Below, piece by piece: positions 1-64,000 of a stretch of 64,000 bases of DNA; positions within the stretch are counted from its first letter, which is position 1; every line of letters begins with the position of its first letter. This stretch comes from Chloroflexota bacterium. GTDB taxonomy: Bacteria > Chloroflexota > Anaerolineae > Anaerolineales > Anaerolineaceae. The DNA lies in the NCBI GenBank assembly GCA_029556265.1, contig JAKQFH010000012.1:1-64000 (forward strand). Direction: 5' to 3'. Position numbers and translations under genes: made by a program. Below the pieces are notes generated by a model that saw nothing but the letters and a program-made list of their open reading frames with translations, made no database searches and was not told the DNA's origin.

Positions 1-1766
1 CTTTTTTGGCGTGCGGATTCAACGATTGTATAAAAGCTAACAGGATGATCCAGACTGATATAGGTCGAAGCTGGATATAAATAGATCTCCGACCCTTCAA
101 CATTGAAAATATCCGTAAACACGGCGTTCAAGGCTTTTTTCTCTGACACCTGGCTAATAAGCAAGCTGATCAGCTTATCACTGATAATGAAATCTTCAGC
201 ACTTGAAACTTCAGCCAGGTTACGGTTACGGATATCAAGGATCTCGCTGACAATCGAAAAACAGTAATTTGGATTATGCGCCGAGATGTCGCGAAGGTGA
301 AGTAAAGTTATCAATGTTTTGGAATCGGCGACCTGAATTGGCAAGTAATCTTTGTAACTGACAATTATGATGTGATTAAACTTGGAGAAATCCAGAGTGT
401 CCAACATCTGCCGATCAGTGGTAACGCCATTGCGAAAGAGAACTTTTGACCTTTTTAATTTGAGGTCTCCCCATAAAGCATCTTGTCTGACCAGATCAAT
501 ATTGGCTATCACCAGGATGCTTGACCTGGAGCCCAGGTAATTGTCCAATTCTCTCAGGATCTTGGCAGCATGGCGATTCCAACCCAACATCAGCACTCTT
601 TCACTTCTTTTTGGAAACTCCTTTTTATTTTTTATGGCTTTCGGATCAAGTAATTCGACTTGATCTCCGGAGAGGCAGATCTTGTTATCATCCTCAGCAA
701 TCAAAAAAACCTGATCACCAGCTTCAATCACTGTACCCATTGGTGGATTTAACTGAGGGGCCTGTCCAAGTCTTTGGATTCCCAAAACAGCATTCTTCTC
801 AAAGAGGTTTAATATCTCCCCAAAGGTTTTTCCCTCCAGGTCCGGGTGTGTAAAGAAATATATCTCATCACCTGAGAAATCCAGAAGATCGGTATAGATC
901 AAAGAAAGACCGGGTTGGTGACAGGTCTGAGCTACCACCCTAGCCACAATATCCTCAGTCAACAACCACTCCACTTCATCGCCCCCAACGACCTGGGCAA
1001 CGGCATAATTATTACCATTTCTGAGCTCAGCCACTATATGGTATTTGGTGCCCGGGGGAACGGGAGTCCGCTTGATCGCCAGGACTGTTTTCAACACTTC
1101 AGCATCCGGGTCCTCAATGCCTGGTGAGAGGATAATAATAGACTTGCTAGTCGCCAAACTTAATAATGCCAGCGATGAAACCTCCATCGGTGATCCGGTT
1201 CGGCAAACAATGTGCGTGTGACCAATATTGTGCACCCTTTCACGAATTTGCTGTTCCATCAAGCTTTTATTCTCATCCCCCATAATGACTATGCACCTCT
1301 TGGCTTGATTGAAATTCGCCAAACAAAGTTCTTCCACAATAGTAAACACCTGGTCATTCCAGCCTAGAATAACCGTATGACCCTTCTCAATCACCTTGGA
1401 TCGACCCTGGCTAAGCGCTTCAAGGCGACCTTGAAGGCCATTGTTGATAACGCTAATCAATGCACTGATGATAAAAATACCACCCAACGTTACAAAAAGC
1501 ATGATCAGGCGAAATCCCCATCCTTGATCACCACCCATAGTGCCAGGATCAAGTGCACGCATAAGGCTCATCCAAAGAGCATCACTCATCTTCGGCACGT
1601 CCTCACCAGCTGGTGATATTCGTAATAAGACCAATATTACCGCTGCAATAAAAACAATAAGAAATGAAACAATCGCTAACCAGAAGAGCAGGACACCAGG
1701 ACCCCGTGAAAACATGTTGTCAATTTTGTATTGGAGTTTGTCTTTGTGTGTGATCTTTTCATCCAT
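1..1766 (-). CDS. CASTOR/POLLUX-type ion channel with TrkA-N-like domains (3' end outside window)
   Basis: About 588 residues are readable without a stop and the frame runs off the left edge, so the C-terminus is missing. The start is the ATG at 1766, preceded by AAGGAG at good spacing. Two membrane segments are visible (roughly residues 24-46 and 94-115). Between them is a pore-like stretch, RALDPGTMGGDQGW, typical of bacterial relatives of the plant CASTOR/POLLUX/DMI1 channels. The soluble remainder contains two Rossmann-like nucleotide-binding units, starting near VILGWNDQ (about residue 135) and VLMLGWNRHAA (about residue 385), as in RCK/TrkA-N domains that gate channels. The family conducts cations, and the bacterial role is unknown. 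Codon use is clearly more AT-rich than in genes right of the tRNA at 2463, suggesting a different origin. Family assignment is good; ion specificity cannot be read. Confidence 0.8.
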   Translation of the reverse strand, partial: MDEKITHKDKLQYKIDNMFSRGPGVLLFWLAIVSFLIVFIAAVILVLLRISPAGEDVPKMSDALWMSLMRALDPGTMGGDQGWGFRLIMLFVTLGGIFIISALISVINNGLQGRLEALSQGRSKVIEKGHTVILGWNDQVFTIVEELCLANFNQAKRCIVIMGDENKSLMEQQIRERVHNIGHTHIVCRTGSPMEVSSLALLSLATSKSIIILSPGIEDPDAEVLKTVLAIKRTPVPPGTKYHIVAELRNGNNYAVAQVVGGDEVEWLLTEDIVARVVAQTCHQPGLSLIYTDLLDFSGDEIYFFTHPDLEGKTFGEILNLFEKNAVLGIQRLGQAPQLNPPMGTVIEAGDQVFLIAEDDNKICLSGDQVELLDPKAIKNKKEFPKRSERVLMLGWNRHAAKILRELDNYLGSRSSILVIANIDLVRQDALWGDLKLKRSKVLFRNGVTTDRQMLDTLDFSKFNHIIIVSYKDYLPIQVADSKTLITLLHLRDISAHNPNYCFSIVSEILDIRNRNLAEVSSAEDFIISDKLISLLISQVSEKKALNAVFTDIFNVEGSEIYLYPASTYISLDHPVSFYTIVESARQK

Positions 1767-2462
1767 ATTTACTCCTTTCTTGTCAGTGATGTCGGTGATT
1801 TGTGCCAAAAATGGTCTCTTTGTGTTAATTATCAGGCTATATCGCATGAAGTTGGTGTTTTAAGCCTTGGTGGTATCAGCTTTGTTTTTCTTTCGAAAAG
1901 ACTCCTTAGGTAAACCTATCACTAAGTTTACTTCTCCCGTCACTATTAAAAATATACTATAAAAGGCGAATTTAGGTGAAGTTGAGGGACAAACGATTCG
2001 ATTATGTTGTGAGATGAATGTGTATCGTCTTAGTTCGAGAATTCGTAAATAGAAAATTCCTTCAACTAAATACTGTGATGTATTGGCTCCTTAGTCAACC
2101 TTTTAACCGGATCATTGCCAGTCAAGATAAAAGTCATGAAGAATCGAGAATACACGGTTGAAGAACGTAAAGCTATCCGAGACCGACTTGAAGCAGGGAA
2201 AAAGGCTAAACAGAAGAATCTTGAACTTGAAACTCTGGAAATCGTCGATTTATTAAAATCACAACCTGTTGCATGAGAATGATGAGCATGTCGTCACTAA
2301 CAGTAAACGAATTTATATGTTCAAATACGGTTACTAAATAACCAAAGTTTATGAGAAGAATCTTTTCAGATCCAAAGGATTATATACAAATAGATCAGAA
2401 AACCCAATAAGGTTGAATCAAATACATCGAGTGAAAGTGGAATAATTCCATTAAACAAAACA
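1767..2462. other. AT-rich spacer between the channel gene and tRNA(CAU)
   Basis: Nearly 700 bases with no large gene. The composition is clearly more AT-rich than the rest of the window. It holds the Shine-Dalgarno of the channel gene at its left end and one short open frame on the plus strand (2136-2276). No integrase, transposase, inverted repeat or tRNA-fragment repeat was recognised. Confidence 0.6.
2136..2276 (+). CDS. possible 46-residue charged protein, unknown
   Basis: ATG at 2136 to TGA at 2276 encodes a short, highly charged, Lys/Glu-rich and probably helical peptide that begins MKNREYTVEERKAI and ends DLLKSQPVA. There is no clear Shine-Dalgarno and no recognisable family. It is the only plausible frame in a ~700-base AT-rich spacer. 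It could be a chance frame or a remnant of a larger gene, so confidence is low. Confidence 0.3.
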   Translation: MKNREYTVEERKAIRDRLEAGKKAKQKNLELETLEIVDLLKSQPVA

Positions 2463-2534
2463 TGGCGAGGCTGGGATTTGAACCCAGAACCAATGGCTTA
2501 TGAGTCCACTGCTCCACCGTTGAGCTACCTCGCC
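2463..2534 (-). tRNA. tRNA with CAU anticodon (Met, or Ile2 if the wobble C is modified)
   Basis: A 72-nt cloverleaf reads on the minus strand. The acceptor arms GGCGAGG and CCTCGCC pair fully, the D-stem is GCTC/GAGC, the anticodon loop is CTCATAA (anticodon CAU), and the T-arm is CTGGG-TTCAAAT-CCCAG. No 3' CCA is encoded. The anticodon stem has one A-G mismatch next to the loop. The acceptor is unlike a bacterial initiator tRNA, which has an unpaired first position, so elongator Met or lysidine-modified Ile are the options. A strong promoter lies just upstream. Confidence 0.9.
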
Positions 2535-2546
2535 CAATGCGCAAAG

Positions 2547-2575
2547 ATATTACCTGATTCAGCCCAAAATGTCAA
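2547..2575 (-). promoter_or_regulatory. sigma70-type promoter of the CAU tRNA
   Basis: On the minus strand TTGACA (2570-2575) and TAATAT (2547-2552) are separated by exactly 17 bases, 12 bases upstream of the mature tRNA 5' end. Confidence 0.8.
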
Positions 2576-2726
2576 CAGAAAGCTCTTCTTCCCAGTTTAT
2601 TATCCTGCATATTGACTGCGCGAGGCCCGTATGACACAAGAAGGTTTTTATATGATTGACATTTCCGACGTGACGAAACACTCTGCTTCCGCGACGCGAA
2701 CCTTGACCAAAAGGCAAAAACAACAA

Positions 2727-2746
2727 GCTCCCCGTCCCCGGGGAGC
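2727..2746 (-). terminator. intrinsic terminator after the serine-palmitoyltransferase-like gene
   Basis: GCTCCCCG and CGGGGAGC form an 8-bp perfect stem with a 4-base loop. On the minus strand it is followed by a T-rich tract, and it lies 25 bases past the stop codon of the gene ending at 2772. Confidence 0.75.
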
Positions 2747-2771
2747 CAGGAATACTTATCTTTCCAGCGTC

Positions 2772-3950
2772 TTAAATCAACCCGACTTCTTTCCCAACTT
2801 TGGCAAAGACGTCCAGCACGTGCTCCAGCTGGCTTTGCGTATGCGTGGCCATGTAGCTCGTGCGTAGCAGCTGCCGTCCGGGCGCTGTGGCCGGGCTGAT
2901 GACCGGATTGACAAACACGCCGCTGTCAAAGAGCAGCCGCCAGGTGCGGAAGGTGGTCTCGTCATCGCCGATAATAATCGGCACAACCGGCGTGCATGAA
3001 TGCCCGGTATCAAAGCCCAATTGGCGCAGGCCCGCCCGCATAAACTCCCCGTTCCGATTTACCATGTCAACGCGTTCCGGCTCTTCCCGCATGATTTGCA
3101 GGGCGGCTAAAACCGTCGCGGTGTTTGCCGGAGGAATGCTGGCGCTGAAAATGAGGCTGCGCGCGTGGTGTTTAATGTAATCAACCACCGCGAAGTCGCC
3201 CGCGATGAAACCACCGATTGAAGCCATGGACTTGCTGAATGTTGACATAATCAAATCAACCTTATCGGTCAGACCAAAATGTGCCGCGGTTCCGCGCCCG
3301 CCGCCCAAAACGCCAAAGGCGTGCGCGTCATCCACCATAAGGCGGGCGCCGTAGCGCTCGCACAAGGCAACCACCTCAGGCAGGGGAACGATATCGCCCT
3401 CCATGCTGAACAGACCGTCCACCACCAGCAATTTACCTTTATCTCCGGGCAGGCTCTTGAGCACGCGTTCAAGATGCTCCATATCGTTATGGCGGAAGCG
3501 CTCAATCTTTCCACCGCTCAACAAAGCCCCGTCGACGATGCTGGCATGGTCTTCTTTGTCAAGAATGACAATATCACTCTTGCCAACCAACGCGCTGATG
3601 GTGCCCAGGTTCACCTGCATACCGGTGGAGAAAACCAAAGCGGCTTCCTTGCCGACCCATTCCGCCAGCTCCCGTTCCAGCGTTTCAATCAGGGTCATGT
3701 TCCCGTTCAAGAAGCGTGAGCCCGTACAGCTGGTTCCATATTCCGCGATAGCGTCCATAGCAGCCTTGCGCACCTTCGGGTGCGTGGTCAGCCCAAGGTA
3801 GTTGTTGGAGCCGCACATGATAATTCGGCGCCCCTCATACAACACTTCCGTACCCTCATTTTTATCCAGGGGAATAAAATAGGGATAAGTACCTTTCTCC
3901 CTGGCTTCGTTTGCGTATTCAAACCCGTAACACTTGTCAAAAAGATCCAT
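2772..3950 (-). CDS. serine palmitoyltransferase-like / alpha-oxoamine synthase (PLP enzyme)
   Basis: 392 residues counted from the ATG at 3950; an in-frame TTG five codons upstream is less likely. Alpha-oxoamine synthases join an acyl-CoA to an amino acid with loss of CO2, using PLP. Visible family features are GSNNYLGL near the N-terminus, GTSCTGSRFLNGN, DHASIVDG, VDGLFSMEGDIVPLP, VDDAHAFGVLG, and STFSKSMASIGG with the Schiff-base lysine at Lys240. FSASIPPA, GVFVNPV and the MATHT near the end match the serine palmitoyltransferase branch better than KBL or BioF. That reaction (serine + palmitoyl-CoA to 3-ketosphinganine) starts sphingolipid synthesis. No other sphingolipid genes are in the window, so the substrate is inferred from sequence resemblance only. 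It is monocistronic, with a terminator at 2727-2746. Confidence 0.8.
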   Translation of the reverse strand: MDLFDKCYGFEYANEAREKGTYPYFIPLDKNEGTEVLYEGRRIIMCGSNNYLGLTTHPKVRKAAMDAIAEYGTSCTGSRFLNGNMTLIETLERELAEWVGKEAALVFSTGMQVNLGTISALVGKSDIVILDKEDHASIVDGALLSGGKIERFRHNDMEHLERVLKSLPGDKGKLLVVDGLFSMEGDIVPLPEVVALCERYGARLMVDDAHAFGVLGGGRGTAAHFGLTDKVDLIMSTFSKSMASIGGFIAGDFAVVDYIKHHARSLIFSASIPPANTATVLAALQIMREEPERVDMVNRNGEFMRAGLRQLGFDTGHSCTPVVPIIIGDDETTFRTWRLLFDSGVFVNPVISPATAPGRQLLRTSYMATHTQSQLEHVLDVFAKVGKEVGLI

Positions 3951-4027
3951 TTCACACTCTTTCAATAATGAAAATAATTGATAGACGAATAGCGCGATTA
4001 TAACCCATCCCGGTTTATTGCAAAAGT

Positions 4028-4056
4028 TTGGCTTATAAGCATGCTATACTTATACC
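4028..4056 (+). promoter_or_regulatory. possible promoter of the LamG-like lipoprotein
   Basis: TTGGCT (4028-4033), 17 bases, then TATACC (4051-4056). An overlapping TATACT at 4045-4050 is a better -10 box but lacks a spaced -35. A GAAGGA ribosome site follows just before the ATG at 4093. Confidence 0.4.
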
Positions 4057-4092
4057 TTACAAAGCCAGGCATATTAAAAGAAGGAACAAGCC

Positions 4093-4923
4093 ATGAAGAA
4101 GACCATCCTCATCATTACCGCGCTTCTGCTCTTAAGCGCCTGCAACATTCCTAACTCCGCCGAACCTACTCAGGATTTGATTGGCACCGCAGTCGCGGTC
4201 GCCCTCACGAACGCGCCAACCAACACCCCAATCCTTTTCACACCCGCTCCACCCACCGCGCAGCCTATCCCTCCGACCGAAACCGCCACGTCGGTCCCCA
4301 CCGAAACGCCAACCGCGACGCCCACCCCAACCCCAACCTTAAACCCGCAAGACCCGGCTCTCCAGTATGGCACCCCCGACAAGGTCGAGAATTTTTCAAC
4401 GGTGACCGGTGCCTGGAATTATGAGGATGACTGGTCAAGCTGGAACGTGCATGACGGCTTCCTTAATATTTACTCCAAAGGCACACCTTATTGGCACAGT
4501 TGGTACACCACCGGCGCGCAAATTAAAAATTTTTACCTTGAAGCCGAACTGACCATGCCCAACTGCTCTGGGAAAGACCGCATCGGTCTGGTATTTCGTC
4601 TGACGGAAGGCAACCGCTTCTACTTTATGGGTCTCACGTGCGACGGCACCTGGGGTTTCAACCGCTACACCGCCTCCAACGCCTCCGAAACTATCCTTCA
4701 ATACCAAACCTCAGACAAAATCCGCCCGGCAAACGAGACCAATCGCATCGGTGTGCTCGCCAACGGGAACAGCTTCGCGTTCTACATCAACGGCGCCCTG
4801 GTTGGCTCGACTACTGATGATACTTACCCCGGCGCTGGCACAACGGGTTTTGTTTCAATGTCGGCTGGCACTGTAAATTTCAAGACCAGCGTGGATGTGC
4901 TGCGCTATTGGGTTCTGCCTTAG
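4093..4923 (+). CDS. lipoprotein with TP-rich linker and concanavalin/LamG-like domain
   Basis: 276 residues. The N-terminus is a lipoprotein signal with lipobox LLSAC (Cys at about residue 17). A Thr/Pro/Ala-rich linker follows (about residues 40-90, with TPTPTPT runs). The C-terminal ~180 residues are rich in aromatics and beta-strand pattern (GAWNYEDDWSSWNVHDGFLNI, RIGLVFRLTEGNRFYFMGL, NRIGVLANGNSFAFYINGAL), typical of LamG or DUF1080 jelly-roll folds that bind or process sugars. It is probably anchored outside the membrane with the domain displayed through the linker. No catalytic residues could be assigned, so the function is unknown. A GAAGGA ribosome site supports the start. Confidence 0.75.
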   Translation: MKKTILIITALLLLSACNIPNSAEPTQDLIGTAVAVALTNAPTNTPILFTPAPPTAQPIPPTETATSVPTETPTATPTPTPTLNPQDPALQYGTPDKVENFSTVTGAWNYEDDWSSWNVHDGFLNIYSKGTPYWHSWYTTGAQIKNFYLEAELTMPNCSGKDRIGLVFRLTEGNRFYFMGLTCDGTWGFNRYTASNASETILQYQTSDKIRPANETNRIGVLANGNSFAFYINGALVGSTTDDTYPGAGTTGFVSMSAGTVNFKTSVDVLRYWVLP

Positions 4924-5010
4924 CTCAGTGAGTTTGGGTCAATCCAGGCGGCGCTGCGAGCTCTTTTGCCGCGCACGCATCAATAGAATAATTGGTGAGG
5001 TGGTTTCAGT

Positions 5011-5769
5011 ATGGATACCGGGTACATGAAAAATGCTCAACTGGACGGCGATTCATTTCTGCTGGAAGGCAGCAATATTGGCGTGGTTCTCTTTCATGGT
5101 CTGACTGCCACAACAGCCGAGGTGCGCCTGCTGGGAGAATACCTGCATGGGCAGGGTTATACCGTCTCAGCCCCACTGCTGCCAGGTCACGGAACCCACC
5201 CCGACGCGCTGAACCGCACCAAATGGCAGGAATGGTATGGGAAAGCGGAAGAAGCTTTCCTCGAAATGCGTCAACGCAGCGCCAGGGTCTTTATCGGCGG
5301 AGAATCCATGGGCGCTTTGCTCGCGCTCCTGATTGCCAGCCGCTACGAGCAGGTTTCAGGCATTGTGCTGGCTGCCCCCGCGCTAAAAATCCGGAAGCTG
5401 AAAGCTGCCTTCGTGCTGCAATATTTCATCGCCCACCTGGATAAACACCAGGCAGAAGACAACCTGCCCTGGAAAGGTTACAACGTCTATCCGGTTAAAA
5501 GCCTGGTCCAATTGGGAATACTTCAGAACGTGGTCAAAGAGGAGCTTCCGGCGGTGAACCAGCCGCTGCGGGTGTTCATCGGCGGGAAAGACAAAAGCGT
5601 GCCGCCCGAAAGTGGAAAAATAATTGTCGAACGGGTTAGCTCTCAGGATAAAAAGCTGGTTTGCATGGAAGAGTCCCCGCATGTGATGCTCCTGGCGCAG
5701 GAGCGCGAGAGCATCTTCGCGGAGACAGGCGCTTTCATCCGGGAACTGGTCAACCTCGCCACGGAGTGA
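5011..5769 (+). CDS. alpha/beta hydrolase, carboxylesterase/monoacylglycerol lipase type
   Basis: 252 residues, without signal peptide, so cytosolic. The oxyanion-hole motif FHGLTATTAEVR comes early. The nucleophile elbow GGESMG contains Ser99, and likely acid and base of the triad are Asp194 (GGKDKSVPP) and His224 (ESPHVML). Length and motif spacing match small bacterial carboxylesterases such as Est30 and monoacylglycerol lipases, which hydrolyse short or medium acyl esters. The natural substrate is unknown. A GGTGAGG stretch lies upstream of the ATG. It stands between two independently promoted units. Confidence 0.85.
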   Translation: MDTGYMKNAQLDGDSFLLEGSNIGVVLFHGLTATTAEVRLLGEYLHGQGYTVSAPLLPGHGTHPDALNRTKWQEWYGKAEEAFLEMRQRSARVFIGGESMGALLALLIASRYEQVSGIVLAAPALKIRKLKAAFVLQYFIAHLDKHQAEDNLPWKGYNVYPVKSLVQLGILQNVVKEELPAVNQPLRVFIGGKDKSVPPESGKIIVERVSSQDKKLVCMEESPHVMLLAQERESIFAETGAFIRELVNLATE

Positions 5770-5850
5770 ACTTTTCCCGGCAGTTAGCCGCGGCCCTCAC
5801 CCGCTCCAAATCGAATACTTTGCAATAATCGCCCATTTTTGCAAAGTTAA

Positions 5851-5879
5851 TTGACGCATATTCCTCGCGCGTGTATACT
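5851..5879 (+). promoter_or_regulatory. sigma70-type promoter of the ABC exporter operon
   Basis: TTGACG (5851-5856), 17-base spacer, TATACT (5874-5879), 55 bases upstream of the exporter's first ATG. It is one of the best-matching promoters in the window. Confidence 0.8.
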
Positions 5880-5934
5880 AATTCTCCGTCTTTGTGTATG
5901 GATTGCTGCCATTATTTAAGCTTGGATAAATTTA

Positions 5935-7761
5935 ATGAAAACAACTGTGTCTGATTACCCGCGGCTTGACCCAAAATCCGTGGTGAAGAGTAAAAACGGT
6001 CTCACCGCTTTATGGCGATTAATGTCTGGCTATCATCGGCATTATCTCGTGGCTGCCTTGATGCTGACGATTTCTGCCACCGCCCGCGCTGGCATTTACC
6101 TGTTTCTGGGTTGGTTTGTGGATCATATTCTAAAGGAAGGCCGCTTCGGAAGCGAACTGCTGCTCTCCGCAGCCGGCTTTATGGGTCTGATACTTATTCA
6201 GGCTACTTCCGGCTTCCTCAGCAACCAGCTGGCTGCCCAAACCGCTGAAAGCAGCACCCGCCGCCTGCGCGACCTGCTCTTCGACCATATCCAGCGCTTG
6301 TCGTTCGCTTATCACGCGGAGGCTAAAACCGGCGACCTGCTCGAACGCGCCTCTTCTGACGTAGATACGCTGCGCCGCTTTATCAGCGACCAGGCAATTG
6401 GCGTGGCGCGTATCATCGCGATTTTTATCATCAACTTCACGGCAATTCTGCAAATTAACACGCGGTTGGCTTTGGTGTCCATCATCATCGTGCCGGTCAC
6501 CCTGGTGGTGTCCATCCTGTTTTTCCGACAGCTGTCCAAAGCTTTTCAAGCTTATCAGGAGCAGGAAGCGGTTATCTCCACCAACCTGCAGGAGAACCTG
6601 AGTGGGGTGCGGGTGGTAAAAGCTTTCGCGCGGCAGGCTTACGAAATTGATAAATTTGAGAGGAATAACTACGAAAAACTCAAACGCGGCCGAAAGCTGA
6701 ATCTGATGCACTCTCTTTTCTGGCCGATTTCAGACACCTTATGCGCGGCGCAGATGATTGGCAGCAACATCATGGCAGCCTTCATGGCAATCGATGGCGT
6801 AATCACCCTTGGCAACTATATGTCTTTCACTGGTTTGCTGGGCTGGTTGATTTGGCCTATCCGCAACCTCGGCCGGCTGATAGTGGATACATCCCGGGCT
6901 CTGGTCTCGCTCAACCGCGTGACGGAAATACTGCGGGTTGCCGAAGAACCGCTCTTCGAAGGCTCTCTCATGCCCGCGGAAGGCGTCCAGGGGAATATCC
7001 GCTTTGAGCATGTGAGTTTCGCGTACGAACAAGACCGCCCCGTCCTGGAAGACATTTCGTTTGAGTGCAAGGCAGGACAGGTGGTGGCGCTGCTTGGCTC
7101 AACTGGTTCAGGGAAGACCTCTCTGGTGAACTTGCTGCCGCGCTTTTATGACGTCACCGACGGCAGCATTCTATTGGACGGCGCCGACCTGCGGGTATAT
7201 CCGCGGCACTACCTGCGTTCGCAAATTGGCATCGTGGAACAGGAGCCTTTCCTTTTCTCCTGCAGCATCCGCGACAACATCACCTATGGAATTACGCGCG
7301 AGGTCAGTCAGGCTGAAATTGAACAGGCAGCCCGGGAAGCGGCTGTCCATGATGTCATTATGGAATTCGCGGATGGCTACGACACATTGGTCGGTGAACG
7401 CGGGGTAACCCTTTCCGGCGGGCAGAAACAGCGCGTGGCAATCGCCCGGACGCTGCTAATTAACCCGAAAATACTCATCCTTGATGATTCAACCTCTTCA
7501 GTGGATATGGAAACCGAGGTGCAAATCCGCCAGGCGCTCCAGTCGTTGATGGAAAACCGCACCACCTTTATCATCGCGCACCGCATCCAAAGCATTATGA
7601 GCGCAGACCTGATTCTGGTCTTCGACCAGGGCAAAATCGTACAATCCGGCAGGCACGAGACGCTGATTCAAGAGCCGGGCATCTATCAAAGTATCTACGA
7701 GATTCAAACGCGCATCGACAGCGCGCTGCAAGAGGAAATTGACCGTGTCCACGTACTATGA
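5935..7761 (+). CDS. ABC exporter half-transporter, subunit with non-canonical catalytic site
   Basis: 608 residues: an N-terminal six-helix exporter domain (about 40-340) fused to an ATPase domain (about 360-590). Walker A is GSTGSGKTS (388-396) and the signature LSGGQ is intact (493-497). Walker B ends in Asp517 followed by Asp518, where a catalytic Glu is expected. The next gene encodes the partner with a canonical Glu but a degenerate signature. Together they would form one dead and one active ATP site, the hallmark of heterodimeric type IV exporters such as BmrC/BmrD and TM287/TM288. Such pumps export drugs, lipids or peptides; the cargo here is unknown. It is the first gene of the operon and overlaps the second. 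Confidence 0.9.
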   Translation: MKTTVSDYPRLDPKSVVKSKNGLTALWRLMSGYHRHYLVAALMLTISATARAGIYLFLGWFVDHILKEGRFGSELLLSAAGFMGLILIQATSGFLSNQLAAQTAESSTRRLRDLLFDHIQRLSFAYHAEAKTGDLLERASSDVDTLRRFISDQAIGVARIIAIFIINFTAILQINTRLALVSIIIVPVTLVVSILFFRQLSKAFQAYQEQEAVISTNLQENLSGVRVVKAFARQAYEIDKFERNNYEKLKRGRKLNLMHSLFWPISDTLCAAQMIGSNIMAAFMAIDGVITLGNYMSFTGLLGWLIWPIRNLGRLIVDTSRALVSLNRVTEILRVAEEPLFEGSLMPAEGVQGNIRFEHVSFAYEQDRPVLEDISFECKAGQVVALLGSTGSGKTSLVNLLPRFYDVTDGSILLDGADLRVYPRHYLRSQIGIVEQEPFLFSCSIRDNITYGITREVSQAEIEQAAREAAVHDVIMEFADGYDTLVGERGVTLSGGQKQRVAIARTLLINPKILILDDSTSSVDMETEVQIRQALQSLMENRTTFIIAHRIQSIMSADLILVFDQGKIVQSGRHETLIQEPGIYQSIYEIQTRIDSALQEEIDRVHVL

Positions 7762-9574
7762 CGAAAATGAATTGGATGACAACGTTCCAATTAAAGGCAA
7801 CGTCCTGAAACGTTTGTTCGGCGCGCTGCGTCCGCATTGGAAACCCCTGCTCGGCGGGGTGCTTGCCATTGTGGTCGTCTCGCTGCTGGATGCCTACTTC
7901 ACGATTCTGAGCAAACGCATTATTGACGAAGGCATCCTGCTTCAGGATAAGGCTGCCGTGCTGCGCTTTTTTGGCATGTACGGCGCGATTGTTGTCGTCC
8001 AGGCAGTTGGCGTGTTTTTCTTCATTTTTCTGGTTGGCGTGCAGGGCGAGGGCGTGCGGTACGAGTTGCGCAAGCAGCTGTTTAATCATCTGCAGCAGCT
8101 CTCACTTTCATACTTCAGCAACACCCCCCTCGGTTGGATTATGTCGCGGGTTACATCCGACACGGAAAAAATGGCGGAGCTGCTGACCTGGGGAATTATC
8201 GACACAACCTACGCGGCAGTGAGCATCGTGGTTTCTGCCGTGTTTATGTTCTCGATAAATTGGCAGTTGGCATTGATTGTTCTTTTGTCCTTGCCTGCGA
8301 TGATGTACGCTGCCCTAAAATTCCGAACGCGAATTTACCATCACTACCGGCTGTCGCGCAAAGCGAATTCGAAGATGACTGCCAGCCTGAACGAAAATAT
8401 CACCGGCGTGCGTGTGGTTAAAGCCCTGCGGCGCGAAGACCGCAACCTCCAGGATTTTAAGGCGCTCTCAACCGCCATGTATCGCTCCAGTTACCGCGCG
8501 GCATACCTCTCGGCCCTGTTTCAGCCGACCATTCAGGTGATTAGCGCTGTTTCCCTGGGTCTCATCCTGTGGCGCGGCGGCATTAAAGTGGAACTTGGCA
8601 GCATGACCATTGGCGGCTTGCAAGCTTTCGTTTCCTATATCATGATGATTCTCTGGCCAATCCAAGACCTGGCGCGGGTCTACGCGGACATGCAAAACGC
8701 GGTGGCCTCTTCCGAACGCGTGTTCTCGTTGATAGACACCCAACCAGGCATTCATAACCGCCCGGATGCCGTAAGCGCCGCTTCGCTGGCCGGCGACATT
8801 GACTTTGAAGGGGTTTCCTTCCGTTATGAGGAAGACGAACCGGTTATCCAGAATCTCAGCTTCCACATTCCATATGGTCAGACCGTGGCTCTGGTGGGCC
8901 CTACTGGCGGCGGGAAAACCACAATCGTGAACCTGCTCTGCCGCTTCTACGAACCAACCGAGGGCGTCATCCGGATTGCCGGCACGGATTACCTGAACCT
9001 GACGCTGGAAACGATTCAATCGCGGATTGGCGTCGTTTTACAGACCCCGCATCTCTTCTCTGGCAGCATCCGCGAAAACATCCGTTATGGAAAGCTGGAC
9101 GCGACGGATGAGGAAGTTGAAGACGCGGCAAAGCTGGCAGGCGCTCACAACTTCATCACCCATTTTGAACATGCCTATGAGCAGAATGTTGGCGAAGGCG
9201 GTAATTTGCTATCCGTCGGACAAAAGCAGCTGATTAGCATCGCGCGCGCCATCCTTTCCAACCCGGATATCTTCGTGATGGACGAGGCTACCAGCTCGGT
9301 AGACACGCTGACCGAGGCGCTTATCCAGAACGGTATGGAGAAATTGATGACCGGTCGCACCAGCTTCATCATCGCGCACCGTCTCTCCACCATCAAAAAC
9401 GCGGATGTCATCCTTGTTATCCGGGATGGTCAGATAGCGGAAAGCGGCAACCATAAGTCGTTAATGCTCCTGAAAGGGCACTATTATAAGCTCTACACCC
9501 AACAGTTCCGGCATGAACTTGAAACGCAGCTGGACCCATACCTGGATGCTCCCGCGGTTCCCGGGCTGAATTAG
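7745..9574 (+). CDS. ABC exporter half-transporter, partner subunit with degenerate signature motif
   Basis: 609 residues from the GTG at 7745, which has AGAGGA 8 bases upstream; a TTG at 7739 is possible but lies too close to that site. Same architecture as the preceding gene. Walker A is GPTGGGKTT (385-393), the signature reads LSVGQ (489-493) instead of LSGGQ, and Walker B is followed by the canonical Glu514 (MDEATSSVD). Combined with the partner's intact LSGGQ this gives one hydrolysis-competent site, and the other site is degenerate on both faces. The 17-base overlap with the upstream gene suggests translational coupling and equal expression, as expected for an obligate heterodimer in the cytoplasmic membrane. 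Confidence 0.9.
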   Translation: MSTYYDENELDDNVPIKGNVLKRLFGALRPHWKPLLGGVLAIVVVSLLDAYFTILSKRIIDEGILLQDKAAVLRFFGMYGAIVVVQAVGVFFFIFLVGVQGEGVRYELRKQLFNHLQQLSLSYFSNTPLGWIMSRVTSDTEKMAELLTWGIIDTTYAAVSIVVSAVFMFSINWQLALIVLLSLPAMMYAALKFRTRIYHHYRLSRKANSKMTASLNENITGVRVVKALRREDRNLQDFKALSTAMYRSSYRAAYLSALFQPTIQVISAVSLGLILWRGGIKVELGSMTIGGLQAFVSYIMMILWPIQDLARVYADMQNAVASSERVFSLIDTQPGIHNRPDAVSAASLAGDIDFEGVSFRYEEDEPVIQNLSFHIPYGQTVALVGPTGGGKTTIVNLLCRFYEPTEGVIRIAGTDYLNLTLETIQSRIGVVLQTPHLFSGSIRENIRYGKLDATDEEVEDAAKLAGAHNFITHFEHAYEQNVGEGGNLLSVGQKQLISIARAILSNPDIFVMDEATSSVDTLTEALIQNGMEKLMTGRTSFIIAHRLSTIKNADVILVIRDGQIAESGNHKSLMLLKGHYYKLYTQQFRHELETQLDPYLDAPAVPGLN

Positions 9575-9585
9575 GGCAAACAAGC

Positions 9586-10368
9586 ATGCGATTCGCGGTC
9601 AACTATTCGGTCCCCATGGCAAAGCTCCTGCAAGAAGGCGCGCTCAGCTGTGATTTGCTGAAGTGCCCGGAGTGGGAAGGTATTGTCGCAGCCGCCCGAC
9701 CGCTGCGGCCGGTGCACGTTCACTTTGAAATCGTGGTCGGGAACGGCGGTTTTGAACATTTGGACTTCCGGCTTATCCGGGAAATGCTTGCCAGTACCGA
9801 AACGCCCCATCTGAACTGCCACCTGCTGAGCCGCCCGGAGTTGGACCCATCAAACCGGGCAGACCGCAAGGCGCTGCTCGAAGACTGGGTGGCAGGCATG
9901 ACCTACCTTAAATCCCAGGTGCCCGGCTGTCCGCTCGTCGCAGAGAACCTGCCCTACATTCCTGGTTTTTACGGTGGGGAAGCCGGCGCCTCGCCGGAAA
10001 TCATCGCGCAGGCGCTTCAGGAGGCGGACGCGGGCTTGTTGTTTGACCTCTCGCACGCCCGTATTTGCTGCCATTACCTCGGTTTGGATATTAAAGAATA
10101 TACCGCCAGCCTGCCGATGGATAAATTGGCTGAACTGCACATAACCGGGCTGCGCTTTTACAGCGGTTACCTGAGCGACCATTTTGAGCTGCGCGGTGAA
10201 GATTGGGAAGCGGTCGAATGGGCGCGGGCTCAAATTCGCGCGGGCGTATGGCGAGAGCCGGAAGTTGCCGCTTTTGAATACGGCGGCGTTGGAGAGGTTT
10301 TTGGCTGGCGAACCCAGGAATGGGTGCTGCGGGAGCAGGTGCCGCGCCTGGCAGAGCTATTTTCGTAA
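9586..10368 (+). CDS. DUF692-like (MNIO-type) TIM-barrel protein, putative multinuclear iron oxidase
   Basis: 260 residues, starting 11 bases after the exporter genes and so very probably co-transcribed. Motifs follow the DUF692/MbnB-TglH-ChrH layout: an early His-rich strand (PVHVHFEI), a second strand HLNCHLLSRPELD, the strand VAENLPYIP, the Asp/His strand LLFDLSHARICCHYLG, LAELHITGL, SDHFELRG, and a late acidic strand EVAAFEYGG. In this family such residues bind two or three iron ions, and characterised members modify cysteine or other residues of ribosomal peptides. A sugar-isomerase/endonuclease IV-type TIM barrel is the alternative. No peptide substrate gene or partner protein is evident beside it. 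Family placement is by eye and moderately confident. Confidence 0.6.
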   Translation: MRFAVNYSVPMAKLLQEGALSCDLLKCPEWEGIVAAARPLRPVHVHFEIVVGNGGFEHLDFRLIREMLASTETPHLNCHLLSRPELDPSNRADRKALLEDWVAGMTYLKSQVPGCPLVAENLPYIPGFYGGEAGASPEIIAQALQEADAGLLFDLSHARICCHYLGLDIKEYTASLPMDKLAELHITGLRFYSGYLSDHFELRGEDWEAVEWARAQIRAGVWREPEVAAFEYGGVGEVFGWRTQEWVLREQVPRLAELFS

Positions 10369-10587
10369 GCCGGCTTCTTAGCCTGCCCGCTTTAATCCAA
10401 ACAGGCGAACGCGGCCAGGCTGCGTGGATAAATTCTCTCTTTGGTTAAACGCGGCGGCTTTGGGGCCGCCTGCGTCAATCGTTTGAATACGGATATCACC
10501 TCAACTTACACGAGGCGGCGATTTACGTGCGCGCCGCGCTCACCCTTTAGTGTTCACCAGCAATCCCCAGTGACAAGCCACCCGAAA

Positions 10588-10636
10588 GCCTGCCAAGGCT
10601 GTGCCCCGCGGGGTTAATCTCATTAAGTTGGCAGGC
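10588..10636. repeat. inverted repeat with nested hairpins, unexplained
   Basis: GCCTGCCAA (10588-10596) and TTGGCAGGC (10628-10636) are perfect inverted copies. Inside them are a self-complementary CCCCGCGGGG and a TTAAT/ATTAA mini-hairpin, so a transcript could fold into a closed two-hairpin junction. It lies 72 bases upstream of the prfA -10 box. It might be an operator, a small RNA or a remnant element. Confidence 0.5.
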
Positions 10637-10704
10637 ATAAAAATGGGTAATTCAGAAATTCAGGTTAAGGTTGATAAAAAAATCCCGAAATTTCCTTATA
10701 GGAG

Positions 10705-10713
10705 TGGTATAAT
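10705..10713 (+). promoter_or_regulatory. extended -10 promoter of prfA
   Basis: TGG followed by TATAAT forms an extended -10 (10705-10713). No good -35 is present. Only 12 bases separate the hexamer from the prfA ATG and no Shine-Dalgarno is visible, so the mRNA leader would be absent or a few bases long. Confidence 0.65.
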
Positions 10714-10725
10714 CCTTCGGCTAAT

Positions 10726-11808
10726 ATGGAAACACAGCTGGAAGATAAACTCAAAATTATTCTCGGGCACTTTGCGGAGCTCGAACTAAAACTCGCCGAG
10801 GCGGGTTCCGACTACCAACTGGTGGCGGAGCTTTCCAAAGAGCGCTCAGAACTTGAGCCCGTGGTCAACCTTGCCCAGCAGTATAACGCCGCCCATTCTC
10901 AACTGGAAGAGACAAAAGCCCTGCTTGGCAGCGCTGAAGGCGAAATGCGCGAACTCGCCGAACAGGAGCTTCAGGAGCTCAGCGAACAGCTTGACCGGGT
11001 TCAGGCTGAATTGCGCTCCCTCCTGGTCCCAAAAGACCCGCGCGACAACCGCAACGTTATCATAGAAATTCGGGCCGGCACTGGCGGCGATGAAGCCGCC
11101 CTCTTTGCGGCCGACCTGCTGCGCATGTACCTGCGCTATGCCGACTTGCATCACTACAAGACCGAAATCCTCTCCGCAAATGAAATCGGCATTGGCGGCT
11201 ATAAAGAAGTCACTTTCTCGGTGAAAGGCAAAGGCGCCTATTCCCGTCTGAAGTTCGAATCCGGCGTGCACCGCGTCCAGCGTGTGCCTGAAACCGAATC
11301 CCAGGGGCGCATCCACACGTCCACGGTTACCGTGGCCGTCCTGGCAGAAGTTGAAGACGTGGAGATTGATATCCCCGAATCGGATATTCAGGTGGATGTG
11401 TACCGTTCTGCCGGCGCTGGCGGGCAAAACGTTCAGAAGAACATGACCGCCGTGCGCATCACCCACCTCCCGACCGGTATAGTCGTCGCCTGTCAGGACG
11501 AGCGTTCCCAGCTGCAAAACCGCCTGCGCGCGATGGGCGTGCTGCGGGCGCGTTTGTATGAAATTGAACACCAAAAGCGCCAATCTGAACAGGACGCCAC
11601 CCGACGCTCCCAAATTGGCACAGGCGAACGCAGCGAGAAAATCCGCACCTATAATTACCCGCAATCGCGCGTGACCGATCACCGCATCAATCAGTCCTCC
11701 TTCAACCTGGCGGGCGTGATGAGCGGTACGGAATTGGATACCTTCATCGATGAGCTGCAGTTCGCCGACGAAGCTGACCGCCTGGCGAATTATGAAACTT
11801 CCGACTGA
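10726..11808 (+). CDS. prfA: peptide chain release factor 1
   Basis: 360 residues, normal RF1 length. RF1 recognises UAA and UAG in the ribosomal A site and triggers peptide release. The codon-recognition tripeptide is of the PxT type (Pro188-Glu189-Thr190, in RVPETESQGR), and the catalytic GGQ is at 232-234 (SAGAGGQNVQ). The SPF tripeptide of RF2 is absent. The N-terminal helical domain and the GTGGDEAALFA segment are typical. It heads a prfA-prmC-tsaC operon. The gene appears to be expressed from an mRNA with almost no leader. Confidence 0.97.
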   Translation: METQLEDKLKIILGHFAELELKLAEAGSDYQLVAELSKERSELEPVVNLAQQYNAAHSQLEETKALLGSAEGEMRELAEQELQELSEQLDRVQAELRSLLVPKDPRDNRNVIIEIRAGTGGDEAALFAADLLRMYLRYADLHHYKTEILSANEIGIGGYKEVTFSVKGKGAYSRLKFESGVHRVQRVPETESQGRIHTSTVTVAVLAEVEDVEIDIPESDIQVDVYRSAGAGGQNVQKNMTAVRITHLPTGIVVACQDERSQLQNRLRAMGVLRARLYEIEHQKRQSEQDATRRSQIGTGERSEKIRTYNYPQSRVTDHRINQSSFNLAGVMSGTELDTFIDELQFADEADRLANYETSD

Positions 11809-12649
11809 CGCAAGCCTGGCGGAACTCCAGCACGCGCTTCAACAACAACTCCCTCCCAACCTTGACGATACAAACGCGAGTGCGCTCGTCTTGCTTTCGC
11901 ATGTATTACAAACTCCCAAGACCTGGGTGCTGGCACACCCTGAAGCCCGACTCAACTCCGAGCAGCATCAGCGCTTCGTGAAGCTGGTTCAGCGCTTCGC
12001 GGAGGGCGAACCGCTCCCGTATCTGACGGGCAGACAGGAATTTTTCGGCTTGGAATTTAAGGTCTCTCCCGCGGTGCTAATCCCCCGACCGGAAACAGAA
12101 CTCCTGGTGGAAGAAGCCCTGGCTTGGCTGCGCGCTCAACCAGACCCGCTCAGCGCGCTGGACCTGGGCACCGGTTCCGGCTGTATCGCGGCAGCGCTGG
12201 CCAGCCGCCTACCCTCCCTGCGCGTCACGGCTCTGGATATCTCCGCCGACGCGCTGTCTCTCGCCGCGGAAAACGCCCGCGCTTTGCGGGTGTCGGAGCG
12301 GGTCACCTTTATGCAAGCTGACCTTATCCCTTCGGCGCTCCCCAGGTTCAACCTCATCTGCGCCAACCTCCCTTACATTCCCACGCATCAGCTTAGCGCG
12401 GTGAACAGCCTCCCCTATGAGCCCGCCCAAGCCCTGGATGGCGGCACGGACGGCTTGCGTCTGCTGAGGCGTTTTTTCAACCAGGCGCCGCGCCATCTTT
12501 CTCCGGGCGGTCTCTTATTGGCAGAAACCGAAGCTGATTTGGGCGCCGAAACGCGTTCACTCGCGCTGGAAGCTTTCCCCGACGCTCAGGTAGACCTGCT
12601 CAAGGACCTTAACCAACGGGACCGGCTGGTGCGGGTACAATTGGCATGA
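11792..12649 (+). CDS. prmC: release factor glutamine methyltransferase
   Basis: 285 residues from the ATG at 11792, overlapping the end of prfA by 17 bases; an upstream in-frame ATG at 11750 would give 299 residues. PrmC methylates the Gln of the GGQ motif of RF1 and RF2 using S-adenosylmethionine, matching its position after prfA. Visible are the N-terminal helical domain, GREFFGLEF-like region, IPRPETELLVEEAL, the SAM loop ALDLGTGSGCIA, and the motif IV tetrapeptide, read here as NLPY (192-195) instead of the usual NPPY. Confidence 0.95.
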   Translation: MKLPTDASLAELQHALQQQLPPNLDDTNASALVLLSHVLQTPKTWVLAHPEARLNSEQHQRFVKLVQRFAEGEPLPYLTGRQEFFGLEFKVSPAVLIPRPETELLVEEALAWLRAQPDPLSALDLGTGSGCIAAALASRLPSLRVTALDISADALSLAAENARALRVSERVTFMQADLIPSALPRFNLICANLPYIPTHQLSAVNSLPYEPAQALDGGTDGLRLLRRFFNQAPRHLSPGGLLLAETEADLGAETRSLALEAFPDAQVDLLKDLNQRDRLVRVQLA

Positions 12650-12662
12650 CAGGAAACAACGA

Positions 12663-13286
12663 ATGCAAACCCGCGTCCTTTCCACAGAACACCCGCAGGC
12701 ATTAGACCTGGCCCTGGAAACCTTGCGCGCCGGAGGCCTGGTTGTGTTCCCGACCGATACCCTGTATGGGCTGGGCTGCAATCCAAACAACTCTGCCGCG
12801 CTGGCATCCCTATATGCCGCCAAGAACCGGCCAACCCTGAAAGCCATCCCAGTTCTGATTGGCGAGACCGGGCAGCTGCAAAACCTTATCACCGCGCTCC
12901 CGCCGATTGCCGCCCGCCTGATAACCCGCTATTGGCCCGGCCCGCTCACCCTTGTGCTGCCCCGGAACCCCGCCCTGCCGCCCGAGCTTACCCCATACCC
13001 AGGCCTGGCGGTGCGCATGCCCAACCACCCCTTCGCGCTCGCGCTGCTGCGGGCGGCCGGTCCATTGGCAGTCACCAGCGCGAATATCTCTGAACACGAA
13101 AACCCGCAAGACGCCGCGGGCGTCCGCGCGCAGCTGGACGGCAAGGTGGAATTAATCCTGGACGGCGGTCGACTCAGCGGCGGCACGGCTTCAACAATAA
13201 TCGACTGCATGGACGCTGAACCGAAGCTGCTCCGGGAAGGCCCCATTCGTTTTGAAGACGTTCTGACATCCCAGGCTGAAGATTGA
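12663..13286 (+). CDS. tsaC: L-threonylcarbamoyladenylate synthase (Sua5/YciO/YrdC family)
   Basis: 207 residues. It makes threonylcarbamoyl-AMP from threonine, bicarbonate and ATP, the first step of t6A37 modification of ANN-decoding tRNAs. The transferase TsaD is encoded at 23406. Typical segments are GGLVVFPTDTLYGLG, the KNRPTLKAIPVLI stretch (KxR motif), a WPGPLTLVL motif, VRMPNHPFAL and TSANISEHENP. It lacks the extra C-terminal Sua5 domain, so it is the short TsaC form. It begins 13 bases after prmC in the same operon. Confidence 0.93.
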   Translation: MQTRVLSTEHPQALDLALETLRAGGLVVFPTDTLYGLGCNPNNSAALASLYAAKNRPTLKAIPVLIGETGQLQNLITALPPIAARLITRYWPGPLTLVLPRNPALPPELTPYPGLAVRMPNHPFALALLRAAGPLAVTSANISEHENPQDAAGVRAQLDGKVELILDGGRLSGGTASTIIDCMDAEPKLLREGPIRFEDVLTSQAED

Positions 13287-13536
13287 CCGTCCGGGAATTG
13301 ACCCGCGGCTAAAAACCGGTTTTTGCGAACTGACAAATGGCATGCGCAGGCAAAAAAGCCGGAGGAATGCCTTCCCTTCGCCCGGTTATCCAACCCCAAA
13401 AATTATTTTCCCGGAATTTTCCGTCTGAGCGCTCCCACATTCATATCGGGAGAGAGCGAATGTTATTCCCAGGCGCGGGAGAAGGCAAGCGCGGCTGTTA
13501 CTCCCCCCTTCACCAGGCCGCCCTTAAAACAAACAA

Positions 13537-13558
13537 GCTGCCCGGATTGCCGGGCAGC
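13537..13558 (-). terminator. intrinsic terminator after the DUF4349 gene
   Basis: GCTGCCCGG and CCGGGCAGC make a perfect 9-bp stem with loop ATTG. On the minus strand a T-rich stretch (TTGTTTGTTTT) follows. It ends the metH-DUF3048-phosphoesterase-DUF4349 transcription unit. Confidence 0.85.
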
Positions 13559-13584
13559 CTGTGGGTATGTTCCAGAAACCGGTC

Positions 13585-14514
13585 TTATTCTTTAGGCTCT
13601 GTTTGGGCTTTTTCCGCCGCGGCTGCTTTTCGGGCTGCCTTGCGCTTCTTCGAAGCCCGGACAATCAGGTAAATAATCAGCCCAATCGGCAGCAGGAAAG
13701 GCACCCAGGTAATCACAAACCAAATCAAACCGGTACCCACCTTCTGGGCGGCACTGATCAGCGCCTGCACAGCTTTCTTTGCCTCGCCGGAAGGCTTCCA
13801 GGAGCCAATCTGAATTGGTTGAAGCGATGCCTCTGCGACGAAATCCACGGCAACGGAAGAAAGCGCGGCAGACTCTTCCAGATATTTGATGTGACCTTTC
13901 AGCACTTCAATTTCGCCGCGGATGTTGGTCAGTTCTCGGAAGATGTCCAGCGTGTATTGCAGGTCGGTGGCGCTATCCAGCAATTTCACCAGCTGCTGCT
14001 CCGCCGCTTCCAGGTTGCGCAGTCGGGATTGAGAATCCACATAATCCGACGTGACATCTTCACCGCTCACGCTTTCCGAGATTACGCCGTTCTCACCATC
14101 CGCGGCCATTTCCCGGATTTTCTGCATCGCCTCGTCCAGGCGCTCCGCCGGAACCCGAATAGTTACCGAAGTTTGCGCGTATTGCTTGCCGCTGCTGTCC
14201 ACGGAATTCCATTGGTTGGAGGTGACAACGTAACCACCCATCGCTTCTGCCATTTTCATCACCGAACGCATCGCGCTGGATGGGTCAGCGACGGAAACGC
14301 GCATAGTGCCCTGCTTTATGACCAGGCGTTCAGTACTTCCTGCCGCGGAACTTGAGCCGGCTGAACTGGATTCTCCATAACTGCCCGCGTCTTTGCTCTG
14401 TTGAGCGGAGGGCGCGTAAGGGGCCATTTCGACCGGCGCATTGCTCGCCCTACTGGCGCAAGCGCTCAGGGCCAACACAAGAACGATACTAAGCAATATC
14501 CAACGCTTCTTCAT
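13585..14514 (-). CDS. DUF4349 family lipoprotein
   Basis: 309 residues. The lipobox LSACA follows a 15-residue hydrophobic signal. Then comes a Ser/Gly/Ala-rich linker, a DUF4349 body (about 62-235) with the typical GTMRVSV start, GGYVVTSNQW, the VRVPAERLDEAM-like segment, and a coiled-coil-like helical pair containing LRNLEAAEQQLVKLL and GEIEVLKGHIKYLEE. One membrane segment lies near 265-288, with a short Lys/Ala-rich cytoplasmic tail. The protein would therefore be tethered at both ends. Family members are often annotated as putative lipoproteins of unknown function. AGGAG precedes the ATG. Confidence 0.85.
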   Translation of the reverse strand: MKKRWILLSIVLVLALSACASRASNAPVEMAPYAPSAQQSKDAGSYGESSSAGSSSAAGSTERLVIKQGTMRVSVADPSSAMRSVMKMAEAMGGYVVTSNQWNSVDSSGKQYAQTSVTIRVPAERLDEAMQKIREMAADGENGVISESVSGEDVTSDYVDSQSRLRNLEAAEQQLVKLLDSATDLQYTLDIFRELTNIRGEIEVLKGHIKYLEESAALSSVAVDFVAEASLQPIQIGSWKPSGEAKKAVQALISAAQKVGTGLIWFVITWVPFLLPIGLIIYLIVRASKKRKAARKAAAAEKAQTEPKE

Positions 14515-14588
14515 CTCTATTCTCCTTATTTAATCATGCCTTCTACGCATAAGACGCGGAAACACCGGATTTGTTCCGCAAACAGACT

Positions 14589-15314
14589 TCAGATTCCCTC
14601 CGCCAGGCGGTAAGCGTGTCTGGGCGGGAGCCCGAGCGCCAAAATGCGCTCCTGCACGGGTCGATAATCATATACCACCCGATGAAAACTCCAGATATCC
14701 TCCAAGTCATCCCAAATGACATAAGAAGCCAGCGGGCTGCGGTCGCGCGGCTGCCCGACCGAGCCGGGGTTAAGAATAAACTGCTTTTCAGACCGCCACA
14801 TATCGCCCGAAGCAGGGAGCAAGACTTCCGGTTGTTTCAGCTGGTCATCCGCGAAGATTACAGGGATATGAGAATGCCCAACCAGGCACACCTGAGTCTC
14901 AAACGCCAGAAAGTTTTCCTTGGCTGTTTTGGCGCTCAGGATATATTCCCAGATAGGGTTTCGCGGGCTGCCGTGGGCGAGCGTAACCCCGGCCTCAACG
15001 CGCAGCACTTCGAGGCTTTCCAAAAATTCGCGCGAAGCCTCAGTCAAAAGGCGCTCCTGAATGTGGACAGCCGCGCTGGCTTCGCGATTAAACGATTCGG
15101 TATCAATAAAACCCATCGCCGCCGCGTCGTGGTTGCCCAGGATGCAAACCAAATCCGGCAGGTCTTCCAGCATCTGAATGCATTCATTAGGGTCCGGTCC
15201 ATATCCGATGACATCCCCCAGGCACCAGGCGCGGTCAAAGCTGCCGGCGTCCGCCAGGACAGCTTCTAAAGCGTCCGCGTTGGAATGGATGTCGGATATT
15301 ACCAAAGTGCGCAT
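14589..15314 (-). CDS. metallophosphoesterase (YfcE/MJ0936-type phosphodiesterase)
   Basis: 241 residues from the ATG at 15314, four bases past the stop of the upstream DUF3048 gene; a longer frame exists but has no support. All calcineurin-like motifs are present: DIHSN, GDVIGYGPDPNE, GNHD, a central His (LAHGSP) and GHSHIP, which bind a two-metal centre. The family hydrolyses phosphodiesters or phosphomonoesters; this branch resembles archaeal MJ0936-like phosphodiesterases. It is cytosolic, and the substrate is not predictable from sequence. Position suggests co-transcription with the flanking lipoprotein genes. Confidence 0.88.
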   Translation of the reverse strand: MRTLVISDIHSNADALEAVLADAGSFDRAWCLGDVIGYGPDPNECIQMLEDLPDLVCILGNHDAAAMGFIDTESFNREASAAVHIQERLLTEASREFLESLEVLRVEAGVTLAHGSPRNPIWEYILSAKTAKENFLAFETQVCLVGHSHIPVIFADDQLKQPEVLLPASGDMWRSEKQFILNPGSVGQPRDRSPLASYVIWDDLEDIWSFHRVVYDYRPVQERILALGLPPRHAYRLAEGI

Positions 15315-15318
15315 GGGC

Positions 15319-16509
15319 CTAAGGAAGGCGGAAGGTGAAAAACCACTCAGCGCTGCCAACTTCCAGGCTGGAATTGGCGCCAATCAGATTAATCCAGGTG
15401 TTGCCGGGTTTGAGTGGGAAGAGATTGCCTTGCGCGTCAAAGAATTGCAGGGGCTTCCCCTGGTTGGTAGCTTTCCAGGTGACCTCGAATGCCTGCCCAT
15501 CCCGGAATACTATCGCTTTCATTCCGCTGGTGTTATCCCATACCGCGATATCGTGAAGGACGCTGCTGTATTCGGTATAAGTGGCGTACGCCATAATGAC
15601 GTTCGAAAAACCCAGCTGTTCATTGTTCAGACGGTCCACCAAGGGTATCATTTCGGAATAATTATCCGCGTTCTCAATCCAACGCAGGTATTTGCCGCTG
15701 GTCGCGTCGTACACCCACTCACCTTTGTCCAGGAAGTTGTAAAACAGGGTGGCTTTGTCCGCCTTTTGTCCGCCCGAAGGAAGGCTGGAATCAAAGAGCA
15801 TGCCGGTCAAATCCTGTTTACTCTCTGTCACGCCGCGCGCTGCCATCTGGGTGGTGATGTCCGCGCTGTTGGCAAACACCCCTACGACCGTATAGTCATC
15901 CCGACACAATCCCGGGCAATTACCCTCGGTAAGAATGCGGTTGCCCAGCAGCTCATAGATTCGCGGGAGGACGTTTTCCTCATTGGCGCCGCTGAAAGCC
16001 AGCACAGCCTGATACAACCGCGCCAGTTCAGGGTCCACCAACCTGCCAGAACGAACGGGGCCAATCTTGGGGGCATCCTGCCCATAGAAAAGAGCCGCGA
16101 AGCGGTTTGAGCCCTCCCCGATGTAGTACTCCCAGACGATATCGGCATAGGATAAGCCGGCGTGCGGTCTGCCCACCGCCGGATAGTTGGCGACCTTGAC
16201 AATTACCGGACGGCGGTTCAACAGGCTGGGGTCAGCCACTTTTAAGTCGGTCAGCGGGTTCACGTCATCCGGAAAATTATCCGGTCCGATGGATGTCACC
16301 ACCGTCGGGGTTGGGGTCGGGGTACTCGTCGCCGTGGGGGCGGGGGTCTCCGTGGGAGGAGGGAGCGTTGGCGCCATCGCGGTCAGCGTCTGCGCGACCG
16401 CGGTTTGCTCCATGTCATTAAGGTTAATTTGTGAATTTTGAGTGCACCCGGCAATCAACAGGGCTGCAATCAGCAGCGTTCCCGCAACCAGTATCGTTTT
16501 TGTTCTCAT
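15319..16509 (-). CDS. DUF3048 (YerB-like) lipoprotein
   Basis: 396 residues. The signal ends in lipobox LIAGC, followed by a Thr/Pro-rich linker (about 45-70). The rest matches the two-part DUF3048 fold: RPVIVKVANYPAVGRPHAGLSYADIVWEY, GSNRFAALFYGQ, IGPVRSGRLVD and a C-terminal half with GKYLRWIENADNY, GKPLQFFDAQGN and PGNTWINLIG. YerB-like proteins are extracellular lipoproteins of unknown role. AAGGTG precedes the ATG. It is separated from metH by about 100 bases without an obvious terminator, so it may be read through from metH. Confidence 0.87.
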   Translation of the reverse strand: MRTKTILVAGTLLIAALLIAGCTQNSQINLNDMEQTAVAQTLTAMAPTLPPPTETPAPTATSTPTPTPTVVTSIGPDNFPDDVNPLTDLKVADPSLLNRRPVIVKVANYPAVGRPHAGLSYADIVWEYYIGEGSNRFAALFYGQDAPKIGPVRSGRLVDPELARLYQAVLAFSGANEENVLPRIYELLGNRILTEGNCPGLCRDDYTVVGVFANSADITTQMAARGVTESKQDLTGMLFDSSLPSGGQKADKATLFYNFLDKGEWVYDATSGKYLRWIENADNYSEMIPLVDRLNNEQLGFSNVIMAYATYTEYSSVLHDIAVWDNTSGMKAIVFRDGQAFEVTWKATNQGKPLQFFDAQGNLFPLKPGNTWINLIGANSSLEVGSAEWFFTFRLP

Positions 16510-16607
16510 TCGGTCACCTTCTTTCAGCCCTTAATTGTACCGCAGGAAAGCCGGGTAGGATTTGTCAGCCTCCGAAGCGACCCCATAAGCCGCGCGCTCC
16601 ACAAACT

Positions 16608-19600
16608 TTATCCAAGCAGCTGCTCAACCCGGTTTACGCCAATATTGAAATACTTCGCCAGAGGGTGAGGTACGATAATTGCCGCCGTGGACTGTTCCGG
16701 CATGAGCTGGAAGGCAGAGGTAAGCTCCATTCCCAGCGCTTCCCGGGCCGGAAGAAGTTTGAATACCTTATCATGGTCAGAAAGCTCCGGGATGGCAGGG
16801 TAACCCCAGGAATAGCGCAGCCCCTGCCCGTCCTTCAGCCCTAACTCCCGGCGGATATGCGCGTGCAAATAATCGGCGGTGGCTTCCGCCATTTGCACAC
16901 CCAGCCCATGCGTGAAGTAAGCTTCAGAATAATCATTGGCGTTTTCCAACTCGGCAAAGCGCCGGGCGGCAGCATCCCCCACGGTGACAATCTGGAAGGC
17001 TGCCACGTCAAAACGCCCCGAACCTACCGGCAGGAAGTAATCCGCCAGGCAAAGTCCCTCACCGCCAATCTGGCGGGGGAATTCAAAGCGTTCCAACTCT
17101 TTAGGCTGGGCGTCCGCCAATGTGTCTGGATCGTATATCACCAGGCTGTCGCCATCCGCGAGCGCTGGCCAGTAACCGTAAACGCCCTGCGGCTGCAGCC
17201 AGCCCTCCTTTTCGGCGTTTCGCAGCATGGCTTCGCGGCGTGCGTCAAATTCGGCTTGCAGGCGGGTCCATTCGCTGCCGTGCGCGTTCTTCGCCCCCCA
17301 GGAGAGACGATAAAGTTCATTCAGGTTCAGGTGTTTTGCCACCAGCTGCAGCGGCATAGACTTCACCACCCGCACGCCCCACTGCGTCACGTCCGGCACG
17401 CGCTCCGCGTTGGGGACAGAGCGCCCCGCCCCGCTTCGAACGCCGCGCTCCGGTCGGGCTTGTGCCGCGGCATATTCGTGTTCAGCCTTACGCCGCAAAT
17501 CATCCAGACTGGCTTGATAACGCCCGGGGTCGGTCAGCGCGTCCATCACCGCCAGCCCCTCAAAAGCATCCTTACAATAAAACACACCCGGGGCGTAGTA
17601 TTCACCATCGTCGCACTTATAAATGCGCCAGCCAAAGCGCGGATTAATGGCCGCGCCGCCAATCAGCACGGGGAAGTTCAGCTTCCGGCGGTGCAGCTCG
17701 TTCACAATCAGCGGCATTTGCTTGCTGGTAGAAACAAGCAGCGCGCTAAGGCCAATCGCGCTGGCCTGCTGCTCCTGAGCCGCTTGAATGATGGCTTCGG
17801 CGGGCACCTGCTTGCCCAGGTCCACAACCTCAAAGCCGTTGTTGGAGACGATTGTCTTGACCAGGTTCTTGCCAATGTCGTGCACATCGCCATACACCGT
17901 CGCCAGCACCAGTTTGCCTTTACTTTCGCCGGATTTTTTCTCGAGGTAATTTTCCAGGTGCGCCACGGCTTTTTTCATCACTTCTGCCGACTGCAGCACA
18001 AATGGCAGGATAAGCTCACCCGCGCCAAAGCGGTCGCCCACCTCTTTCATGGCTGGCAGGAGTACCTCATTCAGGATGACCACCGCGGTCTGGCTTTTCG
18101 GCGCGTCCGGGTGTTCGGCGAGGATTGCCTCGATGTCTTCTTCCACCCCAGCTTTCAGCCGGCGAATGACGCGCTGCGCCAGGCGTTCAGTCGGGGGGAG
18201 CCCGTCGAGCGGTGAACTTTTGTCCTTATTCTCCGCCGCCGCCTCGGGGTTGGCGTCAAAATACGCAATCAGTTCCGGGAGCGCGTTCTCATGTCGGTTA
18301 AAGATTAAGGCTTCCGCCAATTCTCGTTCCGCCTGCGGGATTTCTCCGTACGGACGGATTTGCGCCGGGTTAACAATGGCCATATCCAAACCCGCCAGGA
18401 TGGCATGATGCAGGAACACACTGTTGACCACCTTGCGGGATGCCGGCGAAAGCCCGAATGAGACGTTGCTGACCCCCAAAGAGGTATGCACGCCCGGCAG
18501 CTCTTGCTTTATCAGGGTCAGCCCTTTCAGGGTCTCCACCGCGGACTGCCGGTAGATTTCCTCTCCGGTCGCCAGTGTGAAAGTCAGGTCGTCGAAGACC
18601 AGGTCCTGGGCTTTCAGCCCGCATTCGTTCACCGCCAGGTCATAAATTTTGCGCGCCACTTCCAGCTTGCGGTCGGCTGTTTTTGCCATACCCTGCTCGT
18701 CAATGGTCAGCGCCAATACAGCCGCGCCGTACTTTTTTGCCAGGGCGAATATCCGGCGCGGTTTGTCTTTGCCGGCTTCCAGGTTGGTGGAGTTTATCAG
18801 GCAGCGCCCCGGAGCGGTGCGCAGCGCGGCTTCCGCTACGTCGGGTTCGGTCGTGTCTATAATCAGGGGGGTGGGCGTCTCCAACGAAAGGCGCTTGACC
18901 AGCTTCTCCATCAGTTGGGCTTCGTCGCTGCGTTCGGTGACTGCCACGCTCACGTCCAATCCATGCGCGCCGGTTTCCAGCTGGTCTCTTGCGATTTGGA
19001 GCATCCCGTCGTAATCCTCCGCCAGCAAAAGCTTCTTAAAGGCTCGCGAACCTTGCGCGTTCAATCGTTCACCAATCAGGAATGGCACAGGCTCTTGCTC
19101 AACCGGCACCGCCTGTACCGGAGATGCCAGCACGGCTTCATGTTCGCGCTGAGGCAAGGGCGGCACAGAAGCGGGGATTTTTTCTGTCAGTTTGCGGATG
19201 TGTTCCGGTCGGGTGCCGCAGCAGCCGCCCACCACGCGCACGCCGTATTCGCGCACAAACTCCGCGAGCATCTCCGCGAATGGTTCCGGCTGCTGAGGAT
19301 AAACTGCCTCTCCGTTCACGTTCATCGGCAGCCCGGCATTGGGGATGCAGGAGATGGGCAGGGTGGCATGTTCGCCCAGGTACTGGATGGCCGCGCGCAT
19401 ATGTTCCGGCCCGGTAGAGCAGTTCAATCCGATGACGTTGACGCCCATACCCTCCAGGATTGCCAGAGCGGCACTGATATCGGTGCCAAGCAGCATTTTC
19501 CCGTTGACATCCAGCGTCACCTGCGCCTGGATGGGCAGGATGAGCTTCTCTTGCGCGAAGGCGCGCCGGATGCCCTCAATTGCGGCCTTAACCTCCAGGA

Positions 19601-20135
19601 TATCCTGCTGGGTCTCCAGCAAAAGCAGGTCGGCGCCGCCCTGGATTAACCCTTGCGCCTGTTCGCGGAATACTTCCGCCAGCGCGTCGTAACTGATATC
19701 GGACATTTGCGGGTCGTTGGTGGAGATGAGCTTGCCGGACGGGCCAATGGAGCCGGCGACAAAGCGCGGCTTTTCGGGTGTGCTGTAGCGGTCTGCCGCG
19801 CGGCGAGCCAAGCGCGCGGCCGCAGCGTTCAGCTCCAGGGTGCGTTCTTCCAGGCCGTAGTCTGCCAGCGTCAGTCGGTTGGCGCGGAAGGTATCCGTTT
19901 CAATCACATCCGCGCCAGCTTCCAGGAACGCGGCGTGCACCTTTTCTATCGTCGCGGGAGAATTGAGCACCAGGCAGTCGTTGCAGCCAACCAGATGCCT
20001 GCCGCCGAAATCCGCTTCCGTCAGGTTCATTGTTTGCAGTGTGGTACCCATCGCGCCGTCAAAGACCAAAACGCGCTCTTTTAATGCGTCCAGGTAAGCT
20101 GTTTTCTTTTCTATTTCCGCGTTTGTCGAATGCAT
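16608..20135 (-). CDS. metH: cobalamin-dependent methionine synthase
   Basis: 1175 residues, full length. The domain order is the homocysteine-binding barrel (about 1-330; zinc cysteines in LNCSTGPEH and GGCCGTRPEH), the pterin/methyl-folate barrel (about 345-620; FLIGERLNAQGS), the B12 cap, the cobalamin Rossmann domain with GDVHDIGKNLV (axial His near 752), and the AdoMet-binding reactivation domain (about 880-1175; RYSWGYPAIPELSDHDK). It transfers the methyl group from 5-methyl-tetrahydrofolate to homocysteine through methylcobalamin in the cytosol. Expression is controlled by a SAM-I riboswitch and terminator directly upstream, so high SAM shuts it off. The start ATG at 20135 has GAGG nearby. 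Confidence 0.97.
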   Translation of the reverse strand: MHSTNAEIEKKTAYLDALKERVLVFDGAMGTTLQTMNLTEADFGGRHLVGCNDCLVLNSPATIEKVHAAFLEAGADVIETDTFRANRLTLADYGLEERTLELNAAAARLARRAADRYSTPEKPRFVAGSIGPSGKLISTNDPQMSDISYDALAEVFREQAQGLIQGGADLLLLETQQDILEVKAAIEGIRRAFAQEKLILPIQAQVTLDVNGKMLLGTDISAALAILEGMGVNVIGLNCSTGPEHMRAAIQYLGEHATLPISCIPNAGLPMNVNGEAVYPQQPEPFAEMLAEFVREYGVRVVGGCCGTRPEHIRKLTEKIPASVPPLPQREHEAVLASPVQAVPVEQEPVPFLIGERLNAQGSRAFKKLLLAEDYDGMLQIARDQLETGAHGLDVSVAVTERSDEAQLMEKLVKRLSLETPTPLIIDTTEPDVAEAALRTAPGRCLINSTNLEAGKDKPRRIFALAKKYGAAVLALTIDEQGMAKTADRKLEVARKIYDLAVNECGLKAQDLVFDDLTFTLATGEEIYRQSAVETLKGLTLIKQELPGVHTSLGVSNVSFGLSPASRKVVNSVFLHHAILAGLDMAIVNPAQIRPYGEIPQAERELAEALIFNRHENALPELIAYFDANPEAAAENKDKSSPLDGLPPTERLAQRVIRRLKAGVEEDIEAILAEHPDAPKSQTAVVILNEVLLPAMKEVGDRFGAGELILPFVLQSAEVMKKAVAHLENYLEKKSGESKGKLVLATVYGDVHDIGKNLVKTIVSNNGFEVVDLGKQVPAEAIIQAAQEQQASAIGLSALLVSTSKQMPLIVNELHRRKLNFPVLIGGAAINPRFGWRIYKCDDGEYYAPGVFYCKDAFEGLAVMDALTDPGRYQASLDDLRRKAEHEYAAAQARPERGVRSGAGRSVPNAERVPDVTQWGVRVVKSMPLQLVAKHLNLNELYRLSWGAKNAHGSEWTRLQAEFDARREAMLRNAEKEGWLQPQGVYGYWPALADGDSLVIYDPDTLADAQPKELERFEFPRQIGGEGLCLADYFLPVGSGRFDVAAFQIVTVGDAAARRFAELENANDYSEAYFTHGLGVQMAEATADYLHAHIRRELGLKDGQGLRYSWGYPAIPELSDHDKVFKLLPAREALGMELTSAFQLMPEQSTAAIIVPHPLAKYFNIGVNRVEQLLG

Positions 20136-20154
20136 GCCGCGCCTCTTTTCTTTA

Positions 20155-20178
20155 CAAAAAAAGCCTCGTTTCTGAGGC
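20155..20178 (-). terminator. riboswitch-controlled terminator in the metH leader
   Basis: On the minus strand GCCTC and GAGGC form a short stem (20163-20178) followed by eight T residues (20155-20162). It lies between the SAM-I aptamer and the metH start, the expected location of its expression platform. Confidence 0.8.
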
Positions 20179-20196
20179 GTACCGTGTTATGCCAGC

Positions 20197-20290
20197 CTCA
20201 TCTTCCAGAACAGGTTCTGACGGAATTGGCACCCGAACAAGCGGGTTGCCGAAGCTTCACAGGGCCGGTCCCTCTGCTTCTCTGGATGAG
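20197..20290 (-). promoter_or_regulatory. SAM-I (S-box) riboswitch aptamer
   Basis: The minus strand shows the S-box consensus order: P1 strand CTCATCCAGAG, AGAGGGA, ACCGGCCC, GAAGCTTCGGCAACC, GGTGCCAATTCC, and the closing P1 strand TCTGGAAGATGAG. P1 arms (20197-20208 and 20280-20290) pair. Binding SAM stabilises P1 and allows the downstream terminator to form, repressing metH. A consensus promoter lies 12 bases upstream. Confidence 0.95.
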
Positions 20291-20302
20291 TTGATTGCGG
20301 GA

Positions 20303-20331
20303 AGTTTAACATAGCTGATAAAGCGCGTCAA
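20303..20331 (-). promoter_or_regulatory. promoter of the SAM riboswitch-metH unit
   Basis: Minus-strand TTGACG (20326-20331), 17 bases, TAAACT (20303-20308). Transcription would begin a few bases before the aptamer's P1 stem. Confidence 0.75.
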
Positions 20332-20373
20332 TTCGCTGCCTAAGCCCAAACGCGTATCAGCCTCAAAATACGA

Positions 20374-20379
20374 TATAAT
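20374..20379 (+). promoter_or_regulatory. -10 box of a probably leaderless gene
   Basis: TATAAT ends 7 bases before the ATG at 20387, so the start point of transcription should coincide with the start codon. No Shine-Dalgarno or convincing -35 is present. Confidence 0.6.
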
Positions 20380-20386
20380 TTTGACT

Positions 20387-20800
20387 ATGGAAAATCAGGA
20401 ACCTGTTATCCCCCCTTTTAAAGAATTTTTGCCCGCCTTTCTCATCCTTCTGGCAGCTGGAGGCGGCGGTTTGGCTTTGGTAACCAATCTCACCCTCCCG
20501 ACTTTGGGTCCACGCTGGTTGTTTTTCTTCTTTCTGGTTCTTTTAGGCGCTGGGGCGGCATTACCGGCAGCTTACTTCCTGAATCTGCGCTTTCCAACCG
20601 TTCCTCCTCCCGAGCGGGCGGTAATTTTCCGCGAATCCTTATGGGCGGGTATCTATGTCAGCTTGCTGGCATGGCTGCGCATGGGCAGGGTGCTTACCTT
20701 GCCGCTCGGCGTCATCATTGCCGCCGTGTTGATTCTCATTGAAGTTTTGCTGCGCCTGTGGGAACGCAGCCGCTGGAAGCCCGAAAACCCCGCAGCCTGA
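20387..20800 (+). CDS. small four-helix membrane protein, unknown
   Basis: 137 residues from the ATG at 20387. Four hydrophobic segments are visible at about residues 14-33, 42-66, 83-97 and 102-124, with a short charged tail (RLWERSRWKPENPAA). No recognisable family motif. It is followed after 4 bases by selA, so it leads that operon. The transcript is predicted to be leaderless. A simple integral membrane protein of unknown role is all that can be said. Confidence 0.7.
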   Translation: MENQEPVIPPFKEFLPAFLILLAAGGGGLALVTNLTLPTLGPRWLFFFFLVLLGAGAALPAAYFLNLRFPTVPPPERAVIFRESLWAGIYVSLLAWLRMGRVLTLPLGVIIAAVLILIEVLLRLWERSRWKPENPAA

Positions 20801-20804
20801 ACTT

Positions 20805-22169
20805 ATGGACGCATTCCGTCAAATCCCCTCGGTAGAACACCTGCTGACGCACGCGCTGACCGGGGAACTTATCGAGTCATATGGCCGGGAGTGGACGACC
20901 AACGCCATCCGCGATGTTTTGACAGAGTGCCGGCAGGAACTGCGCGAAGGGCAAACCCTGCCCCCCGACGAAGCCTTGCTTATCCGCGCGAAAGCGCTTT
21001 TGCGCGCTCAGGCCGCGCTTTTCCCGGTTCAGGTCATCAACGCGACCGGCGTGATATTGCACACCAACCTTGGGCGCGCGCCTCTCTCCGCGGCTGCCAT
21101 TTCGGCAGTCCGCGCGGCCGCCGGATACTCCAATCTGGAGTATGAACTCAGCGCCGGCAAACGCGGAACGCGTAACGCCCAGGCAGAAAGTCAACTGACC
21201 CGCCTGACAGGCGCCGAGGCTGCCCTGGTTGTGAACAACAACGCCGGCGCTGTGCTGCTGGCGCTTAGCGCCCTCGCGCGGCGCAAAAAGGTGGCTGTCG
21301 CGCGTTCGCAGCTCATTGAAATCGGCGGCGGCTTCAGAATCCCGGACGTCCTGCGGGAATCCGGCGCTCACCTCCTGGAAGTAGGCACCACCAATCGCGT
21401 GCATCTCAGCGATTATCAGCTCGCGCTGGAACAAGGCGCGCAGCTGTTCTTGCTGGCGCACCATTCCAACTTCAGGATTATCGGCTTCACCTCCGAGCCC
21501 ACCCTGAAGGAGCTTGGCGGGCTGGCAGCCTCAGCTGGCGTGCCTTTGCTCTACGACCAGGGCAGCGGCGCGATTTCAGACACCGCGCAGTTCGGGCTTC
21601 CACACCAGACCACCGTGCAAGAAGCCCTACAAACCGGCGCCGACCTGGTCTTCTTTTCGGGAGATAAACTGCTGGGTGGACCGCAAGCGGGAATCATCAC
21701 GGGCAAAAAAGTCCTGGTGGATAAACTGCGTAAGCATGCCCTGTACCGCGCCTTGCGCCCGGATAAACTCTGCCTGGCCGCTCTTTCCGCCACCCTGCTG
21801 CATCACCTTAAAGGTGAAGCCCTGAGCTGCGTGCCGGTCCACCGTATGCTCGCCCGCGAGGAAAGCTCCCTGCGCGAACAGGCGCTCGGGTGGCAGCGGC
21901 AGCTTGGCATCGGGTTGGTCATCCCTGGGAAGTCCACCATCGGCGGAGGCAGCCTGCCTGAAGAAACCTTGCCCACCTGGCTTTTTGCGCTGGAAACAAG
22001 AGCGCCTCAAAAATTGCTCTCCAGGCTGCGGGCTTGCCGGCCGGCGCTTATCGCGCGAATTGAAGACCAGCGGGTTGTGTTCGACCCGCGCACCATCCTT
22101 CCGGATGAAGAAACATTAATGCTCGCTGGGATCAGAACAGCCCTCGGGCAGGATAAGGAATCTGAATGA
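20805..22169 (+). CDS. selA: L-seryl-tRNA(Sec) selenium transferase
   Basis: 454 residues from the ATG at 20805, which gives the canonical N-terminus with IPSVEHLL. SelA is a PLP enzyme that converts seryl-tRNA(Sec) to selenocysteyl-tRNA(Sec) using selenophosphate. Family motifs are continuous: INATGVILHTNLGRAPLS, GYSNLEYEL, LVVNNNAGAVLLAL, IEIGGGFRIPDVL, EVGTTNRV, HHSNFRIIGFT, and the PLP lysine (Lys288) in SGDKLLGGPQAG. No selB, selD, tRNA-Sec or SECIS-bearing gene is seen in the window; those would have to lie elsewhere. It overlaps the next gene by 4 bases (ATGA). Confidence 0.92.
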   Translation: MDAFRQIPSVEHLLTHALTGELIESYGREWTTNAIRDVLTECRQELREGQTLPPDEALLIRAKALLRAQAALFPVQVINATGVILHTNLGRAPLSAAAISAVRAAAGYSNLEYELSAGKRGTRNAQAESQLTRLTGAEAALVVNNNAGAVLLALSALARRKKVAVARSQLIEIGGGFRIPDVLRESGAHLLEVGTTNRVHLSDYQLALEQGAQLFLLAHHSNFRIIGFTSEPTLKELGGLAASAGVPLLYDQGSGAISDTAQFGLPHQTTVQEALQTGADLVFFSGDKLLGGPQAGIITGKKVLVDKLRKHALYRALRPDKLCLAALSATLLHHLKGEALSCVPVHRMLAREESSLREQALGWQRQLGIGLVIPGKSTIGGGSLPEETLPTWLFALETRAPQKLLSRLRACRPALIARIEDQRVVFDPRTILPDEETLMLAGIRTALGQDKESE

Positions 22170-23404
22170 AACAACAAATTGACTACCTTATGCAGCAAAA
22201 CAAAGTGGACGCCCTCTGGATTAGCGGACGCGGACAGCACAACGCGGCCATGGTCTACTTCACCGGCATCGCGCACCTCACCGACGCGGACTTGTTCATC
22301 ATCCCCGGCAAAACACCAACGCTGTGCCACGGATCAATGGAGAGAGACGAAGCAGCCAAATCGGGTTTCAACCTGGTTTGCTACGCGAACTACGATATCA
22401 ACGCGTTGATAAAAGAAGCCAAAGGTGACCTGGGTCTGGCGCTCGCCCTGCGTTACAAACAAATCCTGGAAGATATCGGTCTTGTCAGAGGTAAAGTGCT
22501 GCTCTACGGTCTGCGCGATGTGGGACCATTCATCGCGGTCCTTCAACAGCTCCAAAAACTCATGCCCGAACTGGAGTTCACCGGCGACGTGAACGAAACC
22601 ATCCTCCTCGAAGCCCGCGCGACCAAAGATGAGCACGAGTTAGAGCGTATTCGCGGCATGGCGAAGGTAACCACCCGCGTTGTCGGGAACACGCTGGATT
22701 TGCTCACCGCGCACAAAGTCCAGGGGGATACACTGGTGAAGGCGGATGGTTCACCGCTCACCATCAGGGACGTCAAGACCCAAATTGACCTGTGGCTGAC
22801 AAGCTACGGCGCGGAAAACCCGGAAGATACTATTTTCGCCATTGGCAGGGATGCCGGCGTGCCGCACAGCTCGGGTACGCCGGACGACCCAATCCGGCTT
22901 GGGCAGACGATTGTTTACGATATTTTCCCCTGCGAAAAAGGCGGCGGCTATTTCTACGACTTTACGCGCACCTGGAGCCTCGGCTACGCCACCGATGAGG
23001 TGCACCAGGTATTTGAACAGGTTTTGCGCACGTATAATCAGCTTGTGTCTGAGCTGCGGGTTGGGATAAATCCATACCTGCTGCAGCAGCGCGCCTGCGA
23101 GCTCCTGGAAGCTTATGGTCACGAAACTGTGCGCACCAACCCGCGCCTCAGCTCCGGCTATGTGCACTCGCTCGGGCACGGCGTGGGGCTGAACGTGCAC
23201 GAAAAACCCTGGTCCAGCCGCCCGATGGATGACAGCAACGTACTCCAGGCGGGCTCCGTTTTCACCCTCGAACCTGGTCTCTATTATCCGGAAAAGGGAT
23301 TCGGAATCCGCCTTGAAGACACGTATTTCATCAGCCAGGAGGGTGAATTTGCCAGGTTCGCCGACTTCCCCATGGATTTGGTCATCCCGATGAAAGCAGG
23401 ATAA
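22166..23404 (+). CDS. M24 family metallopeptidase (Xaa-Pro dipeptidase/aminopeptidase type)
   Basis: 412 residues: an N-terminal creatinase-like domain (about 1-160) and a pita-bread catalytic domain. All five metal ligands are visible in order: Asp in VYDIFP, Asp in YYDFTRT-like YFYDFTRTW, His in SLGHGVGLNVHE, Glu in TLEPGLYYP and Glu in GIRLEDTY. Such enzymes cleave X-Pro bonds from the N-terminus of peptides or dipeptides. Cytosolic, no signal peptide. Its start overlaps the selA stop codon, so the two are translationally coupled although no functional link to selenocysteine is known. Confidence 0.9.
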   Translation: MKQQIDYLMQQNKVDALWISGRGQHNAAMVYFTGIAHLTDADLFIIPGKTPTLCHGSMERDEAAKSGFNLVCYANYDINALIKEAKGDLGLALALRYKQILEDIGLVRGKVLLYGLRDVGPFIAVLQQLQKLMPELEFTGDVNETILLEARATKDEHELERIRGMAKVTTRVVGNTLDLLTAHKVQGDTLVKADGSPLTIRDVKTQIDLWLTSYGAENPEDTIFAIGRDAGVPHSSGTPDDPIRLGQTIVYDIFPCEKGGGYFYDFTRTWSLGYATDEVHQVFEQVLRTYNQLVSELRVGINPYLLQQRACELLEAYGHETVRTNPRLSSGYVHSLGHGVGLNVHEKPWSSRPMDDSNVLQAGSVFTLEPGLYYPEKGFGIRLEDTYFISQEGEFARFADFPMDLVIPMKAG

Positions 23405-23405
23405 G

Positions 23406-24440
23406 ATGAAAACCCCGCCTTTACGCGTATTGGCCGTTGAATCCAGCTGCGACGAGACCGCGGCGGCTGTCGTCGCGAACGGACGCGAGATACTCAGTTC
23501 CGTCATTGCCAGTCAGGTGGACCTGCACGCGCAGTTCGGCGGGGTCTACCCCGAAATCGCCTCGCGGGAACACATCAAGGCTGTCTACGCGGTGGTCAAT
23601 GAAGCCCTCCAACAGGCACACCTGGAACTGGGCGATGTTGACGGGATTGCCGTCACCCGCGGACCAGGCCTGGCGGGCTCTTTGGTGGTTGGGGCAAACA
23701 TGGCAAAGGCACTCGCGATGTCGGTTGATTTGCCGATTATCGGCGTCAACCATCTGGAAGGACATATCTACTCCTCCTGGCTCTATGCCGGCGGCAGCGC
23801 CCCCACCCCTGAACCGAAATTCCCGCTGGTGGCTTTACTGGTCTCCGGCGGGCATACCGAACTGATCCTGATGCGCGAACACCTGACTTATCAGCGCCTG
23901 GGCGGCACCGTGGATGACGCGGCTGGCGAAGCGTTTGACAAAGTTGCCCGCCTCTTAGACCTGCCCTACCCGGGCGGACCCTCCATCCAAAAAGCCGCGC
24001 AAGAAGGCAGCCCGCGCGCTTTCAACTTCCCGAAAGCCCGCCTCTCCGAACCGTTCAACTTTTCTTTCAGCGGCGTCAAGACGGCCGTCCTGCGCACCGT
24101 ACAGGATTTGCGCGCGCAGGGAAAGACCCTGCCGATTGGAGACCTGGCAGCCAGCTTCCAGGCTGCCGTTGTTTCGGCGTTGTACGAGAAAACGATGGAC
24201 GCGGCGCGGCAGTTCGGGGCGCAGGATATCATCGTCGCGGGCGGAGTTTCGGCAAATAAAGCCCTGCGTGAAGCCTTTCGCTCACAAACTCAGTTCAAAG
24301 TGCACATTCCGCATATCAGCCTTTGCACGGATAACGCCGCGATGATAGCCGCCGCGGGTTACCAACATCTGGCGCGCGGAGAACGCGATAACCTGGACTT
24401 TGACGTCCTCCCAACCTGGTACCTGACCGCGCTTGTATAG
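23406..24440 (+). CDS. tsaD: tRNA threonylcarbamoyltransferase subunit TsaD
   Basis: 344 residues, normal for the family. TsaD transfers the threonylcarbamoyl group made by TsaC onto A37 of ANN-decoding tRNAs, working with TsaB and TsaE. The ASKHA fold shows AVESSCDETAAAVV, FGGVYPEIASREHIK, the metal-binding pair NHLEGH, LLVSGGHTELI, GGTVDDAAGEAFDK and a late DNAAMIAAAG. TsaC is encoded at 12663, while tsaB and tsaE were not seen here. It starts one base after the preceding stop. Confidence 0.96.
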   Translation: MKTPPLRVLAVESSCDETAAAVVANGREILSSVIASQVDLHAQFGGVYPEIASREHIKAVYAVVNEALQQAHLELGDVDGIAVTRGPGLAGSLVVGANMAKALAMSVDLPIIGVNHLEGHIYSSWLYAGGSAPTPEPKFPLVALLVSGGHTELILMREHLTYQRLGGTVDDAAGEAFDKVARLLDLPYPGGPSIQKAAQEGSPRAFNFPKARLSEPFNFSFSGVKTAVLRTVQDLRAQGKTLPIGDLAASFQAAVVSALYEKTMDAARQFGAQDIIVAGGVSANKALREAFRSQTQFKVHIPHISLCTDNAAMIAAAGYQHLARGERDNLDFDVLPTWYLTALV

Positions 24441-24490
24441 GTTTGCCTCCAGCGGGGCTGACCCGCGGATTAGAATTGGCTCAGACGCGA

Positions 24491-24748
24491 ATGGTCACAC
24501 GAAGTGCTTCGGGCAACCGCCAGAAACGAGAGAACCTTCCGGCTGTGCCAGACGAAATAAATATCAGCCAGCCGGGTTCTGAGCTGGTGGACGCAGCCGC
24601 AGACCAGGCTCCTCGGGTATGTGGTTCCGCCGGGCTGAGGTATGGGCTGCCCTGTCCGTTTTGCAAGGTCGGAAAGGTGGATTACGACAGCTTGCTAAAC
24701 CTGGTATGCCTTAATTGCGGGAAAACACAAACAGGCGTGTTTACCTGA
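24491..24748 (+). CDS. small protein with C-terminal zinc ribbon, unknown
   Basis: 85 residues from the ATG at 24491 (a TTG at 24443 would extend it by 16). The first ~50 residues look disordered. The C-terminus holds two CxxC knuckles, CPFC and CLNC, separated by ~15 residues, as in rubredoxin-type zinc ribbons. It sits between tsaD and the OsmC gene on the same strand. No good Shine-Dalgarno was found, so the exact start is uncertain. Function is unknown; zinc binding is inferred. Confidence 0.55.
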   Translation: MVTRSASGNRQKRENLPAVPDEINISQPGSELVDAAADQAPRVCGSAGLRYGLPCPFCKVGKVDYDSLLNLVCLNCGKTQTGVFT

Positions 24749-24794
24749 TAAATCACATTATTCCAGCCAGTTGGTTGGAACCAAAGGAGGAAGA

Positions 24795-25217
24795 ATGGAA
24801 GCGAAAGCAGTATGGCAAGGGGACATGAGTTTTATCGGCAGCGCCGACACCGGTTTCACCCTGAAGATGGATTCTGGCGAAGCGGTAGGCGGGCACGACA
24901 GCGGCTTCAGACCAACTGAGCTGCTCGCAATCGGCACAGCTGGCTGCACAGCTATGGATGTGATTTCCATCCTGAAAAAGAAACGTGCGGAAGTGACAGC
25001 CTTTGAAGTGCGCGCCCACGTTGAAAAAGCTGAAACCTATCCCAAGGTCTTCACCCGAATGCATCTGACCTATGTGGTCACCGGGCGCGGCATCAAACCC
25101 GAAGACGTGGAACGCGCGGTGCAGCTTTCGGAAGAGAAATACTGCCCGTGCATCGCAATGTTCCGTCAGGTCTTGGAACTGACCCGGGCGATTCAAATCA
25201 TCGAGGCGCAGCCCTGA
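24795..25217 (+). CDS. OsmC/Ohr family peroxiredoxin-like protein
   Basis: 140 residues. AGGAGG sits 6 bases before the ATG. The OsmC fold is recognised by RPTELLAIGTAGCTAMDV and EKYCPCIAMF, which carry the two redox-active cysteines (in GC and PC contexts) that reduce organic hydroperoxides. The GFRPTELL lead-in and LKKKRAEVTAFEVRA match YhfA/OsmC-like members rather than Ohr. It is cytosolic, with a strong terminator about 70 bases downstream. The physiological peroxide substrate is not predictable. Confidence 0.9.
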   Translation: MEAKAVWQGDMSFIGSADTGFTLKMDSGEAVGGHDSGFRPTELLAIGTAGCTAMDVISILKKKRAEVTAFEVRAHVEKAETYPKVFTRMHLTYVVTGRGIKPEDVERAVQLSEEKYCPCIAMFRQVLELTRAIQIIEAQP

Positions 25218-25289
25218 ATTTTTGCCGCGAAAGCCCGGCCCGGATGGCGCTTGCGGAAGGTTTACCAGCTGTGCGGATAATCAAAAGGG

Positions 25290-25326
25290 ACTGAATCCAA
25301 CGCGGGTTGGGTTCAGTCTTTTTTCC
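25290..25326 (+). terminator. intrinsic terminator after the OsmC gene
   Basis: ACTGAATCCAAC and GTTGGGTTCAGT form a 12-bp stem (one G-T pair) with a 4-base loop, followed by CTTTTTT. Confidence 0.9.
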
Positions 25327-25430
25327 TCAACCCCAGGCGCTGAGGTTGGGCTAAGCATGCGGCCGCCTTCGCGCCCCCGGAAGGAAGCCGCCTGTTTTTC
25401 TGGTAGAATGGGGCAGGTTGTGAGGTTCAG

Positions 25431-26957
25431 TTGAAAAATTCCCCCTTGCTCATCTTTTTTCTCGCGGCGGCGCTGATTTTAAGCGCGTGCTCCGGCAGCC
25501 GCTCCCTCACGCCTGCAGCCAGCCTGCCAGCGCCGCAGGTTTTAGTATCATCCGAAGCACCAGACGCGAACCCAACCTCTCCGACAATAACAGCCCCATC
25601 CACCGCTGAAACACCTGCCGCCCCAACCGCGCAGACACCCCGACCTCTGATGCTGCCTGCCCCCGAAAACCGCACGCATTATAAACTGAACCTTATCCTG
25701 AATTACTACACGCAATACGCTGTCGTGGACGAGACCATCACCTACACAAACCGCAGCAGCCAACCCTTCAGCGAACTAACCGTGGTCGTACCGCCTAAAT
25801 ATTACCCGGGAAGTTTTTCCCTGCGCGGCCTCACAGACAGCAGCGGCAGCCCGATAAGCGGCTGGCAGGAGGACGGCGTGCGTTTTACCATTCCCCTTCA
25901 GACGCCGCTCACACCAGGTGAAAGCACCAGCCTGAACTTCAGCTATCAATTGAACTTACCCAAAAAAGAGGGCACCTTTGGCGTCTCCGGTCGACAAACC
26001 AACCTGATGAATTGGTATCCCTACATACCCCCTTACGAGGAAGGGACCGGCTGGATAATTCACCCGCAGCAGGTTGAGAACAATATGGTGGTCGGCGAAT
26101 ATATGGTGACGGAAATGGCCGATTTTGACGTCAGCCTGCAGTTGACTGACCGGCAGGAGTTGATTGAAGTGGCCGCGAGCGCGCCCGCGGAAGAAAAGAA
26201 TGGTGTGCGCCATTACCATTTGGAATTAGCGCGGGGTTTTTCTTTTTCGGTCAGCGACAGCTACTTTGAACACGAAATTACTCAAGACGGCGTCCGCATT
26301 CACTCCTATGTGTTTATGGAAGCGCGTGAGGCTGGCAAAGCGGTGACCGAAATCGCCGCCCAGGCGCTCAAACTTTTTGGCGAGCTGTATTTCCCCTATC
26401 CCCGCGAGATGATTTCCATTGTCGCGGCCGATTTTCTGCACAACATGGAAATGGATGGGATGGTGATGATTAGTTACGGGGTGTTTGATTTTTATAATAA
26501 AACCCCCAAGACTAACCTCACCATTCTGACCCCGCACGAAATTTCCCACCAATGGTTCTACAGCATGGTCGGGAACGACCAGGCGAAAGAACCCTGGCTG
26601 GATGAAGCCCTGGCAACCTACCACGAAGTGCTGTACTACCAAACCTACCAACCGGACCTGGTGCAGTGGTGGTGGAACAACCGCATCGACGGTTTCGCGC
26701 CCAAGGGTTATGTCAACTCCGATATTTACGTCACCGGCGGCTACCCTGCCTATCGGGATGCGGTCTATCTGCGCGGCGCTCAATTCCTGCAAGAGCTGCG
26801 AGACCTGATAGGCGATGAGGCGTTCTTTGCCGCGTTAAAGGATTACGCCCTCACCAATACTTACAAGCTCGCCTCTGGCGAAGACTTCTTTGCCGCAATT
26901 GCCCGGCACAGCCAGCAAGACCTAAGCCCGCTCCTGGCAAAATATTTCCGGAATTAA
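25431..26957 (+). CDS. M1 family metallopeptidase lipoprotein
   Basis: 508 residues beginning with TTG; no in-frame ATG or GTG is usable, and GTGAGG precedes it. The lipobox LILSAC follows the signal, then a Thr/Pro/Ala-rich linker. A beta-sandwich N-domain (about 75-270) precedes the gluzincin catalytic domain with His369-Glu370-x-x-His373 (HEISHQW) and Glu392 (LDEALATYHE), the exact M1 spacing. M1 enzymes are zinc aminopeptidases; the GxMEN exopeptidase motif is read as NMEMDGMVMI here, so substrate binding may differ. It would sit outside the cell on a lipid anchor, probably trimming external peptides. Confidence 0.88.
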   Translation: MKNSPLLIFFLAAALILSACSGSRSLTPAASLPAPQVLVSSEAPDANPTSPTITAPSTAETPAAPTAQTPRPLMLPAPENRTHYKLNLILNYYTQYAVVDETITYTNRSSQPFSELTVVVPPKYYPGSFSLRGLTDSSGSPISGWQEDGVRFTIPLQTPLTPGESTSLNFSYQLNLPKKEGTFGVSGRQTNLMNWYPYIPPYEEGTGWIIHPQQVENNMVVGEYMVTEMADFDVSLQLTDRQELIEVAASAPAEEKNGVRHYHLELARGFSFSVSDSYFEHEITQDGVRIHSYVFMEAREAGKAVTEIAAQALKLFGELYFPYPREMISIVAADFLHNMEMDGMVMISYGVFDFYNKTPKTNLTILTPHEISHQWFYSMVGNDQAKEPWLDEALATYHEVLYYQTYQPDLVQWWWNNRIDGFAPKGYVNSDIYVTGGYPAYRDAVYLRGAQFLQELRDLIGDEAFFAALKDYALTNTYKLASGEDFFAAIARHSQQDLSPLLAKYFRN

Positions 26958-27165
26958 TCTCCGCACACCGCGGAAAGATATTATCTGTTCCGATTTAATA
27001 TTTCCCAAAATGAACCGGGTGGTGTCTATCCAACACAGAAGCATTCTATTCGCAATACCCCGCCAGGCACGGATTCTGAGGCTGTGAAGCGTCAAGGCGC
27101 GCTTGCTGAAAGGGCGCTTGAACGCAAGCAAGCCCCAGCAAACGTTTTTCCACCCAAACGCTAAC

Positions 27166-27194
27166 TTGACAGGGATAATAAAGCTGATTATTAT
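27166..27194 (+). promoter_or_regulatory. sigma70-type promoter of the LysM-M23 peptidase
   Basis: TTGACA (27166-27171), 17 bases, TATTAT (27189-27194). A GGAG ribosome site precedes the ATG at 27212. Confidence 0.85.
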
Positions 27195-27211
27195 GCCTGT
27201 TTGGAGATCCT

Positions 27212-28807
27212 ATGGATAATCACACCCAACCAAACAACTCCGACACGCCCTCCGACTCAGAAAACCCCCCAATGGACACCGCGCGTGATAACCTGGCGCG
27301 CCGCTCCAGTTGGCACAAAAAACCGGGCAGCATCGCGGCACTTTTGCTGGTTCTGGCAGCCTTGATTTTGATTAGCGCCTGGCTGACTGGCAGCCCCGCC
27401 AAAACAACCCAACCGCCCACGCCCAGCCCCACCCCTCTGAACGCACCCCAATTAGCTTATGAGATAGAAACTGCGACGGCAGTTCCCACCGTTCAGCCGA
27501 CTGCTTTACCAACAGCGGAACCAACCCGCGCGGAAGTCATCAGCTATGTCATTCAGGAGGGCGACACGATTTTTTCAATCGCGTATAAATTTGGCATCGC
27601 CCCCGAAACCATTCTTTGGTCGAACCGCTACGAACTGGGCGATGACCCGGAAGCTTATAAGCCGGGCGTCTCCATTTACATCCTCCCGGTGGACGGCGTG
27701 TACCACACCTGGCAAACCGGAGAGGGTTTGAACGGCGTCTCAGATTTCTATGGGGTTACCCCTGATGACATCATCAATTACCCGGGTAATAAGCTGGACC
27801 GTGCCAGCCTGGGCAGCCTTTCCCTGCCAAATATCCCGGCAGGTACGCGTCTGGTTGTGCCCGGTGGAAGCCGCCCCGAAACAGTCTCAGCGGATAGTCT
27901 GCTCACCTACGCTGCCCTGAAACAAATCGGGAACATACCCCTTGGCACCCCGGAAGATTTCCCCCCGCCACGCAAAGAAATCATCGCCTATCAGGTGGCA
28001 GCGGAAGACACGCTGTTCACCATCGCCGAGAAATTCAACCTCACACCCGAAACTGTCCTCTGGGCAAACCGGTATATCCTGGGCGACACCCCGGATGGAA
28101 TTGTCCCTGGTCAGAAGCTCTTTATCCTTCCGGATAACGGCGTCTATCACGGTTGGAGTCATAACGAGAACCTCGATAAGGTGGCTTCTTTTTACCATGT
28201 GAGCCGGGATGTAATTCTGGATGAACCGCTGAACCACCTGAACCGCAGCGCCTTCGCGGACCTGAGCCATCCGAGTATTAAAGCCGGCACCCTGCTGTAC
28301 GTTCCCGGTGGAACGCGCCCGCCTGTCACCTGGGTCACGGTAGTTGGTCCGGGCGAAGACGGCGTTGGTGACCATCCGAACGTGTCATACCTCGGCGCGT
28401 ATGCCTGCAACAGCACAGCCTGGACGGTCGGTACAGGAAATTGGCAGTTCCCCACCAGCGAGCATTGGATATCGGGCTACGAATACACCCCACCCACGCA
28501 CAACGGTTTGGATTACGCGGGTCGGATGGGCTATGATATTTACGCGGCCGATTCTGGCGTCATCATCTATTCCGGCTGGTCCACGCGCGGTTATGGCAAT
28601 ACGATAGTGATTGACCACGGCAACGGTTACCTCTCGCTCTACGCGCACCTGATGGACGGCGGAATGATCCAGGCTTGCGGCACGCAAGTTTCTGCCGGGC
28701 AATTGATTGGCTACATGGGCTCCACCGGTCAATCCACCGGACCGCACCTGCATTTTGAAATCCGCTATAACGGTTCGCCGGTAAACCCACACGACTTTGG
28801 CTTGTAA
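27212..28807 (+). CDS. membrane-anchored LysM repeat M23 endopeptidase
   Basis: 531 residues. A membrane segment (about 40-58) follows a disordered cytoplasmic start, then a Thr/Pro-rich linker. Two long repeats of ~115 residues follow, each a pair of LysM-like units (YVIQEGDTIFSIAYKFGI, YQVAAEDTLFTIAEKFNL), ending in VPGGSRP and VPGGTRP. The C-terminal M23 domain is canonical: HNGLDY with metal His and Asp, VIDHGNGYLSLYAHL, and GPHLHFEIRYNG. M23 enzymes cut peptide cross-links in peptidoglycan, while LysM binds the glycan. It is thus a wall-remodelling enzyme outside the membrane. It is convergent with the three related genes to its right, sharing a bidirectional terminator. Confidence 0.93.
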   Translation: MDNHTQPNNSDTPSDSENPPMDTARDNLARRSSWHKKPGSIAALLLVLAALILISAWLTGSPAKTTQPPTPSPTPLNAPQLAYEIETATAVPTVQPTALPTAEPTRAEVISYVIQEGDTIFSIAYKFGIAPETILWSNRYELGDDPEAYKPGVSIYILPVDGVYHTWQTGEGLNGVSDFYGVTPDDIINYPGNKLDRASLGSLSLPNIPAGTRLVVPGGSRPETVSADSLLTYAALKQIGNIPLGTPEDFPPPRKEIIAYQVAAEDTLFTIAEKFNLTPETVLWANRYILGDTPDGIVPGQKLFILPDNGVYHGWSHNENLDKVASFYHVSRDVILDEPLNHLNRSAFADLSHPSIKAGTLLYVPGGTRPPVTWVTVVGPGEDGVGDHPNVSYLGAYACNSTAWTVGTGNWQFPTSEHWISGYEYTPPTHNGLDYAGRMGYDIYAADSGVIIYSGWSTRGYGNTIVIDHGNGYLSLYAHLMDGGMIQACGTQVSAGQLIGYMGSTGQSTGPHLHFEIRYNGSPVNPHDFGL

Positions 28808-28826
28808 ACAGTTTGGATTTAAATTC

Positions 28827-28864
28827 AAAACAGGCTGTCGGAAAATACCGCGGCCTGTTTTTTG
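28827..28864. terminator. bidirectional terminator between convergent cell-wall genes
   Basis: AAAACAGGC (28827-28835) and GCCTGTTTT (28853-28861) pair perfectly, with T-runs on both strands. It serves the plus-strand LysM-M23 gene and the minus-strand paralogue ending at 28879. Confidence 0.85.
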
Positions 28865-28878
28865 TTTCGAACGCCAGC

Positions 28879-30354
28879 TTAGCGGCGGGTTATCATACTG
28901 CTGGTGGGGGATTCGGTGCTGGCAATCACAACTTCATCCCCGCGCACAAGCTTGCCTAGGTACGCGCGGCTGCCTTCCACCGGCGTCCAACCGTCCATAT
29001 TGAAGGGCAAAAAACCAGTCGCGGAAATCCATTCGCCGTTATACTTGCGGGCTATGTGCAAATGCGTGCCGGTCGCCTGCCCGCCTTCACAAGACGGATG
29101 TCCGATTGGGTCGCCCTGTTTAACCACCGTCCCCACCGTCACGCGCCCCTCCTGGGCAATATGCAGATAAAAGACAGTCCAGCCCGTGCGCTCGTCTCCG
29201 TCCCCATCCAGGTCTAAAATAGCTGTGCCGGGTCCGGTTCGAACAATTACGCCGTCAGCGACCGCGACAGCCACTTCATTAGTGCCCACGCAGCCTTTGG
29301 AGCCGACCGGCGGCGCCAGGTCTATGGCGGCATAAGGCTTCAGGTTTCCCCAGCCGGTATGCGGTCCGCCGGTATAAGACCAGGTGGTTCCCATCCGGAA
29401 AGGCAGGATAAACTGCGGCTGGGTCAGGCTGCCCGGCAGTACAGTCGTATTCCCTTGCCATGGGTCGCCAAACATTTCCATGTAAGTTTTTGCAAAACCG
29501 TCCGGACCAATCGCGCGTTTATATTCCTCACCGTCCAGAAAGAGCGAAAAATAATTCTGCAAGGCAACAGTGCCGGCGTTCTGCCAGGGGTCAATGTTTT
29601 CTATCTCGCCGTTCAAATGCGTGATGGAGGTCAGCTCACCCTGTCGGTAGCGGTAATAACCGTCATTCAGCAAATCCGCGCTGTGCGAGAGCTGCAGGTA
29701 TACGCCAGTGTAAACTTCTTCAGGCATCAGCAAATTTAGCTCGCGGGCGCGGTCGCGGCTCGGGTTCGAAAGCGCCTGCGCCCTGTATTCCAGAAGCGCC
29801 AGCAACAGCCGGGGATTGATGCTGTAATTCTCCCCCAGCCAAGTGAGCAAATTCACCGCGTCCTTATACTCCTCCTGGATGTACGAGCCGTAGTATTTGT
29901 ACCAGCCCGGGCTGGATTCGACATACGCGCGCAGGTCAAAGCCAATCAGGTCCGGTCCATAAACAAAGGCGGAATCCGGAATAATCTGGTAAGCAGTTCC
30001 CCACAGGGGCTTGTAATAAATCGGGATTTTCATCGGAAAACCCGGCGGCATCGTGGTGGCTGAGGTCGGGATTTCAGGGTTCGCCCACAAAATTTCCTGT
30101 TCCGAAGCCCCAAACCGGACAGATAGCAAATGCAGTGTATCCCCGCTTTGCGCGGTGTAATCCACGATGGTGCCAGGGGGGTAAACCGGGCGCGCGGGAA
30201 AAGGCGTAGAGGTGGCCAGTTCTGCCACTTCAGTAGGCTGCCCCGGCGGCAGGATGTACGTTGGTCTGGCGTTCGAACAGGCACTCAAAAGAAAGAGGAA
30301 AGCCAGCAGGAACGCCCTGTAATTGAATTTAATTCGGAATGAACGACCTATCAT
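28879..30354 (-). CDS. LysM / helical domain / M23-like lipoprotein, paralogue 3
   Basis: 491 residues from the ATG at 30354, which gives a clean lipoprotein signal (FLLSAC, Cys26); an upstream in-frame start has no support. Order: signal, one LysM (about 62-110; AQSGDTLHLLSVRFGA), a helical middle domain (about 130-300) with NPRLLLALLEY, and an M23-like C-domain. In the latter GPHTGWG and AAIDLAPP supply the first His/Asp pair, and GTHLHIARKYNGEW the HxH. A DLDGDGDERTGW insert replaces the usual DHGNG turn. Together with the next two genes it forms a tandem family of presumed wall hydrolases on the cell surface. Peptidase activity is inferred from conserved metal ligands. Confidence 0.85.
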   Translation of the reverse strand: MIGRSFRIKFNYRAFLLAFLFLLSACSNARPTYILPPGQPTEVAELATSTPFPARPVYPPGTIVDYTAQSGDTLHLLSVRFGASEQEILWANPEIPTSATTMPPGFPMKIPIYYKPLWGTAYQIIPDSAFVYGPDLIGFDLRAYVESSPGWYKYYGSYIQEEYKDAVNLLTWLGENYSINPRLLLALLEYRAQALSNPSRDRARELNLLMPEEVYTGVYLQLSHSADLLNDGYYRYRQGELTSITHLNGEIENIDPWQNAGTVALQNYFSLFLDGEEYKRAIGPDGFAKTYMEMFGDPWQGNTTVLPGSLTQPQFILPFRMGTTWSYTGGPHTGWGNLKPYAAIDLAPPVGSKGCVGTNEVAVAVADGVIVRTGPGTAILDLDGDGDERTGWTVFYLHIAQEGRVTVGTVVKQGDPIGHPSCEGGQATGTHLHIARKYNGEWISATGFLPFNMDGWTPVEGSRAYLGKLVRGDEVVIASTESPTSSMITRR

Positions 30355-30403
30355 AGCTCTGTCTGGTGGTATAACGCCACTACTATACCACAAAGCGGAG
30401 GTT

Positions 30404-32002
30404 CTAGTCCCCGCGCGAGATATGCGCGGGGGTGGAGCTGAACTGGTTGGATTTCACAATTTCAGCTCCGTTGATTAACCAACCCTGGTAGGGCACCGAA
30501 GCGGCTTTCGCTGTCCATCCGCTCAACTTGAATGCCAGCGGTCCATCTGCCGGTATCCATTCGCCATTATACTTGCGGGCTAAATGCAGGTGGGTCCCGG
30601 TGGATATCCCCCCTTCGCAGGAGGGATGCCCGATGCGTTCGCCTTTTTCCACCCATGTCCCGAGTTTTACGCGGTGCGTTGTCCCCACGTGCAAGTACAC
30701 GATATTCCAGCCGGTTTCTTCGTTTCCGTCTCCGTCCATATCCACCACGACCGTGCCGTTATCCGAACGGACCACAAACCCAGCCGAGGCGGCTGTAATC
30801 CAAGTGCTGTTTGGCAGGCAGCCCGGCGCGTCCGCGGGCGGGGCAAAATCCAACGCGGCGCGCACGTCCACCGCGCCCCAGGCGGCATGCGGCCCGCTGG
30901 TATACGACCAGACAATCCCGTTTTCGAACGGCAGGTCGAGTTCCGGTTGTTCCATTCCGGGGGTAAATAATGAGGAATATTGCTGCGCGGTCAACCAGGG
31001 GTTACCGAACATGCTTTCATACGTGTTGAGCAGACTTCTGTCCGAGTATAAAGCTTCGCGCCAGGCATCCTGGTTTCGCGTCTGCGCGAAGAAATACATC
31101 CAGGCAACCGTAGCGCAGTTTAGCTCCGGCGCCAACCGCAGGCTGCTCCCATCCGGAAAAGTCAGCCCGAGCAGTGTGCCTTCCCGCCAACCGTAGTAAC
31201 CCGTGCCGAGTTTCCCCGCGGCTGAGACTAACTGTTTGTAAAGCCCGGTCTGTCCGGATTCGTGCAAGCCCAATGGATAATAGAGACCGTCCTGCGTGGT
31301 TGGGGTGCCGTAGACCCAGGCGCTTTCATATTCCAGCAGGGCGAGCAAAAGTCGGGGGTGTATGGAATAATCCCGTGCCACGCGGCGGATGATTTCCGTG
31401 CCTGTCATCACCCCGTTTGCGTAAACGCTTTCCTGATAATTGGCAAGCTTCCCGCCTGCCTGGGCAATGAAGCCGTCCAGGTCAAAATCAAGCGCGCTGG
31501 GTGAATTTACGACCTCAGCATCCGGAAAAAGCTTAAGATTATCGCTTGTGTTTTCCAGGCGCGCCGGAATGAGGAGAAGCTGCCCTTCGGAGATAAATCC
31601 ATGTTCTGATAAGCTTGCCGTACTGCTGATATCGCTGACAGACACGCCAAAACGAAGCGCGAGCACGTCCAGGCTGTCGCCGCTTTGGGCGTAATATAAA
31701 ATCGGCGCGTTTGGGCTGGCCGCGACGGCGGGGGACTGATTGGAGAGGATTTCGGGAGCCTTGTTTGACAGCGCCGCTGCTTCAACTGAGCCCGCCGCGG
31801 CGATTGCGGCTAAGGGCGCTTCCTTAATATCCGGGGCTTGCGCGGGCAGGCTCAGCGGCAGCGCGGTTTCACCCGCGGAGATTTTCGCGGCCACTTTACC
31901 CGGGGCTTGTATCACATTAGCCAGCAAGACCCCAATGCAAATGGCCAGCGCCAGCAAAGCGGCAAGGAAACGCTGCGTTTTCCGCCGGCGGCGGGCAGCC
32001 AT
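30404..32002 (-). CDS. LysM / helical domain / M23-like membrane protein, paralogue 2
   Basis: 532 residues from the ATG at 32002, chosen because it yields a basic MAARRRRKTQ leader directly before the hydrophobic segment and has GGAAAGG upstream; ATG at 32089 would overlap the previous gene by 59 bases. It is anchored by an uncleaved N-terminal helix, not a lipobox. The domains are an Ala/Pro-rich linker, LysM (YAQSGDSLDVLALRFGV), the helical domain with HPRLLLALLEYESAW, then M23-like with GPHAAWGAVDV, the insert DMDGDGNEETGW and GTHLHLARKYNGEW. Role as for its neighbours. Gene order and spacing (28 bases after the upstream stop) indicate one transcript. Confidence 0.85.
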   Translation of the reverse strand: MAARRRRKTQRFLAALLALAICIGVLLANVIQAPGKVAAKISAGETALPLSLPAQAPDIKEAPLAAIAAAGSVEAAALSNKAPEILSNQSPAVAASPNAPILYYAQSGDSLDVLALRFGVSVSDISSTASLSEHGFISEGQLLLIPARLENTSDNLKLFPDAEVVNSPSALDFDLDGFIAQAGGKLANYQESVYANGVMTGTEIIRRVARDYSIHPRLLLALLEYESAWVYGTPTTQDGLYYPLGLHESGQTGLYKQLVSAAGKLGTGYYGWREGTLLGLTFPDGSSLRLAPELNCATVAWMYFFAQTRNQDAWREALYSDRSLLNTYESMFGNPWLTAQQYSSLFTPGMEQPELDLPFENGIVWSYTSGPHAAWGAVDVRAALDFAPPADAPGCLPNSTWITAASAGFVVRSDNGTVVVDMDGDGNEETGWNIVYLHVGTTHRVKLGTWVEKGERIGHPSCEGGISTGTHLHLARKYNGEWIPADGPLAFKLSGWTAKAASVPYQGWLINGAEIVKSNQFSSTPAHISRGD

Positions 32003-32030
32003 CCTGCGCTGCCTTTCCGCGCGCGAGCAG

Positions 32031-33611
32031 TTAACGTCCGATGGCGTTGAAATCGGCACGGCCATTGAAAGCTTCAACTGTGTGTCCATTTTTTATCAGA
32101 TATCCATCATATTCAAATCCGGCACCTTCGCTCGTCCACCCGCTCAGGACGAACGGCAGGCTGCCGTCCGCGGGAATCCACACGCCGTTATATCGGCGCG
32201 CGAGGTGCAAATGTGTGCCAGTGGAGTACCCGCCCTCACAGGAGGGATATCCCAGCACGTCTCCCTGACGCAGATAGGTGCCCTCCGCAGCTCTGCCTTC
32301 GCTGGCAACATGCAGATAGAGCAGCGACCAGCCGGTCTGTTCAATGCCGTCCCCATCCAGGTCTTGTACCACCACCCCATTACCCGAGCGTACCACCAGG
32401 CCGTCCGCGGCGGCTGTCACCGGCGTTTGGCTTTCATAGCAGCCAAACTCCTCGCCGGGCGGGGCAAAATCAATACCGGCGAAGGCTGAGCCTGTTCCCC
32501 AACCCACGTGCGGTCCACCGGTGAAGTACCAGGTGTCGCCAGGTCTGAAAGGCAGTTCAAGTTCGGGTTGGACCAGGTTTTCCGGCACTAGGGGCTCAAT
32601 TGAAAACGCGAACGGAAAGCCAAAAAGCCGCTCGTAGTCCGCGTAAAAACCTTCCGGTGAAACTGCCTGTTTCCATTCTTCTTTACCCAGGAGCAAGCCG
32701 AAAAAATACTGCATGCCGGCTGTAGCCCCGTTAATTGCCGCGTTCGCGCGCATCACCGAACCGTCAGCGAGAATCCACACCGCAACGGCGGCATTGTCCC
32801 AAAGCGTGTACCCCCGGGTCATCTCATTCGCCGCCCAACTGAGCTGTTTATACAGCCCCTTTCGGTTCGCGTTCTTCAACCCCAGCGGGTAGTCCTCAGA
32901 GACGCCTGTTTTTCCGGCAGATGTTAACCAGCCGCTGCGATATTCCAACACCGCCAGCAGCAGGCGCGGATTCACAGAAAATTCATCCGCCACGCGTTGA
33001 ACGATTTCGGCTCCGCTGAGCGTCGTGTCATCTTCCAGGGTTTCGCTGTAGCGGTAAAGCTTTCCGGAAAACTGGGCTGCCACCGAGAGGGTGTCAAACC
33101 CGACGGCTGAAGGGCTGTAGAACAGTTCCGCGTCGGGGATAATTTTGAAGTCCGTCGCCAGTTCGTTCGCGCTGGCGGGTGGAATGGTCAGTTTTTGTCC
33201 GGGTTCGATGAGATTCGGGTCCTTGAGATCCGGGTTCGCGCTCAAAATCTGCCCGACAGAGACCTGATGCCTCAGGGCGATACGTTCCAGCGAATCCCCG
33301 GATACGACGGTGTATTCCTCAGTTTGCGCGCGTAACGTGGGCAGGGGCGCGGGTTGATTGGGCGTAGGCGTCGGCCCGGCGGGGGCGGGGGTGATAGTGT
33401 TCCGCGGCAGCGTTAGAATTTGGGTTTGCGTGCTGATTCCGGTCGGGGTTTGGCTGCCTGTCAGGCCTTGCGGCACCTGCCAGGGGTCATAATTGGCAGT
33501 CGGTCGAAAACAACCAGCCAGCAGCAAACCTGGGATTAATACCGCGCACAACCGCCTGGTAAGTTTGCCAAGCCGGGGGCCGCTGTACGAAATTAAACGC
33601 TGTGCTCTCAT
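32031..33611 (-). CDS. LysM / helical domain / M23-like lipoprotein, paralogue 1
   Basis: 526 residues from the ATG at 33611, which places a lipobox (LLLAGC) about 34 residues in; a start further upstream is possible. A Thr/Pro linker leads to LysM (YTVVSGDSLERIALRHQV), the helical domain (NPRLLLAVLEYRSGW) and the M23-like domain with GPHVGWG, FAGIDFAPP, the insert DLDGDGIEQTGW and GTHLHLARRYNGVW. It is the first of three tandem genes. The near-identical motif order in all three points to duplication followed by divergence of the anchors (lipoprotein, membrane helix, lipoprotein). Confidence 0.85.
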   Translation of the reverse strand: MRAQRLISYSGPRLGKLTRRLCAVLIPGLLLAGCFRPTANYDPWQVPQGLTGSQTPTGISTQTQILTLPRNTITPAPAGPTPTPNQPAPLPTLRAQTEEYTVVSGDSLERIALRHQVSVGQILSANPDLKDPNLIEPGQKLTIPPASANELATDFKIIPDAELFYSPSAVGFDTLSVAAQFSGKLYRYSETLEDDTTLSGAEIVQRVADEFSVNPRLLLAVLEYRSGWLTSAGKTGVSEDYPLGLKNANRKGLYKQLSWAANEMTRGYTLWDNAAVAVWILADGSVMRANAAINGATAGMQYFFGLLLGKEEWKQAVSPEGFYADYERLFGFPFAFSIEPLVPENLVQPELELPFRPGDTWYFTGGPHVGWGTGSAFAGIDFAPPGEEFGCYESQTPVTAAADGLVVRSGNGVVVQDLDGDGIEQTGWSLLYLHVASEGRAAEGTYLRQGDVLGYPSCEGGYSTGTHLHLARRYNGVWIPADGSLPFVLSGWTSEGAGFEYDGYLIKNGHTVEAFNGRADFNAIGR

Positions 33612-33749
33612 CAGTAGGTACGATGCAATATTCGTGCCACCGCAAGTAAGGGCAGCCGCCCCTGCCGCTCTGGAAATCTGAGAAGCCAAGCTTTCTCCCG
33701 AACCTGACGCCAGCGAGAATACTTTCCAGGCTCCCGGTAGTTATTGGAT

Positions 33750-33777
33750 TTGACAAAACAGAAGGAATGGATAAAAT
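33750..33777 (+). promoter_or_regulatory. promoter of tRNA-Leu
   Basis: TTGACA (33750-33755), 16 bases, TAAAAT (33772-33777), 11 bases before the mature tRNA. Confidence 0.8.
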
Positions 33778-33788
33778 ATTACTCTACC

Positions 33789-33873
33789 GCCGGAGTGGTG
33801 GAACTGGCAGACACGCTACGTTCAGGGCGTAGTGAGCATAGCGCTCGTGAGAGTTCAAATCTCTCCTTCGGCA
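33789..33873 (+). tRNA. tRNA-Leu (CAG)
   Basis: An 85-nt class II tRNA. The acceptor GCCGGAG pairs with CTTCGGC (one G-T), the anticodon loop TTCAGGG carries CAG, a long variable arm follows, and the T-arm is GAGAG-TTCAAAT-CTCTC. Discriminator A; CCA is not encoded. It has its own promoter and a terminator three bases downstream. Confidence 0.95.
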
Positions 33874-33875
33874 CA

Positions 33876-33905
33876 AACGCAACCGCTTTGGTTGCGTTTT
33901 TTTTT
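33876..33905 (+). terminator. intrinsic terminator after tRNA-Leu
   Basis: AACGCAACC and GGTTGCGTT form a perfect 9-bp stem with a 5-base loop, running into about nine T residues. Confidence 0.95.
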
Positions 33906-33969
33906 ACGCCTTCTTGAGTGCGCCGGGCGGATGCCGCGGTGGTACAATTGTTGCAACAGAATCGGGCAT

Positions 33970-34368
33970 ATGAAGAAGCTTTGGGAAAAAATTAAACAGG
34001 TAAATTGGACCGATCGGCGGGTTTTGTTGGTTATTGGCGTTGTTGTCCTTGTTTTCATGATGATGGATTTCAATAACCGCATGGTGCGCTCGCTTAAACT
34101 TGAGAAACAGGAGCAGCAGCTCCAAACGCGCGTGGCAGCCCTCAACCAGACCAAGCAGCGCCTCGAAGCTGACATCGCGTATGCCAATTCCGACCGCGCC
34201 GTGGAAGAATGGGCGCGAGAAGAGGCAAAGCTCATCAAGGAAGGGGACGTCCCGATTATCATCCGTCCTCAATCCAATGCCACCCCTGTGCCAACCCCGA
34301 CGCCGCTTCCGGAAACCAAGGAGCTTTCCCGTCTGGAAATTTGGAAGCAGCTTTTCTGGGGAGAATAA
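33970..34368 (+). CDS. FtsB/DivIC-like septum formation initiator
   Basis: 132 residues from the ATG at 33970. A short basic N-terminus precedes a single membrane helix (about 18-36), then a coiled coil (about 42-80, LEKQEQQLQTRVAALNQTKQRLEADI), then a segment typical of FtsB/DivIC (EEWAREEAKLIKEGDVPI) and a Thr/Pro-rich tail ending in EIWKQLFWGE. In the family this bitopic protein links FtsL and FtsQ/DivIB in the divisome. The C-terminal proline-rich tail is longer than usual. No other division genes adjoin it, so placement rests on architecture and sequence style. Confidence 0.8.
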   Translation: MKKLWEKIKQVNWTDRRVLLVIGVVVLVFMMMDFNNRMVRSLKLEKQEQQLQTRVAALNQTKQRLEADIAYANSDRAVEEWAREEAKLIKEGDVPIIIRPQSNATPVPTPTPLPETKELSRLEIWKQLFWGE

Positions 34369-34591
34369 ACCCGTGTGGTTATGCTGAAAACCGCAGCTCC
34401 GCCGCAAACGCGGAGTTTCTTGTTTTCAAATCCGCGGCTCTCAAAAATCACAGCAGCGATCCCCCCAAAACCAGCTTGACTTCAGCCCCGGCAGCCGGGT
34501 CAAGCCGCGCCTGCCAGGCCGGTTTCTCCAGCCGGGCATGAGTCGCGCGGCGCTTCAGGATCGCGCAGGGGCGATTTTCTCGTTTCTCGGG

Positions 34592-34597
34592 TATAAT
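34592..34597 (+). promoter_or_regulatory. -10 box of a probably leaderless MazG-like gene
   Basis: TATAAT lies 9 bases before the ATG at 34607, with no Shine-Dalgarno between them. The predicted transcription start is therefore at or within a few bases of the start codon. Confidence 0.6.
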
Positions 34598-34606
34598 CTC
34601 AAGGTT

Positions 34607-34933
34607 ATGAACCTGGATGAATTGACCCATAAGATGCACGCTCTGGTGGAATCCAAGGGTTGGTACGCTGCGGATTCAGTCAAACAACAGACGCCGCGCA
34701 ACCTTGCCATCTCCCTGGTTTTGGAAGCCGCGGAAGTCCTCGAGCTTTTTCAATGGCAGTCAGACTGCGAAGACAAGGCAGCCCTGGCGGGAGAGCTGGC
34801 GGATACGGCGCTCTTCCTGCTGCAGCTCGCCAACGTTTCCGGGATTGATTTGGAGCAGGCAATCCTGACGAAAATTGACCAAAACCAAAAACGGCTGTGG
34901 CCGGAACATTTGGGTAAGGAGCTAAAGCCATGA
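34607..34933 (+). CDS. MazG-like nucleotide pyrophosphohydrolase
   Basis: 108 residues, a single all-alpha NTP-PPase domain. The metal-binding signature ExxE...ExxD is present as EAAEVLELFQW and GELADTALFLLQ, typical of short MazG-like or RS21-C6/dCTP pyrophosphatase-type enzymes that hydrolyse non-canonical NTPs to NMP and pyrophosphate. It ends in an ATGA overlap with the following LOG-like gene, so the two are coupled and may both deal with nucleotide clean-up. The exact nucleotide substrate is unknown. Confidence 0.85.
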   Translation: MNLDELTHKMHALVESKGWYAADSVKQQTPRNLAISLVLEAAEVLELFQWQSDCEDKAALAGELADTALFLLQLANVSGIDLEQAILTKIDQNQKRLWPEHLGKELKP

Positions 34934-35478
34934 TTATCGCAGTCTACGGCAGCGCCAAACCCGCGGCAGGGGACGCGCTCTATGAAGAAGCCCGCCGCTT
35001 GGGCGCGCTGCTCGCGCGGCAGGGCCACACGGTGATGACCGGAGGTTATTGCGGCACAATGGAAGCCGTCTCCCGAGGTGCGGCGGAAGCCGGTGGAAAC
35101 ACGATTGGCGTCACATGCGCCGAAATTGAACGCTACCGCCCGGGCGGTGCCAACCCCTGGGTGCAGGTTGATATCCGCACCGAAACGCTCACCCAGCGTC
35201 TGGAAGTGCTCACGCGCCAACCAGACGCGATGATCGCGCTGCCCGGCGGGGTTGGCACCCTGGCAGAAATCAGCCTGGCGCTGAACCTGGCGGTTATCTC
35301 CGCGGTTGCGGCCAAGCCTTTCATTCTGGTGGGTTCCGCCTGGCGTGAAACCTTCAACACATTTTATGCCCGGAACAACGGTTTTACGTCCCGGGAGGAT
35401 TTTGCGCGCCTGCACTTTTGCCAGACCCCTGACGAAGCGTTTGAAATGATTCAAAACAATACCCTGATAGGATTTTAG
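34930..35478 (+). CDS. LOG-like nucleoside-monophosphate phosphoribohydrolase (TIGR00725/lysine decarboxylase-like fold)
   Basis: 182 residues, a Rossmann-like fold. The motifs VMTGGYCGTMEAVSRGA and PGGVGTLAEI (PGGxGTxxE) define the LOG/YvdD group. LOG proteins split the N-glycosidic bond of nucleoside monophosphates (cytokinin ribotides in plants, various purine or pyrimidine monophosphates in bacteria). Despite an old name they are not lysine decarboxylases. The gene overlaps the MazG-like gene by 4 bases and is followed after 2 bases by proS, making a compact operon. Confidence 0.87.
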   Translation: MIIAVYGSAKPAAGDALYEEARRLGALLARQGHTVMTGGYCGTMEAVSRGAAEAGGNTIGVTCAEIERYRPGGANPWVQVDIRTETLTQRLEVLTRQPDAMIALPGGVGTLAEISLALNLAVISAVAAKPFILVGSAWRETFNTFYARNNGFTSREDFARLHFCQTPDEAFEMIQNNTLIGF

Positions 35479-35480
35479 CA

Positions 35481-36914
35481 ATGGAAAAAAAACTGCCCTC
35501 CCGTCAAGAAAACTTCTCCGAATGGTACAACCAACTCGTTCTGCGCGCGGAACTGGCCGATTACGCGCCGGTGCGCGGCTGTATGGTTGTGCGTCCGTAC
35601 GGCTGGGCGCTCTGGGAAAACATCCAGAAAGCGCTGGATGAGCGCTTCAAAGCTACCGGGCACGTCAACGCGGCCTTCCCCATGCTCATCCCCCAGTCAT
35701 TCATGACCAAAGAAAAAGAGCATGTGGAGGGGTTTTCTCCGGAACTGGCAGTAGTTACCCACGGCGGGGGAGAACAATTGGAGGAACCCCTGGTGGTTCG
35801 CCCGACTTCCGAAACTATCATCGGGACCATGTACGCCAAATGGATTCAATCCTACCGGGACCTGCCGGTTCTGATTAACCAATGGGCCAACGTTGTCCGC
35901 TGGGAAATGCGCACCAAGCTCTTTTTGCGCACGCTGGAATTCTATTGGCAGGAAGGCCATACCGCGCATGCCGCCGAACAGGAAGCGGTTGAGGAAACCG
36001 AGCGCATGCTGCAGGTTTACGCGGACTTCGCGCGAACCGAAGCCGCTGTGCCAGTCATCCCGGGACGAAAAAGCGAATCCGAAAAATTTGCCGGCGCGGT
36101 CGCGACCTACTCCATCGAAGCCATGATGGGCGACACGAAAGCCCTGCAAGCCGGCACATCACACTTCCTCGGTCAAAATTTTGCCAGGGCTTTTGAAATC
36201 AAATTCCTGGATGAGAATAACCAACTCCAGCACTGCTGGACAACCTCGTGGGGGCTTTCCACGCGCTTCATCGGCGCGATTATCATGACTCATGGGGACG
36301 ACCAGGGATTGATTCTTCCTCCCCGCCTCGCCCCAATTCAGGCGGTCATCGTGCCCATTTACCGCAGCGATGCGGAAAAAAGCGCGGTGATGGAAGCGGT
36401 TCAGGCAGTCCAAACCCAGTTGAAAGACCTGCGCCTCAAGGTAGACGACCGCGAGGGCCTGACTCCCGGTTTCAAGTTCAATGACTGGGAGCTGAAAGGC
36501 GTTCCCCTGCGCATCGAAATTGGCCCGAAGGACGTGCAAAATGGAACGGCCGCCCTCAGCCGCAGGGATATTCCCGGACGGGACGGCAAATCCTTCGCGC
36601 CCATGGCCACCCTTGAAAGCTCCGTGCCAGCGCTCCTGCAGACTATCCAAAACAACCTGCTTGCCAAAGCGACAGCTTTTCGCGACAGCCACATCTTCGA
36701 AGTAAGCGATTACGACAGCTTTAAGCAGGTCGTCTCGGAGCAAGGTTGGGCATACGCCTGGTGGAGCGATGACAGCGATAATGAAGCCCGCATCAAAGAG
36801 GAAACAAAAGCCACCTTGCGCGTCTACGCGAGCAACCCCAACCCTGGGGAAGGCGTGTGCTTTTACAGCGGCAGGAAAACAAACAAAAAAGCTTACTTCG
36901 CGCGTTCATATTAA
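35481..36914 (+). CDS. proS: prolyl-tRNA synthetase, short archaeal/eukaryote-type
   Basis: 477 residues, class II synthetase without the bacterial editing insertion and with the C-terminal zinc-binding-like extension ending FARSY. This matches the ProS type 3 group found in archaea, eukaryotes and some bacteria, including Chloroflexota. Class II motif 2 is RWEMRTKLFLRTLEFYWQEGH, motif 1 lies in GWALWENIQ, and motif 3 in GLSTRFIGAIIMTHGDD. It charges tRNA-Pro with proline. AlaX- or ProX-like editing factors are not visible nearby. No T-box leader was found; the gene is embedded in the operon. Confidence 0.95.
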   Translation: MEKKLPSRQENFSEWYNQLVLRAELADYAPVRGCMVVRPYGWALWENIQKALDERFKATGHVNAAFPMLIPQSFMTKEKEHVEGFSPELAVVTHGGGEQLEEPLVVRPTSETIIGTMYAKWIQSYRDLPVLINQWANVVRWEMRTKLFLRTLEFYWQEGHTAHAAEQEAVEETERMLQVYADFARTEAAVPVIPGRKSESEKFAGAVATYSIEAMMGDTKALQAGTSHFLGQNFARAFEIKFLDENNQLQHCWTTSWGLSTRFIGAIIMTHGDDQGLILPPRLAPIQAVIVPIYRSDAEKSAVMEAVQAVQTQLKDLRLKVDDREGLTPGFKFNDWELKGVPLRIEIGPKDVQNGTAALSRRDIPGRDGKSFAPMATLESSVPALLQTIQNNLLAKATAFRDSHIFEVSDYDSFKQVVSEQGWAYAWWSDDSDNEARIKEETKATLRVYASNPNPGEGVCFYSGRKTNKKAYFARSY

Positions 36915-36923
36915 ACCAGAAGC

Positions 36924-37739
36924 ATGCCAGCCATCGACTTGACCAGGCTCCAAAAACAAATCGGGGAGCTGGTTTCGGCTTTTTCCGAACCAGCGGCTTT
37001 CCTGAAGACCCTGCATGAAATTCTGGGCTTTTATGAACGTCGGGCATACCGCCCAAACCGGGAGTTGATGCCGAAAACCTTTATGCGCTCGTACAATCTG
37101 CCAGCGCAAGTCCTGACGTTGATTGAGATTGGGCTGAAACAACCTGCCAGCCTTTACCAGGAAGAGGCCCTCAGGCTGGCGCAAGCCCTCTGGCAGGATC
37201 CCTATTATGAAGCCCGCGTGCTTGCCGCGGGTATCCTGGGTCATCTGCCAGCCGAGCTAAGCGGGGAAACCCTGGCTTTGATTGAGGAGTGGATTTCAGC
37301 CCCTTTGGACCGGGCGGCATTGCAAACCCTTCTGGAGAAAGGCAGCCTTCCTGCGCGTCTGGCCGGCACCTGGTTCCCTTTCGTCGAAAAGCTGCTCAGC
37401 AGCCCTTCCACGCGCGCCCAATCAGTTGGTCTGCTCGCGCTGGCAAAAGACCTGGAGCAGCGCCCGCTCACCAAATACACCGGCATTTTCAACCTGATTC
37501 GCCCGTTCCTTCAGGCGGGCGAGGAAAGCCTGGAGCTGAACCTCAGCCTGGTCGTGAAGACCCTCGCCCAGCGCACCCCCAACGAGACCGCGTATTTCCT
37601 GAAACAGGTCCTGGCAGACAGTTCCGACAGCGGGATTGAGCGCCGGATTCGGGGTTACCTTGAGTTTTTCCCTCCTGACGCCGCTGCCGGTCTGCTCAAG
37701 TCGGTTAAGAATCACGCCAGTATCTATAAGACAAAATAG
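36924..37739 (+). CDS. alpha-helical repeat protein, HEAT/AlkD-like, unknown
   Basis: 271 residues, almost entirely helical, without signal or membrane segments. The segment DPYYEARVLAAGILGHLP resembles the DNA-alkylation-repeat (AlkD-type) HEAT unit, and similar helical pairs recur through the protein. AlkD-like proteins excise alkylated bases, but catalytic Trp/Asp residues could not be placed, so glycosylase activity is only a possibility. It starts 9 bases after proS and probably ends the operon. A plain HEAT-repeat scaffold is the alternative. Confidence 0.6.
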   Translation: MPAIDLTRLQKQIGELVSAFSEPAAFLKTLHEILGFYERRAYRPNRELMPKTFMRSYNLPAQVLTLIEIGLKQPASLYQEEALRLAQALWQDPYYEARVLAAGILGHLPAELSGETLALIEEWISAPLDRAALQTLLEKGSLPARLAGTWFPFVEKLLSSPSTRAQSVGLLALAKDLEQRPLTKYTGIFNLIRPFLQAGEESLELNLSLVVKTLAQRTPNETAYFLKQVLADSSDSGIERRIRGYLEFFPPDAAAGLLKSVKNHASIYKTK

Positions 37740-38036
37740 CCCGCGCCTCATCACCCGCGAGCATATTGCTGTCGGTGTCGATAACGCGCCTGCCTTTCCA
37801 CATAAAGTGGCCCATCGCATAGTTCCATCGGATAAACGGCAGGGTCCCCTGGCGTTTGGAAGCATGCGTAATAATGGCTGACAGCGTCCTGACACTGTGC
37901 TTATGCCATCAAGCTGTCAGCAAACACGCGGGTCCATCCACAAGAGCTGAGCGCCTTTACAGAACGCTGAAAACAGAAAAATGTCCCCCATCCGACAGCA
38001 TGAATTTGATTTCTATCCCCTCCTTGGCATTAAGCA
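37740..38036. other. spacer between convergent genes
   Basis: About 300 bases between the HEAT-like gene and the hppA terminator. Open frames here overlap one another or antisense regions and none looks real. No plus-strand terminator was recognised. Confidence 0.5.
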
Positions 38037-38063
38037 AGACAGCCCGGGATTTCCGGGCTGTCT
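38037..38063 (-). terminator. terminator-like hairpin after hppA
   Basis: AGACAGCCCGG and CCGGGCTGTCT form a perfect 11-bp stem with a 5-base loop, 19 bases past the hppA stop. The T-tract on the minus strand is weak (TGCTTAA). Confidence 0.75.
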
Positions 38064-38081
38064 GTCAACTGACTGATTGGC

Positions 38082-40154
38082 TTAGAAAAGATGAAAAACA
38101 GCGATTATCGGGGCAAATAGCGACGCGACAAGCGACATCACGGTGATGAGCGTATTGAGCGAAGGGCCGGCGGTGTCTTTGAAAGGGTCACCAACCGTAT
38201 CCCCCACCACAGCGGCTTTGTGCGCTTCGGAGCCAGGGCCGCCAAACTTGCCGGTTTCAACGAATTTTTTGGCGTTATCCCACAAACCCCCGGCGTTTGC
38301 CATTAAGAGCGCGAAGATGACGCCGGTGAAAATTGCGCCGCCCAGGAACCCGCCCAAAGCGTTTGGACCAAGCAAAAAGCCGATGACAAGCGGCAGCCCA
38401 ACCGCCAGAAAAGCAGGTAAGAGCAGCGAAGACAGCGCGCCATGCGCGGCCAAACCAACACAGCGGTCGTAATCGGGGTCCTCAGTGCCTGCCAGGATAC
38501 CCGGCTTTTCATGGAACTGCCGGCGAATTTCTTCAATCATATCAAACGCGTTGTGGGTCACGGAAAGCATCAGCAAAGCGGAGAACAAGGGTGGGGTCAT
38601 CGCGCCTAAAAACACGCCCGCGATAACCATGGGTTCCCGCAGGCTGATGTTCAGGTCAATCCCATTCGCTTTTACGACCTCCGAGTACGCGGCAAAAAGC
38701 GCCAAAACGGTCAGCGCGGCCGCGCTGATTGAAAAACCCTTGGTGATAGCTTTGGCCGTATTGCCCGCAGAGTCGAGCACGTCCGCGCGTTCAATCACAT
38801 CCTGACCCATCCCTGCCATTTCGGCGATACCGCGCGCGTTGTCCACAATCGGACCGTAAGCATCCGCGGAAACAATCATCCCGCTGATGGAAAGCATCCC
38901 TACCGCCGCCACGCCAATACCATAAATTCCCGGTAAACCATTGCTCACCGCGACATTGTATGAAAGCAAAGTCGCCACCACAACACCGAGGATTGAAGGC
39001 ACAATCGAAATCAGGCCGTAGCTGTAGCCAGTGATGATTGTTATCGCGGATCCCGACGTGGACACCCGGGCTGTTTCCTGCACGGGTTTGTACTGGTCAT
39101 TCGTAAAGAAGTCCGTAGTGAAGCCAATGATAACGCCGGTCACAATGCCAATGGTGGCCGACCAAAATATTCCCGCGTCAATAATTTTCGTGAAGCTCAA
39201 GATCAGCAAGGCTGCCACATAGATAATGCAGGTAATAATCGTGCCGCGGTTCAACGCCGCGCCGGGTTTTCCGCCTTCTTTAACCTTGACAAACTCAATC
39301 CCAAGCAGAGAGGCAAATGTGCCAATAGTACACAGGATTAACGGTATCACGGTGTATTTGTACTGCATCGCGGAGGCGAAGCTGGCGCCCAAAATCATCA
39401 CAGCCACAGCGCTGGCAACATAACTGTCAAAAATATCCGCGCCCATGCCTGCCACATCGCCCACATTATCCCCGACATTATCGGCGACAACCGCCGGGTT
39501 GCGAGGGTCATCTTCAGGGATGCCAAGTTCAACCTTACCCACCAGGTCGGCAGCAATATCCGCGGTTTTCGTATAAATGCCGCCCCCGGCTTTCGCCAGC
39601 AGCGCCAACGTGCTGGCGCCAAAACTGAAGCCCAACACCGCGTGTGAATCTTTGGTAAGCATAAAAATCAGGCTCATCCCGATGACCGCCAGTCCGACCA
39701 TCGCCAAACCCAAAACCGCACCGGCGTAGAAGGAAAGCCGGAAAGCCTGCTGCAAGCTCTTCTGGGCGGCAGTGGCTGTGCGGACGTTGGCTTCAACTGC
39801 CACGCGCATCCCCATATACCCGGCGACTGCCGAGCTCAGCGCGCCAATAATGAAACATGCCGCCATGACCACGCCCATGCCAGGTTGGATTTGAACGCCT
39901 GTCGTCCCGATTGTTTCAAAGTTGAAGCTGAATATGAGCGCGATGATAATCCCAAGCACCAGGGCGAGGCTTGCAAGCGCGGTATACAGACGCTTAAGAT
40001 AGGTATTCGCGCCGCTGCGGATCCAACCCGCCACCTGCTGGGCTTTTTCAGAGCCCGGGTCCTGTCGAAGAACCCAGAAATAAAGATAGACAGCAACCGC
40101 GATTGAAATAGCCCCACCCGCGATTCCAACAATCAACCAAATTTGATAATCCAT
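38082..40154 (-). CDS. hppA: membrane-bound proton-pumping pyrophosphatase, K+-independent type
   Basis: 690 residues from the ATG at 40154, with GAGGTCAC upstream. It couples pyrophosphate hydrolysis to proton export across the cytoplasmic membrane through about 16 helices. Pyrophosphate-site motifs are present: AADLVGKVE, EDDPRNPAVVADNVGDNVGD and, near the end, AAVVGDTVGDPFKDTAGPS. The diagnostic segment reads GNTAKAITKGF; Lys in this position marks the K+-independent, H+-transporting subfamily, where Ala marks K+-dependent enzymes. It would recover energy from biosynthetic pyrophosphate, common in fermentative bacteria. It follows an unknown gene 37 bases upstream. Confidence 0.96.
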   Translation of the reverse strand: MDYQIWLIVGIAGGAISIAVAVYLYFWVLRQDPGSEKAQQVAGWIRSGANTYLKRLYTALASLALVLGIIIALIFSFNFETIGTTGVQIQPGMGVVMAACFIIGALSSAVAGYMGMRVAVEANVRTATAAQKSLQQAFRLSFYAGAVLGLAMVGLAVIGMSLIFMLTKDSHAVLGFSFGASTLALLAKAGGGIYTKTADIAADLVGKVELGIPEDDPRNPAVVADNVGDNVGDVAGMGADIFDSYVASAVAVMILGASFASAMQYKYTVIPLILCTIGTFASLLGIEFVKVKEGGKPGAALNRGTIITCIIYVAALLILSFTKIIDAGIFWSATIGIVTGVIIGFTTDFFTNDQYKPVQETARVSTSGSAITIITGYSYGLISIVPSILGVVVATLLSYNVAVSNGLPGIYGIGVAAVGMLSISGMIVSADAYGPIVDNARGIAEMAGMGQDVIERADVLDSAGNTAKAITKGFSISAAALTVLALFAAYSEVVKANGIDLNISLREPMVIAGVFLGAMTPPLFSALLMLSVTHNAFDMIEEIRRQFHEKPGILAGTEDPDYDRCVGLAAHGALSSLLLPAFLAVGLPLVIGFLLGPNALGGFLGGAIFTGVIFALLMANAGGLWDNAKKFVETGKFGGPGSEAHKAAVVGDTVGDPFKDTAGPSLNTLITVMSLVASLFAPIIAVFHLF

Positions 40155-40191
40155 AAATTGTGACCTCTTCCTATTATTATTGAGACCTGTT

Positions 40192-40956
40192 TTACATATT
40201 CGCCGAACGGAACCAGCGGTAATTTTCAATACGCAGCACGTCTGCGTGTGGCATCGGGTAATAGCGCAGTTTGTCCCGATTTCCCACAAAGAAGCCGTTC
40301 TTAATCGTACGGTATGGAATTACCGGTGAATGGGTTCGATCGACCATTTTTGTGGAAACATATTTGGTCTTAACATCCGAAAGGCACTGGCGCAGATGAT
40401 CCGGGTTGCTGTAAGGCAGGTTGTTCAGCATGCCCATTTCGGGGTCGCTGGAAAGTTCGCCTAACTGGAGCTCCGCGAAAGTGATAGCCGGAACTGAGAT
40501 TAAAGAGGTCGGATTCTTAACAATCAAATCAAAAAAACTGACCGCGTCCAAGCGGCTTACCACCAGCGGTGTGACGGGAACAACTTCCTGATAGAGATGA
40601 AGCCCGCTTCCATTCTCAGGGAACTCATCCGAGGCCTTCAGCCCCAAAGTACGCCCGTCCTGCGTGGTCAGGTAAAGGTCCAACAAGGCATCCGGGTCTA
40701 TATGTTCCAAAACGCGGTAGACTGAGACGTAAATAGACGCTTTCGGGCGTCCGTCTTCGTGCGGGACACAGCGCTTAAGCGCTTCATCCATGTGAAAATA
40801 GGGATTTCGATAATTGGGGTCCACTTCAAAAAACATGGCTTGTCCCCGGGATTTTTTTGAGGAACCGACCGCGTAATAGGTACCAAATTCCTCAGGGCTC
40901 AACATTGACACAATTAATGCTTCGGGGAGTAAAGATAAATAAAAATGCGTTTCCAT
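40192..40956 (-). CDS. unknown protein encoded upstream of hppA
   Basis: 254 residues from the ATG at 40956, with GGAG at good spacing; the open frame extends 20 codons further without support. No signal peptide or membrane helix. It begins METHFYLSLLPEALIVSML and contains EEFGTYYAVGSSKKSRGQ, AMFFEVDPNYRNPYF and a C-terminus rich in aromatic residues (YYPMPHADVLRIENYRWFR). No family was recognised. The 37-base gap to hppA on the same strand suggests co-transcription, so a link to pyrophosphate or membrane energetics is conceivable but unproven. Confidence 0.75.
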   Translation of the reverse strand: METHFYLSLLPEALIVSMLSPEEFGTYYAVGSSKKSRGQAMFFEVDPNYRNPYFHMDEALKRCVPHEDGRPKASIYVSVYRVLEHIDPDALLDLYLTTQDGRTLGLKASDEFPENGSGLHLYQEVVPVTPLVVSRLDAVSFFDLIVKNPTSLISVPAITFAELQLGELSSDPEMGMLNNLPYSNPDHLRQCLSDVKTKYVSTKMVDRTHSPVIPYRTIKNGFFVGNRDKLRYYPMPHADVLRIENYRWFRSANM

Positions 40957-41181
40957 GCGTGCTCCAATCTTCAGAAGATAATTGCCTTGCACCAGGTGTC
41001 CAAATATCACCAGCATAATTGTATCTTAAAAGGCGGCTTTGGTACCAAAAAAACCAATTGACTGCACAAATCTTAACGGTTGCCGGGTGACATTTTTAAT
41101 TGAGGCAACGCTTCCCCTTTAGTTACTTTTATTTTGAGGAAATATGGATACTGTTTTCATCCCTTTATGAACCAACAAAAA

Positions 41182-41199
41182 GCCCGCGTTTCCGCGGGC
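41182..41199 (-). terminator. terminator after the small His-rich lipoprotein
   Basis: GCCCGCG and CGCGGGC pair with a 4-base loop, and the minus strand continues TTTTTGTTGG. It lies just past the stop at 41221. Confidence 0.8.
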
Positions 41200-41220
41200 G
41201 TTCATCACTCAGATAATCCA

Positions 41221-41628
41221 TCAGTGGCTGAGCAGATAGTTGATTATGGCTTCTTTTTCCTGGGCAGTAAAGCTGATCCCGTGATGACCGCTCAGAAATT
41301 GGTCCCACTCCGCGTAAGTTTTATCAAACTGGAGCACCCAGTCTAAGGTGTGGTGCCCGCCAAGTTTCTCAAGCAGCAGCGCCTCAGCTTCGGCTTCGCT
41401 TATTGTCGCGGTTTCCGCGGCCGGGTAAGCCGCGCTGGCCGATTCCGCGGCTGCTCCCGCCGGATACGCGCCGGAAGCCTGGTTCGGCGTCGGATTTTCC
41501 TCGACGCCCCCGTCAACAGAAACAGCTGGCAAATTAATGGAAGTACCTTCATCCTTGGCAGCACAAGCACTCAAAAGAAGTCCAACCGCCAAAATAATGC
41601 TTACGAAAAGGAATATTTTGCTTTTCAT
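41221..41628 (-). CDS. small lipoprotein with His-rich helical C-terminal domain, unknown
   Basis: 135 residues. The signal ends in lipobox LLSACA. An Ala/Tyr/Pro/Gly/Glu-rich linker (about 30-75) leads to a ~60-residue helical end with two HH pairs and a terminal His (GGHHTLDWVLQFD, SGHHGISF, EKEAIINYLLSH). The last helix resembles the C-terminal helix of small c-type cytochromes, but there is no CxxCH haem site. A metal- or haem-related role is speculative. AAGGAT precedes the ATG, and it is followed by its own terminator, so it is monocistronic. Confidence 0.7.
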   Translation of the reverse strand: MKSKIFLFVSIILAVGLLLSACAAKDEGTSINLPAVSVDGGVEENPTPNQASGAYPAGAAAESASAAYPAAETATISEAEAEALLLEKLGGHHTLDWVLQFDKTYAEWDQFLSGHHGISFTAQEKEAIINYLLSH

Positions 41629-41722
41629 GGATTTATCCTTTCACTTGATGTGAATATTTTACCCGAAACGAGCGCGAAAACACGCTTCCCCGCCTGTCGG
41701 GGTAGATAGCTGCCGGCGAATC

Positions 41723-43165
41723 TCAGCCGGCGCAATCCGGTTTCGCGCTTACATCCGTAAAATAAGCCTCACCCAAAGATTCCGCGGTCTCCCCATCTGG
41801 CAAGCTCAGTTTTTCGCAGAACAGGGGGTGCGCGCGGCTCGCCTGTTCAGCCATCCGGAGCGCAATCCTTCGGATGGAAAAATGGGCGTTCTCGCTGGCG
41901 CGCAGCCGCGTGAAGTGAAATAGTTCACGCAAGTTCAAGCGGCAGAGCACGCGCCGGTTGTACCCATTTGGCACAACGTAAGAGGCCGCCTCCGGGTGGA
42001 ATTGCCACAGTTCTTCATACAACCGGGCTGCTTCGTTCATCGCCTGCCGGTATAAACCCTCCACGCCGGCCTGGCTCATCGCTTTCGGAATCGCGTACCC
42101 CAGGCGGGTGGTCAGCGCCTGCGGGGTTTGGGTCATCATGCGGTGGCGCTTAAACTCAAAGTAAGCGCCCTGGTCCATAACCAAATCAAAATCGTAATGG
42201 GCATACTCAAGCTCCCGCAGGGGGACGTCAAAATCGCTCAATTGCGCGAATAACGCCTCCGCAAGAGCGGATTTTTCCCCGGCTTCCAGGCTCCGAACAT
42301 GCGCCAGGCATTCGGAATAGCTTCGTTCGCCAAAGCGCAGCAGCGCCGCGGCCAACACCTGGTCTTCCGCGTCAGGTTCCGCGCCGAGAAGCTGGCACCA
42401 CCCCTCCTCAGGCTCTGCCGCAACCCGCGCGGCTTCCGTGCGAAAACAAGCGCGGATACCCGCCAGGCTCTCAATTGGATTGGCATACTTAACCAGCGTT
42501 GGCAGTTCCTGGGTTGCCACCGTCTTCACTTCCCGGCCTATCTGGCGGTCTTCTTCAAGCTCGGAGCTGAGCAGTTTTTTTATGGCGTATTCCAGCGCGC
42601 GCGCGTTTATCGTGACGCCCACGTTCGCCATCGACGCGGCGGGCAGGAAAAACCTGGCAACGTCCACCGCTTTCACTCGGGCGCGGTTTTGCCAGGCCTT
42701 CTCGCTTTCCTCCGGCAGCCTTTCGGTGACTTCTTCACACCACGCGCGCAAGGCTTCGGTCGCTTCGGCGTAGCTCTGAAAAAGCAGGCGCATTAATCCG
42801 CGATATTTCTCCGCAAAGCGCGAGGCCTCTATTTCTGGCGGTAAAACCCAGGCATCCGGGTTCCATTCCTGGTAACGCGTGGATTTTTCGGTGTACGATG
42901 CCAGGCGGTTGCCTTCAATGGTTTCAATGGCAAGCCGGGAGATGTTTTCGAGGGCCAGATGCAAGACGGCATGTTCGGCCACGCTGGAATGACCATAACC
43001 GACAATCCATTTCTCACTGAATTTTGAGGATTTTTCCGCGTCCAGCTCCGCGGCAATCCGGTCAAACGGTTCGGGGGAACGGGAGGTTTTCGCGAAGGTG
43101 ACCGCGATGGTTTCCGCGCTGTATTGGTTTGGGCTAAGCCGATAAATTCTCCGGGCAAGATTCAT
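41723..43165 (-). CDS. tandem ThyX-like (flavin-dependent thymidylate synthase) protein
   Basis: 480 residues made of two ThyX-like units. Unit 1 (about 1-225) has YGHSSVAEHAVLHLA and GNRLASYTEKSTRY (85-98), which keeps the S..E.S.RY part of the ThyX signature but has GNR where RHR is expected. Unit 2 (about 235-465) has RHRMMTQTPQALTTR (340-354), which keeps RHR but lacks the serines, followed by NGYNRRVLCRLNLRELFHF. ThyX makes dTMP from dUMP with FAD and methylene-folate, with active sites formed between subunits. Here a composite site may arise within one chain, or the enzyme may have changed function. AGGAGG precedes the ATG, which overlaps ribF by 32 bases. Confidence 0.8.
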   Translation of the reverse strand: MNLARRIYRLSPNQYSAETIAVTFAKTSRSPEPFDRIAAELDAEKSSKFSEKWIVGYGHSSVAEHAVLHLALENISRLAIETIEGNRLASYTEKSTRYQEWNPDAWVLPPEIEASRFAEKYRGLMRLLFQSYAEATEALRAWCEEVTERLPEESEKAWQNRARVKAVDVARFFLPAASMANVGVTINARALEYAIKKLLSSELEEDRQIGREVKTVATQELPTLVKYANPIESLAGIRACFRTEAARVAAEPEEGWCQLLGAEPDAEDQVLAAALLRFGERSYSECLAHVRSLEAGEKSALAEALFAQLSDFDVPLRELEYAHYDFDLVMDQGAYFEFKRHRMMTQTPQALTTRLGYAIPKAMSQAGVEGLYRQAMNEAARLYEELWQFHPEAASYVVPNGYNRRVLCRLNLRELFHFTRLRASENAHFSIRRIALRMAEQASRAHPLFCEKLSLPDGETAESLGEAYFTDVSAKPDCAG

Positions 43166-44084
43166 GGGTCAGTATCCTCCTGGCTTCACGTTTGTCCTGC
43201 TCAATCTGGTCAATCAGGTCTTGCACGCGTTCATATTTGATTTCCGGGCGCAGATATTCAATAAATTCAACTGTCAGGTTTTCATGATAGATATTATCAT
43301 CAAAATCCAGGAGCAGAGTTTCGATGTTAGCCTGCGTGGTCGTTTCAAAGGTGGGGCGGACCCCCACGCTGGTTACGCCCATCAGCTTTTCCCCGTTAAA
43401 ACTGGCGCGCGTGGCATACACGCCGTATTTTGGCAGAATTTTCTGCGGATTGACCACCTGGTTCGCGGTCGGGAAGCCCAGCTTGGACCCAAGATGTTTG
43501 CCTTCCACCACCTTGCTTCTGACAAAATAGGGGTGCCCAAGCAAATCCGCCGCGCCGCGCACATCGCCGGTCTCCAGGGCTTCGCGCACCCTGCCGGAAG
43601 AAACCGGCTTCCCGTGCAGGCAAAATGGAGGCACAATATCCAGTGTGACGGCGTGCCTGGCGCACTGCTTGCCGAGTTCACGCAAGGTGCCTGTGCGGTC
43701 TTTGCCCAACGCGAAGTTTTCGCTGACGGTCAGACCGCGCAGGTCCAGGTGTTTGAGCAGGAGCGAAAGAAACTGCGCCGCGTTAAGCTCAGCCAACTTC
43801 CGGTCAAAGGTTAAGGTAAACACATAATCCAACCCGCTTTCCGCCAGCAGGACCTGCTTTTCAGCCTCGCATGCCAGGTAAAACGGTCCTTGAATATTCT
43901 GCAGCACCACCCTGGGGTGCGGTTGGAATGTAATCATCGCGGACTTCGCGCCATCCCGGGCGGCGTTTTGCTTTAGTCGGGCCAGCAGCGCCTGATGCCC
44001 GCGGTGCAGTCCGTCAAAATTGCCAATGGTAATCCACAAAGGCTGTTCTTTTAGCTCCGGCAAGTTCTCAAAGAATTGGGTCAC
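43134..44084 (-). CDS. ribF: bifunctional riboflavin kinase / FAD synthetase
   Basis: 316 residues starting with GTG (GAGG 6 bases upstream). It phosphorylates riboflavin to FMN and adenylylates FMN to FAD in the cytosol. The N-terminal nucleotidyltransferase part shows TIGNFDGLHRGHQALL and TFQPHPRVVLQ, with VSSGRVREALETGDV. The C-terminal kinase part shows LGFPTANQV (PTAN), YGVYATRA and the late acidic ENLTVEFIEYLRPE. It sits downstream of truB, as in many bacteria, and upstream of the ThyX-like gene, which would use its FAD product if it is a true flavoenzyme. Confidence 0.95.
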   Translation of the reverse strand: MTQFFENLPELKEQPLWITIGNFDGLHRGHQALLARLKQNAARDGAKSAMITFQPHPRVVLQNIQGPFYLACEAEKQVLLAESGLDYVFTLTFDRKLAELNAAQFLSLLLKHLDLRGLTVSENFALGKDRTGTLRELGKQCARHAVTLDIVPPFCLHGKPVSSGRVREALETGDVRGAADLLGHPYFVRSKVVEGKHLGSKLGFPTANQVVNPQKILPKYGVYATRASFNGEKLMGVTSVGVRPTFETTTQANIETLLLDFDDNIYHENLTVEFIEYLRPEIKYERVQDLIDQIEQDKREARRILTHESCPENLSA

Positions 44085-44104
44085 TGTGTCCTCAAAACCC
44101 CGGC

Positions 44105-44150
44105 AAAAAAATAACCCCGCGCGGCGGAAGCCAACTGAGGGTTATTTTTT
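44105..44150. terminator. terminator between truB and ribF
   Basis: AAAAAATAACCC and GGGTTATTTTTT pair around a GC-rich loop, giving T-runs on both strands. It lies directly after the truB stop, so ribF may need read-through or its own promoter. Confidence 0.75.
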
Positions 44151-44166
44151 GCACGCGATCACTAAT

Positions 44167-45093
44167 CTAAAGGAAAAACACTTTACGGGGCTGCCATTCG
44201 TGCGCCGCGCTGTCGTATTCCATCAGCGCTACCAGTTCACCTTCCTGGCTGACGGCGCGCGCCCATTTGCCCGGCTCCACTTCTTCCAAAGCTGGGACGC
44301 GGTGTCCATGTCGGACTTCATCCACCTGTTCCACGCTCAGTTCCACAGTGTACCAGTCGCCCAGCGCTTCGGCCGCAGGGATCAGGTATTGGTACCAATC
44401 CCCGTTGGCAAAGGCTTCCTGCAGCTTCCGCAAGGAGACCGCGTCGCGCAAGCCAAATCTGCCGTTTTTCGTTCTCCGCAAGCCAGTCAGCGTGGCGCCG
44501 CAGCCGAGTTTTTCTCCCAGGTCGTATGCCAGGGAGCGCACATAAGTGCCCGATGAACATTGAATATCCACCACAGCCTCAGGTGGGTCCCAATCCAACA
44601 GTTCCAATTCGCGCACCTGGATCATGCGCGGTTCAAGTTCAACCTCTTCACCGCGGCGGGCGATTTCGTAAGCTTTTTCACCCTTGACCTTAATGGCAGA
44701 GTACGCCGGGGGTTTCTGTTCGAATTCACCAACAAAACTTTGCAGCACCTGTTCAAACTCTTCATAACTGATGTCCACGGGCGAACGGCGGGTTACGCGC
44801 CCTTCCAGGTCGTATGTGTCTGTGGTAACGCCCAGCTCAATAACCGCCTGATAACGCTTTTCGGAGGCGGAAACGTACTCACTTAAACGCACAGCCGGGC
44901 CAAGCAGCACAACCAGCACACCCGACGCGCGTGGGTCAAGCGTTCCGGTATGCCCCGCCCTGCGGATTTTTGTGCCATTCCGGATTATCTGCACGACATC
45001 GTGCGAAGATAAACCAACGGGTTTATCCACCACCAACACGCCGGAAACATTGCTGGCAAGGATATCTCTGCCTTCATTCATTTCATCTGACAT
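44167..45093 (-). CDS. truB: tRNA pseudouridine-55 synthase
   Basis: 308 residues. It converts U55 in the T-loop of tRNAs to pseudouridine. Motifs are VLVVDKPVGLSSHDVV, the catalytic GHTGTLDPRASGVL (Asp nucleophile), KRYQAVIELGV, QKPPAYSAIKVKG and CSSGTYVRSLAYDLG. A C-terminal PUA-like region follows. It belongs to the nusA-infB-rbfA cluster. AGGTGAG precedes the ATG. Confidence 0.96.
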   Translation of the reverse strand: MSDEMNEGRDILASNVSGVLVVDKPVGLSSHDVVQIIRNGTKIRRAGHTGTLDPRASGVLVVLLGPAVRLSEYVSASEKRYQAVIELGVTTDTYDLEGRVTRRSPVDISYEEFEQVLQSFVGEFEQKPPAYSAIKVKGEKAYEIARRGEEVELEPRMIQVRELELLDWDPPEAVVDIQCSSGTYVRSLAYDLGEKLGCGATLTGLRRTKNGRFGLRDAVSLRKLQEAFANGDWYQYLIPAAEALGDWYTVELSVEQVDEVRHGHRVPALEEVEPGKWARAVSQEGELVALMEYDSAAHEWQPRKVFFL

Positions 45094-45125
45094 AACACAC
45101 TCACCTGGTCAAATATTTTCCCGGT

Positions 45126-46082
45126 TTATCGACCAACCAGGACGTTTTTTGTTTTTTCCAATACCTTTGCAATAACTTCTTGTAAAGAGCCAGTCACATC
45201 CGCCCCTGCCGCTGCGGCATGCCCCCCACCCCCAAACGTGCTCGCAATAGATGAGACATCAATACCCTCAATGGAACGCCAGCTCACCTTCACTCTGTCT
45301 GGCGCTTGCTGAACAAATAATACCACAACAAAGGGCCCTGAGACGGAAGAGAGCAAGTTAACAAGGTCGGCATCATCATTTTCAGGATAGACAGCTTTAA
45401 TTCTATCATCAAGAGTCAACACAGTCCAAAGTATGTTGTCTTCGTACTGGGTTTTAATCAGGCCCTGACCCCAATAACGCAACTCGGAGATGGACCGTGA
45501 AAGCAAGACCTGCCGGTAGACCAGGCTCAAATCCGCGCCTTTCTCCATCAGGTCGGCAGCGGCGCGTAAGGTCTGCGCGTCTGTGCTGGACGTCCGGAAA
45601 CCAATTGTATCTCCCAAAATGCCTGCCAGCAGGCATTGAGCTGTGTCCGCGTCCACCGAAAGCCCCCAGCGGGGGAGTTGATTTGCCAGTACGAACGCGG
45701 TCGCCGAGGCTTCCGGGACGACGATATTAAGCTTACCAAAGTTGGGATTCGTCTGATGATGGTCGATTACCAGGTCAGGCGCGCCCAAACCTTCCAAAAG
45801 CTGGCCTGTCCGTTCGGGTTCGCTGCAGTCTACGGTGATGAGCGTATCGTAGCCACTTTCAATCGAGCGGGTAACCCGGTCCGCGCCCGGCAGGAAACTG
45901 TATTTTTCGGGCATGCCGTCTTGCAAAACCATTTGAACCTGCTTGCCTGCCGCGAGCAGCGGCAGCCCCAGACCCAAAAGCGAACCGACCGCGTCCGCGT
46001 CGGGTCGGATATGCGAAACAATCACGACCGAGTGCGCGTTTTGCAGCAGGCGGCGGATGGCAGAATCAAGCTCTTCAGTCAC
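45126..46082 (-). CDS. nrnA: DHH family nanoRNase/pAp phosphatase
   Basis: 318 residues from the GTG at 46082, which overlaps the rbfA stop by 8 bases and has GGAAG in front; a longer frame is possible. It degrades very short RNAs and dephosphorylates 3'-phosphoadenosine-5'-phosphate. DHH/DHHA1 motifs: VSHIRPDADAVGS, VDCSEPERTGQ, IDHHQTNPNFG and, in DHHA1, GGGHAAAAGADV. Location between rbfA and truB is the standard place for this gene. Confidence 0.93.
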   Translation of the reverse strand: MTEELDSAIRRLLQNAHSVVIVSHIRPDADAVGSLLGLGLPLLAAGKQVQMVLQDGMPEKYSFLPGADRVTRSIESGYDTLITVDCSEPERTGQLLEGLGAPDLVIDHHQTNPNFGKLNIVVPEASATAFVLANQLPRWGLSVDADTAQCLLAGILGDTIGFRTSSTDAQTLRAAADLMEKGADLSLVYRQVLLSRSISELRYWGQGLIKTQYEDNILWTVLTLDDRIKAVYPENDDADLVNLLSSVSGPFVVVLFVQQAPDRVKVSWRSIEGIDVSSIASTFGGGGHAAAAGADVTGSLQEVIAKVLEKTKNVLVGR

Positions 46083-46476
46083 TGTTTTCTTCCGCTTCTT
46101 CTTCAGAACGGTTTGCGTCTGCTTGTTCGCTTTCCTCACGCAGTTGCGCCAGGAGCGTATCAATCCGGTCTGCCCGCTCGGGCGTTGGGTCCCAAAAAAA
46201 GCGCAGTCTGGGCATTACGCGCAGGTCAATCTCATTGGAAAGCTCATATTTCAGAAATCCCCGCGCGTGATTAAGCGCCTGGATAACTTCGCGTTCGCGG
46301 GTTTGCCCTTCCGGCGCGGAAACATAAATATTCGCGTAATCCAGTTCTCTATCCACCTTTACGTCGGTGACATTCACGCCAGTGAGCCGCGGATCTTCGA
46401 TTTTGTTAAGGAGAGTCAGGGAAAGCACCTCCCGGAACCGATCGTTGATGCGTTTCATTCGCAGTGGTGTAGGCAT
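46075..46476 (-). CDS. rbfA: ribosome-binding factor A
   Basis: 133 residues. A single type II KH-like fold that helps 30S maturation at the 16S rRNA 5' end. Recognised by RINDRFREVLSLTLLNKIEDPRL, VNVTDVKVDRELDYANIYV, LNHARGFLKYELS and LRVMPRLRFFWDPTPERADRI. The C-terminus ends in an acidic tail. GGAGG precedes the ATG. It lies between infB and nrnA. Confidence 0.95.
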   Translation of the reverse strand: MPTPLRMKRINDRFREVLSLTLLNKIEDPRLTGVNVTDVKVDRELDYANIYVSAPEGQTREREVIQALNHARGFLKYELSNEIDLRVMPRLRFFWDPTPERADRIDTLLAQLREESEQADANRSEEEAEENSD

Positions 46477-46502
46477 CGTACCTCCAAATTTTCCCGGTCG
46501 GG

Positions 46503-48287
46503 TTATCCGCCGAACTTCTCCATAATAAAGCTCTCGATGGTATCGCCAACCTCAAATTCTTCAAAGTTCTTGATGGAGATACCACATTCCATCCCCACCC
46601 GGACTTCGCGGACATCTTCTTTTTCGCGTTTTAGCGATGAAATCTCACCGGTGAAGATGGGTTCATCATTACGCACAACGCGCACGCTGGCATTACGGCG
46701 GATTTCGCCCTCACTCACGCGGCAGCCAGCTGCCATGCCGGCTTTGGAGACCTTAAAGATAGCCAGAACTTGCGCCGAGCCGATAACCTTCTCAACCATT
46801 TCCGGTTCGAGCAAGCCCTTAAGCGCTTTTTCAACATCCTCCAGCAAACGGTAAATGATTTTATAGACGCGGATGGAAACACCGTCGGCCTCGGCCATAT
46901 GCCGTGTGTTCTGGTCCACATCCACGTTAAAACCGAGGATAACCGCGTTGGAAGCGGCTGCCAGAGCGACATCCGATTCCGTGATATTTCCTGTTTCGGA
47001 GTGCAGCACCTGAATAGAGATATCCTTCTCCTGTTTTCCAAGGTCTTCCAGAGAATTCACAATCGGTTCAAGTGAGCCGCGCACGTCCGCCTTCAGGATG
47101 AGGCGAAGTTCTTTGGTTTCGCCGGATTTTACTTTGGCGAACAACTCTTCAAGCGTGGCGCGCTTAAGACTGCGCTTTGCTTCCCGTTCCGCTTTGCGTC
47201 CTTCAACAATCTGCCGCGCTTCGCGTTCGTTTCCCACTACCTGGAACAAATCCCCAACGTCTGGCAGGCGATCCAGACCCATCACGATTACCGGCGTGGA
47301 AGGCGGAGCTTTTTCAATGCGTTTGCGCCGCTGATCAAACATGGCCTTTATTTTTCCGTAACTTTCGCCGGCAACCACCACGCTGCCAAGCTTCAAGGTT
47401 CCATTTTGGACCAAAAGCGTCACCATCGGGCCGGTAGTTTTGTCCAGGTTGCCTTCCACAACCGCGCCCATACAGGCGCCTTTGGGGTTAGCTTTGATAA
47501 CCATATTATCCGCGACAAGCAGGATAGTTTCCAGCAGGTCGTCCAAACCTTTACGCGTTTTGGCGGATACCGGCACCACGAAGGTATCCCCATCCCATTG
47601 GTCGGGTTGAAGCCCGATATCGGCCAGTTGACGCTTCACCAGGTCGGGGTTGGCATCCGGTTTGTCAATTTTGTTCAACGCCACGACGATCGGCACTTGA
47701 GCCGCCTTGGCATGGTTGACAGCTTCTTTGGTTTGCGGTTGAACGCCGTCATCTGCCGCCACAACCAGAATGACAATATCCGCGCCTTTGGCTCCGCGCG
47801 CGCGCATTGATGAAAACGCGGAGTGCCCGGGGGTATCCAGGAAAGTAATCAGGCGGTTCTTATGCATCACCTGATAGGCGCCAATGTGTTGGGTAATCCC
47901 ACCGGCTTCCCCGCCCGCCACGTTGGTGTGACGAATCGCGTCCAGCAAGGTCGTTTTGCCGTGGTCAACGTGGCCCAGGATTGTAATTACGGGGGGGCGG
48001 TTTTCGAGCTTACCGGGGTCCTCATCCATGATGATGCGACGCCACAACGGAATCTCACCGGTTTCCTCTTGTAACACCTCTTCTTTATGCAGTTGAGGGG
48101 TGAAGCCCAGTTCGGTAGCGACCACCGCGGCGGTATCAAAGTCCACCTGCTGATTGATACTTGCCATCACGCCGTTGGACATCAGGATTTTGATGACCTG
48201 CACGGGGCTGGTATTCAGGTGCGCCGCCAATTCGCGCACGGTAATTGTGTAAGGGAGTATAACGTTATTATTCCCGTCATTGCTCAT
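46503..48287 (-). CDS. infB: translation initiation factor IF-2 (short form)
   Basis: 594 residues. It brings initiator tRNA to the 30S subunit and hydrolyses GTP on subunit joining. A short N-terminal IF2_N domain ([21 protein letters not shown]-like start) leads into the GTPase with [37 protein letters not shown] and VSAKTRKG. Domains II, III and the fMet-tRNA-binding C-terminal domain follow. The long variable N-terminal domain of many bacteria is missing, giving a compact factor. GGAGGTGG precedes the ATG. Confidence 0.97.
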
Positions 48288-48374
48288 AGTCCACCTCCAT
48301 AGTTTTTTGGTCAGCAGCAGCGCTGGATTTGGTTTTATGAGCCCGACAGGCGTAAGCGTTACATGGGTTAATCC

Positions 48375-48704
48375 TTAACGAACGCTGTTCCTGTCAGTGG
48401 AAACCTCGTTGATTTCAGTTTCCACTGGCAGTGTTTGCATGAAGGCGGTCAATGTGACCAAATCCTGCTCAGAAAGGGCGGTTCGCAGCGCATTGGCAAG
48501 CGGACCTTTCAGTCCTTTTTCCCAGCAGGCTCTCGCGTCGTGAAGATATGCTCCTCTGCCAGCGAGCTTGCCCGTCGGGTCCACCCGCACACCCTTGTCC
48601 GTGCGCACCAAACGCAACAGGTTGCGTTTGGGCAGAACTTCACGGCATCCGACACAGGTGCGTTGTGGGATATGCTTTGGTTTGCGTGAACTTTTTGCTG
48701 CCAC
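48375..48704 (-). CDS. ylxR: YlxR/RnpM (DUF448) RNA-binding protein
   Basis: 109 residues, starting with GTG at 48704. Contains RTCVGCREVLPKRNLLRLVR, DPTGKLAGRGAYLH and CWEKGL, the DUF448 signature. Its Bacillus relative RnpM binds RNase P RNA. Standard place between nusA and infB. The last ~25 residues are an extra tail. The ribosome site (AAAGG) runs directly into the start codon, so the exact start is uncertain. Confidence 0.93.
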   Translation of the reverse strand: MAAKSSRKPKHIPQRTCVGCREVLPKRNLLRLVRTDKGVRVDPTGKLAGRGAYLHDARACWEKGLKGPLANALRTALSEQDLVTLTAFMQTLPVETEINEVSTDRNSVR

Positions 48705-48730
48705 CTTTATCTGCTTGTTCTAATTCTTAT

Positions 48731-50635
48731 TTACCAATCCTCGTCCCAACTATCGTCTTTTTTGTGCTTATACCGGACGATAGATTCATCTTTTTCCGGG
48801 TCGTACTCCACAGTATAACCCTTTTTCTTCTTGCCCTTACCCTTCTTGTCCTGCTTCAGGTCTCCGCCTTCGTCTTCGGCTGCCAGGTCGCGAATTTTCT
48901 CATCACGCCGCAAGGACTCAAGGTTGAAGAGTTCTTCAAAGCTCTTTTCGTCCGTCTCGGGTTCTTCCGCAGCGGCTGGCGCTTCTTCCGTGCCGGCGGC
49001 GGGTTCTTCCGCGGCGGCCGCGTCTGCGGGCGCTTCGACCGCTTCAGGGGCGGCATGCCCGGCAGCTGCCGCGTCCAGGGCCACTTCGGCGGGAGCTCCT
49101 TCCGCCGTAGGTTCCGATACCGTTTCCAGCGCGGGGAACTGATAGCTTTCAACCAGGGCTGTAATCTCGTCCATGGCTTTGGGCCCAATTCCATTGAGCG
49201 ATAGTATCTTATCGGCATCCAGTTTCGTCTGGAGTATCAAATCTCCAAAGCTCTCCATGCCAGCTTCCTGAAGAATGGTCAGGATGTGCTCTTTGAGCGG
49301 AACATCCAGAATGGGCATCTCAAAAGCGCGCGCGTCGATCGTCTCGCGTACTGCCCGGATCTGAGCCAACTCGGCGGCGTCTTCCAGTTTGCGGTCTGCC
49401 TCGCCGCGTTTTTCCACTCGATCCACAAAACGTGCCATCAGGGTGTTTTCTTCCGGAACGAGCGTCTTTCCATCTTCTTTCTTCTGCAGGATTTCGTCAA
49501 TCCGGGTTATTACTTCAGCCTCTTCGGCAGCCATGTCCTGCAAGGATTGATCCGTGCGCAATTTCAACAGAGCCCGTGAGGCGGCTTCGGCGACGCTCAT
49601 AATGTCAATCCGCCAACCGGTCAGCTTGGCTGCCAGGCGTGCGTTTTGGCCTTCTTTCCCGATGGCAAGGCTCAATTGATCTTCCGGGACAACCACAGTC
49701 GCGGTTTTGTTTTCACCATCGGCTTGATTGAGGTACACGCCGGAAGCTTTTGCCGGGCTGATCGCTTTTTCAATGTAAACCGCGGGGTCGCTCTTCCATT
49801 CAATCACGTCAATCTTTTCGCCGTGCAGTTCGTTCACAATCGCCTGGATGCGCACGCCTTTTTGACCAACGCAAGCGCCGACCGGGTCGATGCCCATCTG
49901 CGTCGCGGATACTGCCACTTTGGCGCGCTGTCCGGGTTCGCGCGCGATGGATCGGATTTCAACAATGCCGTGATAAATTTCGGGGACTTCGTTTTCAAGC
50001 AGGCGGCGCAGGTAATTGCGGTGCGTATGCGAAAGCAGAATCTGCAGACCCTTGGGCGTGTCCTTCACCTCGTACACGTAAGCGCGAATGCGTTCGTGCA
50101 GGCGGAAGCGCTCCCCGGGGATCATATCCTTGCGCAGCATGGTACCCTCAGCCTTCAGGTCCAATCCAATGGTGGCCTGAGCTTTATTAACCGCTTGCAG
50201 AACGCCGCTGATGATTTCTCCGACCTGACGACTGAAGAACTCAAACTGCTGGTTCTTTTCCGCGTCGCGGATTTTTTGTTGAATCGCCTGGCGTGCCGTT
50301 GAGGCGGCAATCCGGCCGAAATCTTCCGGGGTGGATTCAATCATTACAAGGTCGCCAAGCTGTGCGTTCGGATCCACCGCGCGGGCGTCTTCCAACAGCA
50401 CTTCCGTGCGCGCGTCAATGATTGAGTCAGCCACTTCTTTTTCAGCAAAGATCTTGACCCCTCCCTTGTCCTTGTCCATGTCGATTTCCACTTTGACGAC
50501 CTGAGCATTGGAGGCGCCGACGGTTTTCCGGTATGCGGCGATCATGGCAGTTTCCAGCGCGTTCATAATTGTTTCGCGCGGAAGCTGCTTTTCTTCCAGG
50601 ACCTCGTTAAAGGCTAAGGCAAACTCGCTTTTCAT
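48731..50635 (-). CDS. nusA: transcription factor NusA with long low-complexity C-terminal extension
   Basis: 634 residues. NusA binds RNA polymerase and nascent RNA to control pausing, termination and antitermination. N-terminal RNAP-binding domain (about 1-130), S1 domain, then KH domains with [19 protein letters not shown] and [20 protein letters not shown] helix-hairpin-helix/AR-like piece follows ([19 protein letters not shown], about 505-525). Beyond it is a ~100-residue Ala/Glu/Pro-rich stretch and a Lys-rich then acidic end ([19 protein letters not shown]). It is longer than the usual 350-500 residues. First gene of the cluster; rimP, normally upstream, is absent. Confidence 0.95.
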
Positions 50636-50689
50636 TTTTTCTTACTCCAAAATTCCGTTCTTTCCAAAATACACCTCCCTGATACAAAG

Positions 50690-50712
50690 AAAAGTGGGAA
50701 GCTCCCACTTTT
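50690..50712 (-). promoter_or_regulatory. terminator-like attenuator hairpin in the nusA leader
   Basis: AAAAGTGGGA and TCCCACTTTT pair perfectly (10 bp, 3-base loop) and the minus strand continues CTTTG after TTTT. It lies between the predicted nusA promoter and the nusA ATG, so it could act as a transcriptional attenuator of the operon. Confidence 0.65.
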
Positions 50713-50746
50713 CAGACCAGAAAAGTATCGCATTGTTGATGTCAGT

Positions 50747-50774
50747 AGTTTACCATAGTTTTATGCAAATGCAA
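50747..50774 (-). promoter_or_regulatory. promoter of the nusA-infB operon
   Basis: Minus-strand TTGCAT (50769-50774), 16 bases, TAAACT (50747-50752), giving a leader of about 105 bases that includes the attenuator-like hairpin. Confidence 0.6.
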
Positions 50775-50823
50775 GAAAAACGCCAAACCATTCCCAATCC
50801 GAAATACAGCCCCATATAACAGG

Positions 50824-50829
50824 TATAAT
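50824..50829 (+). promoter_or_regulatory. -10 box of the GH13 glucosidase gene
   Basis: TATAAT 25 bases before the ATG at 50855, with a perfect AGGAGG between. No good -35 at 16-18 bases. Confidence 0.5.
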
Positions 50830-50854
50830 TCAGGTGACTATCCAGGAGGATACT

Positions 50855-52459
50855 ATGAAAGCAAAACGAACTTGGTGGCGGGACGGGGTTATCTATCAAA
50901 TCTACCCCCGCTCATTTCAGGATACCAACGCGGATGGAATCGGCGATTTGCAGGGTATCATCCAGCGCCTGGACTATCTTAAAGACCTCGGCATTGACGG
51001 CATCTGGCTTTCGCCAATCAACCCTTCCCCCGATGTGGATTTTGGCTATGATGTTTCGGACTATCTCAACATAGACGCGAAGTTTGGCAGTATGCAGGAT
51101 TTTGACCTGCTCCTTAACGAAGCTCACCGCCGCAACATTCACATCATCATGGACCTGGTGCTGAACCACAGTTCCGACCAACATCCCTGGTTCCAGGAAT
51201 CATTGAAATCGAAGGACAACCCATACCACGATTGGTACCTCTGGCGGGACCCGGCGCCGGATGGAGATTACCCCAACAACTGGTTGTCTTTTTTCGGCGG
51301 CTCCGGCTGGGAATACAACAGCAGCCTGAACCAGTATTATTACCACACCTTTTGCCCAGAACAGCCGGACTTGAACTTCCGCAACCCGGAAGTGCGCCAG
51401 GCAATCCTGGATGTGTTTCGCTTCTGGCTGGAGCGCGGCGTGGACGGTTTTCGCTTGGATGTGTTCAACGCCTACTTCAAAGACCGGGAACTGCGCGACA
51501 ATCCCCGCCGGCGCGGCCTGCACCTGCGTCCGTATGACCGCTTCGAGCACGTGAACGACATCTCCCAGCCCGAGATGTTCCCTTTCCTGCAGGAAATTCG
51601 CAAGCTGGTGGATAAATATCCAAATCGTTATGTGGTTGGTGAAACCTTCCTGGCAAGCCCTGTGCAGGCGCGGATGTACATCGCCCCCGATTTGCTCCAC
51701 GCGGGTTTCGATTACGCTTACGCCCGGAGCCCCTGGGGTCCGACCGGCTTCGGCAATGCCGTGGCGTATTGGGACGCCTTACACGGGGAGAAAGACTGGC
51801 CGAATTACTTCCTCAATAACCACGACACCCCTCGCAGCGCCTCCCGTTACGTCACCGGTGAGGATGACGCCCGTCTGAAGCTGCTGGCAAGCATGCATCT
51901 GACCCTGCGCGGAACCCCATACCTGTATTATGGCGAGGAAATCGGCATGCGCGACACACGTTACAGCCGCGCCGAAATTCAGGACCCGGTCGGCAAGCGT
52001 AAATGGCTCAGCGTAAAAGGTCGCGACGGCTGCCGCTCCCCGATGCAGTGGGACGCGAGCGCGAATGCCGGCTTCAGCCCCGCCAAACCCTGGCTGCGCG
52101 TCAACCCCGAGTATCCTACCCGGAATGTGGAGGCCCAGCTCCAGGATCCGGAGTCTCTGCTGAATTTCTACCGCGCGCTCATCAGGCTGCGCAGGGAAAA
52201 CCCCGCGCTGCACGCCGGCAGCCTGGAATTACTGCCGCTGGAAAATGAATCGGTGTTGGTTTACAAACGCAGCGCTCCCACTCAGGAGGCGCTTATCGCG
52301 CTGAATTTTTCCAACCACCCTCAGCAGGTAAACCTGCCGGGAGAAGATAATACGCGCGCCTGGCAGCTGCTGTTTGGCGGCAGTGAATCCGACCCGCCGC
52401 TGCTTGACGCGGACAGCCTGAGCCTGCCAGCCTACGGGACGGCAATCCTGAGCCGATAA
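50855..52459 (+). CDS. GH13 alpha-glucosidase (oligo-1,6-glucosidase type)
   Basis: 534 residues from the ATG at 50855 (AGGAGG 5 bases before). Cytosolic (beta/alpha)8 barrel. Conserved regions: DLVLNH (100-105), GFRLDVFN with nucleophile Asp202, VVGETF with acid/base Glu263, and NNHDTPR with Asp324. WWRDGVIYQIYPRSFQDTNADGIGDL at the start and the GRDGCRSPMQWD segment are typical of oligo-1,6-glucosidases and alpha-glucosidases of GH13 subfamilies 23 and 31. It releases glucose from the non-reducing end of small alpha-glucans. Linkage preference cannot be read with confidence. It is followed after 20 bases by a DNA-methylase-like gene. Confidence 0.93.
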   Translation: MKAKRTWWRDGVIYQIYPRSFQDTNADGIGDLQGIIQRLDYLKDLGIDGIWLSPINPSPDVDFGYDVSDYLNIDAKFGSMQDFDLLLNEAHRRNIHIIMDLVLNHSSDQHPWFQESLKSKDNPYHDWYLWRDPAPDGDYPNNWLSFFGGSGWEYNSSLNQYYYHTFCPEQPDLNFRNPEVRQAILDVFRFWLERGVDGFRLDVFNAYFKDRELRDNPRRRGLHLRPYDRFEHVNDISQPEMFPFLQEIRKLVDKYPNRYVVGETFLASPVQARMYIAPDLLHAGFDYAYARSPWGPTGFGNAVAYWDALHGEKDWPNYFLNNHDTPRSASRYVTGEDDARLKLLASMHLTLRGTPYLYYGEEIGMRDTRYSRAEIQDPVGKRKWLSVKGRDGCRSPMQWDASANAGFSPAKPWLRVNPEYPTRNVEAQLQDPESLLNFYRALIRLRRENPALHAGSLELLPLENESVLVYKRSAPTQEALIALNFSNHPQQVNLPGEDNTRAWQLLFGGSESDPPLLDADSLSLPAYGTAILSR

Positions 52460-52479
52460 GGGTTAGGAAAGGCCGGCTG

Positions 52480-54729
52480 ATGAGCGCACCAGACCTATTT
52501 GACTCGCTGCAAGCTCCCTTTATCGCCGGCAGCGACCGCCCAATCACAGGGCTTCCTCTGGACCGCTTCCTGCCTCCCTATTATCCGGGCGCGGCGCTGA
52601 ACTGGATCAGCTCCCGCGCGGAGACTTCCAGTTGGGTTTTGGACCCATTTGGAAACGACCCATTCAGCGCGCTGGAACTAGCCCGGGCTGGTTTCAGGGT
52701 GCTCGTCGCCGCGAATAACCCCATCCCGGCGTTTATCCTGGAAATAATGGCATCCTCCCCGTCGGTCGCGGAAGTGGGCGAGGCAGTTTTAGCCCTGGCA
52801 AATTCCCGCATGAGCGACGGCAGCCGCCTGGAAGATTACCTGAATTCCTTCTACCTGCTGCCCTGCCCCCAATGTGGAGGGCAGGCTGAAGTCACCGGCT
52901 TTATCTGGTCTGAGGAACGCCCGGAGCCGGTCAGCATGCAATGGCTGTGCCAGCGCTGCCAAAAGAGCGGTGAGCTTCTGGGCAGCTCAGAAGCTTATCA
53001 ACATCTGCGGCCTCTGCCCTCATACCCCCTGCACCGCTCCAGGGCTTTGGAGCTGGTTGCCAGCCTGGACGACCCACTGCGTCCGGTCATGGAAGAAGTG
53101 GTGCGCTTCTATTCTCCGCGAGCGCTCATTCTCTTGCAAATCCTCCTCAACAAAATTAACGCGCCTGATTTTCCCGAACGTCAGCAGAAAATTCTGCAAG
53201 CGCTCTTCCTCACGACCGCCGATCAGATGAATCAGCTCTGGACTTATCCCCTCGGGCGCAACCGTCCGCGCCAGCTTCTCCGCCCGCCAAGCTGGCAAGA
53301 AACGCACCCCTGGCAAGCCTTCCTGCGTTCCCGGGCGCTCTGGCAGACCGACTTGCCTCCGGTGACTCTGCGCGGCTGGCCGGATTTGCCCCCGCAGAAA
53401 GGCGGCATCAGCCTCTTTCACGGGCGCTTGCGCGAGCTTAATCCCCTGCCCGACCCCCGCTTGATGACGCTGGTATACGCGTCTTTGCCGCGCAGAAACC
53501 AGGCATATTGGAATCTCAGCGGTCTTTGGTCTGGTTGGTTGTGGGGTAAGGAAAGCGTGAACCCGCTCCGACACAGCTTGCTGCGGCAGCGTTATGATTG
53601 GACATGGCATTCCCAGGCGCTGGCGAAAGTTTTAACTCAACTGCCGGGCCTGGTACAGCCGCAAACCCCGATTCTGCTGCAAATTGGCGAATTGGACGGA
53701 CTTTTCCTGATTGCCGGCATTCTGGCTGGTCAGGCAGCCGGTTTGCGCCTGCTCAACTGCGCTTCGGACGGCAGCCAGGATACCCTGCAGTGCCTGTGGG
53801 GCATTGGTGGTCTGCCGGCTGGCTCCAGCCAGGGCAATCTTGCCGCGGCAGCCTCTGAAGCGGCGCGAGCCCACCTTACCGAACGTGGGGAACCAGCCAA
53901 TTATCTGTCTTTGCTGACCCACATCGTGGTTTCTGTTCATCAACAAGGCTTGCTCAGTTCCCCGCCGGGGAAGACTCTGAACGACCATCAGGAAGAATTG
54001 GAAGCCTGTCTGGCAGATACCGATACGTTTGTTCGCTTTAACCCGGGGATTGCCCCGGATACGGGGTTGTACTGGCTGCGGCAGCCTCTGATTGAGTACA
54101 CACCCACCGCTGAGCGCCTGGAAACCGCTCTGCTGCAGCTCCTGCGCGCCAAACCAGACCCCACGCCAGAAGTCGTCAGGCAGACTGCCAACCAAAGCTG
54201 CCCGGGGCTGCTTACACCTGAAAGTGAGCTGGTTGATGCCGTCATGGCGGCTTATGCAGACCGCCTGCCCGATAGTCAGCCCGGCTGGCTGCTGCGCGCG
54301 CGGGAAGCACCCCAAATCCGCGAGAAAGACCTGCTGGAAATCCGCGTGATACTGGAACAGCTTGCCGCCCGGCTCGATTACAGCCTGCAGATCAGCACCG
54401 AAGCAATTCACTGGGTCAGTCGTTCGGGCAGCGTGGCGCATAGTTTTTTCCCATTGCTGAGCGCCTGCGTCAGCCCGCTGCTGCGCTTATTCAGCCGCAC
54501 GCCCGGGCAGAAGTATTTCGTCATCCCCGCCAGTCGTTCAAACCTGGTTTCTTACCGGCTGAAGCGGGATCCAAATCTGCAGCTGCTGTGCGGCGAAAGC
54601 TGGCATTTTGTAAAATTCCGCCAGATTAGAAATCTGAAAGAAGATATGCTGCTCACCCGCGAAACCTTCGCGGAGCGCGTCCTCGAAGACCCGCCGGAAT
54701 ATCAGCGCGCCCAACTCAGCTTATTCTGA
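52480..54729 (+). CDS. degenerate zinc-ribbon DNA-methylase-like protein (COG1743-like), probably non-catalytic
   Basis: 749 residues, AGGAAAGG upstream. The N-terminal part resembles SAM-dependent DNA methylases of the DUF1156/COG1743 group: an early PLDRFLPPYYP, then WVLDPFGNDPFSALELARAG (DPFG at 55-58 replaces DPFaGsG) and VAANNPIPAFIL in the place of the D-x-NP motif. A zinc ribbon follows (Cys129, Cys132, Cys157, Cys160), also as in that group. The segment near YASLPRRNQAYWNLSGLW matches the region after the catalytic DPPY in relatives, but the DPPY itself is missing. It therefore looks like a methylase fold that lost both SAM-binding and catalytic residues. No signal peptide. Relation to the co-oriented glucosidase is unclear. 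Confidence 0.6.
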   Translation: MSAPDLFDSLQAPFIAGSDRPITGLPLDRFLPPYYPGAALNWISSRAETSSWVLDPFGNDPFSALELARAGFRVLVAANNPIPAFILEIMASSPSVAEVGEAVLALANSRMSDGSRLEDYLNSFYLLPCPQCGGQAEVTGFIWSEERPEPVSMQWLCQRCQKSGELLGSSEAYQHLRPLPSYPLHRSRALELVASLDDPLRPVMEEVVRFYSPRALILLQILLNKINAPDFPERQQKILQALFLTTADQMNQLWTYPLGRNRPRQLLRPPSWQETHPWQAFLRSRALWQTDLPPVTLRGWPDLPPQKGGISLFHGRLRELNPLPDPRLMTLVYASLPRRNQAYWNLSGLWSGWLWGKESVNPLRHSLLRQRYDWTWHSQALAKVLTQLPGLVQPQTPILLQIGELDGLFLIAGILAGQAAGLRLLNCASDGSQDTLQCLWGIGGLPAGSSQGNLAAAASEAARAHLTERGEPANYLSLLTHIVVSVHQQGLLSSPPGKTLNDHQEELEACLADTDTFVRFNPGIAPDTGLYWLRQPLIEYTPTAERLETALLQLLRAKPDPTPEVVRQTANQSCPGLLTPESELVDAVMAAYADRLPDSQPGWLLRAREAPQIREKDLLEIRVILEQLAARLDYSLQISTEAIHWVSRSGSVAHSFFPLLSACVSPLLRLFSRTPGQKYFVIPASRSNLVSYRLKRDPNLQLLCGESWHFVKFRQIRNLKEDMLLTRETFAERVLEDPPEYQRAQLSLF

Positions 54730-54750
54730 TCCTGCGGGCTGCTTCCCTCT

Positions 54751-57700
54751 TTATGGCGTTTCATCGGGAGGGGGCGTTGGCTCGCCCGGGGTCGGCGTCG
54801 GCGGCGGTACGGGCGTATCGAGCGGAGGTGTCGGCGTTGGGGTTGGCAGCTCGGTAGGGGTTGGGGTAGGCGTCGGTACGGTCAGATGCAGCCTGAACTT
54901 CTTTTCGACTTGGGTGTCTGCCGTGCTGCGCATCCGGATGCGCACCGTCACCAGTTCAGCGGTGATTCCGCTCAAATCCCAGGTGTAAATTTCCTGGGCT
55001 GAGCGCACCGGTGTTTTCTCCCAATCCACAAGCGTCTTCCACTCATTGGGCTTCTCACCTTCTCCCCAATCAATCTTAAATTCTTTGAAGTTCGCGGTAG
55101 CATCAATGACGCCCACAATCTTGAACGGATTTTCGCTGATGGTACCGCCGTCCGTGAGCGTGACCATATCGATAATCGCCCGGGGGTCATCCGCGCGGCA
55201 TTCCCTTTCCGGCAAAATCACAAAAGGATCCGGGAAGCCGTAATCCCGCGCCCAGTTCTGACCCTGTTCGGTATTCTTCAGCCAGTTGATTGCGTCTTTG
55301 TCGCTGACGTTGACGACCAATTGCTCCTTGGCAAAGTCGGAGCAAGCTGCTGAGGCCCGCAGTCCGGTCCATCCATCTATTTGAACCATTTTCCACAGGT
55401 CATGCTCCTTGGTGGCAGGCAGCTGGTCAGACGCGAAGATTTCAGTCCGCTGCCTAGGGCAGTATTCCGAAGGCTCCGTGCCGGAGACTGAACAGATGGT
55501 CCGCGTTACCACATCCTGCGGTTGAGAGAAGGGTGTGGCGGCTCCGCCTTTCAGCAAATTAATCCCGCCTTCCATCACCCGCGCCCAGATAGGCGCCGCG
55601 CCGCTGATGCCGGTGGTGTTGACCATCGGGGAATAATCCGCGTTGCCCACCCATACGCCCACCACCAGATCAGGCGTGTAGCCGAGGGTCCAATTATCGC
55701 GGAAATCGTTGGTGGTACCAGTCTTAGCCGCCACATCGAAGGGCAGGTTCAGAATAGAATCCCTGCCAAACATCGGAGCGCGCGCGTCGGCATCCGAGAG
55801 GATGGAGGTAATCAGGTAGGCGTGCGCCGCGCGCACCACCTGGTCGCCCTCAGGGGGCTTATATTCAAACACAACTTTGCCGGTATAGTCCACGACTTTG
55901 GTCACCGCCACAGGCGCCACGCGTTTGCCTTCATTCGCGAGCACCGAATAAGCGCCGGTCAGTTGCAGCAGGCTCACTTCTCCGCCGCCGAGCGTGAGCG
56001 AGAGGCCGTAATCTTCCCGGGAGAAGCTGGTGATGCCCAGCCGCTTTGCCATTGCGATGAAGCCGTCCTCGGTGCTCGTGTTCGGGTCGTCGTAGATACC
56101 CACATAGTACAAAGCTTTCACAGCCGGAATGTTATAGGAGTTCGCCAGCGCGGAGCGTACCGTGACCGGTCCATGAAAACGTCCGTCATAATTGACGGGC
56201 TCATAAGGAGCGCTGGGGTCATCCGCCCGCCCGGAGGGTGGGAAAGAAACCGGCACGTCCCAAATCAGGGTAGCCGGCGTCCAGTCTTTCTCGAAAGCAG
56301 CCAGATAAGTTATCGGTTTGATGGAGGAGCCTGGCTGGCGCGTTTCTGTCAGCGCCATATTTACCTGACCGCTGATAGCTTCGTTGTAGAAATCCGCCGA
56401 GCCAACCATCGCCAGGATTTCGCCGGTTTTCGGGTCCAGCGCGACAACCGCGCCGTTTGTGGCATTGTTCCCGGTCATCGTCGCCAGCTGTTCCCGCACC
56501 GCGTTTTGGGCAAGCTCTTGCAAGTTGGGGTCCAGCGTGGTGTAAATTGTGAAGCCGGAATGGTAGATGGTTTGCGGGTCGTATTGGCTTTCCAACAGCG
56601 ATTGGATATAAACCACCCAATGCGGGAAGCGCATACTGTTGGTGTTTTGGGTGAAGTTGTAAGCCTCCAACGTATCCGCCGCGTTCAACGCGTCGTTGGC
56701 GCTGACACAGACCTTGTCAAGATTCTTGCCGATAAAAATGCAGTTTTTCTCACTGCTGAGTTCATAAATCAGAACCAGGACGGTTTTATTGCGCGTTAGG
56801 GTCGCTGCGCGGTTGTTATAAATGTCGTAAATTGCCGGCGATTGCGGCAGCCCCGCCAAAAAAGATGCCTGCCAAAGTTGTAAATCCGCGGCAGTGGTGT
56901 TGAAGTAGGTTTCCGCGGCAGCCTCAATCCCGTAGGCGAGGTTGCCGTAGAAAATTTCGTTCAGGTAGAGCTCCAGCACTTCTTCCTTGCTGTATCGGCG
57001 CGTAATTTCAGCCGCCAGGATGATTTCCCGCGCCTTGCGGTCGTAAGACTGCTCAAAGCGTTCCTCACGCAGCAGCAGCATGCGCGCCAATTGCTGGGTG
57101 ATAGTAGACCCCCCGGAAACAATTTCGCCGGAGGTGTAATTCATCCACAGCGCCCGGGCCAGCGCCATCAGGTCAAAGCCTGGGTGATTGTAGAATTCTT
57201 TATCTTCGGTTGCGATAGTCGCGGCAATCAGATAGGGTGAAATTTTTTCGAGCGGCACGTAGGTGCGCTTACCCGCGTTGGGGTCATTGATTTCGAATAG
57301 AATGTTGCCGTTGCGGTCGAGGATGCGCGTGGTCTCAAATTGCGAGGCGCGCGACCGCAGCTCCGCCACGCTTGGCAGCGTGGACGCGATGCGAAAATAC
57401 TGCACGCCAACAAAAAGCATGCCCACGAAAATCAGCGCCAGCAACCCAAACAAAACAGGCAGAAGCACCCGGGTGGGTTTCTTTTTCACTGGTTCAGTTG
57501 GGGCGGTTTTGCCCCGCGCGGAGGGGTGAGGGGTTCGCCCAGCGCCCGCGCGCGGCGGGCTCGCTTTCGGGGTGCCCCGGGCCACGTCAAACCCGGCGCT
57601 CTGCTGCTGCGAGAAGGCCGACGGAGCAAGCTGCGTGGCTCCCGGGTCGGTCTCGGTCACTTTTTTAATAGGCAGCGGCTGGGCCTGGGGCGCCATGGGA

Positions 57701-58329
57701 GGGGCAGCGAAATCGGGGGGGATGGTGGGAATGTTGTCTTGCGAAGCGGCGCCTGTCTGACGGTTGGGAGGAATCCAGCCACCGCCTGGTTTAGTCATCC
57801 GGATATTTTCGTCGGGTTTTCGCGAAGGAACCGGCTTGACCCACGCCCCGGAAAAGTAATCCGCGCGGGTTTGCGCTGGAACGGGTGGTTTTGGCGCGGG
57901 GCTGCCCGCTTTTTCATCAAACTTGGCGATTTCCTCAAACCAACCGGCGACAGCGCGGGTATCAGGCTGCGTGATGTCAATCGGTTGGGTCTTTTCCTGC
58001 TTCGTTTCGCTGTTTTGGGTTTGTTCGGGCTCCGCGGCGGTCTGGTTCTCGCCCTCTTGTGGGGTGCTCAAGCGGAGCGTTTGAGCGTTTTCCGGTTCTT
58101 CCGCCATCTGCTCTGGCAGCCTCGCGGAAGGATGCGTTTCTTCATCCGGCAGTTCCTGCGCGGGCGGGTTTGAAGCTGAAGTCGGCAAAGCCGCCGGCGT
58201 GGTATCGTCCAGCGCGCCCTGCCCGGAAGACGCGGACGCGTTTTCCGGGTTGTCGAAGTCTTGAAAAGAATTCAGCTCGCCAAAGCTATCTCGTTCGGAA
58301 TCGTCCGAAGCAGCGTTAGTATTCATCAT
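54751..58329 (-). CDS. class A penicillin-binding protein with long cytoplasmic disordered region
   Basis: 1192 residues. About 285 N-terminal residues are low-complexity (Pro/Gln/Glu/Ser-rich) and cytoplasmic, followed by a membrane helix (288-310). The GT51 transglycosylase contains EDKEFYNHPG (Glu376). The transpeptidase has SSIK (Ser668 nucleophile, Lys671), SYN in ALANSYNIPAV, and KTGT (Lys869). A further beta-type domain (about 1020-1145) and a Thr/Pro-rich tail end the protein. It polymerises glycan strands and cross-links peptidoglycan outside the membrane. Start at the first of two adjacent ATGs, with GGGAGAAG upstream. The N-terminal region is far longer than in typical PBP1a. Confidence 0.94.
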   Translation of the reverse strand: MMNTNAASDDSERDSFGELNSFQDFDNPENASASSGQGALDDTTPAALPTSASNPPAQELPDEETHPSARLPEQMAEEPENAQTLRLSTPQEGENQTAAEPEQTQNSETKQEKTQPIDITQPDTRAVAGWFEEIAKFDEKAGSPAPKPPVPAQTRADYFSGAWVKPVPSRKPDENIRMTKPGGGWIPPNRQTGAASQDNIPTIPPDFAAPPMAPQAQPLPIKKVTETDPGATQLAPSAFSQQQSAGFDVARGTPKASPPRAGAGRTPHPSARGKTAPTEPVKKKPTRVLLPVLFGLLALIFVGMLFVGVQYFRIASTLPSVAELRSRASQFETTRILDRNGNILFEINDPNAGKRTYVPLEKISPYLIAATIATEDKEFYNHPGFDLMALARALWMNYTSGEIVSGGSTITQQLARMLLLREERFEQSYDRKAREIILAAEITRRYSKEEVLELYLNEIFYGNLAYGIEAAAETYFNTTAADLQLWQASFLAGLPQSPAIYDIYNNRAATLTRNKTVLVLIYELSSEKNCIFIGKNLDKVCVSANDALNAADTLEAYNFTQNTNSMRFPHWVVYIQSLLESQYDPQTIYHSGFTIYTTLDPNLQELAQNAVREQLATMTGNNATNGAVVALDPKTGEILAMVGSADFYNEAISGQVNMALTETRQPGSSIKPITYLAAFEKDWTPATLIWDVPVSFPPSGRADDPSAPYEPVNYDGRFHGPVTVRSALANSYNIPAVKALYYVGIYDDPNTSTEDGFIAMAKRLGITSFSREDYGLSLTLGGGEVSLLQLTGAYSVLANEGKRVAPVAVTKVVDYTGKVVFEYKPPEGDQVVRAAHAYLITSILSDADARAPMFGRDSILNLPFDVAAKTGTTNDFRDNWTLGYTPDLVVGVWVGNADYSPMVNTTGISGAAPIWARVMEGGINLLKGGAATPFSQPQDVVTRTICSVSGTEPSEYCPRQRTEIFASDQLPATKEHDLWKMVQIDGWTGLRASAACSDFAKEQLVVNVSDKDAINWLKNTEQGQNWARDYGFPDPFVILPERECRADDPRAIIDMVTLTDGGTISENPFKIVGVIDATANFKEFKIDWGEGEKPNEWKTLVDWEKTPVRSAQEIYTWDLSGITAELVTVRIRMRSTADTQVEKKFRLHLTVPTPTPTPTELPTPTPTPPLDTPVPPPTPTPGEPTPPPDETP

Positions 58330-58475
58330 CAGGTCTTCTCCCTTGGCGTTATTGTAGCATAAAGGTTATTAACCCTTAAACGCTGGCATGAGGCCTGATG
58401 TTCCCCCGGCTTTCTTCACCAGCACCCCAATTTACCACCTCGCGGGATAATAAGCCTTCGGCGGTTTGCGTGTGG

Positions 58476-58484
58476 TGCTAAAAT
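58476..58484 (+). promoter_or_regulatory. extended -10 of a probably leaderless glycosidase gene
   Basis: TGC followed by TAAAAT (58479-58484), 7 bases before the ATG at 58492. No Shine-Dalgarno is present. Confidence 0.55.
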
Positions 58485-58491
58485 ACACCTG

Positions 58492-60843
58492 ATGAGCACG
58501 GGCCCTTTCTTTAATACCGACCCAATCCTTCTCACGCTGGCGGCGGATCAGCGCTTTGGCCCGCTAAACCCTGAGCTCGACGCCGTCTGGCAGATTAAGC
58601 TCAAACCGAACGGACCGCTTGCGTTGGAAACGAACTTTGGGCTGCGGGTGGAACGTTTCCGGATTTTTCCTGTCTTTCTGGTGAACAATAAAGCCGTCAC
58701 CGAGATCGGCGCTTTCCTTTCGCCTCCGCGCGTGGATCTCATCCGTTCCAATTATGTCAGCCTCAGCTGCTCTCCCGCCGCGGGGCTGCAGGCACGCTGC
58801 GAATTCTGGGCCGCCTGGAGCGACACGCTCCTCTCACGCGTCTCTCTCACGAACACCGGTTCGTCACCAATAAACCTCGGCATACAATCCGCGGCGGATT
58901 TGCGTCCGCGGGAAGGTATTCAGGGAATGAACGCCGCCGTCCGGGGATATCAGCCTTACCTGCTGGGCAGCAGCGGCAGTTTGTTTGTGGCAGCCGCCCA
59001 CGCGGACGACGCGCGAGTGGTGTTCAGCCCCTACCCGGCTTTGCAGCAAACAATGGAAATCGCGCCGGGCGGCACGTTCACCATTCGGCTGCGCTGCTGC
59101 ACGGGCATGGACGCGAGCGCTCTGGAAGCAAAACTTTTTGAACCCCATCCGGATAATTGGGACGCGCAAATTGCCCGCCTCGCCTTGCGCCACCAGGCAG
59201 ATTTGCTGCGCGTGAGCACCCCAAACCCGGAGTGGGACGCCGTTTTCCTCTCTGCTCAAAATCAAGCTTTCCAGCTGTTGGCGCGGTCTGAACGCGAACC
59301 AGACCTGCCCTTCTATCTTGAGCGGCGCAGCCCGGAACAAAGCTTCGCGGAGCATGCTGACGGGAACAACGCGTTAACTGTGCTGCAGCCGCCTTTTAAT
59401 GCCCTGTCTCTGTATCAGCTTACCCAGGTGCTCTTGCCAACCCAAGCCCAGACTGCCGCAAAGATTTTTTCCGGCAGGATTAACAGTCTCCCAGACTGCT
59501 CCAGGTTGCCGGGAAATTACCGCGTTGTACTTCCCTTTCCCTGTCTGTGCGCCAACGCGCTGAGTATCTTTCTGCAAACCCGCGACCACGACTTTCTTAA
59601 ATCCGTTTACTCGCGGCTGCGCCGCTACACGCTGACCTGGTTTGATAAAGACCACGACCTGGACCGCGACGGTTTGCCGGAATGGCTGACTATCTCGCAA
59701 ACTGGCTGGCACAACCACCCCAGCTTTAATTTTCTCAACCCACATGGGTTATTCACCTGGATAGCCGCTGTCGAAAACCTGGGCTTATGTCAGCTGCTGG
59801 CCCGGGAGTTGGACGCGCTGGAACAAATCGCGCGGGCCTTGAACGACCTGGAAACCAGCACGGTCGCGCAATCCCTCAGCCATCGGTTGGCCGACAGCCT
59901 GGATAAAATCCGAAAAAAATTGCCAGAGGCCTCTTGCTGGGATCGGGATACCCACCTGTCCACGCCCCACAGCGTGTTCTTTGAGGGCGCGTTCTCAGAT
60001 ATCCCGCGCGGGATTCACCTCAACCCGGCCAGCCGCGTGAACATTAAACTGATTTTCAGCGCCTCTGTCAGCAAGCCGGCCTGCGTCTGCCTGCGCGGCA
60101 CGGACGCTGCCGGAAAAATGCTGGAGGAGCGGGTTGACGCGAGCGAAATCTTACGCCTGGCGGACTGCCTGGCGCTAACCAGCAATTCGGTCTTCTCCCG
60201 CCTCGAGAGCGTCAGCGCGCCAGACCTGGACGGACAGACCTGGACCCAACTTTACGCAGCAGACCTGACCCTGCGGGACGTGGGTTGGTTTTTGGCCTGG
60301 GAAGCCTCCCCCCCTCCGGAGGAAAGCCCGGAGAGGCGCCAAACCAACGGCGAAGACCCATTCCAGGCTTATCCATTTGGGCTGCCGGAATATTTTGGCA
60401 GGGCTGATGAAAATGACGGTCCCCAACTGGTCAACCCCGCATGGAACACCTTGGTTTTGGAAGGTCTGATTCAGCGCGGGGATAAACGATCCGCGTGCGC
60501 CTTATTTGCCAGCCTGATGCGCGGCGCGGCAGGGGTGCTGCGCGGCGAACATGCCTCGTTTGAAGCCTGGAAGAGTTTGGATAATCTGCCGGCTGGAACT
60601 CGCGGCGCGGCAGCCGGGCTTGTTCCTTTGCAAGCCTTTCTGGACCTGGTGGGTGTGCGCATCCTGGCGCCGGATAAAGTTCAAATCAGCGGCGAGTATC
60701 CTTTTGATTGGCCCTTAACCCTGCGCTATCAGGGTCTGGAAATAACCCGTTCTGGAAAAAACAGCACTATTACCCTGCCGGATGGCACGGTCTGTCACCA
60801 TTTTGGCAGCCAGACCAAGACTTTTCAACCCGAAAGAGACTGA
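58492..60843 (+). CDS. six-hairpin glycosidase-like protein (MGH1/GH63/GH37-like), cytosolic
   Basis: 783 residues, no signal peptide. The N-terminal ~230 residues are beta-rich (VVFSPYPALQQTMEIAPGG), and the C-terminal part is an (alpha/alpha)6-barrel-like catalytic region. Features include YTLTWFDKDHDLDRDGLPEW (an acidic D-LDRDGLPEW motif also seen in GH63/MGH1 and amylo-alpha-1,6-glucosidase-like enzymes), QTGWHNHPSF, VNPAWNTLVLEGL and GEHASFEAWKS. The family cleaves alpha-glucosides or mannosylglycerate-like compounds, and the substrate here is unknown. The nearby GH13 enzyme suggests alpha-glucan use but the two are not in one operon. It starts with a leaderless-type promoter. Confidence 0.7.
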   Translation: MSTGPFFNTDPILLTLAADQRFGPLNPELDAVWQIKLKPNGPLALETNFGLRVERFRIFPVFLVNNKAVTEIGAFLSPPRVDLIRSNYVSLSCSPAAGLQARCEFWAAWSDTLLSRVSLTNTGSSPINLGIQSAADLRPREGIQGMNAAVRGYQPYLLGSSGSLFVAAAHADDARVVFSPYPALQQTMEIAPGGTFTIRLRCCTGMDASALEAKLFEPHPDNWDAQIARLALRHQADLLRVSTPNPEWDAVFLSAQNQAFQLLARSEREPDLPFYLERRSPEQSFAEHADGNNALTVLQPPFNALSLYQLTQVLLPTQAQTAAKIFSGRINSLPDCSRLPGNYRVVLPFPCLCANALSIFLQTRDHDFLKSVYSRLRRYTLTWFDKDHDLDRDGLPEWLTISQTGWHNHPSFNFLNPHGLFTWIAAVENLGLCQLLARELDALEQIARALNDLETSTVAQSLSHRLADSLDKIRKKLPEASCWDRDTHLSTPHSVFFEGAFSDIPRGIHLNPASRVNIKLIFSASVSKPACVCLRGTDAAGKMLEERVDASEILRLADCLALTSNSVFSRLESVSAPDLDGQTWTQLYAADLTLRDVGWFLAWEASPPPEESPERRQTNGEDPFQAYPFGLPEYFGRADENDGPQLVNPAWNTLVLEGLIQRGDKRSACALFASLMRGAAGVLRGEHASFEAWKSLDNLPAGTRGAAAGLVPLQAFLDLVGVRILAPDKVQISGEYPFDWPLTLRYQGLEITRSGKNSTITLPDGTVCHHFGSQTKTFQPERD

Positions 60844-60872
60844 GCTCTCTCCACCACAAGCCCGAAGAAGCG

Positions 60873-62660
60873 CTAATCCACGGTTAGCGTCTTGCTCAGG
60901 TTGCGCGGAAAATCCGGGTCGTAACCCCTTCCAACCGCCATGTAATACGAAAGCAGCTGGAGCGGGATTACGGTTAATATCGGCGCGAAAAGCGGGTTCG
61001 AAGGCGGAATGGTGATCACATCGCTGGCATTGGCGTTCAGCCGGCTGTCTTCCTCACCGATCACGATTGCCCTGGCTCCCCGGCAGCTGACCTCGTTTAT
61101 CCCGCTCACAATCAACGGGACATCTTCCGGTCCAACCGCGAAAAGCACCGGGAACCCGTCCGTGACCGCGGAGAGCGGGCCGTGTTTAAACTCAGTGCTG
61201 AGCATGCCTTCACAATGGGCGTAGGTGATTTCTTTCAGTTTGAGCGCGCCTTCCAAAGCCGTGGCGTAGGTGCTGCCGTAACCGAGGCTGTAGAGGTCAT
61301 TCCACGCGTTGATGGAATCGGCCAGCGCGCGCGTTTGCGGGTCCGTCCAACGGATGGTCTTTTCCATCAACCCGGGCAGCTCATCCAGAGACGCGGCTTC
61401 ACCGCCCGCCAAACAAGTCGCCAAATAAAGGAAAGTAATGACCTGGTTGGTGAAGGTCTTGGTGGCGGGCACGCTGATTTCATAACCGCAGGTGAGCGGC
61501 AGCCAGGCGGAGGTGGTTTTGGTAAGCGTGGAGCCAATCACATTCGCCACGCTGAAGCAGGTCATCCCCCGCTTCCGGGCGTGTTCCAGCGCGTTCAATA
61601 CGTCTTTCGTCTCTCCGGATTGGCTGACAAAAATGCCCACGTCCTGCGGCCCGACTGTCGGAGCGTACTGCGGGATAAATTGCGGCGCCAACACCGGCAC
61701 CGCCGGCTTGCCAGCCAGGCGGGCAAAGTACACCGAACCAGCCAGACAGGCGTGGTAGCTGGTACCGCAGCCAATCAGGTAAAGATTGCGCGCGCCGCGG
61801 ATTGCTTCCAGGATGCGCTTCAGGTCTTCGTGCTGCTTGAGTAAATGCAGCAGTTCGCGCGCCACCTGCGGCTGCTCGTGGATTTCCTTAAGCATAAAGT
61901 GGGCGTATCCGCCTTTTTGCACGGCGGACATTTCTTCTGTGATAATTTCCGGCTCACGCGCGATTTGGCTGCCGTCCGCGACCGAATACAACGAAACGCT
62001 GTCCCAGCTCAGGCAAACCACGTCGCCGTCGTTCAGGCGCAGCACTTTGCGGGTGAGCGGCAAAATTGAAGGCAGGTCGGAAGAAACACAGGTGAAGTCT
62101 TCTCCAATGCCTACCACCAGACCAGAGCCCTTTTTAATGGCGTAAAGCTTGTCGTCGTGAATCCGTCCGATGACGAACGCGTAGTCGCCTTGCAGGTCGG
62201 CGTACGCGGCGCGGATGGCATCCACAAAAGAATATCCGCGGTTGATGTAGCGTTCCACGGCGTGCACGCAGGACTCGCCGTCGTTCTGAGAGCGCACAGT
62301 CATGCCCTCGGCCGTGAACTCCTGCCTGAGCTCCACGTTGTTTACGACGTTGCCGTTGTGCGCGCCCACCAAATCGCCGTCCGAGTCCAGATGGGGTTGG
62401 GCGTTTAGCTGGGAAGGCACGCCAAAAGTCGCCCAGCGCAGTTGGGTGATGCCGCGCTGGCCGGTCATTTCAGCAAAACGGTATTTTTCGGCGACCTCGT
62501 CCACACGGCCTTTGTCTTTCCGCAGGTCAATCCGCCCCCCACTGATGACCGCGGCGCCAACCGAGTCGTAACCGCGGTAGGTCAACCGGCGGGCCGCTTC
62601 CACCAGGATGGGTCCCAGGTTCTGTTCATTTCGCGTCACAATGCCGAAAATTCCGCACAT
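60873..62660 (-). CDS. glmS: glutamine-fructose-6-phosphate aminotransferase (divergent subtype)
   Basis: 595 residues. It makes glucosamine-6-phosphate for peptidoglycan. N-terminal Ntn amidohydrolase with MCGIFGIV (Cys2 nucleophile), RWATFGVPSQLNAQPH and HNGNVVNN; C-terminal sugar isomerase domains with GCGTSYHA, SQSGETKDV, TEFKHGPLS and the closing NLSKTLTVD. In the usual sequence the first motif reads RWATHG and NAHPH; here the His are Phe and Gln. This may be a subtype seen in some other deep lineages, so activity is still likely. AGGA precedes the ATG. No glmS ribozyme-like leader fits in the short upstream region. Confidence 0.93.
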   Translation of the reverse strand: MCGIFGIVTRNEQNLGPILVEAARRLTYRGYDSVGAAVISGGRIDLRKDKGRVDEVAEKYRFAEMTGQRGITQLRWATFGVPSQLNAQPHLDSDGDLVGAHNGNVVNNVELRQEFTAEGMTVRSQNDGESCVHAVERYINRGYSFVDAIRAAYADLQGDYAFVIGRIHDDKLYAIKKGSGLVVGIGEDFTCVSSDLPSILPLTRKVLRLNDGDVVCLSWDSVSLYSVADGSQIAREPEIITEEMSAVQKGGYAHFMLKEIHEQPQVARELLHLLKQHEDLKRILEAIRGARNLYLIGCGTSYHACLAGSVYFARLAGKPAVPVLAPQFIPQYAPTVGPQDVGIFVSQSGETKDVLNALEHARKRGMTCFSVANVIGSTLTKTTSAWLPLTCGYEISVPATKTFTNQVITFLYLATCLAGGEAASLDELPGLMEKTIRWTDPQTRALADSINAWNDLYSLGYGSTYATALEGALKLKEITYAHCEGMLSTEFKHGPLSAVTDGFPVLFAVGPEDVPLIVSGINEVSCRGARAIVIGEEDSRLNANASDVITIPPSNPLFAPILTVIPLQLLSYYMAVGRGYDPDFPRNLSKTLTVD

Positions 62661-62696
62661 ACTCGTCCTTTTTTGTGGTTGATAGTTCGAGGCTGA

Positions 62697-62702
62697 ATTA
62701 TA
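62697..62702 (-). promoter_or_regulatory. -10 box of glmS
   Basis: TATAAT on the minus strand 36 bases before the glmS ATG; no clear -35. Confidence 0.5.
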
Positions 62703-62938
62703 GCGGAAAATGCAATAACCTCGCGGAACCGCCTTATGAAGGCCAGGGTAGAATTGTACCCATCAACACCCCGGCTGCCCGGTTCATTTCGCCGGTTGGC
62801 AAGGCAAAAACCGCCTGGCTGACCTTTGTGATGGGGTAATCATATGGTCGTCAGGGCCGTTCGGGCATGTCTGGGCAGGTCTACCAGGTTGGGAATTTCA
62901 GGAAACCAGTGTCGTTACCAAAGTGAAGGAGAGGGAAG

Positions 62939-63934
62939 ATGGGAAATTTCCTGGAACATGAAAAAAATTATCAAATCGCTTTCAAACTACACTCACCAAC
63001 CATCTCAAAGCAAGCCCGAAGCGATGGTTTCTTTCGGGGCAAGTTCAGACCTTTTTGCCTCCCACAGGAATATGCCGGGGAAAACCTCTACCCTCCGATA
63101 CGGGAAGACGCCCTCAAGTTCTTCAGTGAAAAAAAGATAGGCTGGCATCAGGGTAATTCCGGCAAACCAAGCAACCACTTATGCGATTCACAGGTGTGCG
63201 CTGTCAACTTTTAGTTTCCGTTCACAAACCGACCCGATGAACTGGCAAAATTGCTTAAACCAATCTTCCCAAATTACCACAAAATGCTGCCTGTCGAGGA
63301 TGCGCTGTATGTATCTTTTGAATGGATAGGCAATGAAAATTCCCAGGGGGAGCGGGCACATGGCGAAGGCACGCGTACTAGAGGAGCGAATTTCACCAGC
63401 ACAGATGCCGTCGTCATGTTTGAGAATCTGGAAGGTCAAAAACAGGTTGTATTAGTTGAATGGAAGTATACGGAATCCTATCCTGGAAATTACCTTGGTA
63501 TCGCGAAAAGTGGAACTGACCGCCGGAAAATCTATCAACACCTTTTCGAAAATCATGACTGCGTAATCGATTTGGCAAAACTTCCCAACGTGGACGCGTT
63601 GTATTATGAGCCTTTTTACCAATTGATGCGCCAACAGTTTCTGGCTTCCAAAATGGAAGCGGCGCGTGAGCTCGGGGCGGATATTGTCAGCTTGCTCCAC
63701 ATAGCACCTGGAATTAATGAGGATTTTAAAAAAATTACCTCACCAGACTTAATCGGGTTGGGAAAAACCGCTGTTGAGGTCTGGGAAAACCTGGTTAACA
63801 CTGAGGGAAGATTTTTCAGCGTGCAAACCGAGGATTTATTCGGGGATTTTGCAAGTGATGCGTTGAAAGATTGGATTCAATACATTCGGACCAGATATCC
63901 CTGGGTGACGCGAAAACAATACTTCGCCGGGTGA
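62939..63934 (+). pseudogene. putative restriction endonuclease (PGN_0703-like, PD-(D/E)XK) interrupted by an in-frame amber codon
   Basis: A single frame from ATG 62939 (AGGAGAGGG upstream) to TGA 63934 is broken only by TAG at 63212-63214; no frameshift. The pieces encode 91 and ~239 residues and read continuously: SNHLCDSQVCAVNF, stop, FPFTNRPDELAKLLKP. The C-terminal piece has VVMFENLEGQKQVVLVEWKYTESY, a PD-(D/E)XK-like metal/Lys core (E-x-K), and resembles the PGN_0703 family of predicted restriction endonucleases, which commonly have a hydrophobic residue such as Leu at the amber position. A TTG-to-TAG change would suffice. It may be a recent pseudogene, a read-through gene or a sequencing error. 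No methylase partner is adjacent. Confidence 0.6.
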
Positions 63935-64000
63935 TGCAAGAAATTGTTATCCTCTCTGAAAACCGGAAATCCCCGGCCAATAAAAGCCCTTTGCCTGGGC

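Follow-up and report, generated by a model that had tools for sequence, protein, structure and literature searches.

Thymidylate synthase ThyA makes dihydrofolate and needs dihydrofolate reductase (DHFR), while ThyX makes tetrahydrofolate, so that DHFR is not needed. ThyX, which many microbes cannot live without, is a drug target, and what is known of its unusual three-subunit active site comes mainly from mutants and crystal structures; subunit complementation of ThyX was reportedly described by Leduc et al. in 2004. In Mycobacterium tuberculosis (Mtb) ThyX each site is made from three subunits, with subunit A supplying the RHR motif (95-97) and Arg199, subunit B supplying Ser71 and Arg190, and subunit C supplying Arg87, Ser105, Arg107, the Tyr108 lid and a backbone contact from Gln103 (PMC6514825). 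In PBCV-1 ThyX, Arg182 and Ser88 come from different monomers (PMC3498832), and in the ThyX homologue PolB one monomer gives Arg82, His83, Arg86 and Arg193 and its neighbor Glu94', Ser96', Arg98' and Arg166' (PMC5003785); both of these maps agree with that of the Mtb enzyme on the A versus C roles. A domain duplication of ThyX in Chloroflexi was noted in 2009 as uncharacterised (Valas & Bourne 2009, PMC3224940).

The window examined here is a 64,000-nucleotide stretch of DNA from a Chloroflexota genome, and it encodes on its minus strand a 480-residue tandem ThyX that opens with an ATG; translation of the plus strand over the same interval meets stops. The gene, its two halves and its upstream neighbor are as follows.

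41723-43165, minus strand: tandem (two-domain) ThyX, 480 aa; one open reading frame, Pfam Thy1 matched twice, TIGR02170 above its cut-off
42461-43165, minus strand: half 1, aa 1-235, assigned roles B and C (dUMP-binding loop, Tyr lid, FAD-contact Ser)
41786-42409, minus strand: half 2, aa 253-460, assigned role A (RHR FAD clamp, uracil-activating Arg)
43134-44084, minus strand: ribF (riboflavin kinase / FAD synthetase), by Pfam and NCBIfam

When the chain was cut and scored in parts, half 1 (aa 1-231; 5.9e-28, 98.4 bits) and half 2 (aa 232-480; 9.2e-24, 84.7 bits) each passed the Pfam Thy1 (PF02511) cut-off of 24.8 bits, the complete chain reached 172.5 bits, and it also passed the NCBIfam thyX equivalog TIGR02170 (93.7 bits, cut-off 87.9). 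The original prediction of ThyX likeness in both halves, and not in just one, is thus borne out, as is its reading of the motifs: half 1 has GNR at the RHR position and retains S90, E93, S95, R97 and Y98, and half 2 has an intact RHR at 340-342 and has lost the serines, with MMTQTPQALTTR coming next. All parts of the RHR-x7/8-S motif are present in the chain, divided between the halves as Ser without RHR in half 1 and RHR without Ser in half 2, so that the protein is a member of the ThyX family by profile, fold and residues, and not by possession of a contiguous motif within one subunit. The fold was modeled with AlphaFold2 from an alignment of 20 tandems, viral tandem ThyX included (mean pLDDT 91.4, pTM 0.88), and this model supersedes an earlier one from nine close relatives, in which pLDDT was 63 and most of half 1 lay below 50. 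In the newer model both halves have the ThyX fold, as half 2 (253-460) superposes on Thermotoga ThyX (Z 17.1, rmsd 2.3 Å, 192 residues) and half 1 (11-238) on Mtb ThyX 3gwc (Z 14.6, rmsd 3.8 Å, 209 residues), the best structural match outside ThyX having a Z of 4.6.

The division of the catalytic residues was tallied over 105 tandem ThyX, comprising 81 from Chloroflexota (six lineages) and 24 from plasmids, phages and viral contigs, through which alone other phyla are represented; five Chloroflexota tandems (L086, L098, L108, L113, L115) were left out, having been over-trimmed in processing with half 1 not missing, and 25 canonical ThyX from Chloroflexota were included in the alignment. The residues concerned are listed below for this protein, with their counts in the tally.

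42983-42985, minus strand: Ser61 (Mtb Ser71), FAD contact, assigned role B; Ser or Thr in 105/105 of half 1 and 3/105 of half 2
42905-42913, minus strand: Gly85-Asn86-Arg87, decayed RHR of half 1; first Arg in 4/105 and His in 9/105 of half 1
42872-42889, minus strand: Glu93-Lys94-Ser95-Thr96-Arg97-Tyr98, retained dUMP-binding loop and Tyr lid, assigned role C; Ser, Arg and Tyr in 105/105 of half 1, and in 7/105, 1/105 and 0/105 of half 2
42653-42655, minus strand: Arg171 (Thermotoga Arg147, PolB Arg166), dUMP phosphate contact, assigned role C; 105/105 of half 1, 2/105 of half 2
42572-42574, minus strand: Leu198, the lost half-1 counterpart of the uracil-activating Arg (Mtb Arg199); Arg in 0/105 of half 1
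42140-42148, minus strand: Arg340-His341-Arg342, intact RHR of half 2, assigned role A; first Arg and His in 105/105, second Arg in 102/105 of half 2
41900-41902, minus strand: Arg422 (Mtb Arg199, Thermotoga Arg174), uracil-activating Arg, assigned role A; 105/105 of half 2

In Mtb numbers, every half 1 thus carries Ser105, Arg107, Tyr108, Ser/Thr71 and Arg172 (the Thermotoga Arg147 and PolB Arg166 position) and every half 2 carries Arg95, His96 and Arg199, while the reciprocal copies survive in 0 to 7 of the 105, or 9 for His96. A partition common to all 105 tandems is far beyond chance. Among the 20 diverse tandems aligned for the model, 16 residues are invariant and most of them form the catalytic set (S61, E93, S95, R97, Y98 and R171 in half 1; R340, H341, R342 and R422 in half 2), the others being S28, R29, Y132, P222, Y396 and L421. 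The restriction of the Thermotoga Arg147 column to half 1 was first seen in a scan of columns near-invariant in canonical ThyX, before PolB Arg166 was found to come from the monomer that supplies the Ser/Arg loop, and so provides a small independent test of the partition. In lineage IV, Arg190 is found in 13/13 of half 1 and 0/13 of half 2, as expected if half 1 takes role B. In many tandems both halves have Arg190, or both have the second Arg of RHR, which leaves the B role less sharply defined than A and C. The Ser61 counterpart in half 2 is Leu or Arg, and the Mtb Arg87 equivalent (role C) is gone from half 1 in lineages II-IV, a position also replaced in some single-domain ThyX. Between them the two halves cover every role of the three-subunit site except Gln103, a backbone contact, whose position is Glu in this protein. 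Assignment of role A to half 2 and of roles B and C to half 1 is strongly supported by these residue patterns and matches the published three-subunit maps. Half 1 of lineages II and III (L088 and L110, for example, which read GDDSVAEL) has Asp for the conserved His of the GHxS motif (His69), the same change as the H53D made and crystallized in Thermotoga ThyX (4kas, 4kar); like the loss of Arg87, this weighs against the model that follows.

These data allow a model that we regard as highly likely, in which the cell's flavin-dependent thymidylate synthase is built from two fused, specialised ThyX subunits and two chains form a pseudo-tetramer with two live sites. This model proposes that, with two copies of each half present, half 2 would clamp FAD through its RHR in two of the four sites and its Arg422 would activate the uracil, while one half 1 would bind dUMP through Ser95, Arg97 and Arg171 and close the site with Tyr98, and the other half 1 would give Ser61, and probably also Arg189, to the FAD. 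The methylene of CH2-THF would then pass to the flavin and on to dUMP, the reaction of ordinary ThyX, with dTMP and THF as products. The other two, reciprocal sites would lack nearly every key residue and would presumably be dead, and the half-2 copies should be mutual "D" neighbors, that is, each the subunit outside the other's site.

Whether such an enzyme would still supply thymidylate may be judged from the genomes. A profile search of the tandem's own genome (85% complete) found neither ThyA nor a second ThyX, a search the original prediction had called for, and the tandem is therefore the sole thymidylate synthase detected there. Among 41 relatives, own genome included, 33 have the tandem without ThyA and without DHFR (19 of the 33 being at least 90% complete), six have ThyA and DHFR without the tandem, two have neither tandem ThyX nor ThyA, and none of the 41 has tandem ThyX together with ThyA. 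This exclusion is significant over genomes (Fisher p 6e-6) and at one vote per family (0.0014), and the relatives thus show ThyX in place of ThyA, with DHFR lost as well; ThyX chemistry predicts just such an absence of DHFR from every genome with the tandem. In a wider set of 201 Chloroflexota genomes, 73 have tandem ThyX. ThyX is absent wherever ThyA matches strongly (E < 1e-40), and only three of the 73 (G118, G134, G208) show a ThyA-family match that is weak and partial. From this genome context the tandem ThyX very probably still makes dTMP. It is improbable that no dTMP is made and that the protein instead methylates another uridylate, as PolB does with UMP, or fills some other flavin-dependent role, even though the solved ThyX-fold matches include two proteins whose role is different or dispensable, namely PolB and a Corynebacterium ThyX said not to be needed for thymidylate, and thymidine kinase, present in the own genome and in 38 of the 41 relatives, makes salvage possible. 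However, PolB itself still forms dTMP (PMC5003785), and the suggestion that this enzyme had ceased to do so is disfavored by the lack of any other detectable thymidylate synthase in its own genome and 33 relatives and by its mutual exclusion with ThyA and DHFR.

Some genomes show other arrangements. G215, of the same family, is a single contig and 99% complete, has thymidine kinase and gives no ThyX or ThyA match at E 0.001; it is possibly a thymidine auxotroph or the bearer of an unrecognised thymidylate synthase. In G051, G063 and G100 (family f33, genus g42) ThyX was not found by the same searches, and partial ThyA-family matches (E 1e-17 to 1e-21) lie in open frames of about 500-600 aa. 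G166 carries two tandem ThyX genes, with four Thy1 matches in two ORFs of 570 and 536 aa.

The number of chains in a working enzyme can be predicted from the partition. With roles B and C both falling to half 1, one copy of half 2 and two of half 1 should be needed for a complete site, and hence two fused chains. The composite site drawn from complementary halves, as originally predicted, is supported by the published maps and by the invariant partition in the 105 proteins, but the version in which one chain holds a single site fits poorly with an enzyme whose site uses three subunits. That a single chain acts as a pseudo-dimer with one composite site, the half 1 of a second chain being unneeded, we judge quite improbable: the A and C residues alone, from half 2 and one half 1, do hold the flavin ring and dUMP, and the pTM of 0.88 suggests a defined placement of the halves within one chain, but the B-role Ser/Thr71, near-exclusive to half 1, implies that a second half 1 contributes. 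Completion of the fused protein by a separate canonical ThyX subunit is scarcely credible, since the tandem genomes have no added strong single-domain Thy1 match among the matches listed. The complementarity is most unlikely to be an alignment or assembly artefact or pseudogene decay, for although the genome is a draft (85% complete, 6% contamination), such a reading is refuted by conservation across the tandems, whose unbroken reading frames of about 450-600 aa share one set of invariant residues in many Chloroflexota families as well as on plasmids, phages and viral contigs.

For the origin of the two-chain, two-site arrangement, trees of the halves were computed after removal of the catalytic columns. 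The half 1 sequences of lineages I-V form one clade (99/99), and so do the half 2 sequences (100/99), which points to a single duplication. Lineage V is the first branch among half 1 sequences and still has RHR in half 1 (3/4), its half-1 Arg199 and its half-2 Ser, Arg and Tyr being already gone; it resembles a transitional state, with the reciprocal sites dead and the last RHR yet to decay. The halves of group VI (f64, f17) were placed outside the I-V clades, and an AU test did not reject a single clade with group VI for either half (p 0.34 and 0.39). In most lineages the loop that follows RHR in half 2 is replaced by a recurring one (T345-Q346...Q349...G356-Y357). It is a tentative and rather unlikely extension of the model that this loop makes the dead sites regulatory or partner-binding, and that group VI reached the same division of labor independently; regulatory dead sites would make tandem ThyX an obligately asymmetric thymidylate synthase. 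Beyond the Chloroflexota set, tandem ThyX was seen on large non-mobilizable plasmids of Paenibacillus and Bacillus (L134, L137, L138), where half 2 has RHN and not RHR, and in Microcystis phages and many IMG/VR contigs (L140, L142, and L143-L179, which include phage Tunturi_5, where the gene adjoins dCMP deaminase).

As the original prediction noted, thyX comes directly after ribF, which lies immediately upstream on the same strand with a 32-nt overlap, and the order truB-ribF-tandem thyX recurs in related loci L003-L030 wherever the flanks are covered; ribF was not seen beside the tandem among lineage II-IV loci with 1.5-kb flanks. Supply of FAD by the neighboring RibF is plausible. At one locus (L017 237-2810, G040) a single open frame of 858 aa runs through ribF and tandem ThyX without a break; it may be a FAD synthetase-ThyX-ThyX fusion occurring in nature, or else the product of a frameshift in a draft genome. 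Downstream of thyX, also on the minus strand, are ORFs at 40192-41016 (274 aa, no family match) and 41221-41628 (135 aa, with a start that looks like a lipoprotein signal), and both are kept beside thyX in several relatives.

If the model holds, tandem ThyX is the natural equivalent of complementing half-dead mutants. In a fused chain each subunit role is separately mutable, which would show which residues must come from which subunit, and the family offers a clean natural case of division of labor after domain duplication, with lineage V as an apparent intermediate. Annotated records name the tandem proteins simply FAD-dependent thymidylate synthase, and annotation by motif, like inhibitor modeling, may be led astray by the split motif.

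The closest described relatives may now be set beside this protein. The Chloroflexi ThyX of Valas & Bourne (2009, PMC3224940) shares its phylum and duplication, and the features of that kind are all found here (two ThyX domains per chain, sole detected thymidylate synthase, Chloroflexota); however, the ThyX passages of that paper are silent on active site, partition, assembly and lineages. In open-access full text (subscription papers and preprints lying outside this scope), tandem, fused or duplicated ThyX was met in the 2009 remark only, so that the duplication is already known and the active-site partition appears to be undescribed within that literature. Thermus thermophilus Thy1 (6j61) is likewise a ThyX extended at its C-terminus by further sequence, although in the structural comparison it matches half 2 alone, and its extra C-terminal domain is known from the title of the entry. 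PolB, a UMP/dUMP methylase, shares the ThyX fold, FAD-dependent uracil methylation and substrate residues drawn from two monomers, but is a single-domain homotetramer with a broader substrate. Canonical ThyX (Thermotoga TM0449 and Mtb ThyX) resembles the tandem in the fold of both halves, the catalytic residue set, the three-subunit site, the replacement of ThyA and DHFR and, probably, the FAD and CH2-THF chemistry. It differs in being a homotetramer of identical subunits with an intact RHR-x7-S and four equivalent sites, whereas the tandem has a broken motif in each half, and its sequence leads one to expect sites of two kinds, a live pair and a dead pair, in an assembly of two fused chains.
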